Assembly (NCBI RefSeq): GCF_000004075.3
Contig: NC_026659.2
Coordinates: forward strand, 30,584,272 to 30,648,271
Reading direction: 5' to 3'
Length of the DNA stretch: 64,000 nucleotides
Origin: Cucumis sativus
Taxonomy: Eukaryota > Streptophyta > Magnoliopsida > Cucurbitales > Cucurbitaceae
A model generated the notes under the pieces. That model did not search any database. It was not told where the DNA came from and saw only the letters and a list, made by a program, of their open reading frames with translations. The position numbers and the translations under genes are program-made. Shown here piece by piece: positions 1-64,000 of this stretch. Within the stretch, counting starts at the first letter, position 1. Every line of letters begins with the position of its first letter.

Positions 1-1239
1 TCCCCCAAGAGAGTTCTCTGTTGGTTTAAGCATTTTGGTTCGATTCAAGTACATGACATTTATACAACTTTCTAAAGTTATATACTTATGTCTATATGTA
101 TGCGTACAAGGTTTGTGGGCTAGAAGTTAGTTGTGTATAAATGAACGGAGGACGAAACATATCCATTGGATTTAGATCTCAGGATTGTGTGAAAGTTTCA
201 CATTATTTATAATACTACATTTTATAGAACATATAATATATGTATATGCGTTGAGACACAATGAAGTCCCACTTCTTTATCTTCACTTTGATATGATATT
301 TATTCTCATCATTCGCTAAATCCTCGTAAATTTATTTTTGTGTCAGGATCTAATAATACTCATACCAACAAAGGACTTTGTCTTTACTCGATATTTTATC
401 GTACTTTTATCATATGTAACATTCTCCCACCCAAAAGAATATTTCAAATCTTGTCTTCCCCATCTCTCTCTCTCTTTTTCCATGCCATAATCTCTATGTC
501 TATCTTCGTACAATTTTAACATTTTGTTTTCAAACTAAAATGTTCTTTAAGCTTTTCTATATATTTTTTTTTCGTACTTTGTTTTAATTACAATGGTGGT
601 TGCAATCTAATAAACCACCATAACCTTCCAAAGATGGAAATTAAATTTATGACGTGGAATTTAACAAACGAATCGCAAGTAGACACATCATCATCTTTAG
701 TCCCATATGTGTGGTGACTATTTCATTTGATTTTTGTTGTTGTTTTGCTAGAAGGATATAATTAGCTCTTTGAAATTATTGCTACTAAAGAGGGAGATGT
801 TGAAGAGTTGATGAATAAAAAACAAATTATTTGAAGCATTAATAAATACATATTATATTTTGCATTAGGTGACTACTAAACAAATTAAGTCATCATTTTC
901 ATGTTGAAAACTAAGCCCTAATAATGAACCTATCCCACTTCAATTATGCATGGGAAGTATATATTTTTGTCCAAAAAAAAAAAGTATCAAATTTGAAAAT
1001 ATTTATTTCACTATATATACATGTATTTATAACTGTATTTTTCGTTTATAAAAAACGTCAGTAATAATAAACTTAAAATTTCAATTAAGTCGATAAATTA
1101 CTTACTTCATTAAAGTTCGACATGATATTTAAAATACATTCCATTAGATGAAATATTATTGTTATGTGTCATTTATAACTCTATATATACGAAATAATAA
1201 GAAATGCACTTGAACAAGGTATCATAATAAGAAAATATT

Positions 1240-1440
1240 TTAATTATAGCAAAATGAACAAAAAAAAATAAAAATATTTACAAAATATAACAAAATATCA
1301 TCGTCTATCTTTAATAAACCAACTATCTATATCTATATGATTTACACAAAATTTAAGTAGTCTATTTTAATCTATCGTGATCTATCACAAAAATAACTAA
1401 AGAAAAAGGTTCCTTGGATAAATCACTTTTAAATTTTAGC
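1240..1440. repeat. Decayed foldback (MITE-like) element
   Basis: An AT-rich stretch with 'atttacaaaatataacaaaatatca' style sequence on one side, followed by short TATCT/GATAGA-type words. It resembles the better preserved foldback elements near 21190, 26400 and 63535. The arms are too diverged for exact borders. Confidence 0.35.
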
Positions 1441-1792
1441 AGTTTTGATTGTTATATATTCAAATCTTTTGATTGTAAAAATTGAGCTCTCAAATTCATA
1501 CAAATGTTAAAATTAGATACTCAATCTTACATGATTATAAAATTATACCAATTGTATAAAATTGTATTTGAATTGACTTTCCAAGTGTTTAAATAAGTAT
1601 TCAAAAAAAAGTTCAAACTAATCATAAACAAATTGATATTAGTGGATGAATTTTATAATTTGGTTGTCATTACGAGATATATTTTTTAAAATATCAAAAT
1701 GATCTAACTTATTTATAAATAGGGAAGTTTACAAAAACAACAAAAATCAATTGTGACAATAGAGTTCATATCACTTACATTTTTAAATTATA

Positions 1793-1883
1793 AAAATAGC
1801 AAATTTAAAAGTAAATTATCATCTGATCATCGTCATATTTGTTAAATTTACAATATAAAGAAATATAGGTGTTATGAGCTGAA
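1793..1883. repeat. Dispersed repeat copy (pair with ~62513-62625)
   Basis: The words 'agcaaatttaaaagt', 'gtcatatttg' and a 'gt(c/t)atgag' end appear in the same order here and near 62513-62625, with small indels. This points to two copies of one old dispersed AT-rich repeat about 61 kb apart. No coding content and no clear termini. Confidence 0.4.
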
Positions 1884-4446
1884 ATTTTTTTGTGTGTGTA
1901 TGAAAAGAAAATGGAAATGGAAGAGAAGAGAGGATGGAACTTGGAAGGACAAACACACGTGACCTTCATCTGCCACACTGCCATTCACAAACAGAGACTA
2001 TTTCCCTTAAAAACCATTTATATAATATATATATATATACACAGAGAAAATATGATTTTCAACCAAAAGTACATTTGATATTTGAAAGTTTCGAAAATTA
2101 TCTTTTTTTAAGAGAAAATTTACCTTTTCCATCTTTGAATTTAATTTCTTCCATCCATAAATACGTTTGTCAAAATCAATAACACTAAAGATGGGAGTTA
2201 AATTACAATTAGTTTAATATGAGATTTACGTCTATTTGGATGATGACCTTTAAAAAAATTTTAAATAGTCTTTAAACTTTCAATCTTTGTGTATTAATAC
2301 AATCTTTCGACGTTAAAAGTATCTAAAAGTACATAAATTTTCAATTTTAAATCTAATACATCGACAACATTCAATTTTAAAAGAAAATTTTTCATAAATA
2401 TAACAGCAACACCAAATATTTATTGTCCGTATAACAAAATAAAAAAACTCATAAATGCACTAGTAATTTTTTTTTAAATAATTCAGGTTTGTCCTTCCTT
2501 TCAATATTTTTTCTTTTATTCTTTTTAAGCTGTTATTTAGTTGAATATCGCGTGTCAAATATAAAAAGATCTATTTTTCTTTTTATTTTTTTAAAATTAT
2601 TACTTAGCTGTTCAATATCATGTACAAATATAAAATATCTTTAAAAAACTCGTTGATATATTGGTATACGATCATTCGTGTAAAAAAAACACATGCGAGT
2701 GCCAAATTAGATGTTTGTTGACAAATACATTTGTTATATTTTTCACCGTGAGCTAGAAGTTCTTTTTCATTATCAAAATTGTTATATTGTTATATTTTTA
2801 AAAATACCCCTTACAAAATTTAGCCTATCGACTATATATATATATATAATTTTAGTTTATGTTTTATTGACTCTAAATTAGTTTTAATTTCATGCATAGT
2901 GACTCCTATATTTTATTTTATTATATATATATATATATATATCAAATTTCTTAGTTTGAAATTAATAAAATTAGTTAGGTTGACTCAAAACAACACAAAT
3001 TATCATAGTGTCTTATTAAAGTTGAATTTAATAAAATACCTTATTTCACCACACACTTGTTGCTTTGCTACATTCTTAATCCTAAACAAGTCTCATCTCA
3101 TAAATGCTTTGCCTTTGTGCATGGTTACCTAAATGAGGATGTTTTTATGTCACACCCTCTTCAATTTAATAACACTTGTCCCCATTTTTATGTTTCATTA
3201 TTCAATTTTATAACATGTCAATCAGCTTCTTTCACTTTGGTTTAGCTCATTTTTTCCCTATCATTTACTAACCTTCAATTTCATTCACATCCATGTTAAA
3301 TAATTATTCAATGTCAAACAATTCTTCCATTTTACAAATTTCAATTGTGTTCACTATTCATTTTTACACACTTATCGAAAAATTAAACCCATTTATAACA
3401 ATGCATGCATCCAAATCTAAATTTACTAACTTAATCAGATGGTTGTTTCATCCTATTAAATTAAAGGGGTGTATTTATTTATGTAGTTGAATTATTATGA
3501 TAAATAAATGTAAAGTTGGAATCTATCTGGCGTTAGATGTTCATTTGGTAATTACATTATAAGCCAACTAGGAATGTCTATGTTTACCAATCTAATAATA
3601 TTCAATTTTATAATTCTAGGGAAAATTTTGGTAATTTGATTTTAGGTTTGGCTTTATTTGGTATCTTAGGGTTTCATAAGGTTATACTTTTAGGCTTTGT
3701 GGGAAACAAATTTTGTTTTTCTATTTTTAGTTATTAAACTTATATATTGGATTTAATTTAATCTTCAAATTTTTTTAAAAAAACTTCACTTTTGTCCTTC
3801 AAATTTAAATCTGTGAACATTTAAATTACTTTTTAACTTTACCCTAACTTTCACTTTATTGATTTCTATTAATTAAATAATATCCATAATTATTTTGAAT
3901 TAATAGATATTGTAGCGCTAGTTACCTACTTTTTTACATTTCTTGCAACTTAGCTACGTCGTTCTTATTTGTCTTGAATAGGGATGGACAATGATAGTCG
4001 AAAAACTAAACTGAACGACTAAAAATCAAATGTTAGAATTGGATCGGACCGTCCTAAACCAATAGAATATTAAAGAAATAGAAAAAAAGAGTTGAATTAA
4101 ACCGACCACCTTAAACTAAACTCGATCGACCTATACGTGTTTAACATTGATTTTTGAATTTTCTATCTCGATAAGGTTGGTTTTGATGCTCGTTTTTTAG
4201 TGGAACTTGAAGTAGAAAAGTTGTTTCCATAGGAAATAAGGGTGAATTCGTCTATTTATATATATAAAACAATAGTAAAAAAGAAAGGGTAAGAAAGTAA
4301 CTATAAAGAAAAAGTGTAAAAAGGAGAGAGAGATAGAGAGAGAGAATGAATGAATGAATGAATAAGACATGCGCACGTGGAGAGAGGAGGCACACGTGCA
4401 CAATGATGAGTCATTGATACAAAGTGTGATAAGATGATAAGGACTT

Positions 4447-4560
4447 CTCTTTCTATTTCCCAATAAAACAACAAACCCTCTTTTCTCACACCTTTTCCTT
4501 TTTACCCTTCTTCTCTTCTCCTCTTTTCTATTTATTCATTTCATTAATGGGTCCTCCAAT
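4447..4560. repeat. Direct duplication, copy 1
   Basis: This block shares the ordered words 'tttctatttcccaataaa', 'acaaaccctctt', 'ctttttacccttc' and 'atgggtcc' with the block at about 4891-5010. The two copies lie about 444 bp apart in the same orientation and are diverged by substitutions and indels. The shared sequence is pyrimidine-rich. Confidence 0.65.
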
Positions 4561-4890
4561 ATCACAATCTTTAATTCTTCTATCTTTCAATTCTCTCCAA
4601 CTTCATCAATCATCCAATTATATATCATTAATTTATTTTCACACTTATCCTTTTAGCCAAAAGGTTCATCCATAAGGGAAAAAATATCAAGAGTTAGATT
4701 CGTAAAAAAAAACATCCAAGAAAGATGAAGTATGTTATTATAAGTTCATAATCATTCTTCAATCCATTTTAATTTTATGTGGAATAAGTTTGTCAATTTT
4801 AGGAAACTTAAATAATTTGTTAGATCAAAATTGGACCTATCAAATACTTTTCAATTTCATAAACTTATTATAGCAAATAGTTGGGAGCAC

Positions 4891-5010
4891 CTCTATTTCT
4901 ATTTCCCAATAAACTACAAACCCTCTTTATCTGATGCCTTTTTCTTTTTACCCTTCATTTTCTTTTATTTATTTAATAAAAATTTAAAAAACATTAATTA
5001 ATTATGGGTC
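4891..5010. repeat. Direct duplication, copy 2
   Basis: Second copy of the block at 4447-4560, with the same word order ('tttctatttcccaataaa', 'acaaaccctctt', 'ctttttacccttc', 'atgggtccc'). An AT-rich insertion before the 'atgggtcc' word makes it slightly longer. Confidence 0.65.
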
Positions 5011-7300
5011 CCTATAATACCACACTCATATTTCTCTCTCCCCAATTTTTTTTTACTTTTCAAATATTTTAAACTTGTTGTAATTTGGAAAAAAAAAGAT
5101 TGATTGTTTGACATAAAGATATGTAGAATTGATATACTTAAAATGTAAACTATTTTAGTTTGAAGATAAAGTTAAAAATTGTAGTCAATAGTAAAAATAT
5201 ATTATATATTTAAATTACATAAACACAAAATTAGAAATTTTGAAGATGAAGTTATAAAATACTTTTACACTTCATGAACTTATAAAAAGCAAACTTAGAA
5301 GGATTTTGAAACTAAATAAATCAATAATAATAATAAATACACAGTTGGTGCTTTAATCAATGAATATGTTCAAATTGACAAACTATATGAGTTATTATTT
5401 TCTTAGGATCAAAAGTTTAATTTCTATTAAAATAAATAATTTATAAATTTATAAATAAATGCTTTAATCAATTAAATGCTTTATTTCTTAACCTAAGCTA
5501 TAGATTTTAGAGTTAAACATATAATTGTAGTTATAGTAAAATATTATTAGGATTGCAAAAGTGATTAAAGTGGTGTATTATTGGTCTAATGGATCTAAGT
5601 TTAGGTATCATATCATATGATTGAATTAATATTTGAAATTCACGGATATCAAGGAATAAATATAATGCTAATTATATAGTCTTCATTTTTTTTCTAAATC
5701 TTGACTTTACTTTTGTCCTTTTTAATTATACTTTTATTAGTGACTTTAAGCCTTAGATTTTATTCTATAAACAAATTTAAAACCATTCACTATTCTCACT
5801 CTTAACCTTTTCAACAGCTCGTTTTACGGCTTAATTTGACAAAGTAATTGAAAGTGGGTTTGAATTGTTTTATAAAGTATTTAAATTTGGATGAAAAATC
5901 ATTTTTAAAAAAATATTGAGCTTTTAATAACTTAAAAAATGAGACTAAAACATAATATTTTTTAAAGAAAACACTCGAAACCAAATTTTGAAAAAATAGG
6001 TTTTTGTACGAAATTATGTATATACACACTTATAAAAAGAAATATGTAAATGTTTAGATTTTAAACTCCATTTAAATAAAGTGTTTAAAATAAAATATAT
6101 TTTTCTCTATAGATAATCCAAATGCAATCAAGTTTTTAAAATTAAACTCTATTACTCAAACTTATTATTCTTGCACATAAATAGTAGAAAACAAATATCG
6201 TAAAATGTCAAAATAGCACGGATAGATTTTATTACACATGATATATTTAGGTTCAATTGTGATAACAACGAAGATACACTATCTAATTTCGCTTAACTCG
6301 GAATTGTTCTTGATTTTGCGTTTTTATTTGACTATTTTGTAGGTTATGAATAAATCAAGAATGGAGTAGACGGTTGATGACAAACTGGAGCTAAAATATG
6401 TGAAAATTAAATTAAGTCCAAATGCATCAATCGAAATCAAGAGAGCAAGAAGAAGTCTATTTTTGGCCTCTAACTTGCATAAAACATTGTGAAGTAGAAA
6501 CCTTTCAATACTGATATATATTTGATACACTAAAAAGTATCATATCAACAAAGTAAAACAAGCGTGTCACACACTTCAAATATTTTATTCTGAATTTGTA
6601 AGAAACAACTTTCCCATTTTTCTATATTTTAAATATCATCTTTTTAAACTTTTTAACTCGTGATAGCTATTGTAATATTTATCAACGATTTAATTTCTAC
6701 TAATTTACTGGCATTAATTCTATAAATAATAATATAGATTTCATTAATTTAATAAGAAGAGAAATTGCATTAAGTAACCAAAGGTTATATATCGTAAAAA
6801 CTAAGACACACGTTAATGTTTAAGATAATTGGATAGAATTTAATGTGAAATTTAACCAAAACAAAGCCTCAAAATTGAACTCGTGAAATTGTGAAAACTC
6901 AAACAAAACATACACCAAATCAAATATTCTTATGGTTTAATTATAATTTAGATATTAAAAATCGAAGAAAATCCTTTTTTACTCACAAAACTGCTTTAAA
7001 ATATTTACCAATATTAGGAAGTTTTAGAATTTATCAGTTCATCATCTGAAATCTTAGTATATTTTATAATTATAATTATCATCCACTTGCTATATTTGAA
7101 GAAAAAAAAAAACTATTTATTCAATCAAAGTTCAACTTAGTCTATTTGATCAAATATATGTATTTTATCATAAAAATTGAGAGTATATAAAGTAAGTTGT
7201 TACAAACTAATTAAATTTATCTTATTATTTGAATAATAAAATAAAAATATTTTTTAGATAAATTAGTGAATTAACATAAAAATTCACAGCGATCGAAACT

Positions 7301-7302
<2 letters not shown>

Positions 7303-7339
<37 letters not shown>
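7303..7339. repeat. (TA)n microsatellite
   Basis: Uninterrupted TA dinucleotide run of about 18 units in gene-free spacer. Length is probably polymorphic. Confidence 0.9.
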
Positions 7340-7342
<3 letters not shown>

Positions 7343-8097
7343 TGTAACTTAAACTAGTTTGAAAAAGAAAAAGAAGAAAGATTTATTATTGTAATATTAG
7401 ATGAAATAAAATTAAAGATGGAGAAGTTGATAGTAAAATGAGAATAGAAACAAAAAGAATAAGACAAGAAATAGTAGAATTACTATTGAGAAGTACTGTT
7501 ATGGATAGAAGGGAGCTATAGCAAAAATAGAAACACTTGAATTTTAACCACTTGTTTTTGTGACAAAATGTTGGATAATACCAAATAATAATTATTGAAT
7601 AAATAATGAAGTTTTGCAATCAATTTATTTTATTGTTAGATGAAGCCAACGAGAATGGTCTCCATGCCATCCTACAAAAATATAAACTTTAAAACTAAGT
7701 TACGTTTATTTATAACAATAATCATAGTTAATAATAATTTGAATATGAATTATAGTTATAATATGGTAAAAGTTGAGACTCAAAGATTGGTAGCATAAGA
7801 AGAGGTTGGAAGTAAAAGGTTCCCAAAATGAAGAGAAATATGAAACTCTTACAAAAGAATCTTTTTAGCTTGAATACGAAATTGACCAAACATAGCATCG
7901 GAAGAATACATGTTAAGAAAATTAAAAAAAGAAAAAAAAGAAAAGAAAAGTAGAAGGATAGAGTTGGAATTGGAAAAGTGATAGAGGAAACCAAATATAC
8001 GTAGTAGAGTTAGTAGTGAATAGAAAGTAAAAGTGAAAGCAAAAATGGGAAAAGGGTAAAAATGAATAATAATGGAAAAGAGAGAGCGTGGGGTATG

Positions 8098-8106
8098 AAA
8101 AAAGAG
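8098..8106. repeat. 9-bp target-site duplication (left)
   Basis: The 9 bp AAAAAAGAG directly precede the left inverted repeat of the Mutator-like element and recur exactly after the right inverted repeat at 18874-18882. A 9-bp duplication is the usual target-site length of the Mutator superfamily. Confidence 0.9.
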
Positions 8107-8222
8107 GGGAAATTGACAAAAATAGGCCAAAAATGGGGTATAAATAGAGTTTTAGGATTGATTGTAGAAAAGTTGAGATTTAGGATAAATTGGAGGTGAA
8201 ATGACGAAAATACCCTCTTTTA
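8107..8222 (+). repeat. MULE left terminal inverted repeat
   Basis: 116 bp starting GGGAAATTGACAAAAAT. Its reverse complement is found at 18758-18873 with two differences: base 4 (A here, G on the right) and one base within a TATA-like word near base 35 (T here, G on the right). It probably contains the promoter of the transposase gene. Confidence 0.95.
8139..8146 (+). promoter_or_regulatory. TATA-like box in left TIR
   Basis: TATAAATA lies 33 bp inside the left inverted repeat and points towards the transposase gene. The matching position in the right repeat reads TAGAAATA, so only the left end keeps the canonical box. MULE inverted repeats commonly act as promoters; that this word is used as a TATA box is inference. 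Confidence 0.55.
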
Positions 8223-8344
8223 ATTTTAATTCACATTTGCTCTTCTCTTCTTTTCACAACCCCTTCTCCTCTCTTCCTCTTCTCTAATGTCATTCACCTG
8301 AAGAAAAAAAACAGAATTGCGAACGCAGCCTTCTTCTCCTCTCC

Positions 8345-8456
8345 TCATAGATTACGTAAAGGGAAAAAAAAAGAAGAATCCTTCTCTTGCAGTCTCATAG
8401 ATTACGTAAAGAAAAAAGAAGCATTTCTCCTCCTTCTCATAGATTATGTAAAGGAA
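8345..8456 (+). repeat. Three-copy short repeat in transposase leader
   Basis: The word TCATAGATTACGTAAAG begins at 8345 and 8395, and a variant with TATGT begins at 8437. Each copy is followed by an A-rich tract and preceded by a CT-rich tract. Copies are about 42-50 bp apart. The run lies in the presumed 5' leader of the transposase transcript. Confidence 0.8.
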
Positions 8457-9052
8457 AAAGAAAAAAGAAAAACTCATTTGCGATTCTTCTCCTCTCTCAA
8501 AAGTTTGTCAACTTTCCGCTTTACTCCGGTGTCGTTCATCATCTACTCCGGCGAACATCTCACGCATTGTGGTTTGTTTTAATTTTTAAATCCGAATCTG
8601 AATTGTGTTGTGTTATATGTATATATATTTTTGCATCTTAAATGTATAAATCAAATATTATTTTTTATTGTTTCAAGTTGATTTAGGGTTGATTTAAGGT
8701 TGCTTTATAGATGTTTCAAATGATGTTAGCAATTTATCATTATTATTATTTTATCTCGCAAACATCTGGTAGACATCTCGCAAACATCTCGCAGACATCT
8801 TGCAGGTTCTTAAATTGAAATGTTTAATCTGAAATGAATTGATTTAGGGTGACTTTTAGCTATTGTTTTTTGTATCTCGCAATATCCTAAACATTTTGTA
8901 GCTGTCAAGATCGTAAACATGTAGGGTGTGACTATGCACGTTTTATTTAGTATTTACCTACTGTTTTTTAATAAACTTTGTTTATGTGATATGTCAAATG
9001 CTAACTTCAAATCATTTTTTGCAGCAATTGAAAAGTATAAGGTGGTTTAAGG

Positions 9053-11473
9053 ATGTCACATATTCCCATGTTAGTGCGTTACGGTGGTATGTGGGATGAG
9101 AGGCGAAGAAAATACGAAGGAGGCATGTTAAAAGGCATCGTTGTCAGTAAAGAAATAACACATAAAGATTTACAGGCAGAATTATATGACCTTGCAGAAG
9201 TTGACCCTTCAAAGTTCGACGTAATGATAAGATGCATATATGAGATAAAAGTGGAACACGAAGCTCCTACATTTGAGTTAAGCAATGACCGTGATTTGAA
9301 GTTTTATCTTCTTAGTGAAAATCCATTAAAGGTCCCTTTATACGTCTCATTTGAGCCTAAAAGTAATCAAAGCAAAAAAGTGTTAAGCAAAGATTACAAT
9401 TCAGTATCTGGCAGCAACCAAGCTCATAACTTAAACCCTCATCCTCCAATTGTAATGGATACATTAAATGAGAATGAAGTCCATGTTCGTGAAGTTGAAG
9501 TTGGCTTGTGTGATAACGTGATAGGGACCACTTCGGCTATATGGGAATCATATGAGTCATATGATTCGAAAGATGAGACTTTTACATGGGAGCCAGTAGA
9601 GATGAATAGTGAATCATTTGACATCCCACAACATAGAGATGGTCCTACAAAAGATTGCAAAGGAAAATCTAAAGTTCGTTACAGCTCTTCTAGCCAAAAG
9701 TTGAAGACAGACATGAATGATTGGTCCGAAGAAAGCTCTACAAGTGAGGAGTTTGATGTAGGACAAATATTTTTTTCCAAAAAAGATTTGTCAATGAGAT
9801 TAAGTGTCTTGGCAATGAAAAAAAATTTTCAGTTTGTAGTAAAAAAGTCTACAAAAGAGGTTCTCTTTGTTAGATGCATTGACAACAAGTGTGGTTGGAG
9901 ACTGCGAGCGATGAGATTGAAGGATTCAAATATATTTAAGATTAAAAAGTATGTCAAAGTTCATTCGTGTTCTCTTGACGTTTTGAATCGTGACCATAGG
10001 CAAGCAAAATCTTGGGTTGTTGGAGAATTAATAAAGTCAAAGTTCAAGGGAGTCGGTCGTCTATACAAACCGCGTGATATCATAGAAGACATGAGGCAAG
10101 ACTATGGCATAAATATGAGTTATGAAAAAGCATGGCGCGCTAGAGAAAATGCGTATGAACGAGTGCGCGGGTGTCCTGAAGAGTCATATAATCTATTGCT
10201 TAGATATGGTGAAGCTCTCAAACTTGCAAATGTAGGTACAATATTTCACATGGAACTTGAAGATAATCGTTTCTTCAAATATCTTTTTATGGCTGTTGGT
10301 CCATGTGTTCGAGGATTCTTAAACTGCATTAGACCGGTTATAGTCATGGATGGAACATTCCTTAAGAACAAATATCGGGGTCAGTTGATAGTTGCTGTTT
10401 GCTTGGATGGTAACAATCAAATTTATCCTCTTGCCTTTGGAGTGGTGGACAGAGAAACAGATGCTTCAATACAGTGGTTCTTAGAGAAATTGAAAGGTGC
10501 AATAGGAGAGGTGCCTAATCTAGGCTTCGTGACAGATCGAAAAACATGTTTTTCTAAGTGTATTGCATCGGTTTTTCCCTCCGCATTCCATGGACTTTGT
10601 GTCCAACACTTGACTCAAAATTTGAATGATAAATACAAGAATGACACTATAGCTACTTTGTTTTACAATGCATCTAGAACATACCGTGAATCAACGTTCT
10701 CAGAAGCGTGGAGAAGTATTCTTGCATTTCCTAATGATTCAGGAAAATATTTAAACGATGTTGGAATAACACGTTGGTCTCGTTTTCACTGTCCAGGAAG
10801 ACGATATAATATGATGACAACAAATATAGCAGAGTCCATGAATTCTATACTGAAAGAACCTAGAGATTTGCCTATTGCTTCATTCCTTGAACATGTTCGA
10901 GCTTTGCTACAACGTTGGTTTTGGGAGCGTCGAGAAGAAGGCATTAAAGTGACGTCTACATTGACTAAATGGGCAGAGTTAGTTCTACAAAAGAAACAAG
11001 AACGAGCTTTGACAATGAAAGTCAACCCAATTGATTGTTACCAATTCCATGTTAAAGATTTAGATAAAGAGGAGGTCATAAATCTTCATACTCAAGAGTG
11101 CACTTGTAAGGAGTTTCAAGCTGAGCAACTACCATGCGCACATGCCATTGCTGTTGCACGGGATCGCAATATAAATGTTTATAGCTTATGTGCTAACTAT
11201 TACACTAATGAATGTTTGTTGGCAGCATATTCGGAGGCCGTCTACCCAGTTGGGAATCAGTCGGAATGGAAGACAACCGAAGAATATGTACATATGACTG
11301 TCTTACCTCCGAAAGTAGTCAAAAGAGTTGGTCGACCGAAGAAAAAGAGGATTCCAAGTGTCGGTGAAGCACCAAAATTGCATAAATGTGGTCGATGTAA
11401 AGAAACAGGCCACAATAGATTAACGTGTACCAATCCAATTTCATACATCCAGAAGTCGAGCATACAAGATTAG
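9053..11473 (+). CDS. MURA-type MULE transposase (mudrA-like), 806 aa
   Basis: This gene encodes the transposase that would cut and reinsert the surrounding element. The single uninterrupted frame has the order expected for plant MULE transposases. An N-terminal PB1-like region spans about residues 5-90, then an acidic linker. A MuDR-type zinc region has C275, C280, H304 and C306. The MULE catalytic core has D433 in VMDGTF, D495 in VTDRK, C516/H519 in GLCVQHL and E551 as the likely third acidic residue. A SWIM zinc finger uses C683, C685, C695 and H697. An AT-hook-like GRPKKKR sits near 760-766, and a CCHC knuckle uses C779, C782, H787 and C792. The ATG follows a good splice acceptor (TTTTTTGCAG at 9015-9024), which suggests a 5'UTR intron. 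No frameshift or stop interrupts it, so it may be functional. Confidence 0.95.
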   Translation: MSHIPMLVRYGGMWDERRRKYEGGMLKGIVVSKEITHKDLQAELYDLAEVDPSKFDVMIRCIYEIKVEHEAPTFELSNDRDLKFYLLSENPLKVPLYVSFEPKSNQSKKVLSKDYNSVSGSNQAHNLNPHPPIVMDTLNENEVHVREVEVGLCDNVIGTTSAIWESYESYDSKDETFTWEPVEMNSESFDIPQHRDGPTKDCKGKSKVRYSSSSQKLKTDMNDWSEESSTSEEFDVGQIFFSKKDLSMRLSVLAMKKNFQFVVKKSTKEVLFVRCIDNKCGWRLRAMRLKDSNIFKIKKYVKVHSCSLDVLNRDHRQAKSWVVGELIKSKFKGVGRLYKPRDIIEDMRQDYGINMSYEKAWRARENAYERVRGCPEESYNLLLRYGEALKLANVGTIFHMELEDNRFFKYLFMAVGPCVRGFLNCIRPVIVMDGTFLKNKYRGQLIVAVCLDGNNQIYPLAFGVVDRETDASIQWFLEKLKGAIGEVPNLGFVTDRKTCFSKCIASVFPSAFHGLCVQHLTQNLNDKYKNDTIATLFYNASRTYRESTFSEAWRSILAFPNDSGKYLNDVGITRWSRFHCPGRRYNMMTTNIAESMNSILKEPRDLPIASFLEHVRALLQRWFWERREEGIKVTSTLTKWAELVLQKKQERALTMKVNPIDCYQFHVKDLDKEEVINLHTQECTCKEFQAEQLPCAHAIAVARDRNINVYSLCANYYTNECLLAAYSEAVYPVGNQSEWKTTEEYVHMTVLPPKVVKRVGRPKKKRIPSVGEAPKLHKCGRCKETGHNRLTCTNPISYIQKSSIQD

Positions 11474-12902
11474 TACCCGTCTTGGTACGTAGTAATAGTT
11501 TTATACTTGCTTGGTTTGTGCTTGCGTTGTTTGCATGATCACGATGTAAAAAAGGTTCATTTTTTTAATGCAGGTGGAAGATGCTTATAAAATTGTGTCC
11601 TGTGTTGTTTGCAAGATCACTAAAGTCATCTCACTGACAATTCTAAGTTGAAGACTTTTCTTCTGCAACTTCAAGACTTTCCTTCTCTTTTTTTTTTATC
11701 CTACAGTGAACTGTTTATAGAATATTTACTCCTTTGGCATTTCAAGCTTTTTGAGAAAGACTTGAAATCCTATTATGACAATATTGTGTGCTTTAGAACT
11801 CAATAAATGCTCTCCTTTTGCTACTGCAGTATTAATGATGCAAATCTTGCTGATTACTTTTAGTTTTTACATTCATCTTCAAGGTTCAGCCTCTGTTAGT
11901 TTTTACAAGGTTCAGCCCTTGCTGATTACTTAAAGGTTCAGCCCTTGCTGCATTTGAAGCCTCTTGCTGATTACTTAAAGTGTGCAGTAGTAATAAATGC
12001 AAAGCTTTTGCTACTTTTAGTTTTTACAAGGTTCAGCCTCTTCAAGCATATGAACCACCATTTGCATGAAGGGCCTTGTAGATGGAATCTTAGTCGTGCA
12101 GCGAAGTGCGATCCTTACCACTTTGACTGCGTTCTCCACTTTGATATGCTGGGATCTACCATCTCTTTCAGATTACCTTTTAGATATCTCATTCTGCTTT
12201 CCTGTTGTTTTCCTGGCAGTTGTCTTAGAAAATGGGCTTCTTTTATGTTGGTACTTCCATTAGAACAACTCCAAAGCTGCAAAGAATAATGTTTGAACAA
12301 TCCATGAGAAGTAAATAATATTGTGTGCTTTAGAACTCAATAACTGCTCTCCTTTTGCTACTGCAGTAGTAATGATTCAAATCTTCAAGCATATGAACCA
12401 CCTCTTCAAGCATAGTAATCTCAAGCATAGTAATCTCAATGCAGTAGTAATGAGTTGACTCTGAAAGTTCAGGTAGTAGCAAGACTGAGCTAATTTTAAG
12501 TAATGTATAAAGCCGGCTGGTTAACAGCAAAGGTACAGAACAAGACACAGATCAAAATGCTGCTATTGGTAATGAGGATCAATTGTTCGTACATAAGATG
12601 TTTTTATAATGAAAACCTGCTACGTGAGGCTATATATAAATCAGTTCCGCAGCCACCATAAACCTCTGCTCCACCACCGGTAACACATCAAGAATGTCTA
12701 TATAAAAGTTCTGCACACTTTACAATTTTTCACCTGCATTGTTGTACATTATATAAAAGTTCTGCACACTTTACAATTTTCCAAGATAATGAAATAAAAA
12801 TTGCATACCAAAAAACAAAAATGGTCTTCATTCCATTATATAAAACTATTTATGTACATAGTTTGGAACATATACAATTCCTTCGAAAGTTGAAACTGAA
12901 AG
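11474..12902. other. Spacer between the two convergent MULE genes, with internal duplication
   Basis: No coding content is recognised. It probably holds the 3'UTRs of the two converging transcripts. AAGGTTCAGCC recurs several times within 11880-12040. A block of about 65 bp at 11784-11848 ('attgtgtgctttagaactc', 'ctactgcagta') is repeated at about 12320-12383. The word 'ttctgcacactttacaattt' occurs at about 12711 and 12760. The spacer has therefore grown by small duplications. Confidence 0.6.
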
Positions 12903-15852
12903 TCAATACATGGGATTGTTGGTCCATAATTGAAATGCCAATTGTTTTCTAAAATATGACATGTTTTCTTGACATAATGTAGCTACATCTAAACCAGAAG
13001 CTTCATATTCGAAATACTTAATTGTAAATACACCACAATCACTATTGTTGCGTTGAAGTGGAATGGAGTCGACAATGACAAGTGGCCAAGGTTCCTTGTG
13101 TGTTGATGATCCGCCTCTCCTAACAAAGAATCCAGTAGCATCGAGCAAATTTGGCACCATCTCTTGAATTGGCTCTAATATGCTTCTCATATCTTCGGCA
13201 CTCGTCAGCGACGGAAGCGAATCCCATACCTTAACTTGACAACGTACCAAGTCCAAGCATAATAGAATCCAATGATTGCCATGGATATTGAATGGAGAGT
13301 AAATGTAATCAACATTCACCCAAGGATCTTGACAGTCTTGTTTTGATCCGACAACATAGTCAACCAACCGATACTCCTCCTTCCAGTGAAATGGTCGATT
13401 CTCTTTAATACATTCTTGGTATTCAGGCCACTTCGCAACTAATAGTCGCTGGAAGGAAAAAAAACACACATGCATGTATACAATGAGACAATAAGACAAA
13501 TATCAAAAGCAAACTCAGTACATAAAGTATGGTTGCGAGTACAAACCATGAATAGTGTGTCTACAGTTGTGAAGTTTTGAGCAGTAGGTATCATGGCTGT
13601 CTTAATGTTGAAGCGAATGAGAAGAAACAGTGCATCCAAATGCTAATAGAAACAAAATAAAGCATTTAATTCGGTTATGCGATCAAACCAACTTCTTGAA
13701 GGTACTAAGTGCTCTAAAACTGTAAATAAGAAATAATGAGAAAAGTTCTAACCTCATCCGCCAACCACCGACGACACATGAACAAGTCTCTGAAAAACTC
13801 CTTCGATTTTTTCCCGTGAAAAGTTTCACGCACCTCATCTTTCGTACGCTTGTCTGTGATCCAAGCTCTGAGTCGATCTAAATGGGCGTCAGGTATTTTG
13901 TGCATAGGATCATAGACGGATGGTTGAGACTGAGAGGTGGTGGTGATTGATTTTGTAGTCCGTTTATCTAAAGCTGTGAAGGGGGTTGACAAGTATACAC
14001 TTGCACGCTTGCTACGTGCGGGCCGAACATGTGGTCGTTCAGTGGATAATGGTTCTATTTCCATGACGTCTGAATCAAAATAAGTAAGACTTTTTACTCC
14101 AATTTCCTCGTTCAAATCGTCAACGACGTCTACTGGCTCCTCCGAATGAATATGAACCTTCTTATCCAACTCATCCATTGTGTCATCCTCCGTGCGGTTT
14201 GCTTCGACACCCTATGGAAGGTCAAAATGCATTACTAAGGATAAAGCATTAGTAAGGATGATTTTCACCCCACTACAGAACTTTGATTCCTAACCTGCTT
14301 TTGACGTTCAACATGTTTCACCCATCACTTGTGTCATCCTCCTTGGGCATCCTCAACCAAGAAGGTGTACCGGGTGTGTCAACATCTTCGGTCTGGGCAT
14401 CATGACCTTCAACTCCCGTGCAGTCTCCTTCTTCACCCTTTGGAAATGTCAAAATGTATTGGTAACGTTAAACAAACTTTGAAAATGTTAAACAAACTTT
14501 GATTCCTAACCTTTTTTTGAACTTCAAGGTGTTTCAATATAGTCGACAGCATTGATTTTAGGCTTTCACGTTCATTCTCGAGAACCGCTACTCGATATTT
14601 GAGTTTTCGAACAACTTCTTTCATCTTAGACTTCCACTTCTTCTTTTTCTTACTCTTTTTGCAGTCATTGTCATCATTACTAGCTTCTCCTGGTCGTTTT
14701 GAATCACCATTCTTCTCAGAAACGGTGTTATATGGATGAGTTTTCTCAACAAGTTCCCCTGAAGACATTCTTAGATGCTCCTCCTCTTCAGGCATCATCT
14801 CAATTACCACGTTAATTAAGAACTACAAAGTGGAAATGTAGTTAGTTAGTCAAAACATAAAGGAACAAAGTCATGCATTCGGTAAGTTACTGTTTGTTGA
14901 TACTTACCATTGGTGAGTCAAACACCTGCCTCTGTAGGACATGAGACTTCGGCGATAGTTCGCACACCCACCTCAGCATTCGTGGTATTGCATCGTTGCT
15001 TACTTTATGTACACCACATTCAGTGATGGTTGGTATAGACTCATATGCCCAAACCTATTCCATGTTCAACAAAACAAGTTTAGCAAGTGTCCCAAGATAT
15101 ATGTATATATAAATATGTGCATAGGAAGTAAAGTAACATACCTGTAACGCCTGCGGAAATCCCATGACAGTATATTTTGTCTTAGTTGATTTATTCTTTC
15201 CCTTGGCATGTTGCATGTCCAAGGCTCGTTTTAAGGCAGAAAGTGTACGTCCAAAAACCAACCCTCCCCAATCGTAATTGTTAAATGTGGTCCAATCATC
15301 TGCAATCCTAAATAAAGTTCGGTCCACTTTCGTCCGCCTATCTTTTCCTAACAATGACATCTCTATAAAGTAAACTAGAGCTAATTTAACTATGTCATCG
15401 TCATCGTCATCCCCCTCGTATTCCACAAATGTGTCCTCTAAGTCACTTATATAAATACACTTTTTTTGTTCGAAGAACTTCTCCAACAACCTACTATTCC
15501 CAACCAAATCAATAGGCTCTGGTTGAGAACTCCATAGACCCGTCATCATATTAAATTCTCTCCTTCCAAAACTGCACACGACTTCTCCTATCTTGAAACT
15601 TATGTGATCAACCCTTTCATCTTCCACCTCTCTTAACAATAAGTAGTGGATGAGCGGCCCATTAAAGATTATATTCAGATCCAAAAAGTGGCCGAACTTT
15701 GTATTTCTAAATAAGGTTAATTGATCCGGTTTCAATTTAGCCTTTATTGTACGTGTACTGTTTTCTAAATGTGCTAAACTACTTACTATAGACTGAAAAT
15801 GATGAGCAGGGTCAATCTTGTACATGGGACCGTTAGTTGATGTCGAAGCCAT
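12903..15852 (-). CDS. DUF1985 / Ulp1-type (C48) cysteine protease-like gene carried by the MULE
   Basis: Spliced model: 15852-15142, 15054-14908, 14822-14511, 14211-13753, 13642-13547 and 13448-12903, about 756 aa, all joins in phase with GT-AG borders. Exon 1 encodes a DUF1985-like region (FKIGEVVCSFGRREF, then MMTGL). Exon 3 has a Lys-rich stretch and a probable coiled coil. The last exon is the peptidase core, with His in GNHW, Asp in VKVWDS, Gln in PLQRNN and Cys in SDCG, the His-Asp-Gln-Cys arrangement of Ulp1/SENP SUMO proteases. A possible extra exon at 14437-14295 (143 bp, good splice sites) would break the frame with a TGA, so the model leaves it out. The start ATG follows a 5'UTR acceptor (TTTTATGCAG at 15861-15870). 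Cellular Ulp1 removes SUMO from proteins; its role in a MULE is unknown. It occupies the position of mudrB in MuDR. Confidence 0.85.
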
Positions 15853-15932
15853 ACTGAGACCTGCATAAAAAAAAAAACTAATTAAATATAATTGCATAAG
15901 AGACTTACTTAACATGGATGCACTAGCATCTT

Positions 15933-17968
15933 GGGACTTCTACTCAAAATTTTGGAAGGTGAGAGATAGGTGCTGATAGGTGAGAGATGATGAAAAACTT
16001 CAAGGCAAAGTTGCTAAGTCTAATAGAATTGCTAACCCTATAGCCTTAACACCTAGTAGACTAGCTAAACATGCATTCTAAACCGTTTAGGAAGTTTACA
16101 CTCTTATATTGGGACTTCTACTCAAAATTTTGGAAGGTGAGAGATAGGTGCTGATAGGTGAGAGATGATGGAAAACTTCAAGGCAAAGTTGCTAAGTCTA
16201 ATACAATTGCTAACCCTATAGCCTTAACACCTAGTAGACTAGCTAAACATGCATTCTAAACCGTTTAGGAAGTTTACACTCTTATATTGGGACTTCTACT
16301 CAAAATTTTGGAAGGTGAGAGATAGGTGCTGATAGGTGAGAGATGATGGAAAACTTCAAGGCAAAGTTGCTAAGTCTAATACAATTGCTAACCCTATAGC
16401 CTTAACACCTAGAAGACTAGCTAAACATGCATTCTAAACGGTTTAGGAAGTTAACACTCTTATATTGGGACTTCTACTCAAAATTTTGGAAGGTGAGAGA
16501 TAGGTGCTGATAGGTGAGAGATGATGGAAAACTTCAAGGCAAAGTTGCTAAGTCTAATACAATTGCTAACCCTATAGCCTTAACACCTAGTAGACTAGCT
16601 AAACATGCATTCTAAACCGTTTAGGAAGTTTACACTCTTATATTGGGACTTCTACTCAAAATTTTGGAAGGTGAGAGATAGGTGCTGATAGGTGAGAGAT
16701 GATGGAAAACTTCAAGGCAAAGTTGCTAAGTCTAATACAATTGCTAACCCTATAGCCTTAACACCTAGTAGACTAGCTAAACATGCATTCTAAACCGTTT
16801 AGGAAGTTTACACTCTTATATTGGGACTTCTACTCAAAATTTTGGAAGGTGAGAGATAGGTGCTGATAGGTGAGAGATGATGGAAAACTTCAAGGCAAAG
16901 TTGCTAAGTCTAATACAATTGCTAACCCTATAGCCTTAACACCTAGAAGACTAGCTAAACATGCATTCTAAACGGTTTAGGAAGTTAACACTCTTATATT
17001 GGGACTTCTACTCAAAATTTTGGAAGGTGAGAGATAGGTGCTGATAGGTGAGAGATGATGGAAAACTTCAAGGCAAAGTTGCTAAGTCTAATACAATTGC
17101 TAACCCTATAGCCTTAACACCTAGTAGACTAGCTAAACATGCATTCTAAACCGTTTAGGAAGTTTACACTCTTATATTGGGACTTCTACTCAAAATTTTG
17201 GAAGGTGAGAGATAGGTGCTGATAGGTGAGAGATGATGGAAAACTTCAAGGCAAAGTTGCTAAGTCTAATACAATTGCTAACCCTATAGCCTTAACACCT
17301 AGTAGACTAGCTAAACATGCATTCTAAACCGTTTAGGAAGTTTACACTCTTATATTGGGACTTCTACTCAAAATTTTGGAAGGTGAGAGATAGGTGCTGA
17401 TAGGTGAGAGATGATGGAAAACTTCAAGGCAAAGTTGCTAAGTCTAATACAATTGCTAACCCTATAGCCTTAACACCTAGTAGACTAGCTAAACATGCAT
17501 TCTAAACGGTTTAGGAAGTTAACACTCTTATATTGGGACTTCTACTCAAAATTTTGGAAGGTGAGAGATAGGTGCTGATAGGTGAGAGATGATGGAAAAC
17601 TTCAAGGCAAAGTTGCTAAGTCTAATACAATTGCTAACCCTATAGCCTTAACACCTAGTAGACTAGCTAAACATGCATTCTAAACCGTTTAGGAAGTTTA
17701 CACTCTTATATTGGGACTTCTACTCAAAATTTTGGAAGGTGAGAGATAGGTGCTGATAGGTGAGAGATGATGGAAAACTTCAAGGCAAAGTTGCTAAGTC
17801 TAATACAATTGCTAACCCTATAGCCTTAACACCTAGTAGACTAGCTAAACATGCATTCTAAACGGTTTAGGAAGTTAACACTCTTATATTGGGACTTCTA
17901 CTCAAAATTTTGGAAGGTGAGAGATAGGTGCTGATAGGTGAGAGATGATGGAAAACTTCAAGGCAAAG
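15933..17968. repeat. 178-bp tandem array, about 11.4 copies
   Basis: Units begin at GGGACTTCTACTC at 15933, 16111, 16289, 16467, 16645, 16823, 17001, 17179, 17357, 17535, 17713 and 17891 (last partial), exactly 178 bp apart. Copies are almost identical. Two variant classes differ at 'aaccgtttaggaagtttac' versus 'aacggtttaggaagttaac' and are arranged mostly as class 1, class 1, class 2, a 534-bp higher-order unit. Each unit has one AACCCTA telo-box-like word. The array lies in the probable 5'UTR intron of the protease gene. Confidence 0.97.
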
Positions 17969-18757
17969 GAAATGGTCTTTCAACAATGCAGCTTATGATA
18001 ATGTCTTTAGAATACAATATTTAGAATGCATGTTTAGCACATATCTATTGTACTGGTAACTTTGCAGAGTTTATATGGGATACCAAATATATGTTCGAAT
18101 TCAAGTTCTAAACTCCAAGGTATGGTTTTTCTATTATTACAGTACATTGCAAAGGAAATGGTTTTTCTTCCTAAAAACAGAATGGCTCCCACGGTTCTCT
18201 ATGTCTGTGTGCATATGACATGCATTTCTTCTCCAAAATGTGCCAAAAACAAAAAACTCACATCTTAACAGACAACTTAAACAAACAAGATGGAATACTG
18301 TAATAATAAATAAGCTACAACAGACTAACTCTAAAAAAAAAACTGAGATTTTATTACTCACTTGACTTCAAAGATGATGGATACGGCACTGCCAATGTAG
18401 AGGAGTGGATAAGAAATGGAGAGGTCCGGTGAAAACAAACCTGAAATCGAAATGGATGGAAGTGGAGAAGCGTCCGCCGGAGATGAAGTCGAAATGGAGA
18501 CCCGTGCAGAAGAAATGGAGACGTTCGGTGAACAAGTTGAAATCGGAAAATATAGCGGAGAGTCGTGAAGAAGAAATGGATGGAAGTGGAGAAGAAATGG
18601 ACGGAAGAGAAAAACGTTCACCGGAGGCGGAGCGGAGAGAGTTGAAGAGGGTAACTGCAGACGCGGGAGAGTTCAAATGCGAGTTTACGTTTTTCTTTTG
18701 AACGGCCTTTGCTGTTCGGGTTGAAGAAAAGGAAAAAGAAGAAAAGAGGAAGGAAAA
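17969..18757 (-). other. Probable leader region of the MULE protease gene
   Basis: Between the tandem array and the right inverted repeat there is no recognisable coding content. On the minus strand a strong donor GTGAGT (18361-18356) could pair with the acceptor at 15862-15861, giving a 2.5-kb 5'UTR intron that holds the array. The part at 18362-18700 is more GC-rich than the host DNA and is built of imperfect GAAATGGA-type repeats on the plus strand. 'gcaaaggaaatggt' occurs twice, near 17964 and 18150. Confidence 0.45.
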
Positions 18758-18873
18758 TAAAAGAGGGTATTTTCGTCATTTCACCTCCAATTTATCCTAA
18801 ATCTCAACTTTTCTACAATCAATCCTAAAACTCTATTTCTACCCCATTTTTGGCCTATTTTTGTCAATTCCCC
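18758..18873 (-). repeat. MULE right terminal inverted repeat
   Basis: Reverse complement of 8107-8222 with two substitutions in 116 bp. Read inward on the minus strand it begins GGGGAATTGACAAAAAT and would drive the protease gene. Its TATA-like word is altered to TAGAAATA. Confidence 0.95.
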
Positions 18874-18882
18874 AAAAAAGAG
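18874..18882. repeat. 9-bp target-site duplication (right)
   Basis: AAAAAAGAG, identical to 8098-8106. Removing the element and one copy gives a continuous host sequence across the junction. Confidence 0.9.
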
Positions 18883-19166
18883 TTTATTCTGTGTACACAC
18901 GTGTGCATGTGCATGTGACAGAGAGAGAATGAAAGAGATGGGTTTTGGTTTCAATTATTATTAAGAGAAAATATATATATATATATATTATAGTGGAAAA
19001 GAAAGAAAAGGCAGAAAAGAACAAAAAAGAGGCCCTCGTGCAACTGCTTGTTTCAATTTACATCACTCCTTTTTTTCTTCTCTTTTCTCTCTTCTTGTTA
19101 TTATTGTTAATTAATGAAGAGAGCCCCGCCACTGTCCAACCCGCATGTGTGCTTCTGCCTTGACAT

Positions 19167-19203
19167 TCATTCCTTCTTCTTCTTCTTCTTCTTCTTCTTC
19201 TTC
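19167..19203 (+). repeat. (TTC)n microsatellite
   Basis: Roughly a dozen TTC units with minor interruptions, inside a longer pyrimidine tract that produces Phe- or Ser-rich spurious frames. Confidence 0.85.
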
Positions 19204-21190
19204 CTTTTTCCCTTTTTTTCCTTTCTCTCCTTTACTCCATCAACTCCTCCTCAACCCCTTCAAATTTCATCTCCTTTCATCTTCTTCATCAACTCATACA
19301 TTTCTTCATTATTCGCAAGTCTGTCTGTTTGAGGGTAACTACCTCCTGCTTTAATTACAAACCTCAACCAATCATTCATTATACCATATATATAAGCTTT
19401 AACAAGCTTATTTAACCTCGTATATCGAAATTACATTTCAAGTCCACAAGTAAAGCTAAGAGTATTTAACAAAAACGAGACAATTTTTTTATTAACGTAA
19501 GTTGCAAACTACAAATCTTTTAATCGTTAATAACATAATAATGTTATATAAGTTGAATTGAGTTTACTTTTTTCAATATATATATGTGTATTTTGAGAGA
19601 ACACGTTAAAAATTAGAGTAAATTACGAAGAGATCTCGTGTCATTATTGATAAAGATATTTTTATATTCTAAAATGAAACATTATATTTATCGATTATCA
19701 ATTATTATATGTTATATCAAACCGCTCAAACTTTCGAAACAAAAACTATCGCTCTTTTTCGTAACATAAAATAAGGTATTTTAAAGAGAGTTGTGTCGAT
19801 AAGATTATATGAACCCCATGCATCCCCATCTCTCTCTCTAACCCTAATTCTCTCTCTCTCCAAACAAGAGGTGTGATATACATATATATATATATATATA
19901 TATTAGTAAGAGTGAACTTTATATGCAAGTTCCGTGCATTTCCTCTTTCATACTCTTCTATCATTCATCTATCTCCATCACTCTTTCTTTTATATTATAT
20001 ACTTCCTTTCTCTTTTATTATTATTTTCTAAATTATTAACCTTTTATTTCCAATCAATCCATACATCATATCATGTCGGCAATGCCCCTCTCAATTATAT
20101 TATATATCCCTAAATCAAATCTACCATTCTATCTCTCTTTTTCTACCACCATCTTTAGCAAAACAAATTAAAATATGAAAAATATAAATTATTATTCTAT
20201 TATCATACAAGTTTTTTTATTTAAAATAATTTCAATTTTCTATATTTACTATTTTTTAATATCGTAAGGAAAAAAAAATACCCCTACGAATTATATATCT
20301 ATTTGTCACCCTACTTCTAATGTGTCCTATGTTATATTATGCTTTGTCCCTCTATTTACCCTCTTTTGCCTATTTCATGTCTACATCAATCCTCTCTACT
20401 ATTTAAAACATTTTCTAGAAAAATATAAATATTTATAATATTTTAGGTAAGATTCCATAAATTTTGAGAACTTCCATAAAATTTTCTTTAAAAAGTTAAC
20501 ATCCAAAATTTTCGTTACAATAGGAAGAAAACTTAATGTAACGACTAATGTGTATTAGAAGATATGTAATTTGTAGTGTTTTGCCGATTTTAATTTAACG
20601 ATAAAAAAAAAAAAATGGAACTTCTTTTTTATGTTTAGTGGCCTATAGAGTTTATGGGTTGTTTTTGTATAATTTAACCTTGTTTTCAATGATACATGTT
20701 TATATCATTTATATATTATGAATACATTTTTATATATCACACATACATCGTTGTCGTCTTCTTTTTTCCTCATCTATATTGTGTGTACATTTGTTTTAGA
20801 ATTGAATTGATTGTGATGAGTAAATTTGTTAGGATATGATTTGGCAATATGTTAAACGACATTGATTTTTTTAAATTTAATACGATGTATAATTAGTTTG
20901 GTTAAACTTAAAACTCTTTTGAAGTCTTTGTTTGTTGGTCACCTTCTAAAATAATCGTCCCATGTGTTTTGGAGGCTACTTAATTAGCATCTATTAATCT
21001 TGTTAGGTTTGACAAAAGAAAGTGTACTTTGTTGTACGACGAATGAAATAGCATGATCTTGTTCACCTTTTGAAAACGTTGTGTATTTAGTTTGTTTAAG
21101 TATACCTTTCAATTAAGACTTTGTCTAGAATTTTGTGTTATATATAATTAATAAGTTTTTTAATGAAAAATTTTCTCGAATAGAAAAAAA

Positions 21191-21410
21191 TGTCAAACTA
21201 TTTACAAAAATAACAAAAACGAAATATTGATAGACTTCTATCAACCTCTATCAATAATAGACATTTATCGATTTCTAGCACTGATAGTATCAGTAACAAA
21301 CATGTAACAATTTCTATTATTGATAGACTTTAATATATTTCGATAGATTTCTATCAATGTCTATTTGAACTGTAAAAAAATTTACTATAATTTGTAAATC
21401 GTTTGACATA
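21191..21410. mobile_element. Foldback MITE-like element
   Basis: The ends are inverted: GTCAAACTATTTACAAA on the left, and on the right (minus strand) GTCAAACGATTTACAAA, one mismatch in 17. The interior is built from TATCAATGATAGA-like words (for example 'gatagacttctatcaa', 'gatagatttctatcaa'). No coding capacity. I could not define a target duplication. Confidence 0.65.
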
Positions 21411-24400
21411 TTTTTATCTATTTTTTACATTGTTTAGATAATAACTTACCAAGCTATTGTTGTCTACCATTGTCTTTGTCAAAATAATAAAAAGAAAGAA
21501 ACACACAATTATCATTATTTTCCTACAACAATTTTTATGATTAGGAACTATCTCTTTAGCCTTAATTAATGTCTCTCCATCCCTTTCAATATTCAAATTT
21601 CCAAAGTCTAAAAGAATTGAATACTCATCATTTTTTTAATATATAAATTCCAAGATTTGTTTTCTTTTTAATTCCTTCCTTTTAACATGTGTTCTTAATC
21701 CAATCCAAATTACTAGTTAATAAAGCAGATCCAACTCGTTGAATAAATTAAACCAAATCAATTAAAAAAAAAACTCAAAGTTGTGTTTCTTAGAAATTTA
21801 ATTTTTGCTAATTATGATATTCAAATATTTCATAAAGTTATTTAAATTGAAGAAGAAAAAAAACACACTTTAAAAATGTTCAATATATATATATATATAT
21901 ACCCTCCACATCTACAAAATTCAACATATGAATAGTCATTCTTGACTTCTTCAAAAACTACTTTAGTTTTTTTTTTCCATCTTCATGTTGAATAGTTTTT
22001 CTTTCTTTTTTGGAAAAAAGAAAGTTAGAAAATTTACTTCTTAAAGAGAATAGATGAAAAAGAAAGAAAAAAAAAAGAGAGAAAAACATATAATAAATAA
22101 TAAAGTTGAGATATTGATAAGCATGTCAAATCCTTTTCCAAGGGATCTCAATGGATCCACCCTTTTCTTCAAGTCACCATCCATTCCAAATTTTAGTGCC
22201 AGCTCAAGACAAGAAAGTCGGCTTCATCTTCAAACAAAACTAAAATTATATATATACACGTAACAACAAACTTCGACATTGCATAATTGCATCTATATTT
22301 GTGTAGCTAATTAAATAGTTATTTGATGAATTTATCGTATGACGATCTTTCTTAAGAGAATTAGTTCTTTTTTGTTTGGTTTTACTATCCATGAGAGGGA
22401 ACGGACGGATGGATTTGGTGCAACCCCATAACGAAACATATATATGATTTTGTTTCTTTTCAAACCTAAACTCACATGGTCGATCTAATAAATTGTATAG
22501 TTGTGCACGACTTACCTTGTGTATTATTGGTCGTCCCTACTTGTAGTTGATATGAGTTTGTCATATTTATATTCTATTATTAAAAAATATTGCATGATAT
22601 ATACATGTTCAAAGTTGATACATATTGATTTTGACATAAATGTGAGAATAACCGCGTTTTATTATTATAAAGAAAAAATTTCATGAGAACTTTATAAATT
22701 AGGCCTAACCAACAAAACTATCTCTTAAAAATGAAAGCATCCATGTCGGGCAACGTTCAACTCAATAAGAACACTCTATCCTTAATCATGTGGAAAGAGT
22801 CAAGCACATAAAAAAGTTCTCCACAAACTATTGTAAGGACGTGGAAGATTGTAATAAGTTGATTTGTTCGTTTTAGAATATTTAATCGAGAAAGCCAAAA
22901 AACACTAGCATGAGACGTAAGAGATTTTAATTTGTTTTAGAAGTTAAAAACTTAAAATAAGTTTTAAAATAGGAAACGAAAGAGATTGAAGATAAAAGAA
23001 AAATACAAAGGACAATATAAATGTGTCATTTTTGAAGGGCTACAAGGTATTGATTAGATTGATGAACATCATGTACACCAACTGTACGGAAGTTGCCCCC
23101 ACACACTTTCAATATACTATTTCTGAATGGCCCTCTCCTACCTCTCTTTCATTCATTTCACTGTTTTTTTCTTTTCTTTCTTTCTCTTTTTAACTATTTT
23201 TTCTTTCTTTTCGTTTTCGTTTCCAACGTTCATCGTCTTTGTCTAAGGAAAGTGTCGGGTGTCTTTCAAAATTTCGTCTTCCATGAAAGATCGTAGCAAC
23301 AAGACAATTATTAACCTTCATTATTCATTGTGACATAATGCAACAAGAATTTCAAATACACGGTTTTATTATTAAAGCAAATCACGTAGAATTATATGAT
23401 TATCGTTTATAGCATGATCATCTAAATAGGAAATAGAATTCGAATTTAAAAAGAAGAATAAAAGAAACAAAATTCATTAGTTGAAAGGTTTGGATGTTGG
23501 AGCCATCGATATAGTGTAGAAAACTGACATTGTACCAATATCATTAGTCCGACTCGGTGATAAATTATTGTCCAACTTTAGTATTTATATTTTTTTATTT
23601 TTCAATTTTAATCTTTCGACTATCAATAAATCTTAAAGTTAGTCTCTGTTCGTAGTTATTATTCTATTAGCATTTTTACTATAAAGTTTGAAAACGTATT
23701 TTAGATTGAAATGGAAGAAAGATTTTTTAAAAATATAAAAATCAAAATAGTATTTTAAATATTTTTAAGAGGAAAAATAGGATGCATTTTTAATTCCATA
23801 AGGAAGTGAGTAAGTTGAAAGGGAGATCTACTTTTGGCCAACCTTTTTGACCATCATTGTGGCATCAAGATCAAGGTTTTGCCCTATCATTAAGTACTAA
23901 AGTGTTTTTTAGTAACCCAATGTCTAATTTGAATGTTTTCTTAATCCATATTATAATACACATCAACAATTTAACCCTCACATACTTCGACACATCATCA
24001 TCGTTTCAACATTATATAATTTTTCGATACAAACTCCTAACATGTTATTGGTGTATATTAATCAACTCTATACCTAGACCTACGTGAAAATTTTATTTTA
24101 ATTAAAGTGTAGCAGACCTAATATATTTTAATTTATATATAGGCTATTTAATTAATTATCGTTTTATAGCTCGACGGTTTAATCCCACCTTTAAACTTTT
24201 CTTTTGAAAAAAAAAATATAAACAAATAATATTTATTTCAAATGTAATATTACACGGGATGGATTGATTAGTTCTAAAGAGGATGTATGACATGTTAGAA
24301 AATAATTAAACACATTCGTATAATGTTTTCATGGAAATTATAAAATTCCACTAATGATCTACTTTTTTAAATTTAAAATTGACATTTACCAAACACTCAT

Positions 24401-26399
24401 CTCACTTTACATTGCAACTTATTTCTCTAAAAAGCACGTTACATCAATTATTTTAAAAGCTACTGTAATTTTAAACTAAATTTTTAGTTCCACATGCAGA
24501 AGTACTTACCAGTTACGGTTGTTTGTTAAAAAGTATTTTCACTTAAAAAAACATAATTATAAAACAAACTATCCTTCAACCATTATGGATTGGTCATTAG
24601 TGGTTGAGAAGTCATGGTTGGTTTAATCCTCTATTGGAAATGAATTACATGCAAATTCTCTTATTTATGTAAGTTGATGCGAATACACACGCGCATGTAA
24701 AAAAGAAAAGAAGTAAATAATGAATTGTTGTTCTTCTAATTACTTTATAATATATATATAAAATGCATGACATATATGTCCAAATTAAAGATGGTCCTAA
24801 GAGAGTTGAGTTTTCCATTATTTGTTTTGAAAGAGGAAGGAAAGGGGGAGTTATGTCTTAGTTACAAAGTTATAGTTAGAATGGAACCATAAAGTTAAAA
24901 ACTCCTTTTGAAAAATATTCACTCACATGGGGTTTTAGGGTAAAAGAAAAACTAGAGATTGTCTTTTAGTGGGTGATGTAAATTCCATTAGCAGAGGTTT
25001 TATGTGTGTTTGTTTTGTGTTCATAGTCATGTGAAGGACTGGAAATTTCAATGCCTTTTTTTCTTTCTTTCTTCTTTTCATTTTTTAAAAATCTTTCAAT
25101 TTCTTTTTGTAAAGAAAAATGGTCAAATGAGGTGCTTTGCATGTGCTCTTTCTTCCACACATCCTTTCTTAAACTGTCATTCTTTTACCAATACACAAAT
25201 ACAATATATACCCCTACTCTCCGAATCCCTATTCCCCTTTTACCTTTTATGCTATATCCAAATCTAACCCTCTTTTTCCTCTCATACATTATAATATTCT
25301 TTTGCTTCCCATTTCGAATTCAAATCTTCCTCTTTCAATTCTCCATCACCCCAACCTATTTTAGATACATTTTACTTCGGTCATCCCACCAAATTATACA
25401 AGCATAGTTTTTCATGCATGCGATGAAGTCTTCTTACTTTTTTAAAAAATTACACGTTTTAGATTTTTTTTTATGTATTGAGTATAGATTCTATAAAAAT
25501 ATTTTACAGTTAAATCTTCATATCCCAATTTGTTGAGTATACATATGTGTGTGTTCCAATTATAATTACACCGAGATGTGTTAGGATGAGTTCATTTTTT
25601 GTCTCAACCGTGCATATTCTACTTTTGATTTCACTCGAATAATAATAACAACAATAATTGTAAGCATACAAGTAGAGATTTATATGCACCCATATATCAT
25701 AGACATAGACCTTTGGTTGTATAATCTAAAATATTGGTTTGCTCTTTTCAAGCTATGACATTTTTTCTCAACTGTGGAGTAAGTTCAAACTGTTGATCTT
25801 CGACAGGAAAGTGTCTTGCGTCTACTATAGATGAGAATAGACTCTGAATTCGTTAGTCTTATTAGCTACACAAACCAAATACAAGTTTGTAATTTTAAAG
25901 ACTTAACCAATGTGAACTTTTCAATCCTAAACTTTTCTTTTTAGTCAATGATTACGAGAGTGAAAGATTGAACTTTTGTTGAACTGTATCTGTGTTAACC
26001 TTAGGTTAATAAATCAAAATGAAACCTACGAACCGAGCACGATTATGTTTTTTGAAATATAATAGTGAATAAAGAAAGAAATAAATGAAGGGTCCCTTGG
26101 AATTAAAATCTTGGAGCTTGGTAGGGTGGTGGAAAGACTCTTTGTCTCTATCTTAATTTTTATTATTTATTATTATTATTATTCTTTAGGTGGAGAATTT
26201 AAAAATGGTGTGGTTAATTAGATAAGAAGAAATTGTTAAGAATAGAAAAAGAAAATTAAAATTATTTTTATATATAGTAAAAAAGCTTAAATGTGTTGTA
26301 GAGTATTTAATAGGTTTTAGTTTATTGATAAATAATATCAATTTTTGGTCATTATAATATAAAACTATTTTAACAAATAATAATTAAGTATATAACAAC

Positions 26400-26560
26400 A
26401 TTTTAAAAAATTACAAATATAGTAAAATGTATCAATGATAAACTTCTATCACCAATAGATTATGATAAATTAATATTTGCAACATAGTTCATTAGATAGA
26501 CTTTTATCATTGTTAGATTTTAACACATTTTGCTATATTTGTAATTTTTTTAAATTATTG
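26400..26560. mobile_element. Foldback MITE-like element
   Basis: The left arm 'ttaaaaaattacaaatatag' followed by YAAAATGT is matched by the reverse complement of the right arm near 26520-26560 ('acattttgctatatttgta'). The interior again has ATCA(A/T)TGATA-type words, like the element at 21191-21410. Confidence 0.65.
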
Positions 26561-27235
26561 TTTTATACTTCAATTTTTTTGATGTTGTTGTTGTATTTGA
26601 AAATGTCATATAGGTTAAAGAAAAATTTGTACGAATGAAATAGAAAGTGTGCAAATTATACCCATTGAACTGGTTTATGAAAACAAAATTCGATTGACGT
26701 CACTGACGAGCAAAATTACAAATTTGCCCTTCCTTTTTCACCTTCCTTTTTCTATAGTGTGATTTCCTTTTCTTATCTAAATCTAACGTGATTTCCTTCT
26801 TCTTTCCACTTATTTTCCCTCGACAACTGAGCAAGGCTTTATTCCACGATTTCGATGATTGTCATTCATTCCATTTCTCAACGTGATCTAGCCGAAATTG
26901 GCAACCTTCCTTCGTTCCACCCAAATGGAATTGAAATCAACGACCTCCTCTACTCCATACTTAGATAGAGCAGTAATTGACGACCCTCCTGCATTCCATT
27001 CTCTCGAAGACCGAAACCAAGATTGAGCATATTGTGTTTAATGGTATTCACAAATAGATCGTCGCCGAGAGAGAGATTGAGAGACGAGACAATAGTATTC
27101 GATAAACAATGAGAGAAAGATGAGTTTTTCCACGTGCATAAATTTATTTTAGTAATTTCACCCTAACATTTTTTTAAAAAAATTCAAATCACATTATTAA
27201 ATAAATAAAAAAAGAGTCATCTTGACAAATTTCTC

Positions 27236-27482
27236 AAAACCAAACTTATTTTAGTTCCAAAGGGTTTATTTATTTTTTTCTTTTAACAAAATTCCAAAAA
27301 GGTTAAAACAAGTAACAAAAACAAGTTTCCCTTTTTTTCTCCATAGACAATGAATTTTAGAGGCCACATAGATTAAAGTGCCAATTCAAGAACCAAACTC
27401 ACTTTAGTTCCAAAAGGTTAAAACAAGTAAACAACAACAAATACTTCCATTTTTTCTCCATAGCCATTGAATTTTACAGCCT
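27236..27482 (+). repeat. Tandem duplication upstream of the CYP85A gene
   Basis: Copy 1 (about 27236-27365) and copy 2 (about 27388-27482) share 'accaaact', 'ttttagttccaaa', 'ggttaaaacaagtaa', 'ttttttctccatag' and 'aatgaattttaga' or 'attgaattttaca' in the same order. Copy 1 has an extra T-rich stretch. The pair ends about 145 bp upstream of the TATA box. Confidence 0.75.
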
Positions 27483-27567
27483 ACTCTTTCCTTCTAACCA
27501 TTTGTAGGGTCCCCTTCCCTCATAGGGATCTTTATTTTCAAAGAAATGAAGAAGAAAAAAACTTCCT

Positions 27568-27599
27568 CTGTTCTCTCTCTCTCTGTTCTCTCTCTCTCC
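27568..27599 (+). repeat. CT-rich microsatellite in core promoter
   Basis: Interrupted CT repeat (TCTCTCTCTCTCTGTTCTC and similar) 25-60 bp upstream of the TATA box. CT-rich tracts are common in plant core promoters. Confidence 0.7.
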
Positions 27600-27602
27600 T
27601 CC

Positions 27603-27608
27603 CACACG
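27603..27608 (-). promoter_or_regulatory. BRRE-type site (CGTGTG) for BZR1/BES1
   Basis: CACACG on the plus strand is CGTGTG on the minus strand, matching the brassinosteroid-response element CGTG(T/C)G. It sits about 17 bp upstream of the TATA box of a brassinosteroid biosynthesis gene. In Arabidopsis BZR1 represses CYP85A-class genes through such sites. Use in this plant is inference. Confidence 0.5.
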
Positions 27609-27624
27609 CGGTGGTTCAGAGGTC

Positions 27625-27633
27625 TATATATAT
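27625..27633 (+). promoter_or_regulatory. TATA box of the CYP85A gene
   Basis: TATATATAT in otherwise mixed sequence, about 110 bp upstream of the ATG at 27740. Transcription would begin near 27655-27665, giving a leader of about 80 nt. Confidence 0.65.
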
Positions 27634-27739
27634 GACACTCACTTGCTTTTGGGTACCCATAAATCCAACCAAAACCTCCATACATTAAAAGAGAAAGCTC
27701 CATTTCTTTCTCTTTCTTCAGACCTTCATTCCACCTTCA

Positions 27740-30730
27740 ATGGCCTTAGCCATGGTGATTATTGCTCTCTTTTTACTCCTCCTCTTTTGCTCCGCTTTAC
27801 TCCGATGGAATGAAGTTCGATACAGCAAAAAAGGGTTGCCTCCCGGTACAATGGGATGGCCTATTTTTGGTGAAACCACTGAGTTTCTTAAACAAGGTCC
27901 AAATTTTATGAAATCTCAAAGAGCAAGGTATACTAATTGATTTCACTCTGCTTTTCTTCTGGTTTTTTGAGTTTTTGGATTTGTTTTAATCATTGCTTTG
28001 GTTCTTCTTTTTTTTTTAAAAAAGGTATGGGAGCATTTTCAAGTCGCATATTTTGGGGTGTCCTACCATTGTTTCTATGGATCCAGAAGTGAATCGATAT
28101 GTCTTAATGAATGAATCAAAAGGACTCGTTCCTGGTTACCCTCAATCCATGCTTGATATACTCGGAAAATGCAATATCGCCGCCGTACACGGCAGCGCTC
28201 ATAAGCTTATGAGAGGTGCTCTGCTTGCTATTGTTAGTCCCACCATGATTAAAGATCGTCTTCTTCCTAACATTGATGAGTTTATGCGATCCCATTTGAG
28301 TAATTGGGATAATCAAATCATTGATATACAAGAAAAAACTAAAGAGGTGAACTTTATTTTTGTAAATTTTTTTTGCTAATTTCACTCTGTTTACACTCAA
28401 TTTTTACCCTTTTCTGTTTTTGTTCTTTCTTCCTCTTTAGATGGCTCTCCGCTCATCTATGAAGCAGATTGCCGGATTCGAATCCGGTCCGTTATCGGAA
28501 TCTTTCACCCCTGAGTTCTTTAAGTTAGTCCTCGGCACTCTCTCTCTCCCTATCGATCTTCCCGGCACGAATTACCGCCGAGGAATTCAGGTAAAACTCT
28601 ATTTCTAACATGACATCAGAGCATGTTATCTCGTTTAGTTGAATTTCATCAGTAAATGAGTGGTTGTTTTTGTGATTTTTCAGGCGAGGAAGAACATTAT
28701 AAAGCTATTGGAACAGCTGATTAAAGAGAGAAGAGATTCAAAGATTCAAAAAAATGACATGCTTGGTTATTTTATGAGTGAAGAAAACAAATATAAACTA
28801 AATGATGAAGAGATTATTGATCAAATCATTACTGTTTTGTATTCTGGCTATGAAACTGTTTCAACAACTTCAATGATGGCTGTAAAGTTCCTCCATGATC
28901 ATCCCAAAGTTCTTCAGCAACTAAGAGTGAGTATTAAAAACAAGTAATAAAGAAAGATTTACAACTTTTTTGAGTTGGAAATTTGAAAAAGCTATTGGGG
29001 GTTTTCTTATTATTATTCATTTCTAAGTTAGAGATTTGAAAATTTTCAGGAAGAACATTTAGCAATAAGAGAGAAGAAGAAAAATCCTGAGGACCCCATT
29101 GATTGGGATGATCTTAAAGCAATGAAATTCACTCGTGCGGTATGGTTTTTATGTTTTTACTGTTGTTTTTTTTATTAGTTCTTTGATGGGGTTTTTCTTT
29201 TTAAAAAAATCATAAAGATTCTAACTTTACACTGTTTTTTCTTTTAGGTGATATTTGAAACATCAAGGTTGGCTACTATTGTTAATGGGGTTTTGAGGAA
29301 AACTACAAAAGATATGGAATTAAATGGTGAGTTTATGAGTACTTTATTGTATAAAAATTCATTATAAAATTTGGGGTTTTCTCATCAACTTGTATAAGAT
29401 TAGAAAAAAGAAAAAAAAGCCTCTCTTTTAAAACATCATTATGTCCAAAATTATTTTTTCTTCTTAACAAATACCCTTACACATCATTTTAATAGTCGTA
29501 ATATTGGCTCTCAAACTTCTACATCAGAACTACAAAACCTAAAGGATTGTTTGAAGAGGTGAAATGCATTTGAATGGCGTTGGGTAAGTGAAAAATCAAG
29601 GACAAAACAAAAATGGAATCTTGTAACGAAAAGACAGTAGAAAAGAAGGTTGGATTTAAAACTGGCATAATACAATGAATTTAGTCTTACAAGTCTAGCT
29701 TAAAATGCTCCATCTATACGTGATTATTTCGTTACGTTAACCAAACAACATAAAAGTTTAGGCATAAATTGCAAACTTTTAAAAGTACCAAACAAGTTTT
29801 TGTTTTTGAGTTATTTAGGGGCTCAAGATCTTGTTTTTGCAGTTACCAAAATTCATATCCCTTTTCTTCACTTTCGTCTACTTTTTCTTTCTCTCTCTGT
29901 TCTGTTTTTCTTTCTTTCTTTCTTTCTTTTTTTTTTTTTGTTTGTGGGTCAGACTTAGATAAGGCTCATAAAGAATGACAGATCTTCTTCACTTCTTTCA
30001 TTACAACAATGTGCTGAGATCAAACCAAAAAGTTGGCAAAAAGAAGTTTCAATCTTTAACCCTTTTTTTCTCTTCTTCTTTGCTTTTTTTTATAGGCTTT
30101 CTAATTCCAAAAGGATGGAGGATTTATGTGTATACAAGAGAGATCAACTATGACCCTTTTCTTTATTCTGAACCATTCACCTTCAACCCTTGGAGATGGC
30201 TGGTGGGTCTCTCTCTCTCTCTCTCTCTAACCCTTTTTTCTCTCTCTTACCCTTTATTGTAAAATGACCATTTTGCCCTTGTTCAACGTTTTTCAGGATA
30301 ACAACTTAGAGTCCAATAATTACTTCTTCATCTTTGGTGGTGGAACAAGACTTTGTCCTGGCAAAGAATTGGGAATTGCTGAGATTTCTACTTTCTTACA
30401 TTACTTTGTAACTAAATACAGGTAGCTCTCTCTTTCTATTTATATAATACGCCAACAGGAATACTTAAATGCATCTTGACATCTTTATACATCACTATAG
30501 AATATGAATTAAAAAGAATGTATCATAGGCCCATGAGATGTATAAAGATAGATCTTACCCAAGATGGACTTAAGTAGTGTCTTTTAGAATAGAAACTTGA
30601 GATCAAAGATTGAAACTTTTCTTTCTTTGTTTTGTTTTGCAGATGGGAAGAAGTTGGAGGAGATAAGCTCTTGAAATTTCCAAGAGTGGAAGCACCAAGT
30701 GGGTTCCACATTAGGGTTTCATCTTACTGA
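27740..30730 (+). CDS. CYP85A1: Cytochrome P450 CYP85A, brassinosteroid C-6 oxidase
   Basis: This is an ER-bound P450 that oxidises 6-deoxo brassinosteroids at C-6, for example 6-deoxocastasterone to castasterone, late in brassinosteroid synthesis. Nine exons: 27740-27927, 28025-28346, 28441-28590, 28684-28926, 29050-29139, 29248-29326, 30096-30202, 30297-30421 and 30643-30730; 1392 bp, 463 aa, the usual length and exon number for CYP85A. Visible parts are an N-terminal hydrophobic anchor (residues 4-21), the hinge GLPPGTMGWP (32-41), the I-helix motif GYET (275-278), ExxR as E335-R338, the PERF-like FNPWRW (387-392) and the heme loop FGGGTRLCPG with Cys413. All are intact. The word ESKGLVPGYPQSMLDILG is typical of CYP85A. 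Whether it also makes brassinolide (a CYP85A2-type activity) cannot be told from sequence. Intron 6 is the longest, 769 bp. Confidence 0.95.
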
Positions 30731-32158
30731 CTGAATTAAACTAATAATATATTTATTAAAAGAAGAAAAAAAAAATTGTAAGAGTTAGTGTGAAGAATTC
30801 GATGTACAGATGGAGATATGATGGTATTATAGGTACTGTCAATGTTAGAGAAATATATGGGAGAGAATGTACAATAACATTCTAACACATTGACCTTTAG
30901 GGACAAAAGGAATGAAATTGAATTTTCAAATTCTTTCTCCACTTTAAAGAACTTTACCTTTCCAACCTTTCAATTTGGGCTTTTAGCTAAACAAATCCAA
31001 CCTACACCCACTCAAAAGCCTACTGCTATTGCTCTTTATTGTATCGAATTTCTACCAAACTCAAGCTAGATGGATCAACTTAAGCATTAGAAGGTCTGTT
31101 GTATATAATATATGAATAACAGCCTTGTTCATGTGTACATGATCATTCTACTTACTTGCTCAATAATAAGATAACGCAGGTTACAGCTATTATTGGAACT
31201 CTTTAGATAGTGATGAGAAAAGGAATTATTAGATGATAAGAAAACATTTGCAAGTTCTAAACGTTTAAACAATGATGATACAGTATACGGCACTCTTTCC
31301 TCATTTGTCCTCGACTTAACAAGATTAAACTTCAAAAACCACCGTCAAGTAATAAATCAGAGGGTCTATTTAGATTGATTTTTTCAGTTTGCTAGCAAAC
31401 AATAAAAGTTGGAACACCATCGATGGATAAACAAAATTTGAGAGGTGAAAACCTCTTTTAGTACAACTAGATGAATGGTAAGAGCATGCTAATTGCCCAC
31501 CATTTTTTCAAACTTCTCTTAAATCATGAAATAGCAATCCACATTGAGAAAGCTAATCAAAACACAATAGATTTGTACATGTAATTAAAAAATTGATCTT
31601 ATAGTTAATATATTCTTAAAGTAGCCATTTGTTAATTCCAACTACATATTATACCAAACACAATAATATAAGAAAGAACCACTTTGTATAACTAGTTTCT
31701 CTGCATAAACCACGTATAAATTACACCTCTGAAGTTGTCGATCCAAAGCTTTAGAAACTAAGACTTAAAAATTTTGCAAGCAAAATATTGCCTTAATATG
31801 ACTAACGAACTCGACTTTTATGGAGAAGATGGCTCAATTTAAAAAAATAAGACCTCCATTGAAGAGGAAATAAGGATAACCAACCAGAAACACCTAATTG
31901 TAGGGATGGAGAGGGAAAGACTTCTTGTACTGTTGTACATTCCCTGGAAATCTCGATCTTTCTCTTGACAAAAATCTGAACATCCTAAAGACGAACAAAA
32001 ATGATATATATTTTGAAAGAAAGCCTTCCTCAATATTAAACAAAAATTTCTACTTCTGTAGAAGTGTTCCCAAACAAGAATATTTCAAGTAGAGGGTCAA
32101 AAAGTAATACTGCATAACTTAGAAGCATAAAAGAAAGTATAAGATAAAAGAATTTTTT
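30731..32158. other. Spacer between convergent CYP85A and TRM1 genes
   Basis: It contains the 3'UTR of the P450 gene (at least to about 30900) and, from the right, the 3'UTR of TRM1. No additional coding content is recognised. Confidence 0.6.
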
Positions 32159-35100
32159 TTACTGGTTGGGAGCTGGTTCTTCTTCTACCTTGGAACGTTT
32201 CGCGTTAGGCTCTTCGGAATCCGTATGGCTGAGAGCTCCATTTACTGCCTCTGCACCAAGTAGAGAGATGTGTTTACTAGTGATTTGACGACCTGCTCTG
32301 AGCTTGGGGCCCCAATGTCTTTCAGGATTTGGAAGGAAGCGTGCAATTTTCTTTGCTTGTGCCTTGCTAAGAGATGCTACAGCTCTAGCAAAATTAGCCT
32401 GCCAAGAAGAATATTAGAATCAGCAAAAGTACATCAGCCACAGGCTATTCAGTTTTTGGTACATTTCTTAAGGGTAACTCAAAATTTAACTCTTGGAAAT
32501 AATGATATGTTCGACAGAGGAAAACTTGAGGACAAAAACATTGCAACTGAATCAACAGTTGGAACTACAAAATGGAACTTACTTCAAGAACTGGTTCCTT
32601 GGCAAGAATGATACTTCCTGCCTGATCTTCTGGTTGAGTTTTAACTGGGTGGTTTTTTACCTACATAAAAAAGGATCGATGAAATCACGATATACAAGCA
32701 AGACTAAGGACTAACAAAGCTCTAAAGTTCCACGTGGGGTAACAAGGCTTATAATATACAAAGTACAAATAAAGAGGTTATTTGACCCACTAAAAAACAA
32801 TTCAATTTCAATAATACTAATGAAATATGCATATTTAGTGAGTAGTTCTATCTTTCCATACTTTTCACATTTATCGAGAAACTTTATCTTTCACATTTGT
32901 CGAAAAAGTCAATCATACAACTCTACACTCCAAACACAAACTTATGAACTCTAACATATTAACTCCACTCAATGGGTTGTTCAGCCCCATAATGTCATTC
33001 AATCGAGTATATAATGAAATTTTTAATTCAGAATGCCCTACCCAGCAACGCATTATATCCCAAATAACATCCATGGGAGCATCTGATTTCAGACCTAATG
33101 GATTCACATGAGTGCCCGATATGCGATATCCTGCATTAATCACTGCCGAACGGAAATTCACGGCAGAAGGAGATGTGCACTTCAATGTTGCACAGAGGTT
33201 GTGTAGACTCAAAAATAAAGGAACGTCCATCAGCTCCTGCACAGGATAAATACATCCAAGTCAATAAGTGCAACGTGCAAAGAAAAAGACTCAGCATTCA
33301 GCACACAACAGACAGTCAACAGATGAATAAGAGTGTACTTGGCATGACTCTTTACCATGGGATGCCACTGAACTATTCGCATGTTGTACTTAATCCTTCA
33401 CAAGTTAGAAAATAAACCAATCTGGGAATTATTTCCATGCACTGCCCAATTTATGAAGTGGAAAGAAATATGTATATATCTATACTCACTTTTCTTTTGA
33501 AAGTACAAAATTATTGAACCTTTTTTCTTAAAGGCTATATCACAATCTTATGTATTTTGGTTTTTTTAGTACAACTATGAGGATGGGGATTGAACCTTCG
33601 ACCACCAGGGACGAAAGTTATGTCAATTAGAACTACTTTTGAGCTACAATCACATTAGCTATTGAACCTTTTTTTACACTATGGTCGAGATGGAAAGATC
33701 TCAGGACAAATCCCTTGGGAAGGCTGGCCAATGAAGTACTAGGGAATTGGAGATACTCCAGAATGAAATATGCCAAGTTATCTTGAATATTGTAACAAAC
33801 ATACATACTTTATCATTATAACTTTCTCAATTCTTATGGAGAAAAGAATTTTCTGATTGGCCAAAAATTATAATTATCCTCGAAACTACCCTAATCTTCT
33901 AAAGGAATCTATAGGATTTCATCTCCTGGTTCCTCATTTGATTTTCAACAATCGAAGGTCCTTATTTATTAGTCTTTCTTGGGGAGGGCCAAAAAAATCT
34001 TATGGTTCCTAATTTATCATAATGAATTTTCTGATTATCCAAACTGACTACAATTTCAAACTTTTTGTTTATTTTTTTTATTAGGGAAATTAGGTAATGG
34101 CTAAAATTACAAAGTAGTCCTGACAAGAATAACCAACAGCATGATTCCAATGGCCTAATATCATACTAATAGTTCGTTCAAAATGGAGCTGTAATGCCAG
34201 ACCCAGAAATAAAACGCACCTCGGAAATTGTTGTCAATACAGCAGATATACGATCATATGCAGGATAAGAGTCCTTCATAGACTTCACATCTGCTAGCAT
34301 GGAAGTAACCCATTCTTGATCATGGATAGGAGCAGACCAAATAGGCCCACCCATGTTGAATTTCTTCCCACAATCACTGCACTCTTGAGCAACAGAAGGA
34401 CCAAAACCAGGTAAATACCTGACGCTGTTGTTCTGAAAGAAAAATGATAGGTGGCACATCAAGAAAGAAACCATACAAATTCACATTATAAAGAAATAAA
34501 TTACTACTTCAAACTAGGATTAACTTCCAAGCAGAAGTAAATATATTATATAAAGGGCATAGAAGCATCAGTAGATATTGTGGTACAGGATCAATAGGTA
34601 ACATTGGCAACATATTTTGTTCTTTCCTTCAAGGATAAACAAAGTGTTAAATATTGGGGAAGAAAAGGGATGATAAGAAATCCATCCTAGTACAGGGAAA
34701 AGAAGCAAGCCTTCAGTCTGCCTAGATAAAGGCGAGGAAGATGTGTGCAGGTTGGTGCATTTTAATAGGTCCCTTTGCACTCATAATTCAGAACTTTGAA
34801 ATAATTTCTTATCATCAAAAGTTAAGGCCCATTTATAGTAATTTGCATTCTGTGTTCTCCACTTTTGACTGCCTGATCCATTTTTGTGGGATGTTTGTTT
34901 TAATCTCGTTCAAATCAATAAAAACTAGTTGTTTAAACAGGAGGGGGGAAAGAGAATGTATAAATAAGCAGGAAAAACTCAAACCAGTTAGAGAAATTAC
35001 ATGGGACAGTAAAAATAAACTCAATTATGCAATTAACCAGCATAAATGTGTACCTTGGAGACGCTTCTGCCAATCTGCTGGAGATGGAAAGAATCACAAC

Positions 35101-38100
35101 CAGTGCACTGATAAACATATGAGAGCTTAAGGGGAGTATTTTTCATTGCACTTGCAGAACTGCAACAAATTATTTTACAATATTTATACAAATATTTATA
35201 ACACATCAAAAAAGTAGTATAATATAGCTAAGCTAACCATTAAATTCAAAGTCCAAGGCAACTTACGTATAAACACGAACAAAAACCCGGACATAGAAAT
35301 CCATCTGAACAGATAGCACTGGAACAATATACCGCTTGTATCTATTTGCATGGCTCTACAAAGAATTTAGAACAAAAGTTATGCATAAGAGGCCACTTCT
35401 GCTCGTTAGTGAGACCAAAATTTTGAAGTACGTTATCTTTCAGTTAAAGAGGCTCTATATGACCCTGCGTGTGTGTTAAGATAAGAATGATCTTGTACAT
35501 AAAGTTTTAACGAATAAGGAGAAACAGAAAGGTGGTAAAATAACTCATCAAGAAAACCTTTGAAATACACAGGAGATAGGTATACCTCAATGCAGGCAAG
35601 GAGGATTCTTAAAGCCATTTCGTGGCAATATTTCCCTCTCAAAGGATAGGAGCCATATCTGAATCAATCAGAGCAATTTTTAGGGCACATAATCTATGTG
35701 AACATTAAAAAAATGATAATTGGAGACTGCAAAAAACTTTACTTTGAGTAGCAAACTTCTCCATTTCCCCCACAAAGCACTGCCATATCAGTTGCTGTAC
35801 ACATCAGCATGCCACCATCTACGACTGATTGAACAGCAGAGTCCAAGAAAATAGAAGGTGAACCATAAGGATCCAAATCAACCTGAAACAACGCAGTTGC
35901 TAAAAACTTTCAATTGCGTATTAACATCAGTACTCGTACATTATTATTATTATTATTATATTGTTAATGTTATTACTGATGAGAAACATTCAATTAGAAT
36001 TTCAATGGTGAAATTACAAAAGGCCAACAAGTGGTTATTCATAATTATTCACATGGTTACAAATCTAAACTACAACAAGGAAAAAGAAAATGCATCTCAA
36101 TTGTTAATTCCCTATATGTAATTTCCGAGGAGCCAAATAACCTACATATCTGAATTAGTGTGTGCATACCATATCAAATTCTTTTGGGTGAGTGAGCATA
36201 TAAACACGAGCATCAGTAAGATGTGATTCCACTTTTGAACATGCCACTGAACCATTAAACTTGATGTTTCTCCGACAAGCTTCGACAGATGCTGTTTAAA
36301 GGGAAAAAACTTATCATTAACAGATTCAGTTATCAATAACTGAAAAGGAACAACTAAATAGCAAATCAATGTAGATAAGACCTTATTGTAAGATTAGTAA
36401 AATGGATAACTTCTGTTTCAAAGGGTCCATTAGCAGTCCATTAATACATGTCTCCAGAAGATGAATACATAAGTATATATAGATAAAAGAGGAAAGAATT
36501 ATCAACACAAACTTCCTCTGCTTGTACAAGGCAAAGCTGCCTTTAATATTACAGTATCAACCAAAGGTGGTGTTCCTGGTTCCACTTACTAAAACCTTCT
36601 AGAAGTGAAGCATGTAATGATCAGTAACCACTTTGAGCTCTTTGTGGTCATACGAAGTGAGTGCATAGATGTTATCCATTGACAATCCTTATAAACTTCA
36701 AACTTGTTGCAAGATTCTTTTTTCTTTCTTTATTTTCTTTTAGACAATAAAAGTTTTATACCACAAAAAGAAAAAAGAAGATAAGATATCCCTCCCCCAT
36801 AAGTTGACCATTATTTAAGATTGTCGTTTACAATACTTACCAAATTTTTACACGTTACTTACCAAATCTTTACACCTCCCCCTCTTCAAGAATGGCCAAG
36901 TCAACATATTTGCTAAAGAGTTTTTATTTTTTCTTTTTCTTTTTTTGAGGCAGAAGAGAACTTTTTGGTAGAACCAATAATTAAAAAGTTACCTTTATCA
37001 TTGTCTAGCGCCACAACTTGACCAACTCCCTCTACTTCACGAGCATATCTTAAGGCTCTTAGCCCAGAAGCTGACAAGGCCTTCAAATTCAAACAGGAAT
37101 TAGTCAGTTAGTGAATGGATAAACATATCACCATAACTTATACCAAACATCCCAAGAGAGAAGAAAACACAAACAAAATAGTAGACTCACAGTATAACAT
37201 CGGAGTCATAAAACCCAATGACAATATGTTGAACTAAATTCTAATATGTTAGAACAAGGACACATTCATAATGAACATGGAATGTACACACTATTAAGAA
37301 CAACTTCATCTTTGTATATTTGAAAAATCTACATGAATTTCATAGACTTCAAGCCTCTTGGTCTATCCATTGTTAATAAATTGTTACTGAACTTCATGTT
37401 GACCATCCCTAGAAGGTTGTAAGAATACTAACTCACAAGGCGTACGCGTACTTATATTATCATAAGAAAATTAAACAAGCAAACCACCACTTCAAGAAGG
37501 TGTACACTCTCCACTCTGTGACACACTCACCATAGTATATTACACAAAAACATAATGATAACATAAACCCAAACAAACAAGAAAACAAAAAATATAAACC
37601 GCAACCAACTAACACCCCAAAGAGCGCTGCCCCTCAAAAAAAACTTATTTACAATTGGGGGTGTTACAAAGGTCCTTCCCAGTAGCAGTATCAGTTCAGA
37701 ATTCTGGTTGCCTTTGTAGGGGAGAAGACAGATTGTAGAACATAAGACTCTACAACTCAAACAGGTGGCTAATAAATAAGGCATGAACGTATTCCTAATT
37801 TGAAATGTATAAACTTCAGACTTTATTGGAAGATAAACTAGGAATTAACTTTGTACATGCACATAATAAAACGCCAATGAAATTAAAACAACCTCAAGAA
37901 CTCTAATTGGCTTGGGACCTCTTTGTTCTTTTCCCTCCACGATCTCTTTTTGTTCTTCTGACAACATTGGACTTCCACATTCATTTGATGGTTTTTCATG
38001 AGCATCACAATCTGTATCGCACTTTTCATCATTTGTTGCAGATTCATTACATGCTTCTTCCGTAGCAGTTTCAGAACCATTATTTTCAGAAAGCTTCTGC

Positions 38101-38870
38101 CCTGATTTTGATCTTTTTGATAGTTTTGCTTCATGCTCCTGTTTTCGTTTTGCTATAAATGACCTAAGGACAGCAATGGATATATCTCTGTTGTTAACCT
38201 GAGCATTACAGAGGCAAGATTCGACCATGAGGAGAACTTGAAGCCAGTATAGACCCAAAAAAGCCACAAAAAAATGAAAATCCAACAACCAATAATTCTA
38301 TGATTATATTAGAATTTTTTTTAAAAAAAATTGTAGGTAATAGTTCCCAGATACTCTTAATAACTGATGGGACTCTACTTGGACTTCAAACAAATTATAT
38401 AGTAAAAGAAGTGCAGTGAGAAAAAGATGATAGATTGCCATCATGATGTGTATAATACATGGAAAAATATCTTTGAATTTAGCATACCACATTATACTCT
38501 GCTGACCTGAATAAATTACGTATCTTATTTCCTCCATCAAATATCAATCATTTAAATATGCTAACATGCCCTGACTTTTATCTTCTTCCCCATGAAGCTT
38601 AAGTTGGGTTTTAAATATTTCCCCTATCAACAACTTACGCGTAACTTCATATGCTAGAAACAATCATATGCAAATCCTTCGAAACTCTTCACTGACCAAT
38701 TAACTTTTTTATTAAGAACAATGCCTAAACTCCAAAACCCCCCAAAAAACCCATTATTCAAATAAACAAGGCACCTGGGTCTTATTGAAAAAGACTTCAT
38801 TTTTCGCGTGCATAAGAATCTCAGCCTCTCCCTCCTTGATGATGGTGAATTCGCTAAGATCTGTCGCCAT
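32159..38870 (-). CDS. TRM1: tRNA (guanine(26)-N2)-dimethyltransferase TRM1
   Basis: SAM-dependent enzyme that makes N2,N2-dimethylguanosine at position 26 of tRNAs in nucleus and organelles. Twelve exons: 38870-38775, 38198-37893, 37080-36993, 36291-36170, 35882-35743, 35658-35586, 35355-35267, 35159-35054, 34432-34220, 33236-33042, 32660-32583 and 32398-32159; 1746 bp, 581 aa, the normal length for plant TRM1. The N-terminus reads [19 protein letters not shown]. An acidic linker follows, then the SAM motif [17 protein letters not shown] (from about 133), VVALDND and the catalytic-loop DLDPYGS (206-212). Two CxxC pairs (C323/C326 and C358/C361) probably bind zinc. The C-terminus is charged with a KRSK patch. 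Intron sequence includes a SINE (33527-33659). The gene is complete and uninterrupted. Confidence 0.95.
33527..33659 (-). mobile_element. tRNA-derived SINE with 15-bp target duplication
   Basis: On the minus strand the element begins near AGCTAATGTGATTGTAGCTC, has an A-box-like TAGCTCAAAAGTAG and a B box GGTTCAATCCC, the internal pol III promoter order of a tRNA-derived SINE. It is flanked by perfect 15-bp repeats TATTGAACCTTTTTT (33512-33526 and 33660-33674). It lies in the TRM1 intron between exons 9 and 10, in the sense orientation of the gene. Confidence 0.75.
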
Positions 38871-39156
38871 TACTGCAATCCTCACATGCAATAAAAAAAA
38901 ATGAAGAAAAATTTGAAAGAAAACAAAAAAAGCAGATTCTGGGATTCTTCCTTCTTCGGCTCCTTGGCTTATTTCAAGGGTCAAAGCAAAATCCACAACC
39001 CTAAAAACTCTCAATGCCTCCGAATCTTCAGCTCCCAATACTTCGTGAAGGTTGAACAAACAGAGCAAGCAGTTGAATAAAACCAACAACTAAGTAGTAA
39101 CCACCCCTTAATGACTTGAAGAATTTTCTAATACAGTGGAACCCTATTGCCACTCA

Positions 39157-39173
39157 GCAGCAGCAGCAGCAGC
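39157..39173 (-). repeat. (CAG)n microsatellite in TRM1 5' region
   Basis: Five to six CAG units on the plus strand (CTG on the TRM1 sense strand), about 290 bp upstream of the TRM1 start codon. It probably lies in the leader or promoter. Confidence 0.8.
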
Positions 39174-39668
39174 TTCACAATCGAAAGCTCCCTTAAATTC
39201 TGTGCACGAAGAATGATAAAATAAAATAAAAAATCGATCTTTTTTTGGCTTAAACCCTAATCTTCCAATCCACGGCTAGAGGCTGAGGTTTTTGCGCCAA
39301 ACTTATTATGTTAAGTTTTCTATAAAAATAAGTCTTAGTGTTTCTCAAAATTTTGATTAAATTATAGGTTTTATAAATTTGTGTATTTAATCTTCTAAAA
39401 TATAAATTTATTAAGAATTTTTGAATATTGAATCGTTATAATACATGTTTAATCACGTTGACGATTGATTATAGGATTAATTCGATACAATAGTTCTGAC
39501 TTACATTAAAGTATCTGAAAACTATTAAGTATACACGATAATTTTAAGATTGAAAGTCTTACATTAAGTTGAGATATATTCGTTTTAATCTTTAATCATG
39601 TTATCATATATTTATTCCAATGTTATTTTTATTCAATTATATCTAAGTTTTTTAAGGATCCCTCTATA

Positions 39669-39732
39669 TTTCTTTACTTTTCATCAATGATTTACATAAT
39701 TTCTTTACTTTTCATCAATGATTTACATAATT
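39669..39732. repeat. Two-copy 32-bp tandem duplication
   Basis: TTTCTTTACTTTTCATCAAT plus GATTTACATAAT occurs twice back to back without a mismatch, so the duplication is recent. Confidence 0.9.
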
Positions 39733-41189
39733 AGTTCATCCTTATTCAATATTGTAGTATACTTCCAGTATTGATACAAAAAATATCCCTATGTGGATAT
39801 GTCATGACTTCATAAAGTTATGGTATTGTCATTCCTTTCTTGATTTTTCTTCTTCTTTTTTCTCTTTTCAACTCGCATCCTCCCTCTCCTTTTTTTCTTC
39901 CAGTGTGTGTCACCTTCTTCTTCTCCTCTGTCTTCTTTTTCTCCTTTGACACAAAGAGTCCACACGACCAACTTCAACTTCAGTGAGGAAGAGCGAAAAC
40001 GAGAGATATAGAGAGAATGTTGGATATGGGTGAGAAAAAGAAATGGAGAGAGCTAGAGAGGAAGCAATAGCGAGATTGAGAGTAAGGACGTACCAGATGC
40101 TTTTTCACGTGCATGTTTAGCCAAATTTGATATCAACAAAGAAGCCATTTGATATTTTTTATCCAAATTTTAGGTCATTCGTAAAAGGTTTCCATAAAAA
40201 TTTAATGTCGATAACCTTACATAATCTCAAATTCGTTTAGAAAAGATTTCGTGTCTATCACCATTATTCCATCATTTAATTATATGATAACAAATAATCT
40301 CAATCCCATTAAACGTTTAGCAACTATACCTAATACAACATATTCTATAACCCTATCTAGTATGCATTTTTTTTCAAATATTGGTTACTTTTTAGTTCCT
40401 TTTTTACTTTTTTACCGAATTAGTAACATTATATGTTATTGAACCTAACCAACTAAGTTTATATAGTTTAGAATCGAAATAGGAAAGTTAATCAAATAAA
40501 ACAAAGAGATTTAAAAGGGATATTATATTTTTGTTTGGTATTCCCTTTGAATTCCTAACAAAGTACTTGATTGTTTATTAATGGAATGGTTATGTTTGAA
40601 TGATAAGCATGTTGAATACTTTTTGATTCAAGCTATCATTTACTTGTTTGTTCTATTATTGTTTCACTGATTTTTTTAATCCTATATCGTTCACTTCTAT
40701 GCATCAACTTTATACCAACCCTACATAAATAATGACAATTTTGACAATTTATGGAAGAAATTGTTAAAATATGAATTAGCATACAGATTAAGGAAAACCA
40801 CCGAGCAATATTTCAAACGAAGTTCATCCATGTTTGATGATCTTCAAACTTAAATTGATGTCAGTCGATGTATGCATGCATAGCAAGCTCGATTGTAGTT
40901 GTGATTAACAAAGGAGAGAAACCTTGGAATTGCTTCACTACGATGTAGATCAGCCAAAGAGTCTGCATAAAATATTGAATTTCATTGTCATAACATGAAA
41001 GATCTATCACAAAGCTGGTGTAGAGAATGAAGAAATCGGTCTATGTCGAAAGGGAATGAATGTCAACCTCAAAAGCTTTAGAGATGGCTTCATCGAAGGT
41101 CATATAGACTGAACAACTTCAACATAATCGATGAAAGATTGGATTTTCTTCAAAAAAAAAAAAAAAAAAAAAACTTCAAAGTTTCAACA

Positions 41190-41470
41190 TAATCACACAC
41201 CAGATCACTGTTTTTTTACAGATGGTGGAAGGAACCCCAAGGAAGGCATACCCATTTGGCATCCACATAAGAAAAAGAAGGATTCTACTTTATCTACCTC
41301 ACAAAACAAAAGGTTTGGTTTGTTGTTAAAGATTTTACCATAGAAAGCATCCAATCAATTGGATATTATTCAGTTAAAAGTGGTTACAAAATAGCTCAAT
41401 TAGCTAGGCTCGTTCATCCTCCTCTAGCCTTCAAATAAGTAATGTGGAATCCCCAAAAATTCTCTCACTT
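41190..41470 (+). pseudogene. Non-LTR retroelement coding remnant (zf-RVT-proximal region)
   Basis: At 41362-41430 the plus strand reads YYSVKSGYKIAQLARL, then a stop, and then VMWNPQKFSHF. This resembles the stretch between reverse transcriptase and zf-RVT of plant LINEs (VKSGY..., then ...W..PxKxxxFxW). The frame is broken by stops and has poly-A-like tracts, so it is a decayed fragment. Borders are approximate. Confidence 0.45.
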
Positions 41471-42604
41471 TACCTCTATATATAAATGGATATATCTTAC
41501 TACAAATAAGAAAAAGAAAAGGTTGTTTCTCTATTCAACACACAATTGAAAGGCCAGGTGTTAGGTAGCTAAGTAAGTAATGGACTTTTGGCCTTTTTGT
41601 TAAGAATATTTAATGTGCACCAAGTGACATAATTAGTACCCTAAGAACTAGAACTTTCTTTTGTGCATATAAAATAAGGTTCTTTAATTTCTTGAAAAAG
41701 AAAGAATCTTGAGGGAATGTGTATCAAAATCAAATAATATATGTATATATGTATATATATATAACAGTTGGTGAAATTCTATTGGATTGGAAGCTGTTTT
41801 CATTGAAACATCAACAGCCCACTTTGCCTATTTTGTGGTTCAATACAATTCAAACTAAAGATGGATTTGTGCTGTCATTTACCTTTTCCTTTTCCTTTTT
41901 CAATGACACCCATAAAGTTCAATCATTTAATTTAGTCACTTTATCAATTAGCAAAATTAAGCTCACATTCAATTTCAAGAGAGAATGTAATATATACTCT
42001 CTCTCTCTTTTTTCAATTATGTGGGAATGTGTGAATCAGTTTGCATTTTTGTTTGTTTCTTCCCTTAGAAAATTTGGGTAAGATTCTATATGATTTTGCA
42101 ATCCAATTATTAGTATGCTCTTATTCTTCCATAAGCATAAGTGAAGCTAAGATAGGAGGGTTTGAAAATGGTTTTTTTTTTTTTTCTCTTGTAACGAGAC
42201 AAATTTATATTAAAACTATTATTATGGACAAAATGTCTACATTGAATTTGTCTAAAAGTATTACTTAATATAGGAACTTATTTTCAATATGATTCATCTC
42301 AAATAAAAAATATATACTAACACAAAATAAAGTGTGATAAATACAGATTTAGAAAACACACAAGGAACCCTACACATGGTAGATTCTAATTGGATGATAG
42401 AAAAGGTGAATAGATCATAATAATATATGTATAGAGTAGCTAGGGAAAAGAGAAGAATGACAAATTTGGATTATATTAAAACTCCTCTTAAAACTATATA
42501 TGAGTTAATGGCATCACACCAATAATAAAAGAAGTGAGTGGTGATGAGATCATAAACAGATATGGAAAGGCATAATCAATGGAAGGGATTGAATATTATG
42601 AATT

Positions 42605-42606
<2 letters not shown>

Positions 42607-42641
<35 letters not shown>
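42607..42641. repeat. (TA)n microsatellite just upstream of the MYB start
   Basis: Seventeen or so TA units ending about 38 bp before the MYB ATG at 42679. They lie in the leader or core promoter. Confidence 0.9.
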
Positions 42642-42644
<3 letters not shown>

Positions 42645-42678
42645 GTTGAAGGCAAGAAGAAGACACATATGAATAAAA

Positions 42679-43918
42679 ATGGAAGGAAAAGAAGAGCAAG
42701 AATGGAGGAAGGGACCTTGGACTTCTGATGAAGATAAGTTGTTGTGTGAATATGTGAAGGTTCACGGGGAAGGAAGATGGAATTCTGTTGCCAAAGGTTC
42801 AGGTAAAACGTTATTTTGTTTTCGTTTCATTGAACCCTCCAACTTTTAGGATAGAGAAAGGTCATGTGAATTAGTATTATGTTGAGTTAAGTTGCTCACG
42901 TTTTGATGTTTCGTAATTATGATTTGAAACAAATTAGGCATGTTTTTTTTTTTTTTGATAATTTATCTTCTAACGTTTTGGTTAAATTAGGAGATGTTTG
43001 TTTTATATCATTACAACGTGTCTTAATTAGTTAAATTTATGTGCAATTATACAGTGGAGTACTAGATTGGGATAAATCATAAAATTGTCTTAATATATAC
43101 ACTAAGTCATGCTTAGATTATGTGAAATTTACATATATATATATGCTTAGATTGTTAATTTAAAGTAATTTGTCTTTTATCATTATTTTTACAGGATTGA
43201 ATAGGACGGGAAAAAGTTGTAGATTGAGATGGGTGAATTATCTTAGACCAGGTCTCAAGAGATGTCATCTCACTCCTCAAGAGGAAGGAATTATCATCGA
43301 ACTTCATGCTCTTTGGGGTAACAAGTAAAGAATCTCGTACTTATCACAAATTTCTTAGATAATCGTTTAGTTTTCATTCTAAAAAATTAGGTAATTTATA
43401 AACATTACTTGTATAAAAGATATACATATAGTAAAAGAAACGGAAAGAAAACTAGAAACATAAAATTAAAAAATAGAAAACAACAAATCAAATCGTTCAG
43501 AAACAAGACCTATATACGTTTACAATTTTTGATTGACTAATAACTTTTAAATATTCTTTTTAGATGGTCAACTATAGCAAGATATTTACCGGGAAGAACT
43601 GACAACGAAATAAAAAATTATTGGAGAACTCATTTCAAGAAGATGAAGCCAAAGAGAAAGTCTAAAATAATGGTTGGGAAAACAGACAACAAAACAATGC
43701 CACCAGTTACTAGATGTGAAGAACATGTCATGGAGCTCATGAAACCATATGACAGTGACAATAATGACTTAAGCATGGTTTTTACAGAGCCAACAGCCAT
43801 GGAAGATCATGAGCAAACCTACTACTTGTCAATGGTGTATCAAGATTTAACAAATTGGGCGGCAGAGAAGAAAGAGGAGAGTTTATGGGAATGGCCTTTG
43901 GGAGGTTTCAGAGAATGA
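42679..43918 (+). CDS. R2R3-MYB transcription factor, 202 aa
   Basis: Nuclear DNA-binding regulator. Three exons, 42679-42802, 43195-43324 and 43564-43918 (609 bp), at the standard R2R3-MYB intron positions. R2 carries W14, W34 and W54. R3 carries W86 and W105, with the hydrophobic I75 in place of its first Trp, as is usual. The recognition words [17 protein letters not shown] and [14 protein letters not shown] are intact. The linker between repeats reads LKRC where most relatives have LKRG. The word order ([20 protein letters not shown]) is closest to the MYB27/MYB48/MYB59 group as I remember it. The C-terminus is short and ends in a Trp-rich segment, [10 protein letters not shown] see no bHLH-interaction signature. 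The target pathway is unknown. Confidence 0.9.
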
Positions 43919-43978
43919 TATCATATGAGAAAGTATTGTGATGAGTCTGTCTCTTTACAAAAATATTGTTTTTTAGGG

Positions 43979-43983
43979 AAAAA
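43979..43983 (-). terminator. Pol III terminator of tRNA-Ile
   Basis: TTTTT on the minus strand, 3 nt after the tRNA 3' end, the usual pol III stop. Confidence 0.75.
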
Positions 43984-43986
43984 GAA

Positions 43987-44060
43987 TGGCCCATGCAGGT
44001 TTCGAACCTGCGACCTTCGCGTTATTAGCACGACGCTCTAACCAACTGAGCTAATAGGCC
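43987..44060 (-). tRNA. tRNA-Ile (anticodon AAU)
   Basis: A 74-nt cloverleaf. The acceptor stem GGCCTAT pairs with ATGGGCC (one G-U pair), with discriminator A. The A box is TAGCTCAGTTGG, and the anticodon loop CTAATAA gives AAU. The T arm is GCAGGTTCGAAACCTGC. There is no intron and no encoded CCA. It starts 69 bp beyond the MYB stop codon on the opposite strand. Confidence 0.95.
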
Positions 44061-44912
44061 ATTTGCTCTTAAAAAATCTATTTATTATAAATATTTCTTT
44101 CAAGTTTTTTAACTTTATATGAAATTAAATGTAAAATAATTGCTAAAGTTGAAGTTAAAATGGTTGAAAATATTATTACAATTATCTATACTATGTTAAA
44201 AATAGCAATGAGAGGAAATATTAGCTTCCTTCTTTGCTAACTTTTTCAATGTACAACTGTTGTACGTTTCTTTCATGTCTTTTCTTTTTCTTATTTTACT
44301 AATGTCATGTTCTCATTTTACATTTAAATCTCTCGACACTTCTCATTTTTTCCTCATAACCTCCTCTCCAACTTTGTTGTGCTTCAAATAAAGAATTAGT
44401 AAATTGAAGTTCATAATAGTTTATACACCTTTTTGAACAAATACAAATTTTCTCACGCAGTAACTAACATTTTCATGTTATAGATTACTTAGACTTCGTG
44501 CATCATCATATTATTAGAGAGTTGAAAAGTATTTGGAGAAATGGTCAATCATGGATATAAAAATAAACAACATAGTGTACAAGTTTGCTATTAAGAATAT
44601 AGCTGGGTTATTATTAACCCTGGCTTGAGAAATGGTCAATGTGACCACATAAGTGTTTGATGATACAGATGATCGAATACACGATGGCCAAATGCTCATC
44701 AGATCCTAAAAGAGTAAAATACAAGTTCATCATCACACACATTATATATACCACCTACATTTAATCGTTTCAATGCTTCTACCCTGATGCAGAAGAACGA
44801 AAGACTAATACAGACTTGACAGAATATATATATATATATATATGAAGACCGCTATACACTTCGTCGTCTTCTTCCTTTTCTTTTTTTTCATATTTCCTCT
44901 TTCTCATTTCTT

Positions 44913-47900
44913 TCAATTGCTGGTTTCATCTTCTTCGAATTCACAACGGCCATCAAGTACAGACTCCCTGCATGAAAATAATGAGGATGAAGACATACAT
45001 TCTTGATTGCAAATATAAACTTAGGATATACATGGAAGTGCAAAACCTCAGACGTCCACAAAGGCGTGCTAAAGCATCCGATCCTGTCCTGGATGCGACA
45101 TCTTCTATTTCAGAAGCATTCTGCGAGTTAACGGTATCAGCAAGCCTGAACTCACAAAGCTCCTTCAAGGAACAAGCGTCCGTTAGGACAGCTGAATGTC
45201 CACCACCAGCTGCTAGTTTTCGCACTTCCCCTACGCACCTGAATTATTTCAAATTTTGTAAATATATGTATACACCATTATGAACCTGAAAATACAATAC
45301 GCTGAACAACCGAATACATACCAATCGACAGGAGATGGATACCAGGCATATGTAGATTTCTCATTAGCTGCCTGACCATAGCTATTGTAACCCCATCCAT
45401 GGATTCTTCCATCCTTCGTTGAAACAAGAGTGTGCGAATGTCCACAAGCAACATGTTGCACACCGTCTGAGACAACCACTACAGGTAAGTTTCGAAGAAA
45501 TGTCTCGGAGTCACCCGCGATACATGAAAAAAACCCTGTCTGGGGCCCAACACCTAATTGTCCTACTTGACCGCCACCCCATGCGTATAAAGAGCCATTT
45601 TGAGTAATGGCACATGTGTGTACTCCGCCACATGCAATATCCTTCACACATATTCCATCAAGAGCAACAACTCTCCTCGGTATCAACTCTTTGTCTGCAG
45701 ACTGAAGCGAACAGTGACCAAGTTGACCCATACTTCCTAGTCCCCATGTATAGCTGTAAGGTACAGAGAAAAAGTTTCAAACAGAGCATTTGTGGAGTCA
45801 AAACTATAATTAATCATGCATGTCTTATCTAATAACAACTCGATGACGCCTATCCCACCCTACAAGTAGGTAAATAGGTGTCTTAGTTCCTCGACAAAGA
45901 GTGTTTCGTAGATTAGTTCCTTTCCTTCTCTCTTAACTCTCATTCAGAAATTTTCTTTTGTAAACTAACTCGCACAACAGAATTGCATGTGTGAAACTCT
46001 AGGCCTGCAAACTTTCATACTCCCAAGGAAAAATCCAATGTCACCATAAATTGAGATTACAAGTCTATGATGTACGAAACAAAACTAAGGAGTTCAGAGA
46101 AAGTATATGTAAATGGCAGACACTCATGTTTTAGCATTAACACACAATTTGAAACACAGTAAAATTTTATATAAGAGTAAGAACTTCACATGATAGTCAA
46201 GCAATGGAAGGGGTGTCAGCTACATCAAAGTGAAGATCATCCAAGGCAATCTCCCTTGTATAGAAATCCTATTAAAAGATCCCAAACCTTGAGATCGATG
46301 TGTTCTGTGGATAACCACAGACCACAAACTTAAATATAAAAACTTATTTTCCAGTTATATTTAGTCCTTTGGATCACTTACACCTCGCCGTTTTCAGATA
46401 TAGCTGCAGAATGGTACTCCCCACATGACACCTTAGTAATCGTTACAAGCTCAGGGGCCTCATCAAGGAACTTTGCAAAAGCATTTATAATGCGAGCTCC
46501 TTGTAGACCTTCGGAAGTAACACCCCTGCCTAGCTGACCATACTCATTGTAGCCTGGTCAACCAGAATAGGGATCATATTATTATTGAGGTGGCAGGAAA
46601 CTAGATAAAAACTTAAGGTTCTCTCCAACTTCCAACTCAGTAAGGATAGATTCCCAACATACCAGCGAAATGTATATGAAATCAATTTCACTAAAAATTT
46701 TCTTCAACTCGAAAAGCAATTTCAAATAAAACTTTCAATTACTAATATGAATGGATTAAATAAATCTAGATGAACTCACCCCAAGCTTGCAATTGGCCGT
46801 CATCAGACAATGCCACCACATGAACTGCCCCACAGGACACTTGACGAATAATCTACACCAAACAGACAATCTTTAGGTACTTCTTTAAGGACTAATAACT
46901 GCAGTTTTTATTCTATTGCCTCATAAATTTATATCACGTCAAGATAATCACCTAATGGATTTCAACACGTCAATATACAAGTTAATTCAACATTAAATTC
47001 TATATCAGCCAGATACCGCTCTATTTTATCTCACAATACTCTCTTGAATGAACTAATCAAAGCCAAGGATCTAAGGATAGTGTAAAGATTTATGGAACAA
47101 ATAAGGTAGTCTTAGCAAGAGTCAGACCTCTAAGTGAAGTCCCTCTTCACACTAAGGGGGGTTAAAATGATGGATTCCCAACTCACCTCTCACATAGAGG
47201 GAGATGCAAGAATGTACAAGGATAGTAACGACCAATGTGGGATCTTGTGACAGACTAAATACATTGGATTTTTTATTTTATGCACAGCATGGCAGCATCA
47301 GAAAGGGAGTAGAAAAAGGAAAAGTGGAAAAGAATAAAAAAAAAAAAAAAACCATAATTACAAAAGAAGAAAAGATAAAATATAGTATTTTTAAAAACTT
47401 TTAATAGATAAAAAATAGAATTATAACATGCACCAACTATGTGATCGAAAAATACCGTTTGTGGTGTGAAGGCTCCCCAAAATAAGCGTGGAAAATTGGA
47501 TCCCTGTGAAAAGAGAGGAGCAGCTGAAAATGAAGAGAAGTTTGAAAAAGTACATCAACATTTAAAATAAATATATTAAAACCTGATTTTGTCCCCAAAT
47601 CCAGAGTCGACAAGTTGAAAGGGTGCCATCATTCTCACGAGGCTCAGCAATAGCAGCAGTACAATGTGCTCCACAGGAAACAGATTTCACAAACTCACCC
47701 TGCAATTGATTCACTTTCTTTGGAAGTTTGCTCTTTTCCTCTGTTCCATCACCCAGTTGGCCAAAATCGTTTGCACCTGATCATTTCATTAGATAAAGAT
47801 CGAATATCAAAATTGATTTTTCATCGAGATCAAATTTAAATTGCAATGTAATTTTCTTCAGCACGTGAACATGCACTGCAGGGGAAAAGGAAAGCACAAA

Positions 47901-48763
47901 GATTCTTCAAATAGAAGGTTCATTCACAGAAAGAAGTGTGGGACAGTCTCCCATGGCTCCAATACACAAGTCCTACACCATTCTCATCTAATATTAGAAC
48001 AATTTATTGTTCTGAAACTTTAACATCAGATGAATCACATCACAGGTAAAGCAATTAATCAAACTCGAGAAGCAACAAACACTAATTGATACCATCTAAA
48101 ATTAGTATCCATATGCCATTACTTCAATTTTATGAATGGTCCGAGCCTGAGGATTTCCACGATTTCCAGAAAACTGATTGAGAGGGGGTATTTCAAACAT
48201 AGATCTCATTTCATTTTTTTTCCGACACCATGACACACATCTGAGTTACAATAATCAATTAAATTAATTCTCTTTCTAAAAAAAAAAAACAATAACTTTT
48301 TTTCTAAGCAATTATGGGACTGGAAACTATACTGTGAAGGTTATCCTCTAAAATAATTTCTACTTAACGAACCCATTTCAACAGAAATCCAAAAAACATG
48401 GAAAATAAGCCAAGTTTTGAACTTTAAATGAAGAACAAACTCGTTTCAAAACATCTCAAAACAACAAAAATTCAGGTTATCAGAAACATAGAGCAAGAAT
48501 AAGGCCAAACCCCAAGTAAAAAGTGACCCATCAGAAGCCACAGCAGCCGTATGTTCACGACCACAGGCAATATCCAACCAGCGAGAATTAATTTCGCCTG
48601 GGCATCCAAAAAGATCAGGATGGAGTTGCCTGGGAACCCTTAATTGATGATCCTTCCCCTTTCGACCCGTTTGACCCGATTGGTTATAACCCCAAACATA
48701 AATTGCACTCTTTCTTGGCAAGCTTACGTTCTGGGTCATCCCAAAAATATCGTCAATGTCCAT
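44913..48763 (-). CDS. RCC1-repeat (regulator of chromosome condensation) family protein, 472 aa
   Basis: A seven-bladed beta-propeller protein of unknown cellular role. Eight exons: 48763-48511, 47776-47583, 47503-47456, 46852-46780, 46553-46382, 45753-45322, 45238-45047 and 44967-44913; 1419 bp, with a 5'UTR intron at 48941-48773. RCC1 repeats are plain throughout: YVWGYNQSGQTG, WLDIACGREHTAAV, WGANDFGQLG, VSCGAHCTAA, WGYNEYGQLG, WGLGSMGQLG, ACGGVHTCAI, WGGGQVGQLG and GWGYNSYGQ. It looks like the ortholog of Arabidopsis At3g26100. The GWRHT words that mark the UV-B receptor UVR8 are absent, so it should not be called UVR8. The C-terminus beyond the propeller is a short acidic helix-like tail ending CEFEEDETSN. 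Confidence 0.92.
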
Positions 48764-49079
48764 TTCTTGCCCCTAAAAAATTTCACCAAATGAAAGCTTC
48801 CCTTGTTCTTTCTAAAACTCAAATTCAATCGATTGAGCAAAAAATGAAAACAAAATAAATAAATAAATTCAGAAATAATTAAATGCAATGAAAAAGGGAG
48901 AATCAATTCCTTATGATTGATGGATGAAAAAGGGAGAGTACCTGAGGAAAAGAATCAGCGAAGAAAGTTTTTGAAATGGAAAGAAAGATGCAAGAAAAGG
49001 AAATAAATGGCTGCAAGAAGAAAGAGCCATCGCCGTTTTCTGTTGTTCCGCGAAAGTTGGAGATGGGCCGAGCTACTAA

Positions 49080-50040
49080 TGGGCCTGGCCCATATCTTTG
49101 CCCTCTCTTTCTTCCTCTCGAATCTTGAAGATGAATTTTATGAGTATTCTTTTTAATTATTTATTAAAATATAGAAAAAATTTATAATTCATCTCCCATA
49201 TCTATATTAATACACTTTTATTATCGTCTAACAATGTCACTCATAAATATCAATAAAAATTTTTTTGAATATTTACGATAAACAAAGGTTAGATATGAAT
49301 ATCATGTTTTAAAATTTAGATATCTCACTCTCACAAATATTTCAATGAAAATATTAGATAATATTTTGGAAAGAAAAAAAAAGTTATAAATTAATAATTT
49401 AATTAAATAAATATCTTACGATTTTGATGTAAATTAAATTGGTTGATATTTATATTATCTTTTTTTTTAATCAATTGTTTTTAAATATAATATAAATGTT
49501 GGTGTACACTTATGTCAGTATGAGATTTCAACGATATATGAAAATATCGATAGAAATGTCAATATTTGTTGAACACCTATTGTATAGAAACATACACTTG
49601 AGACTCTCTTACACTTAATGGACATCTATTGGACACTTGCTAGTCCAACAAATATATTACACATACATAGAAATAACTGTTTAGTAGACCAAAAAGACAT
49701 GTATAAGACAACAATAATAACTTTTGAGCATGGAATACATCGAGCTAAGTCTTTTAAAATATGGTATGTTTCTGTGTTCATTTTATGTCGTATTTATCTC
49801 TCGTGTTAGAGTTTCTTAGCATATAGATGGAGGTCGAGCTCAAAGATAGCTTTGAACTATTTATCAAAGAATGTAGATAAAATTGCAAATTTTGTTTTTT
49901 TTTTTAAAAAAAAACAATATGAGTATTTTTTTAGAAAAAAGAAAAGGTGTTTTTGGTCATTTAGGTTAGTTGTATTGTGAGAGTCGGGAGGGTAGTTTTG
50001 TAATTCTATGTAGACTGTTTTTTAATTACTTTCCATCCAC
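49080..50040. other. Divergent intergenic region between RCC1 and ssSPT genes
   Basis: About 1 kb of AT-rich DNA that must contain both promoters. I could not assign a clear TATA box to either gene. Confidence 0.5.
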
Positions 50041-50128
50041 CGCGAAAGGAAGAAGCTTTTGATTCTCTGAAGCTTCAAGGCAGAGCTCTCGAATCAAGCC
50101 TTCCTCAATTCTCATCTCTATCTGTTGC

Positions 50129-50750
50129 ATGAAAGGTAAGACGAATCAGATCACAGAAACATTTTTAATTTGATAATTTCTCGTTGAACTTCATCTTTGG
50201 TCTTTCTAATCTGTCGGGACTTCACCATTTTCTGCTTGATTCCTCCCCTAATTCAAGCAAAAGCGAGTATTTCTCCTTCTCTGTAATGACTTATGCAGCG
50301 AACGAGCGAAAAAACGCTTCAAAAACTCTTTTTCTGATTCCATTTCCTTCAATGGAAAATGGGGTTTTTCTTCTTTTGAACATTTATGGAACCGGTTCTG
50401 TTTCAGAGCTATTAGTTTTCGTGTTTATGGGTTTTTAGATCTGTGTTTGCTTATAGAATTTGACTTTGAAGGAATCCGGAAATAGGAATTTGGGATCCCC
50501 CCTTGTGATAAAATTTTACGTTCACTGCTATTTGGCGAAGCTTGATCGGAAGGTTTGGCAGTAAAGCATAGCCTTTCTGATTGATAAACACATCACCTAT
50601 TGAAGTTTGACTGTACATTATATTTCGAAGTTTCTTTGTTAAACTGCCATACTTATTGATTCATCATCCATTTCCTCATATTTCTATGACCTGAAAATTT
50701 TGAATGGTTTTGACTTGGGTGGTTGCTTCTTGCTTGTAGGTTTTCTATAG
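50129..50750 (+). promoter_or_regulatory. Five-codon uORF assembled by splicing
   Basis: The leader has an ATG at 50129. After removal of the 5'UTR intron 50136-50739 (GTAAG...TTGCTTGTAG) the frame reads M-K-G-F-L and stops with TAG at 50748-50750, two bases before the main ATG. Such a minimal uORF could lower translation of the main frame or allow reinitiation. It depends on the splice being used. Confidence 0.55.
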
Positions 50751-50752
50751 CC

Positions 50753-53700
50753 ATGAATTGGATACAAAGGAAGATCTACCTTTATAATGTCACATTTGGG
50801 TTGTACATGTTGGATTGGTGGGAGCGTATCCTCTTCAGTATGCTCTCTATCCCAAGGGATATTTGATCTGTTTTATCATTTGCAAGCATGCGTAGTACGT
50901 GTTTCAGATAAAGTTATGCCGCCAGTATCTTGTCCAGCCAAATAATTACTGATATTTACTATTTCTTTTGTTGATATTAAGATTTAATATTGATTTTTCA
51001 TTATTCGAGTTATGTCCTGCTCTGTGGATGATGGATATATGGCTATATGTTATATAATTTTCAATCATGCTTGTTCGGTGTGTCAGTATCTTATGTTAAC
51101 TGGATTTAGGATTTGTCTAGTTAGATGTTGAATTTCATTGGTTCAATAATTTCTGTGAGATTGAATTTAATTTGTGCAACTCTTTTCTTTTTCTTACTAT
51201 TGACCTCTTGAATTCTTCAAATATTATTGTAGATACAATGGTGGTTGTGCTGATGTGGTTCATGTTTTACAATGGGTCACGATACGTGAATGATATGTGC
51301 AAGAGGTATTGTATTTATCTTTACTCTACCATTTCCTTTTCACAATCGGGAAATAAAATATATATTACAATTGATTGCACATATTGCAGTAGACATTTGA
51401 TAATCCAACCACCAAAGAAAATATTGTTCCTCTATTTTCATGTGACCTTAGTCCAGCAAAATAAAAACAGTGGTTACATATTTGTTCTTCTTTCTGATTT
51501 AATTATAACTGTTTAGACCATTAATTTATAGAAATGCAACATAAAGGGGGAGAATCTAACTCCAAAGGAATCAGAGTAACACAACAGCTCGAAGTACTTT
51601 AATTGAGGGATGAGGAGATGATAGTTAGAGAACTCTCTGGAGGGGAAGCTCCAAGAGTAGAATAGCAAAACAGTGTCGCCCCAAATCTTATAGGGTTCAT
51701 TTCTTTCATTTGTCCTATAAGGATCTCCTGTTATTTGTAACCAACTTTCTGAATAAATAGCCTTATAGTTTCTGAAGATTTATGTTTGGCCAATCCAACC
51801 ACAAGTTAAAGAACTACATCTTGGAGCAAAATTATGCTATAACGGTCAGGTAGTTTTTTAGTTGGGAACGTCCTCAAAGACAAGAAGGGAAAAAATTATT
51901 TTAGTTATCTAAATCTCCTCTCTTATTTTTTTTTGATAAGAGACAAATATATTCATATAACAAAACAGAACATCCTAAGGGCGAGGGACAAGAGGGCCCT
52001 CCCCGGAAGAAGCTAGGGAACTAAGACATGATGGCCTTCCAATTGTTGAAAATCATAGAAAGACTATAATTACAAAAGTGTTTGGTGTAATTCGTACTCC
52101 ACCAAGAGGCTGTGTGTTGAACCACAGTCCAAAAAGAATCAAAAGAATTAAATCTATCTTCAAAAATTCTGCTATTCCTTTCTTTCCAAATGCTCCACAA
52201 AAGGGAACGCGTCGCACATTTCCATAAGATGTTTCCTTTAGGGCTGTAACCTCTAATGTTAAGACCTTCAATCATCCAACTATCAATCTTACTAGGAAGA
52301 CAAAGCTCCAAGTCAAAAATACCAAACAGAGTGTTCCAAGCTTTTTTTGTGAAGGGACAATGTAGAAATAAATGATCCAAGGTTTCCTCATCTTTAGAGC
52401 ATAGGCAACACATCGAGGGGCTAAGCAATCCAAGGTTTCCTCATCTTTAGAGCATAGGCAACACATCGAGGGGCTAAGCAATGTGTTCTGAATTGTTGAG
52501 GCTTCTGTAAGCAAGCGACCATAAGAAAAACTTCACCTTCTTCGGAATTTTATTCTTCCAAATATGACGAATCAAGGGAACAGCAATGTTGGGGGATCTC
52601 TTAGTTAAGTTAAGAAAAGTAGACTTTTGGAATTTAGTCTCCTCTCTTATTGAAAAGGATATTTAGTCTTAGGATGTATTTAGGATTGTTTCTCAAGTAA
52701 TGACTTTTGGAATGGATGGAAAATTATTTGGATGATTGGTTCTATACTATGCGATGGTTTCTTACATAGCACTTTAAGGTGCTTATATATATCTATATAT
52801 GTACATATTTGGATAAGAGACGGGTATATTCAGAAGAACAAAGTAGAACAGCCTAAGGGTAAGGAATGAAAGGGCCCTCTCCAAGAAAGACTATAAATAA
52901 GAGTTCCAATTGTTAAAAATTATAGAAAGGCTATCATTACAAAAGTGTTTGGTGTAGTTGGTACTCCACGAAGAAGCTGTGTGTTGAACCACAGTAAAAA
53001 AGAATCAAAAGAATTATATTTATCTTAAAAAATTATTCTATTTCTCTCATTCCAATTGAACCACAATAGGGATCAAGAGCACATCACCACAGAATGTTAC
53101 CCTTCGGGCAAAAAACTTTGCTGTTGAGCCCTTCATGCATCCAACTATCAATGTTGCTAGGAAGACAAAAATCCAGATTGAAAATTCTGAACAACATAGA
53201 CCAGCCTTTCAAAACGAAGTCACAAAGGAATACAAAGGCAGCACATAGAAGGGCTGAGAGCAAAGTACCGAAACTTTCTTTGGAGCTTTTCATGAAAAAT
53301 TATAGAAAGGCTATAATTACGAAATTGTTTGGTTAGGTGCTATGTTTTTTTTAAAACGTGAAATTTTTTAAAAGACAGTTGCCAAAGATACTCTCGAGGA
53401 TGGCCTTCATCACACATTGCTCCAATTATCGTTTGTTATTCTTACAAAACACTCTCAAGGCTATCATTTATTATGCTTTTACTTCTGCAAATCTTTATCT
53501 CCTCTGAGTCTAATTAACAGTGACAGAGTGACATTATGGTCATTGGCAACATGAAACCCTTTTTATGTTTTAAATCATAAGCCAATCAAGAACTTGATTT
53601 TCATACAATCAAAATTCATTTAGATGGTTTAAGTCATGTTTCGGAATGATTTTAAACACAATTTTAACCATTTCATAATCACTCCCAAACTTTCAACACA

Positions 53701-53890
53701 TTGTAGATATTAATTAGTTCTGTCAGTTTTTCTTCTTTATCGTTTCATATGCAGATGTTGTAATTGATTACTGTTCTGTTTTTGTTATCTAATGCCATAC
53801 CAACCAGATTGCACTGTTAAACCTTTTGTTTCTTATATATCTTCCTCCCATCACTTGCTTCTCAGGTATCTGTGGCAAGCCAAGGCGTAG
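50753..53890 (+). CDS. Small subunit of serine palmitoyltransferase (ssSPT), 60 aa
   Basis: An ER membrane microprotein that binds and activates the LCB1/LCB2 serine palmitoyltransferase, the first enzyme of sphingolipid synthesis. Three exons: 50753-50837, 51233-51305 and 53866-53890 (183 bp), all GT-AG. The protein begins MNWIQRKIYLYNVTFGLYML and continues DWWERILFN. One transmembrane helix follows (TMVVVLMWFMFYNG) and the tail is RYLWQAKA. Length and words match plant ssSPT (DUF3317) proteins. The last coding exon is only 25 bp and is separated by a 2560-bp intron that contains LINE insertions. The gene is easy to miss because no exon exceeds 85 coding bases. Confidence 0.88.
51914..51927. 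repeat. LINE target-site duplication (left)
   Basis: TCTCCTCTCTTATT, identical to 52638-52651. It directly abuts the poly(T) end (the poly(A) tail on the minus strand) of the LINE. Confidence 0.85.
51928..52637 (-). mobile_element. 5'-truncated LINE (L1-type) insertion, 710 bp
   Basis: On the minus strand it carries the end of a LINE reverse-transcriptase polyprotein with a zf-RVT region (IWKNKIPKKVKFFLWSLAY, then CLCSKDEETLDHLFLHC), a 3'UTR and a short poly(A). Perfect 14-bp duplications flank it at 51914-51927 and 52638-52651. A tandem duplication of about 50 bp (about 52376-52427 repeated at 52428-52478) breaks the coding frame. It sits antisense in the last intron of the ssSPT gene. Confidence 0.88.
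52638..52651. repeat. LINE target-site duplication (right)
   Basis: TCTCCTCTCTTATT, matching the left copy at 51914-51927 without mismatch. Confidence 0.85.
52816..53335 (-). mobile_element. Second, decayed LINE fragment of the same family
   Basis: The plus-strand order 'gataagagac', 'gaacagcctaaggg', 'ttccaattgttaaaaat', 'gtgtgttgaaccacag' repeats that of 51935-52200 with many substitutions. The minus strand has a broken FRIFNLDFCLPSNIDSWMHEG frame. At 53293-53334 a short piece repeats the 'attatagaaaggctataatta' word, so the fragment is rearranged. No poly(A) or target duplication is visible. Confidence 0.8.
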
Positions 53891-56081
53891 GAGAAGTCAA
53901 TTTGGATGCAATTTTGCATTCTTATCAATCTTGTAAAGAGATGTCATGTACTTTGAGAATGGTGTAGTTTTCCCTTTTTGCTTTTAGATGAGCTTCTCTG
54001 TTTCTTGAATTTATAGAACAAACTTTGTATTACACTTAAGATCTGTATTGAAACTGATTTTCATATTCAAATGAAATGCTCTGATGAGTTATTAGAGTGT
54101 AAATGTTGTTGTTCTTGGTGAATTAGAATGCGGTCAGATTTAAGTAATTGCAATGCTTTTCTTGTATTTGTTAGAGTTGTCACTATGACTTGTCTAAATC
54201 AGAATTAGACGATGAAGGCAAACAAAATGATTTGCCCATTGTATTTGAATAAAAGGCAGATGCAAATACTAAATCAAGGCAGATAAAGTAGATGCCAAGT
54301 GATTGCCTTTTTCTGAAATAGCAACTTTCCAAGTGGAAGCCAACTTGAGCATCTAAAACTATTATAGTATCAGATTCTGAATTTTAACGACAATTTTTTG
54401 GATGATGTTCTCATCAATGAAATGAGAAAGTAAGCTCCAAAAGCCAACATTAGTTTTACAAGTTATTTCACACACCCACTCCTTCAAATTTACGAATATT
54501 GGTGGAAGTTACAATAAATGTCCAGAAATGTAGAATACATGAATTGTTCTCGACACTTGTGAGTAATGGATGGCCTAATTACACGTTAAGGAACAACTTC
54601 GAAGATTCATTTAATGGTGTTTTAGCATGCATTGAGGAATAATTTCAATTTCATTGGAGATTCCTTGAACGGTTAATTGAACAACTTCAAGGAATCCTTG
54701 ATCACATTAAGCAATTACTTCATGTTCATGTTCCCAAACAACTTCAAGTTCCTTGATAAGAGATTTATTGGATGGATAAATTTTGAGCTTCACGTTGATT
54801 CAGAGATTCATTAGAAAGTTAGCTTATAATTCTAAGGCGCTTTGAGAAACTTTCTCATTCAAGTTCTTATTCAGAGATTTAAAAGTAATTCTCATTCAAA
54901 TTCTTATCCAGAGATTTAAAAGTAAATAAACGCTGTACTGTCTATATATTAACTACCAAAAAAATACCTATTAGAAATATATGATATCTTCTAATGTATT
55001 AGCAATCAAGAGATTAGTGGTTTGAATTTGTCATATTAAAATAAAGTACCCGACAAATAATAATAAATAAATAAACTATATCCATCAATGTAGTTTAAAA
55101 CCAAACACTTGAAAATGAATGTTCTCACCTCACTCGTAATCTCAAGAAAGACCAAGTAAACCATCACTTGCTTAATTTCGGTGCTACATAACAGCAGATT
55201 GCAAATTCAGTTTTTTTGTTTTCTACTATCTTTAATGTCACAGATATGCCTTCTAAGTTCAAAGATATTGAGAATGAAAATACCAAAAACTCAACCTGGC
55301 AAAAGAGTGTAGTCCATACATTACATTGAAAACAAAAACAAAAACAAATCAAAAGAACAGGAAAAGCAAGCCCCGAATATGATTAATTAAAGGCAAGACG
55401 CAAAACAACAAAGCTCAACTGATATGCAAATGTGTTAGCAACCAAGAGGTTTAACATTTGAACTGTCTGCCCATTGTACTAACAAAAATCAAATAAATAA
55501 ATAAACCAAACCCACAACAATTACAAATAACCACACCCTTGGACCTCATGCAGATGACAAAATATAGTTATCTTTTTATGTACTTTCAAGCACAATCGAT
55601 TCACTTTACTAAGGACTATTGGTGAAGGATTAATTTCCCAGAATTGAATTAGAAAAAAAATCAATTAATAATTATAGCGGAAATAAATTCTTAGCTTACA
55701 TCTATTTCTTTAAGAAGAAGAAGAGATGATTTAAAGGTGAGCATATTTCACTTCCAGGAAGAGAAAAGAAAGAAAACAGGTAGATACACCAAACATGGAA
55801 TGGAAAGGTTTCTCAATCATTCACAACACCTATTTTTCTTCCCCTATAAGATGATATTTTGGTGAAACATCAGTTTCAACTGTATAACTTAGAAATAATC
55901 TTTGAAAATGAGGAAAATAGAGAGAGAGAGAGGAAACAGATGGATCCAACCTTGGTTATACTTTCATTCATAATATTTACTATGGTTGAAAAATCTTATC
56001 CTGCAATATTCACAAATGACCCTGTTTCTGTTGGTGGTTATGCCCAAGGTGCTGCTGCTGGCTTCGTCCGCGACACGCACA
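53891..56081. other. Spacer between convergent ssSPT and RING-H2 genes
   Basis: It begins with the ssSPT 3'UTR (to about 54080) and ends with the 3'UTR of the RING gene. A 44-bp tandem duplication ('attctcattcaa' to 'gagatttaaaagta') lies at about 54840-54926. No other gene is supported. Confidence 0.55.
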
Positions 56082-59000
56082 TCAAGTCGTTTCATCGAAT
56101 GCCATTGCCTAAGACATTAAAACAGTGGTATGAAATAAAAGTAAATGAAACCCATCCAAACATGTTAGTCTTTTTCCTTTCCAGTTTACAAATTACATAA
56201 TCAAATATTGTGAATCAAGCTCATCATCAGAACTCAGACTCAGAATTCCTTGGGGGATTTTAGGATCTGAACTTTTTGTTTAACAAACAAATCAAATTAA
56301 CAATTATTTTGGCTGCAGGTTAGCCAATAAGGCCTAAACACCAATTTTTTGAAGATTGATTAACCTCTAACCTTTATCTTTAAGTGTTAGGGGCCAACAT
56401 AAGCCTGCCTAGGCTGGAGAGGTTCAGAATTCCTCAGTGTTAAGGGGCCGAAGATTTTCATCCTCTAAACCCGTGGGTGATCATTATATTAATGGCTCTT
56501 GGAACTCAAAGAGGCGACTATGGTTTTTCTAACCATAGGTTGTTGTGACAAGTAAAAAGAAGTTTCTCCATAAACTAATCATTTAGTTCAACTTTTGATT
56601 TTGTTCCCGTTGTAAAAAAAGAATTGAGACGTAAACAATGACAAAACTCATGCAAAAACAATTGAATAAAACCCAATTTATCCTCAACAAACAGCTGAGT
56701 ATTATTCAATACATCTTAGTAATTGTGAAAAAGAATACCAAACGAATAACTAATATGTAGATATAAATCTATATCAGAAAAGAAAAATACATCTCCGCAT
56801 GCCAAAAAAAAATAAGTTTCAAAGATTATGACAGACCCGTTTGAGGACAAAGAACCCCAATAAACAACTGATGAGGGTTTTTTAGACAATGATTTTTCAT
56901 CCTAATTAAAGTCTGTCCACATTTTACAAATCAGTTCAGATTCAGTTGAAAATCATATTCACAGTAAGAACTATCTCTACACTGTAAAACATTTTTAAAA
57001 AAGACATTGTTAAACCTGTTCATGGTATTCAACATTCCACAAGTTTTATAACTGTCAAATATCATAGCCAAGCGACCGTCATAAGTTTGATATTGCATGG
57101 ATCATAAGTAAATAAACGGTTGTTAATTTACAGAAGATTATTCTCTCTGCACCAAATTTAATCACAGCCAAAGCCCCTTCTCCTTGTTGAGTAAAACTAC
57201 CAGTTGTACATGCAATCAAGATTTAATGCTGGTACTATTTTAGTTAACCGAAAAACTTAAAAGCTAATTCCACCTCTAATTTGATTTGGAATCACTAGAA
57301 TACGATCAAGAAAAAATGACTTTATACCAAGATAAGTGTAGAAGAGCATCTAAGGATCATGTTTCATCTGAAGGTCATTTCTCAAAGATTCACCGGTGAA
57401 GGAGATGGGGAAGGAACATTAGTATATTATACCCAAAATTACCAATGCACTACCATACCAATTGAATATCACAAAATGGTGCGGTGCTACATCATTTATT
57501 CGTTTAATTATATAAAACTTCAAATATTGTCACATAAACTGTGTCATCTGATTTTAAAATGCATAAGTATTGATATCAAAATGTGATCAACTATCCCCCA
57601 AAGGGCACCTCGTTGGCAAAGGCAAACCAGTCTCTTGACATCACCTACCCAGAGGTCACACGTTTTAACCTTCAGACAGATAAGTCCTTCCCCGGTGGGA
57701 GAAGCCCTCAATATCAGGTTTTCAATCAAAACAAAAAATGAGATCGGATTCACCTCATTCTAAGGAGGGATGATGTGTACTCTTAAAATTATGATATTTT
57801 AGAAATTTTAGGATACGAGAAGTTTTAACATAATAACTTAATCTAACAGCTCCAGACATATAAATGGATCGTGCTAAACCATCTATGTTATTCCAAAAGA
57901 ACTGCGATGATTCTAGACTCTTTTAGAGGTGCTCTTCATGGGTAGTTAGGCTAGAACACAACCAATAGGGTCGCTCTAATATAGTGATTGAATAAAGCTG
58001 ACATGATACAATTGAGGAAAGGAACCATACCTTGCCACAAACTGGACAGTTATCACTTCTCTCCATCCACTCATAGATACATCCAAGGTGAAAATGATGA
58101 GAGCATTTTGTCACTATCTTGGGATTCTCCGAAGTATATTCTGCCAGGGAAAAGACATTAAATAAGCAAAATGAAAATCTGGCATGTCAAAAAATGTTGC
58201 CGAGCAGTGACTTATTTGTCACCCAGAAGCTCAACAAACAAGAATATCAAGGCCAAACCAGAACCAAATATCATTATAAGAAAGAAACAAAAGTCCTTGA
58301 CAAAATGAAGCTAAATAAATAAATCAACCTTCAAGACACGTTGGACAGACATCCTCATCTTCAGAGGATGTATATGCATATCCAAGTCCAGAGGTAGATT
58401 TAGTTGAAGGGAACTTTAGAGACGATTTGCCAAGATTTTCTTTAGATTCCTCAAGACAAGCAGACCCATTCCGTTTGCCTCCTGAGCCCAAAGAATCTGA
58501 ATCTGTATCAACTTCACTTCTTAAAGGTTCTGACTCTTCATGTAAATGGCTTGACCCCTTCTCTCGCCTAGAAATTAACCCATCCCGCTGCAAGCGGATG
58601 TATCTGGGGTCAGCATCATAAGGCAATGGCCTTGGAGGTGAGCGGTACATTTCAGATAAAGAGTTATCCGTTGAAGCTGTAGAATTCATAGATGTTGCCC
58701 CTTGAATTGATGAGGAGACAGAATGTACTTCTCCTCTTCGAAAAATCAATGTGTACTAGAGGAAGTAAGTGGAAAAATAGATTAATATAGATATCTTGAA
58801 AATAAAGTCACAAACTACAGCTAAACGCTTCTAACGTTTGAAACAAATTACACATGTTTTTCCATAAATGTATTACAATCAATAGCAGGTTATATATATA
58901 TTAACCCATGCTAATGTGCACTATAAAAGCAAAAAAAAAAAATATCGCTAGAAAACATGGAAAGACAAATTAAAACAAACAGCCGAATAATATGATATAT

Positions 59001-59458
59001 ACAAGTAGCATTAAGATTCAAGACATTTCCCTCTTAATATCTGTAATTGCAAATTTTTTATCATCAATTTTTCATGAAAAATAAATTTTCTTAACTGTAA
59101 ACTCTAATACTATGTAAATGTCAAATCCTCGTAAAGTAAAACCAATAATAGAATTTTTTTTTCTTCAACTTTGTGATGACAAAGTATGAGAGTATAGTAC
59201 TCAAAATATCTTTTGTTTCTACCTTTCAATTTTTTTCTTTGAATTTTCACCAATGTATGTATTCATAAATACTTCTACTTTCCTCCTTGATAGTGACATA
59301 TGGAAAAATAACATGATTGCAACGAAAATAGAGCTTACAGCATTTAAGAAGCTTTGAATGAAGCAACTAAGACAGGTGCAATTCCTATAGACTGAACTAT
59401 TAGGATTAACATAGTCTTCAAAATCCTCCACGCTCAAACAACAGCAGACAGCACCCAT
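56082..59458 (-). CDS. RING-H2 E3 ubiquitin ligase (At3g02290-like), 227 aa
   Basis: Probable membrane-tethered ubiquitin ligase. Four exons: 59458-59339, 58755-58329, 58140-58031 and 56108-56082 (684 bp). The N-terminus MGAVCCCLS has Gly2 for myristoylation and a Cys cluster for palmitoylation. A conserved block follows (YRSPPRPLPYDADPRY, then RLQRDGL), then an acidic and Ser-rich middle. The RING-H2 finger is complete: C177, C180, C195, H197, H200, C203, C214 and C217. The tail is GKAMAFDETT. The last coding exon is only 27 bp after a 1.9-kb intron, found because the tail words fit the family and the phase closes. A 5'UTR intron probably runs from the donor at 60351 to the acceptor near 59511. 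Substrates are unknown. Confidence 0.9.
57595..57760 (+). mobile_element. Possible tRNA-derived SINE in RING gene intron 3
   Basis: The segment is GC-richer than its surroundings. It starts 'aaagggcacctcgttggcaa', which is A-box-like (TCGTTGGC), and 40-50 bp later has 'gaggtcacacgttttaacc', which resembles a degenerate B box. I could not find a target duplication or poly(A) tail, so this is only a candidate. Confidence 0.35.
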
Positions 59459-60352
59459 TGTGCCAAACTTAATCTTTTTATTGTTCTCGATTACCAACCC
59501 AGCAGATTCCTAAGTCAACAGATACACCAATTTAGATGTTCAATTGCATTCAAATGGAAAGATCTCGGCCAGTGATTCTGAAGGAAAACGAAGACGAGAG
59601 GACATAAGCTCGCAGAAGTACTATTGCCTCCACGAACCAGTACCCTCCCTCTTCAAGTTGAATAAACTGGATCTTTTAAACAGTGATTTTCACCTGTAAA
59701 ATTAGCAGCCTCTATTCAGTAAGGTTAATGAAATGAGGATCCGAAGGAATTATCCTCAGACCAACTGTGATGAATGCTAATGTCATCACCTAGAACACAA
59801 GTCAAATGACAGTTCTTACTAAATCATATATTAAGCCAACAACCACTATTATTTAAAGGTACAATAATTTGTCGGCAGCAATCCAAAACCACAAGAATCA
59901 CAACAATGAAAGAAAAAATTATTGAAACAGCAAAAAATTAATCAAATGCCAGTCTTTGGTCAAAATAACCCATCCATCTCACCAAATTGACCTTTTCTTT
60001 TTCTGGGTCACCTCTGAAAACAAGGATTCTTTCCTTAAATGATGAGGGAACGAGATACCATCAAAACATGAATACCAAACCAAGCTGATCATCATCGTCG
60101 AGAACATACACGACTCATCCAATGTACCCATTGAAGAATAAGGAATACAACCATACAGAACAATAAAAACAAAACAAACTATTCAAATTATACGACAACC
60201 CCATGAGAAAAAACTCAACAAAAAGACGATCGGACAAGAAATACGCATAAATCATGAAAAGAATCAGAAACCCAATAAAGAACAAAAAAATGGGGCGATC
60301 ATCGAAAGGGGGTCCACAGGAACATAGAGAATAGTTGGAAAGAGGGAAGTAC

Positions 60353-60480
60353 CTTGAGAGAAGAGTAAAGTGGAGGGAGAAGAGAAGAGAAGACCGAAAG
60401 AGAATACGATCTTCGGTGGTGGGTGAAGGAGAGAGAAACCTGGAAGTCCGGAATTGGGAGAAATAAGAATATGTGGAAAT
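60353..60480 (-). other. Probable 5'UTR exon of the RING-H2 gene
   Basis: CT-rich on the minus strand and ending in a good donor, CTCAAG|GTACTT at 60352. It is the first plausible transcribed exon upstream of the start codon exon. No coding content. Confidence 0.5.
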
Positions 60481-62512
60481 TATATACATGCGCCTTTTTG
60501 GTAAAAATCACGTACACAGAGAATTGGGATTCCAAGCTAAATCGAGATTGCGCATTTTAAGGAGGGGAATTTTGCGTTGGCGAATTGAAGGCGATGAATT
60601 GAAAGCTATGAATTCAACAAGAATAAAACTTCCCCCTCTCTCAATATCGAGATTTCTTTCTTCTTCGACTCTCTCGCTCGCTGCTGCCGGTGCCCCCCTT
60701 TGCTGGTTAGGTGGATAAAATGCTCTAATTTAATCTCCACTCGCTCCCTAGTGTACTATTGCAAATTTGTGCTCATTTCCATGAGATCATTTATTTAGAC
60801 TTCATCTCACTTTTCCAATTGGTTTTTTCATACTTTTTCAAATCAGACGATCTATTTTAGTCATTTCAATCAATAATATTGATCGACAAAATTTGAAATT
60901 ATTTAACAAATAGTTTTAATATTTTGCTATTTTTAAAAATACTTTTAAAAGTAAATTTTATTTTCTTCTAATTTTGGGTCCTTCATTCGTTGGATCATAG
61001 TAGTGATTGTAAATTATTCAAACACATTCTAATATTAATTGAACCAAAGTTTTGTTAGTAACAAATTTAAACATACAAGGAGTAAGTTTGACGTTTGAAA
61101 ATACGTAGAATTGAAGGAATGTTGAATTTTAGAAGGAAGAAGATGACGATATGTGTGACCCAATATGTTAATGTTATATGACAATGTGCCCATAACTCGT
61201 TTTATGGCTCATAAGTCATAACTGGTCTCTTACAATACATTATGGTTACTCATACTAAATAAAGTCGACGATCTTGATATAATTATTGCTTTAATCATGT
61301 TATATCTATAACTGAATATAAGGCATGAACAAAGTCACCTTATCTAATTCGATTGTTTTATCGATCAATAAGTATACTGAAATAATAAATGCCATTATTA
61401 CTCTTATTAATTCATTTATAGCACGTTCATACATTTCCACAATCAAGCTTAATCGAGGGACCTAGAGATATCTCTCCATAAGAAGAGGGATAAGTTCCAT
61501 TTTGACTAGTCATTATCAACTACATAATTCACAACACGTATTCGAGTACAACCTTTTGTAATTATATGGTTAAGAATAACGTTTGATTGCATCATACTAG
61601 ATTAATTCTTATGTTTAACATTATGATAATCTCAAGTTTAAGGATCAATACAATAAATTATTTGAGATTATTTATAACACGTGTCCATGTAATAATCTTA
61701 AAAGGGGTAAGTTCTATTCTTATTTTCTAATAAAAAATATTATTATAATTCATGTATCTACGTATATTCATCCTATAATTTCAATTATAACCCATACTAA
61801 TATTAATTTATTATTATTCCCACAATAATAATCAGTTAATTGTAATATAATAACATATTCATAGATATTATTATACCGTAACAATGTAATTACATGATAA
61901 TAAAAATAATAGTTGTTATTAAATAATTAAATAATAAACAATTATCTATAAAATTATTATATAGAATGCAAGTACTTTTAATTTTCTCTTATTTAGGTAA
62001 ATTATCATTAAAGAATCACCCAATATTTTCTCATTTAAAAAGGAATATTTAAAAAAAATAAAAAAACGTATATATTTTATCTCCAAAGTATCAAAATCAT
62101 TTGTTTGAAGTTAAATTGGTTGATATTAAAAAATCTATATCCAAATACTTTCAATATATGTTTAAGAACATATTACATTTCTTTTCCTATTCATTTTACA
62201 AAATGATTATTCAAACAACAAAAAATCAATTTTTTTTCTATAAATTCACATTACAAAAAATAAAGAATATATATATATAACAATTCACATTCTACTACCT
62301 TTTTTAGAATCAAGCATAAAAAAACAAAATTGTTAAAAAAATGATTTTAAATATAAATTATATAATTGAATTTTTTTAAAACCTTTTTCAAATATGATTT
62401 TGAGATGTCAATTAACTATTTAAACTTGAAAAGAAACAAATATTTTAAGGGCACTTCAAGAATAGAAAGAAAAAAAATGATATGTTACTGTACTTTTATA
62501 AATGGTAAAAGT

Positions 62513-62625
62513 AGCAAATTTAAAAGTCGATAGTTTTCTTATATCGTCTAATATCACTAATTACCTGTCATATTTGTCATATTTGTCATATTTGCAATAT
62601 GCATAAAAAAGATGTCATGAGTTGT
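62513..62625. repeat. Dispersed repeat copy (pair with ~1793-1883)
   Basis: Shares the words 'agcaaatttaaaagt', 'gtcatatttg' and 'gtcatgag' in the same order as the copy near 1793. The 'gtcatattt' word is locally tripled here. Confidence 0.4.
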
Positions 62626-63534
62626 TTTTTTTTAAATATTTTTGTTATCCGATGTAATTTTTCAATTTTTATGTACCAATGTGTTTTTATTTTTTTATTT
62701 GTCTTTGCAGATTCTAATATCTCATAATTGATCATAAAAAAGTAAACTATTAACTCGGTATCAAATATTATAAAGTCTAGTTCATTAATAATTGAAATGT
62801 ACTATTCGTTTTCTTTTCTTATTTCTTTTTAGAAAAAAATTGACACGAACTTTTCTTTATTGACGGTGGGAGATTTAAATTCTTCTATTCCTAGTACAAC
62901 AAAAATCAATTATTATATGAGAAGCAATAATAATACAAACAAAAATCTTATTTGGAAGGTGGCAATTATGAATGGTCTATCAATTGTTTGTTTCCGAATT
63001 CATACTTACTCTTCTATTTTATTGCCAAAATGTAGCATATTTCAAATTTTCTAAATATGTAGAGCGTAGAATTCGAAAATTCTACTATCATTTAAAGACT
63101 AACAATACATGTTTTATTATGTTAATTGAGCCGTATTCATATTAACATTTAACTTATTTAACTTATTTTTATGAAACCTTACATTATACAAATTGCAAGT
63201 AATTATTTTTTAGTTCAAATTTTCAATATTTTTAGGTTCAACAAATTTTCGAAAAGAATGTATTTAAATTATTAACAAGTCATCTTTAAAATAATTAATT
63301 CGTCCAATAATTCAACGTTAAACAATAAAAGCTAAACTCATCATATCCATATCCCAACAACATAAATAATTATGATCAAACCATTCAAATCACAGCACCA
63401 ACCCTTTTATGCCTAATCCTGACCTTCAATTTTCCTCACATCCATCCAATTTAGCTCACAAATTATTGATTTTTACTAGAAAATAAGCACAAGAATACAA
63501 GAAAAAAAACGAGCAATTGCAATTTGCAGGGTAG

Positions 63535-63690
63535 TATTTTTAAAGAATTACAAATATCGCAAAATATGTCGATAACGTACTTTATCCTCGATAGACTCTT
63601 ATTAGTAATATAGTCTATAACGGATATATCAACTCCTAAAGTTAGATCTAAATTTTGATACATTTGCAAATTCTTTAATATTGTGATATA
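63535..63690. mobile_element. Foldback MITE-like element
   Basis: Starts 'aaagaattacaaatatcgca', ends with a 'catttgcaaattcttta' inverted counterpart, and has GATAGACTC/TAGTCTAT words inside. Same general type as those at 21191 and 26400, but more diverged. Confidence 0.5.
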
Positions 63691-63745
63691 TTTGCAACTG
63701 CGACTTATTCTGAAGGTTAACTTTGGGTTTAAACGTTGAAATATT

Positions 63746-64000
63746 TCAAGGAGAAGTTTTCTTATGAGATGAGGAGATCTTAGAAAGGTTAGGTATCGGC
63801 TCGCCGCCTATCACCGCCACATGAGGTGGCAGCCGAGGGTGGTGGTGCAGCCTTTGTGGAGGCAGAACAAAATGATGTGGCTTCCTCAAAGGCTTTATGG
63901 GTGGTATTGGAAACTTGTCTAGTTTTTCACTTGTGTTTGGAGTTTCATTTGGTGCATTTTTCTCATCTTTCTCTTTTGGTGGGAATATTGGAAACTTAGG
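63746..64000 (-). CDS. Proline-rich protein, C-terminal 84 residues (partial at window edge)
   Basis: The minus strand is open from the window end at 64000 to the TGA at 63748-63746, 255 bp in frame with the edge and with no Met needed. The translation has KFPIFPPKEKDEK, KFPIPPIKPLRKP, LPPQRLHHHPRLPPHV and IGGEPIPNLSKI. The repeated KFPI-P-P-K words and the rise in GC content over the spacer support real coding. It resembles cell-wall proline-rich proteins, but the family cannot be fixed from this tail. The N-terminus lies beyond the window. Confidence 0.6.
   Translation of the reverse strand, partial: PKFPIFPPKEKDEKNAPNETPNTSEKLDKFPIPPIKPLRKPHHFVLPPQRLHHHPRLPPHVAVIGGEPIPNLSKISSSHKKTSP

Follow-up and report, generated by a model that had tools for sequence, protein, structure and literature searches.

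Introduction

Maize MuDR combines long terminal inverted repeats (TIRs) and a 9-bp target-site duplication (TSD) with two convergent genes. Among other Mutator-like elements (MULEs), van Leeuwen (2007) reportedly described CUMULE and further Ulp1-bearing MULEs in melon, Arabidopsis and rice.

TIRs of the Arabidopsis VANDALs are missing, or short and degenerate, and some relatives in the group have TIRs, according to PMC6446971, which also mentions mudrA and mudrB. The VANC proteins target short motifs within tandem arrays of non-coding DNA, and these arrays grow and shrink (PMC5735166, PMC10398659), and how VANC lifts silencing once bound is posed as an open question in PMC5735166. A review attributes anti-silencing action to the Arabidopsis Ulp1-bearing VANC genes called KIU (Kaonashi; PMC13317346). 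In cucumber, the 6,994-bp CsMULE (GenBank MG558001) lies in intron 2 of CsMYB60 and is linked to white fruit spines; PMC6305189 reports the insertion as cultivar-polymorphic, with RNS9 and five other black-spined lines lacking it, and describes it with a transposase gene only.

Results

Structure and ends of the element

We analysed a 64,000-nt stretch of Cucumis sativus NC_026659.2 (the window) and delimited a MULE of 10,767 bp at window positions 8107-18873, with the following features.

8098..8106, unstranded: left TSD, AAAAAAGAG (sequence)
8107..8222, plus strand: left TIR, 116 bp (copy comparison)
8139..8146, plus strand: TATA-like TATAAATA inside the left TIR (left-specific T at 8141; match to the TATA consensus)
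9053..11473, plus strand: transposase gene, 806 aa, single open frame (domain search: DBD_Tnp_Mut, MULE, SWIM)
12903..13448, minus strand: second gene exon 6, encoding the catalytic Ulp1/C48 region (domain search, GT-AG model, SENP1 alignment)
13547..13642, minus strand: second gene exon 5 (GT-AG model)
13753..14211, minus strand: second gene exon 4 (GT-AG model)
14511..14822, minus strand: second gene exon 3, Lys-rich (GT-AG model)
14908..15054, minus strand: second gene exon 2 (GT-AG model)
15142..15852, minus strand: second gene exon 1, encoding the DUF1985 domain with VANC21 homology (domain search, GT-AG model, structure-database match)
15931..17968, unstranded: tandem array, 178 bp x 11.4, with GGTGAGAGAT micro-repeats (repeat search)
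18758..18873, minus strand: right TIR, 116 bp (copy comparison)
18874..18882, unstranded: right TSD, AAAAAAGAG (sequence)

The flanking AAAAAAGAG is a perfect 9-bp duplicate, within the 8-11 bp of MULEs. The TIRs are long, as in MULEs, and 98.3% alike, differing at just two of 116 positions: A (8110) on the left against G on the right at TIR position 4, and T (8141) against G at position 35. Both the repeats and the duplication agree with a first-pass annotation of this DNA. Its use of the TIR differences as a sign of age does not hold. The left TIR is identical in all 11 copies compared, the window element among them, and the right TIR in all 8 copies with a complete right end, each of which has the same two left/right differences. 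Because both are common to all 8 copies with complete ends, they are a fixed left/right asymmetry of the family, and we rejected them as an age measure. As the window element shows, inverted-repeat differences are no clock for DNA transposons.

The left-specific T at 8141 creates TATAAATA, and its counterpart in the right TIR is TAGAAATA. TATAAATA is a possible promoter of the transposase gene; similar TATA-like sequences occur twice more, at 8620 and 8645. A 45-bp end pattern was found at 104 genome places with at most 3 mismatches versus 0 for the reversed control, so the element ends are no chance match. An Rfam scan of the 64-kb window gave one tRNA and nothing else.

The transposase, called intact in the first-pass annotation, indeed occupies one frame of 806 aa and has the domains of a MULE transposase (MULE PF10551 at 2.7e-20, plus DBD_Tnp_Mut and SWIM). 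By eye, its C-terminus reads CX2CX4HX4C. The identical protein occurs at 13 genome places, and a genome search also revealed copies of the same family with a diverged transposase containing stops. Compared with one older copy, the window gene has 3 synonymous and 2 non-synonymous changes, too few to judge selection.

Copies and age

A look for near-identical copies elsewhere in the genome, suggested by the first-pass annotation, found them: with the array left out, the window element differs by 0.045-0.166% from 10 copies that were retrieved through their left ends. Outside the array, comparison with these 10 copies showed no isolated base change private to the window element, and the positions at which every covering copy departs from it form two short clusters (8275-8276 and 18710-18714). 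From this copy-to-copy identity, not from the TIR differences, the element is judged to be very recently inserted. We inspected the ends of 14 elements (the window element, the 10 left-end-fetched copies, C4:0.64M, L037 and L038). Eleven have a perfect 9-bp TSD, all different, and one has 10 bp (by eye); the remaining two are one with a damaged right end and one with no right end within 15 kb. When a paralogous empty site was sought in this genome, the joined flanks matched just their own two sides.

An old element could look young through homogenisation of its copies by gene conversion. The private changes of the window element are clusters of several bases and small length differences close to its ends, which would fit conversion or template switching. 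We nevertheless regard great age as highly improbable, given that copies from different chromosomes show about the same degree of identity, most of them in their own perfect TSD, that other copies in the family are still diverged and contain stops, and that a sister copy is reported as polymorphic between cultivars (PMC6305189).

The family member at C4:636794-643788 is 6,995 bp long, has a 9-bp TSD and lies in an intron, between R2R3-MYB exons. It carries the identical 806-aa transposase and the exact left-TIR 45-mer, with 4 differences from the window element in 1,456 bp of its right part, array excluded. Of its DUF1985 domain only query residues 1-71 remain, joined to the protease exon in a single 269-aa frame. 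This copy matches the description of CsMULE in PMC6305189 and appears to be the published element; the window element is likewise assigned to the CsMULE family from its sequence. The C4 copy is an internal deletion derivative; the window holds a full-length one.

The second gene

The second gene is oriented against the transposase gene, on the minus strand from 15852 to 12903, and a GT-AG model joins six exons into 756 aa without a stop. The convergent protease gene with a His-Asp-Gln-Cys set named in the first-pass annotation is recovered here: His634, Asp651, Gln707 and Cys713 of the model align with the matching SENP1 residues, as in Ulp1-bearing MULEs. The Ulp1 label fits the C48 domain (Peptidase_C48, PF02902, 2.2e-28) but is too narrow for a protein whose N-terminal part is a VANC-type DUF1985 (PF09331, 4.4e-15); both domains score above the Pfam cut-off. 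A search of solved structures gave 16 matches at E<=1, headed by VANC21 (chain 9lnj; E=6e-10 over residues 69-265), with SENP1 next best. The single-sequence structure model of the DUF1985 exon was unusable (mean pLDDT 30.6). By homology, we assign the second protein as a VANC-type DUF1985 domain fused to a SENP/Ulp1 protease.

Exons 3 and 4 match at 100% without a stop at 17 and 15 genome places, respectively, window included. Seven copies, again including the window, have an identical transposase and keep all four searched second-gene segments open; an intact gene pair, seen as unusual in the first-pass annotation, is not so in this genome. The first-pass description of a young, structurally complete and candidate-autonomous MULE with an Ulp1-type gene is upheld. 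Between the window element and one older copy, the second gene has 13 synonymous and 24 non-synonymous changes, likewise too few to judge selection, and two exons of the older copy have 1-base gaps. A second DUF1985 locus (L039) has 40% identity, and an array comparable to the 178-bp one was looked for there and not found.

A splice-acceptor-like tract lies directly ahead of the second-gene ATG. Judging from this tract, transcription may start further upstream and run through the array.

The 178-bp array

The array, missed in the first-pass inventory of the ends and two genes that we otherwise confirm, makes up 19% of the element. It is non-coding and lies upstream of the second gene, before the right TIR, on the right side only. 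Its size ranges from 6 to 16 unit starts across 9 array-bearing copies. C2:9.41M and C3:9.30M, both among the seven complete copies, have two unit cores each, and one older complete-ended copy, whose second gene shows 1-base gaps in exons 3 and 4, has a single unit; a long array is therefore not required for transposition. C3:32.0M has lost the whole array and kept both termini and a 10-bp TSD. A link between the burst and array growth was considered and is unsupported, because array size varies among young and old copies alike.

The variable base of the GGTGNGAGAT micro-repeat is A at 24/24 window sites versus C at 13/15 in an older copy; the micro-repeats change in concert between copies. 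Array-unit 8-mers in the remaining non-coding element numbered 45, with no clear enrichment: in 50 simulated runs they averaged 34 and reached at most 54. Longer words numbered 12 (10-mers) and 9 (11-mers) against maxima of 8 and 5 in 50 runs, an excess that, judging from the 8-mer hits listed, seems to come largely from one inverted partial copy at ~18022-18038 adjoining the array. The element has an array with a repeated micro-motif, and no clear motif enrichment away from the array and its immediate surroundings. The VANC21 and VANC6 motifs, sought as exact matches across the element, are absent. A 31-bp array core was found at 400 genome places with at most 2 mismatches versus 0 for the reversed control. 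We rejected a general cucumber satellite, as the 100 of these 400 places that were listed coincide by eye with family-member coordinates.

The array could instead act in cis, as subterminal transposase-binding sites or as a promoter or enhancer of the second gene, and not as the target of the second protein. Its position between the right TIR and the second-gene start would suit a promoter or a subterminal site, and the acceptor-like tract hints at transcription through it. However, only the right side has an array, elements with one or two units are also complete-ended, and C3:32.0M keeps its termini and TSD without one, though that loss may postdate insertion. We consider a purely cis role quite unlikely.

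A further explanation makes the second gene a passenger, an old captured Ulp1-type gene of no help to transposition, and the array a neutral minisatellite drifting in copy number. At least two elements with identical transposase have lost the second gene partly or wholly and have TSDs (C3:32.0M, 10 bp; C4:0.64M, 9 bp), the array number varies widely, and in the older copy L038 the frame of the second gene is broken. Such loss says little, because short copies can move in trans or lose DNA after insertion. One common truncated form accounts for 17/125 protease-exon matches, and the element of this form that we fetched (n=1) has a 9-bp TSD, the right TIR of the window element, no transposase and a different left end, which supports trans-mobilisation. 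Moreover, seven copies keep the second-gene segments open alongside identical transposase, and the combination of DUF1985-VANC21 homology with an adjoining array matches what has been described in anti-silencing MULEs. A passenger gene is, in our assessment, unlikely.

Discussion

The window element is most likely an autonomous MULE that encodes an anti-silencing factor of its own, a type known in Arabidopsis. With a probability of roughly 0.7, we interpret it as a full-length CsMULE family member that transposed very recently, whose transposase would mobilise the ends and whose DUF1985-Ulp1 protein would counter silencing. The anti-silencing part is proposed because of the VANC21 homology and the adjoining non-coding array, as reported for VANC MULEs, and because the array varies in unit number and its GGTGNGAGAT motif changes in concert. 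The transposase, perhaps transcribed from the left-TIR TATA box, would cut and insert DNA with these ends, and would also move internally deleted relatives with the same ends. The DUF1985 part would recognise short motifs that recur in the non-coding DNA of the element itself, with the adjoining array as the likeliest target. The SENP/Ulp1 part would then remove SUMO, or a similar tag, from silencing proteins of the host at the bound sites, and array-bearing copies might thereby escape methylation and express the transposase.

More tentatively, the VANC-type domain and the SUMO protease could be a self-contained anti-silencing module that recognises GGTGNGAGAT, and C-to-A turnover of the array might have accompanied the burst that included the CsMYB60 insertion; we hold this possible but not probable. 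If it is true, the fusion would point to deSUMOylation as a route of silencing removal for such factors. DeSUMOylation as an answer to how VANC lifts silencing is directly testable because a VANC-like domain is here fused to a protease domain with a known substrate class. The activity that gave rise to the agronomic CsMYB60 allele may have come from the window copy or from six other full-length ones, all of them candidates, and full-length CsMULE copies could serve as an endogenous tagging tool in cucumber.

With maize MuDR, the window element shares long TIRs, a 9-bp TSD and a convergent gene pair; its second gene is of the DUF1985-Ulp1 type. CUMULE, from melon and thus also from Cucumis, is likewise a MULE with an Ulp1-type second gene, a likeness in domain content. 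The Arabidopsis VANDAL/VANC MULEs similarly have a transposase, a DUF1985 protein and non-coding tandem repeats, and residues 69-265 of the window second protein are homologous to VANC21. In contrast, VANDALs are described as having no TIRs or degenerate ones, and the VANC21 and VANC6 motifs are absent from the window element. With TIRs of 116 bp it falls outside the VANDALs as a non-TIR group, although some of their relatives have TIRs.

Structure of the element

The first-pass annotation had reported terminal inverted repeats (TIRs), a target-site duplication (TSD), a transposase frame and a minus-strand gene in the Mutator-like element (MULE) at 8107-18873, and all of these were found. The 116-bp TIRs differ at TIR positions 4 and 35, and the TSD AAAAAAGAG flanks the element on the left and right. 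Its genes are as follows.

Genes of the window element
9053-11473, plus strand: transposase, an 806-aa open frame with MULE, DBD_Tnp_Mut and SWIM domains
15852 to 12903, minus strand: second gene, a six-exon GT-AG model

The intergenic part of the element contains a 69-bp direct repeat (96%; 11780-11848 and 12317-12385), and several other copies have deletion junctions inside this repeat or close by. Elsewhere in the window there is a tRNA gene (43987-44060, minus strand; Rfam) and an open frame (52021-52428) that may resemble the zinc-binding C terminus of reverse transcriptases from plant LINEs.

The second gene

The model of the second gene encodes 756 aa with zero stops. Its exon structure is a prediction, and it is supported because the C48 protease match is longer and stronger in the joined model (2.2e-28, reaching profile position 1) than in the last exon frame alone (6.9e-26, starting at profile position 36). 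A 42-bp piece at an exon end recurs 216 bp away (14279-14320 and 14495-14536, 86% alike), which suggests an exon duplication skipped by the gene model.

The protein is homologous to VANC21 and SENP. VANC21 (9lnj) was the top of 16 solved-structure matches with E<=1 (E=6e-10, residues 69-265), followed by SENP1 and then SENP2, which cover the C-terminal part. In the SENP1 alignment, the catalytic His, Asp, Gln and Cys of that protease pair with His634, Asp651, Gln707 and Cys713 of the model. Pfam assigned the N-terminal part to DUF1985 (4.4e-15), with a Plant mobile domain match below threshold. DUF1985 is named as a domain of VANC proteins in the Fig. 5 legend of PMC5735166.

The CsMULE family and its derivatives

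We searched the genome (226.6 Mb, 88 contigs; window, C5:30584272-30648271) for near-identical copies, and the element was not alone, its left end being matched at many sites. The left-end search gave 40 matches from the best 40 of 346 candidates, and 10 of the 39 listed besides the window were fetched. A 45-bp end pattern occurred at 104 places (<=3 mismatches; reversed control, 0).

One family member (C4:636794-643788; 6,995 bp, TSD AAGAAACTT) sits between frames with R2R3-MYB signatures and matches the published CsMULE in CsMYB60, an insertion linked to white spines. Its transposase is identical to that of the window. Its single 269-aa frame retains only DUF1985 query residues 1-71 and protease query residues 5-198, and this copy is a deletion derivative. 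According to PMC6305189 (Table 1 and text), 'Chinese long' 9930 and eight further white-spined lines carry the insertion, and RNS9 and five more black-spined lines lack it; the black-spined RNS14 and RNS15 have it plus another insertion of 2,759 bp, and in five white-spined lines a stop codon takes its place. The CsMYB60 insertion is therefore polymorphic among those lines, and its tie to white spines is not absolute. The genome is probably that of cucumber 9930 or a near line, and the window element is probably a CsMULE. In passages from mostly open-access literature on CsMULE in cucumber (PMC6305189) or on DUF1985, we found no description of the full-length element or its array.

An identical transposase protein was found at at least 13 places, window included, among 65 matches (best 56 of 854 candidates scored). 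In seven of the 13 (C1:10.58M, C1:19.27M, C2:9.41M, C3:9.30M, C5:12.78M, the window and C7:5.84M), each of the four second-gene segments used in the genome-wide search, drawn from exons 1, 3, 4 and 6, was matched without a stop. In the fetched copy C5:12.78M, six of six exons were identical to those of the window. The four segments are likewise all present in an eighth copy, C1:11.39M, whose transposase match is shorter by two codons.

Measured against the window, 9 of the 10 fetched copies had internal deletions. The 10 junctions examined had overlaps of 1-7 bp or filler of 8-17 bp, compatible with interrupted gap repair, although the shortest overlaps, of 1-2 bp, could have arisen by chance. 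One truncated protease form, common to 17 of 125 protease-exon matches, belongs to an amplified, short chimeric derivative without transposase, which would have spread in trans only. The one fetched (C5:2380300-2385300) is ~3.1 kb long, with TSD GAGAATAAA and the right TIR of the CsMULE family; its right part is CsMULE, and its left end differs from that of the family, with only ~20 bp alike. At C4:3614492-3629792 (loci L031 and L032), the outer 10 bp of the right TIR are missing, and a stretch of the left flank recurs in the right flank.

Terminal repeats and insertion age

The two TIR differences had been taken as changes since insertion. This was not borne out: all 11 copies compared, the window and 10 others, shared one left TIR, and the eight whose right end is complete, again counting the window, shared one right TIR, which was also unchanged in the 65 and 106 bases left in two further copies. 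Because the same left and right versions recur, the differences predate these insertions. Among the 100 places listed for the 45-bp pattern, the exact form TATAAATAG occurred 25 times, each at a listed left end, and TAGAAATAG 38 times, known right ends included. The older copy L038, which differs from the window by 1.59%, has TAGAAAAAG at both ends. The left-TIR-specific T creates TATAAATA at 8139-8146; the exact pattern bearing it is found at the 25 left ends and not in known right ends or in L038. A promoter made stepwise at this site could have helped a recent burst.

With the array excluded, divergence between the window and the 10 fetched copies was 0.045-0.166%. This count skips matches <150 bp except for C3:32.0M, in which misplaced repeat matches may account for three of the five differences. 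The right part of the CsMYB60 copy showed 4 differences in 1,456 bases. Window positions unlike every covering copy formed two clusters (8275-8276 and 18710-18714), and short length differences lie near 8256-8285 and at 18630-18633. Over ~8.7 kb we saw no isolated private change, with parts of the second gene covered by two to four copies only. From these zero changes and an Arabidopsis-like mutation rate of ~7e-9 per site and generation, the insertion age would have a rough upper bound near 50,000 generations, which conversion could bias.

The tandem array and a possible anti-silencing role

A tandem array of 11.4 units, each of 178 bp, separates the second gene from the right TIR. Nine array-bearing copies had 6, 9, 9, 11, 11, 12, 12, 15 and 16 unit starts (the window is one of the 12s); two fetched copies had none, the complete copies C2:9.41M and C3:9.30M had two unit cores each, and one older complete-ended copy had a single unit. 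The unit core was found at 400 places across the genome (control, 0). Each window unit carries two GGTGNGAGAT micro-repeats, in which N is always A in the window (24 of 24 sites), C at 13 of 15 sites and T at the other two in C1:11.97M, and mixed in C7:6.18M and C5:15.49M. We read this pattern as concerted evolution. At C5:15489700-15492800, two arrays of the unit adjoin in opposite orientation, which could reflect insertion of one element into, or next to, the array of another.

PMC5735166 and PMC10398659 report that VANC proteins recognise short motifs within non-coding tandem repeats of the transposons that encode them and induce loss of methylation, and that the target repeats expand and contract. 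By analogy, we infer that the second protein would bind the 178-bp array and bring about demethylation, and that as a putative deSUMOylase acting there it could expose the transposase promoter. Three findings count against this proposal: array words show no clear spread elsewhere in the non-coding part of the element, the known VANC motifs are absent from the element, and complete copies with few units exist.

PMC13317346 describes KIU genes, those VANC genes that carry a Ulp1 domain, as acting on related elements (citing Sasaki 2022) and gives the role of that domain as unknown. The window element belongs to the Ulp1-bearing MULEs and, judged by its TIRs, is not a VANDAL.
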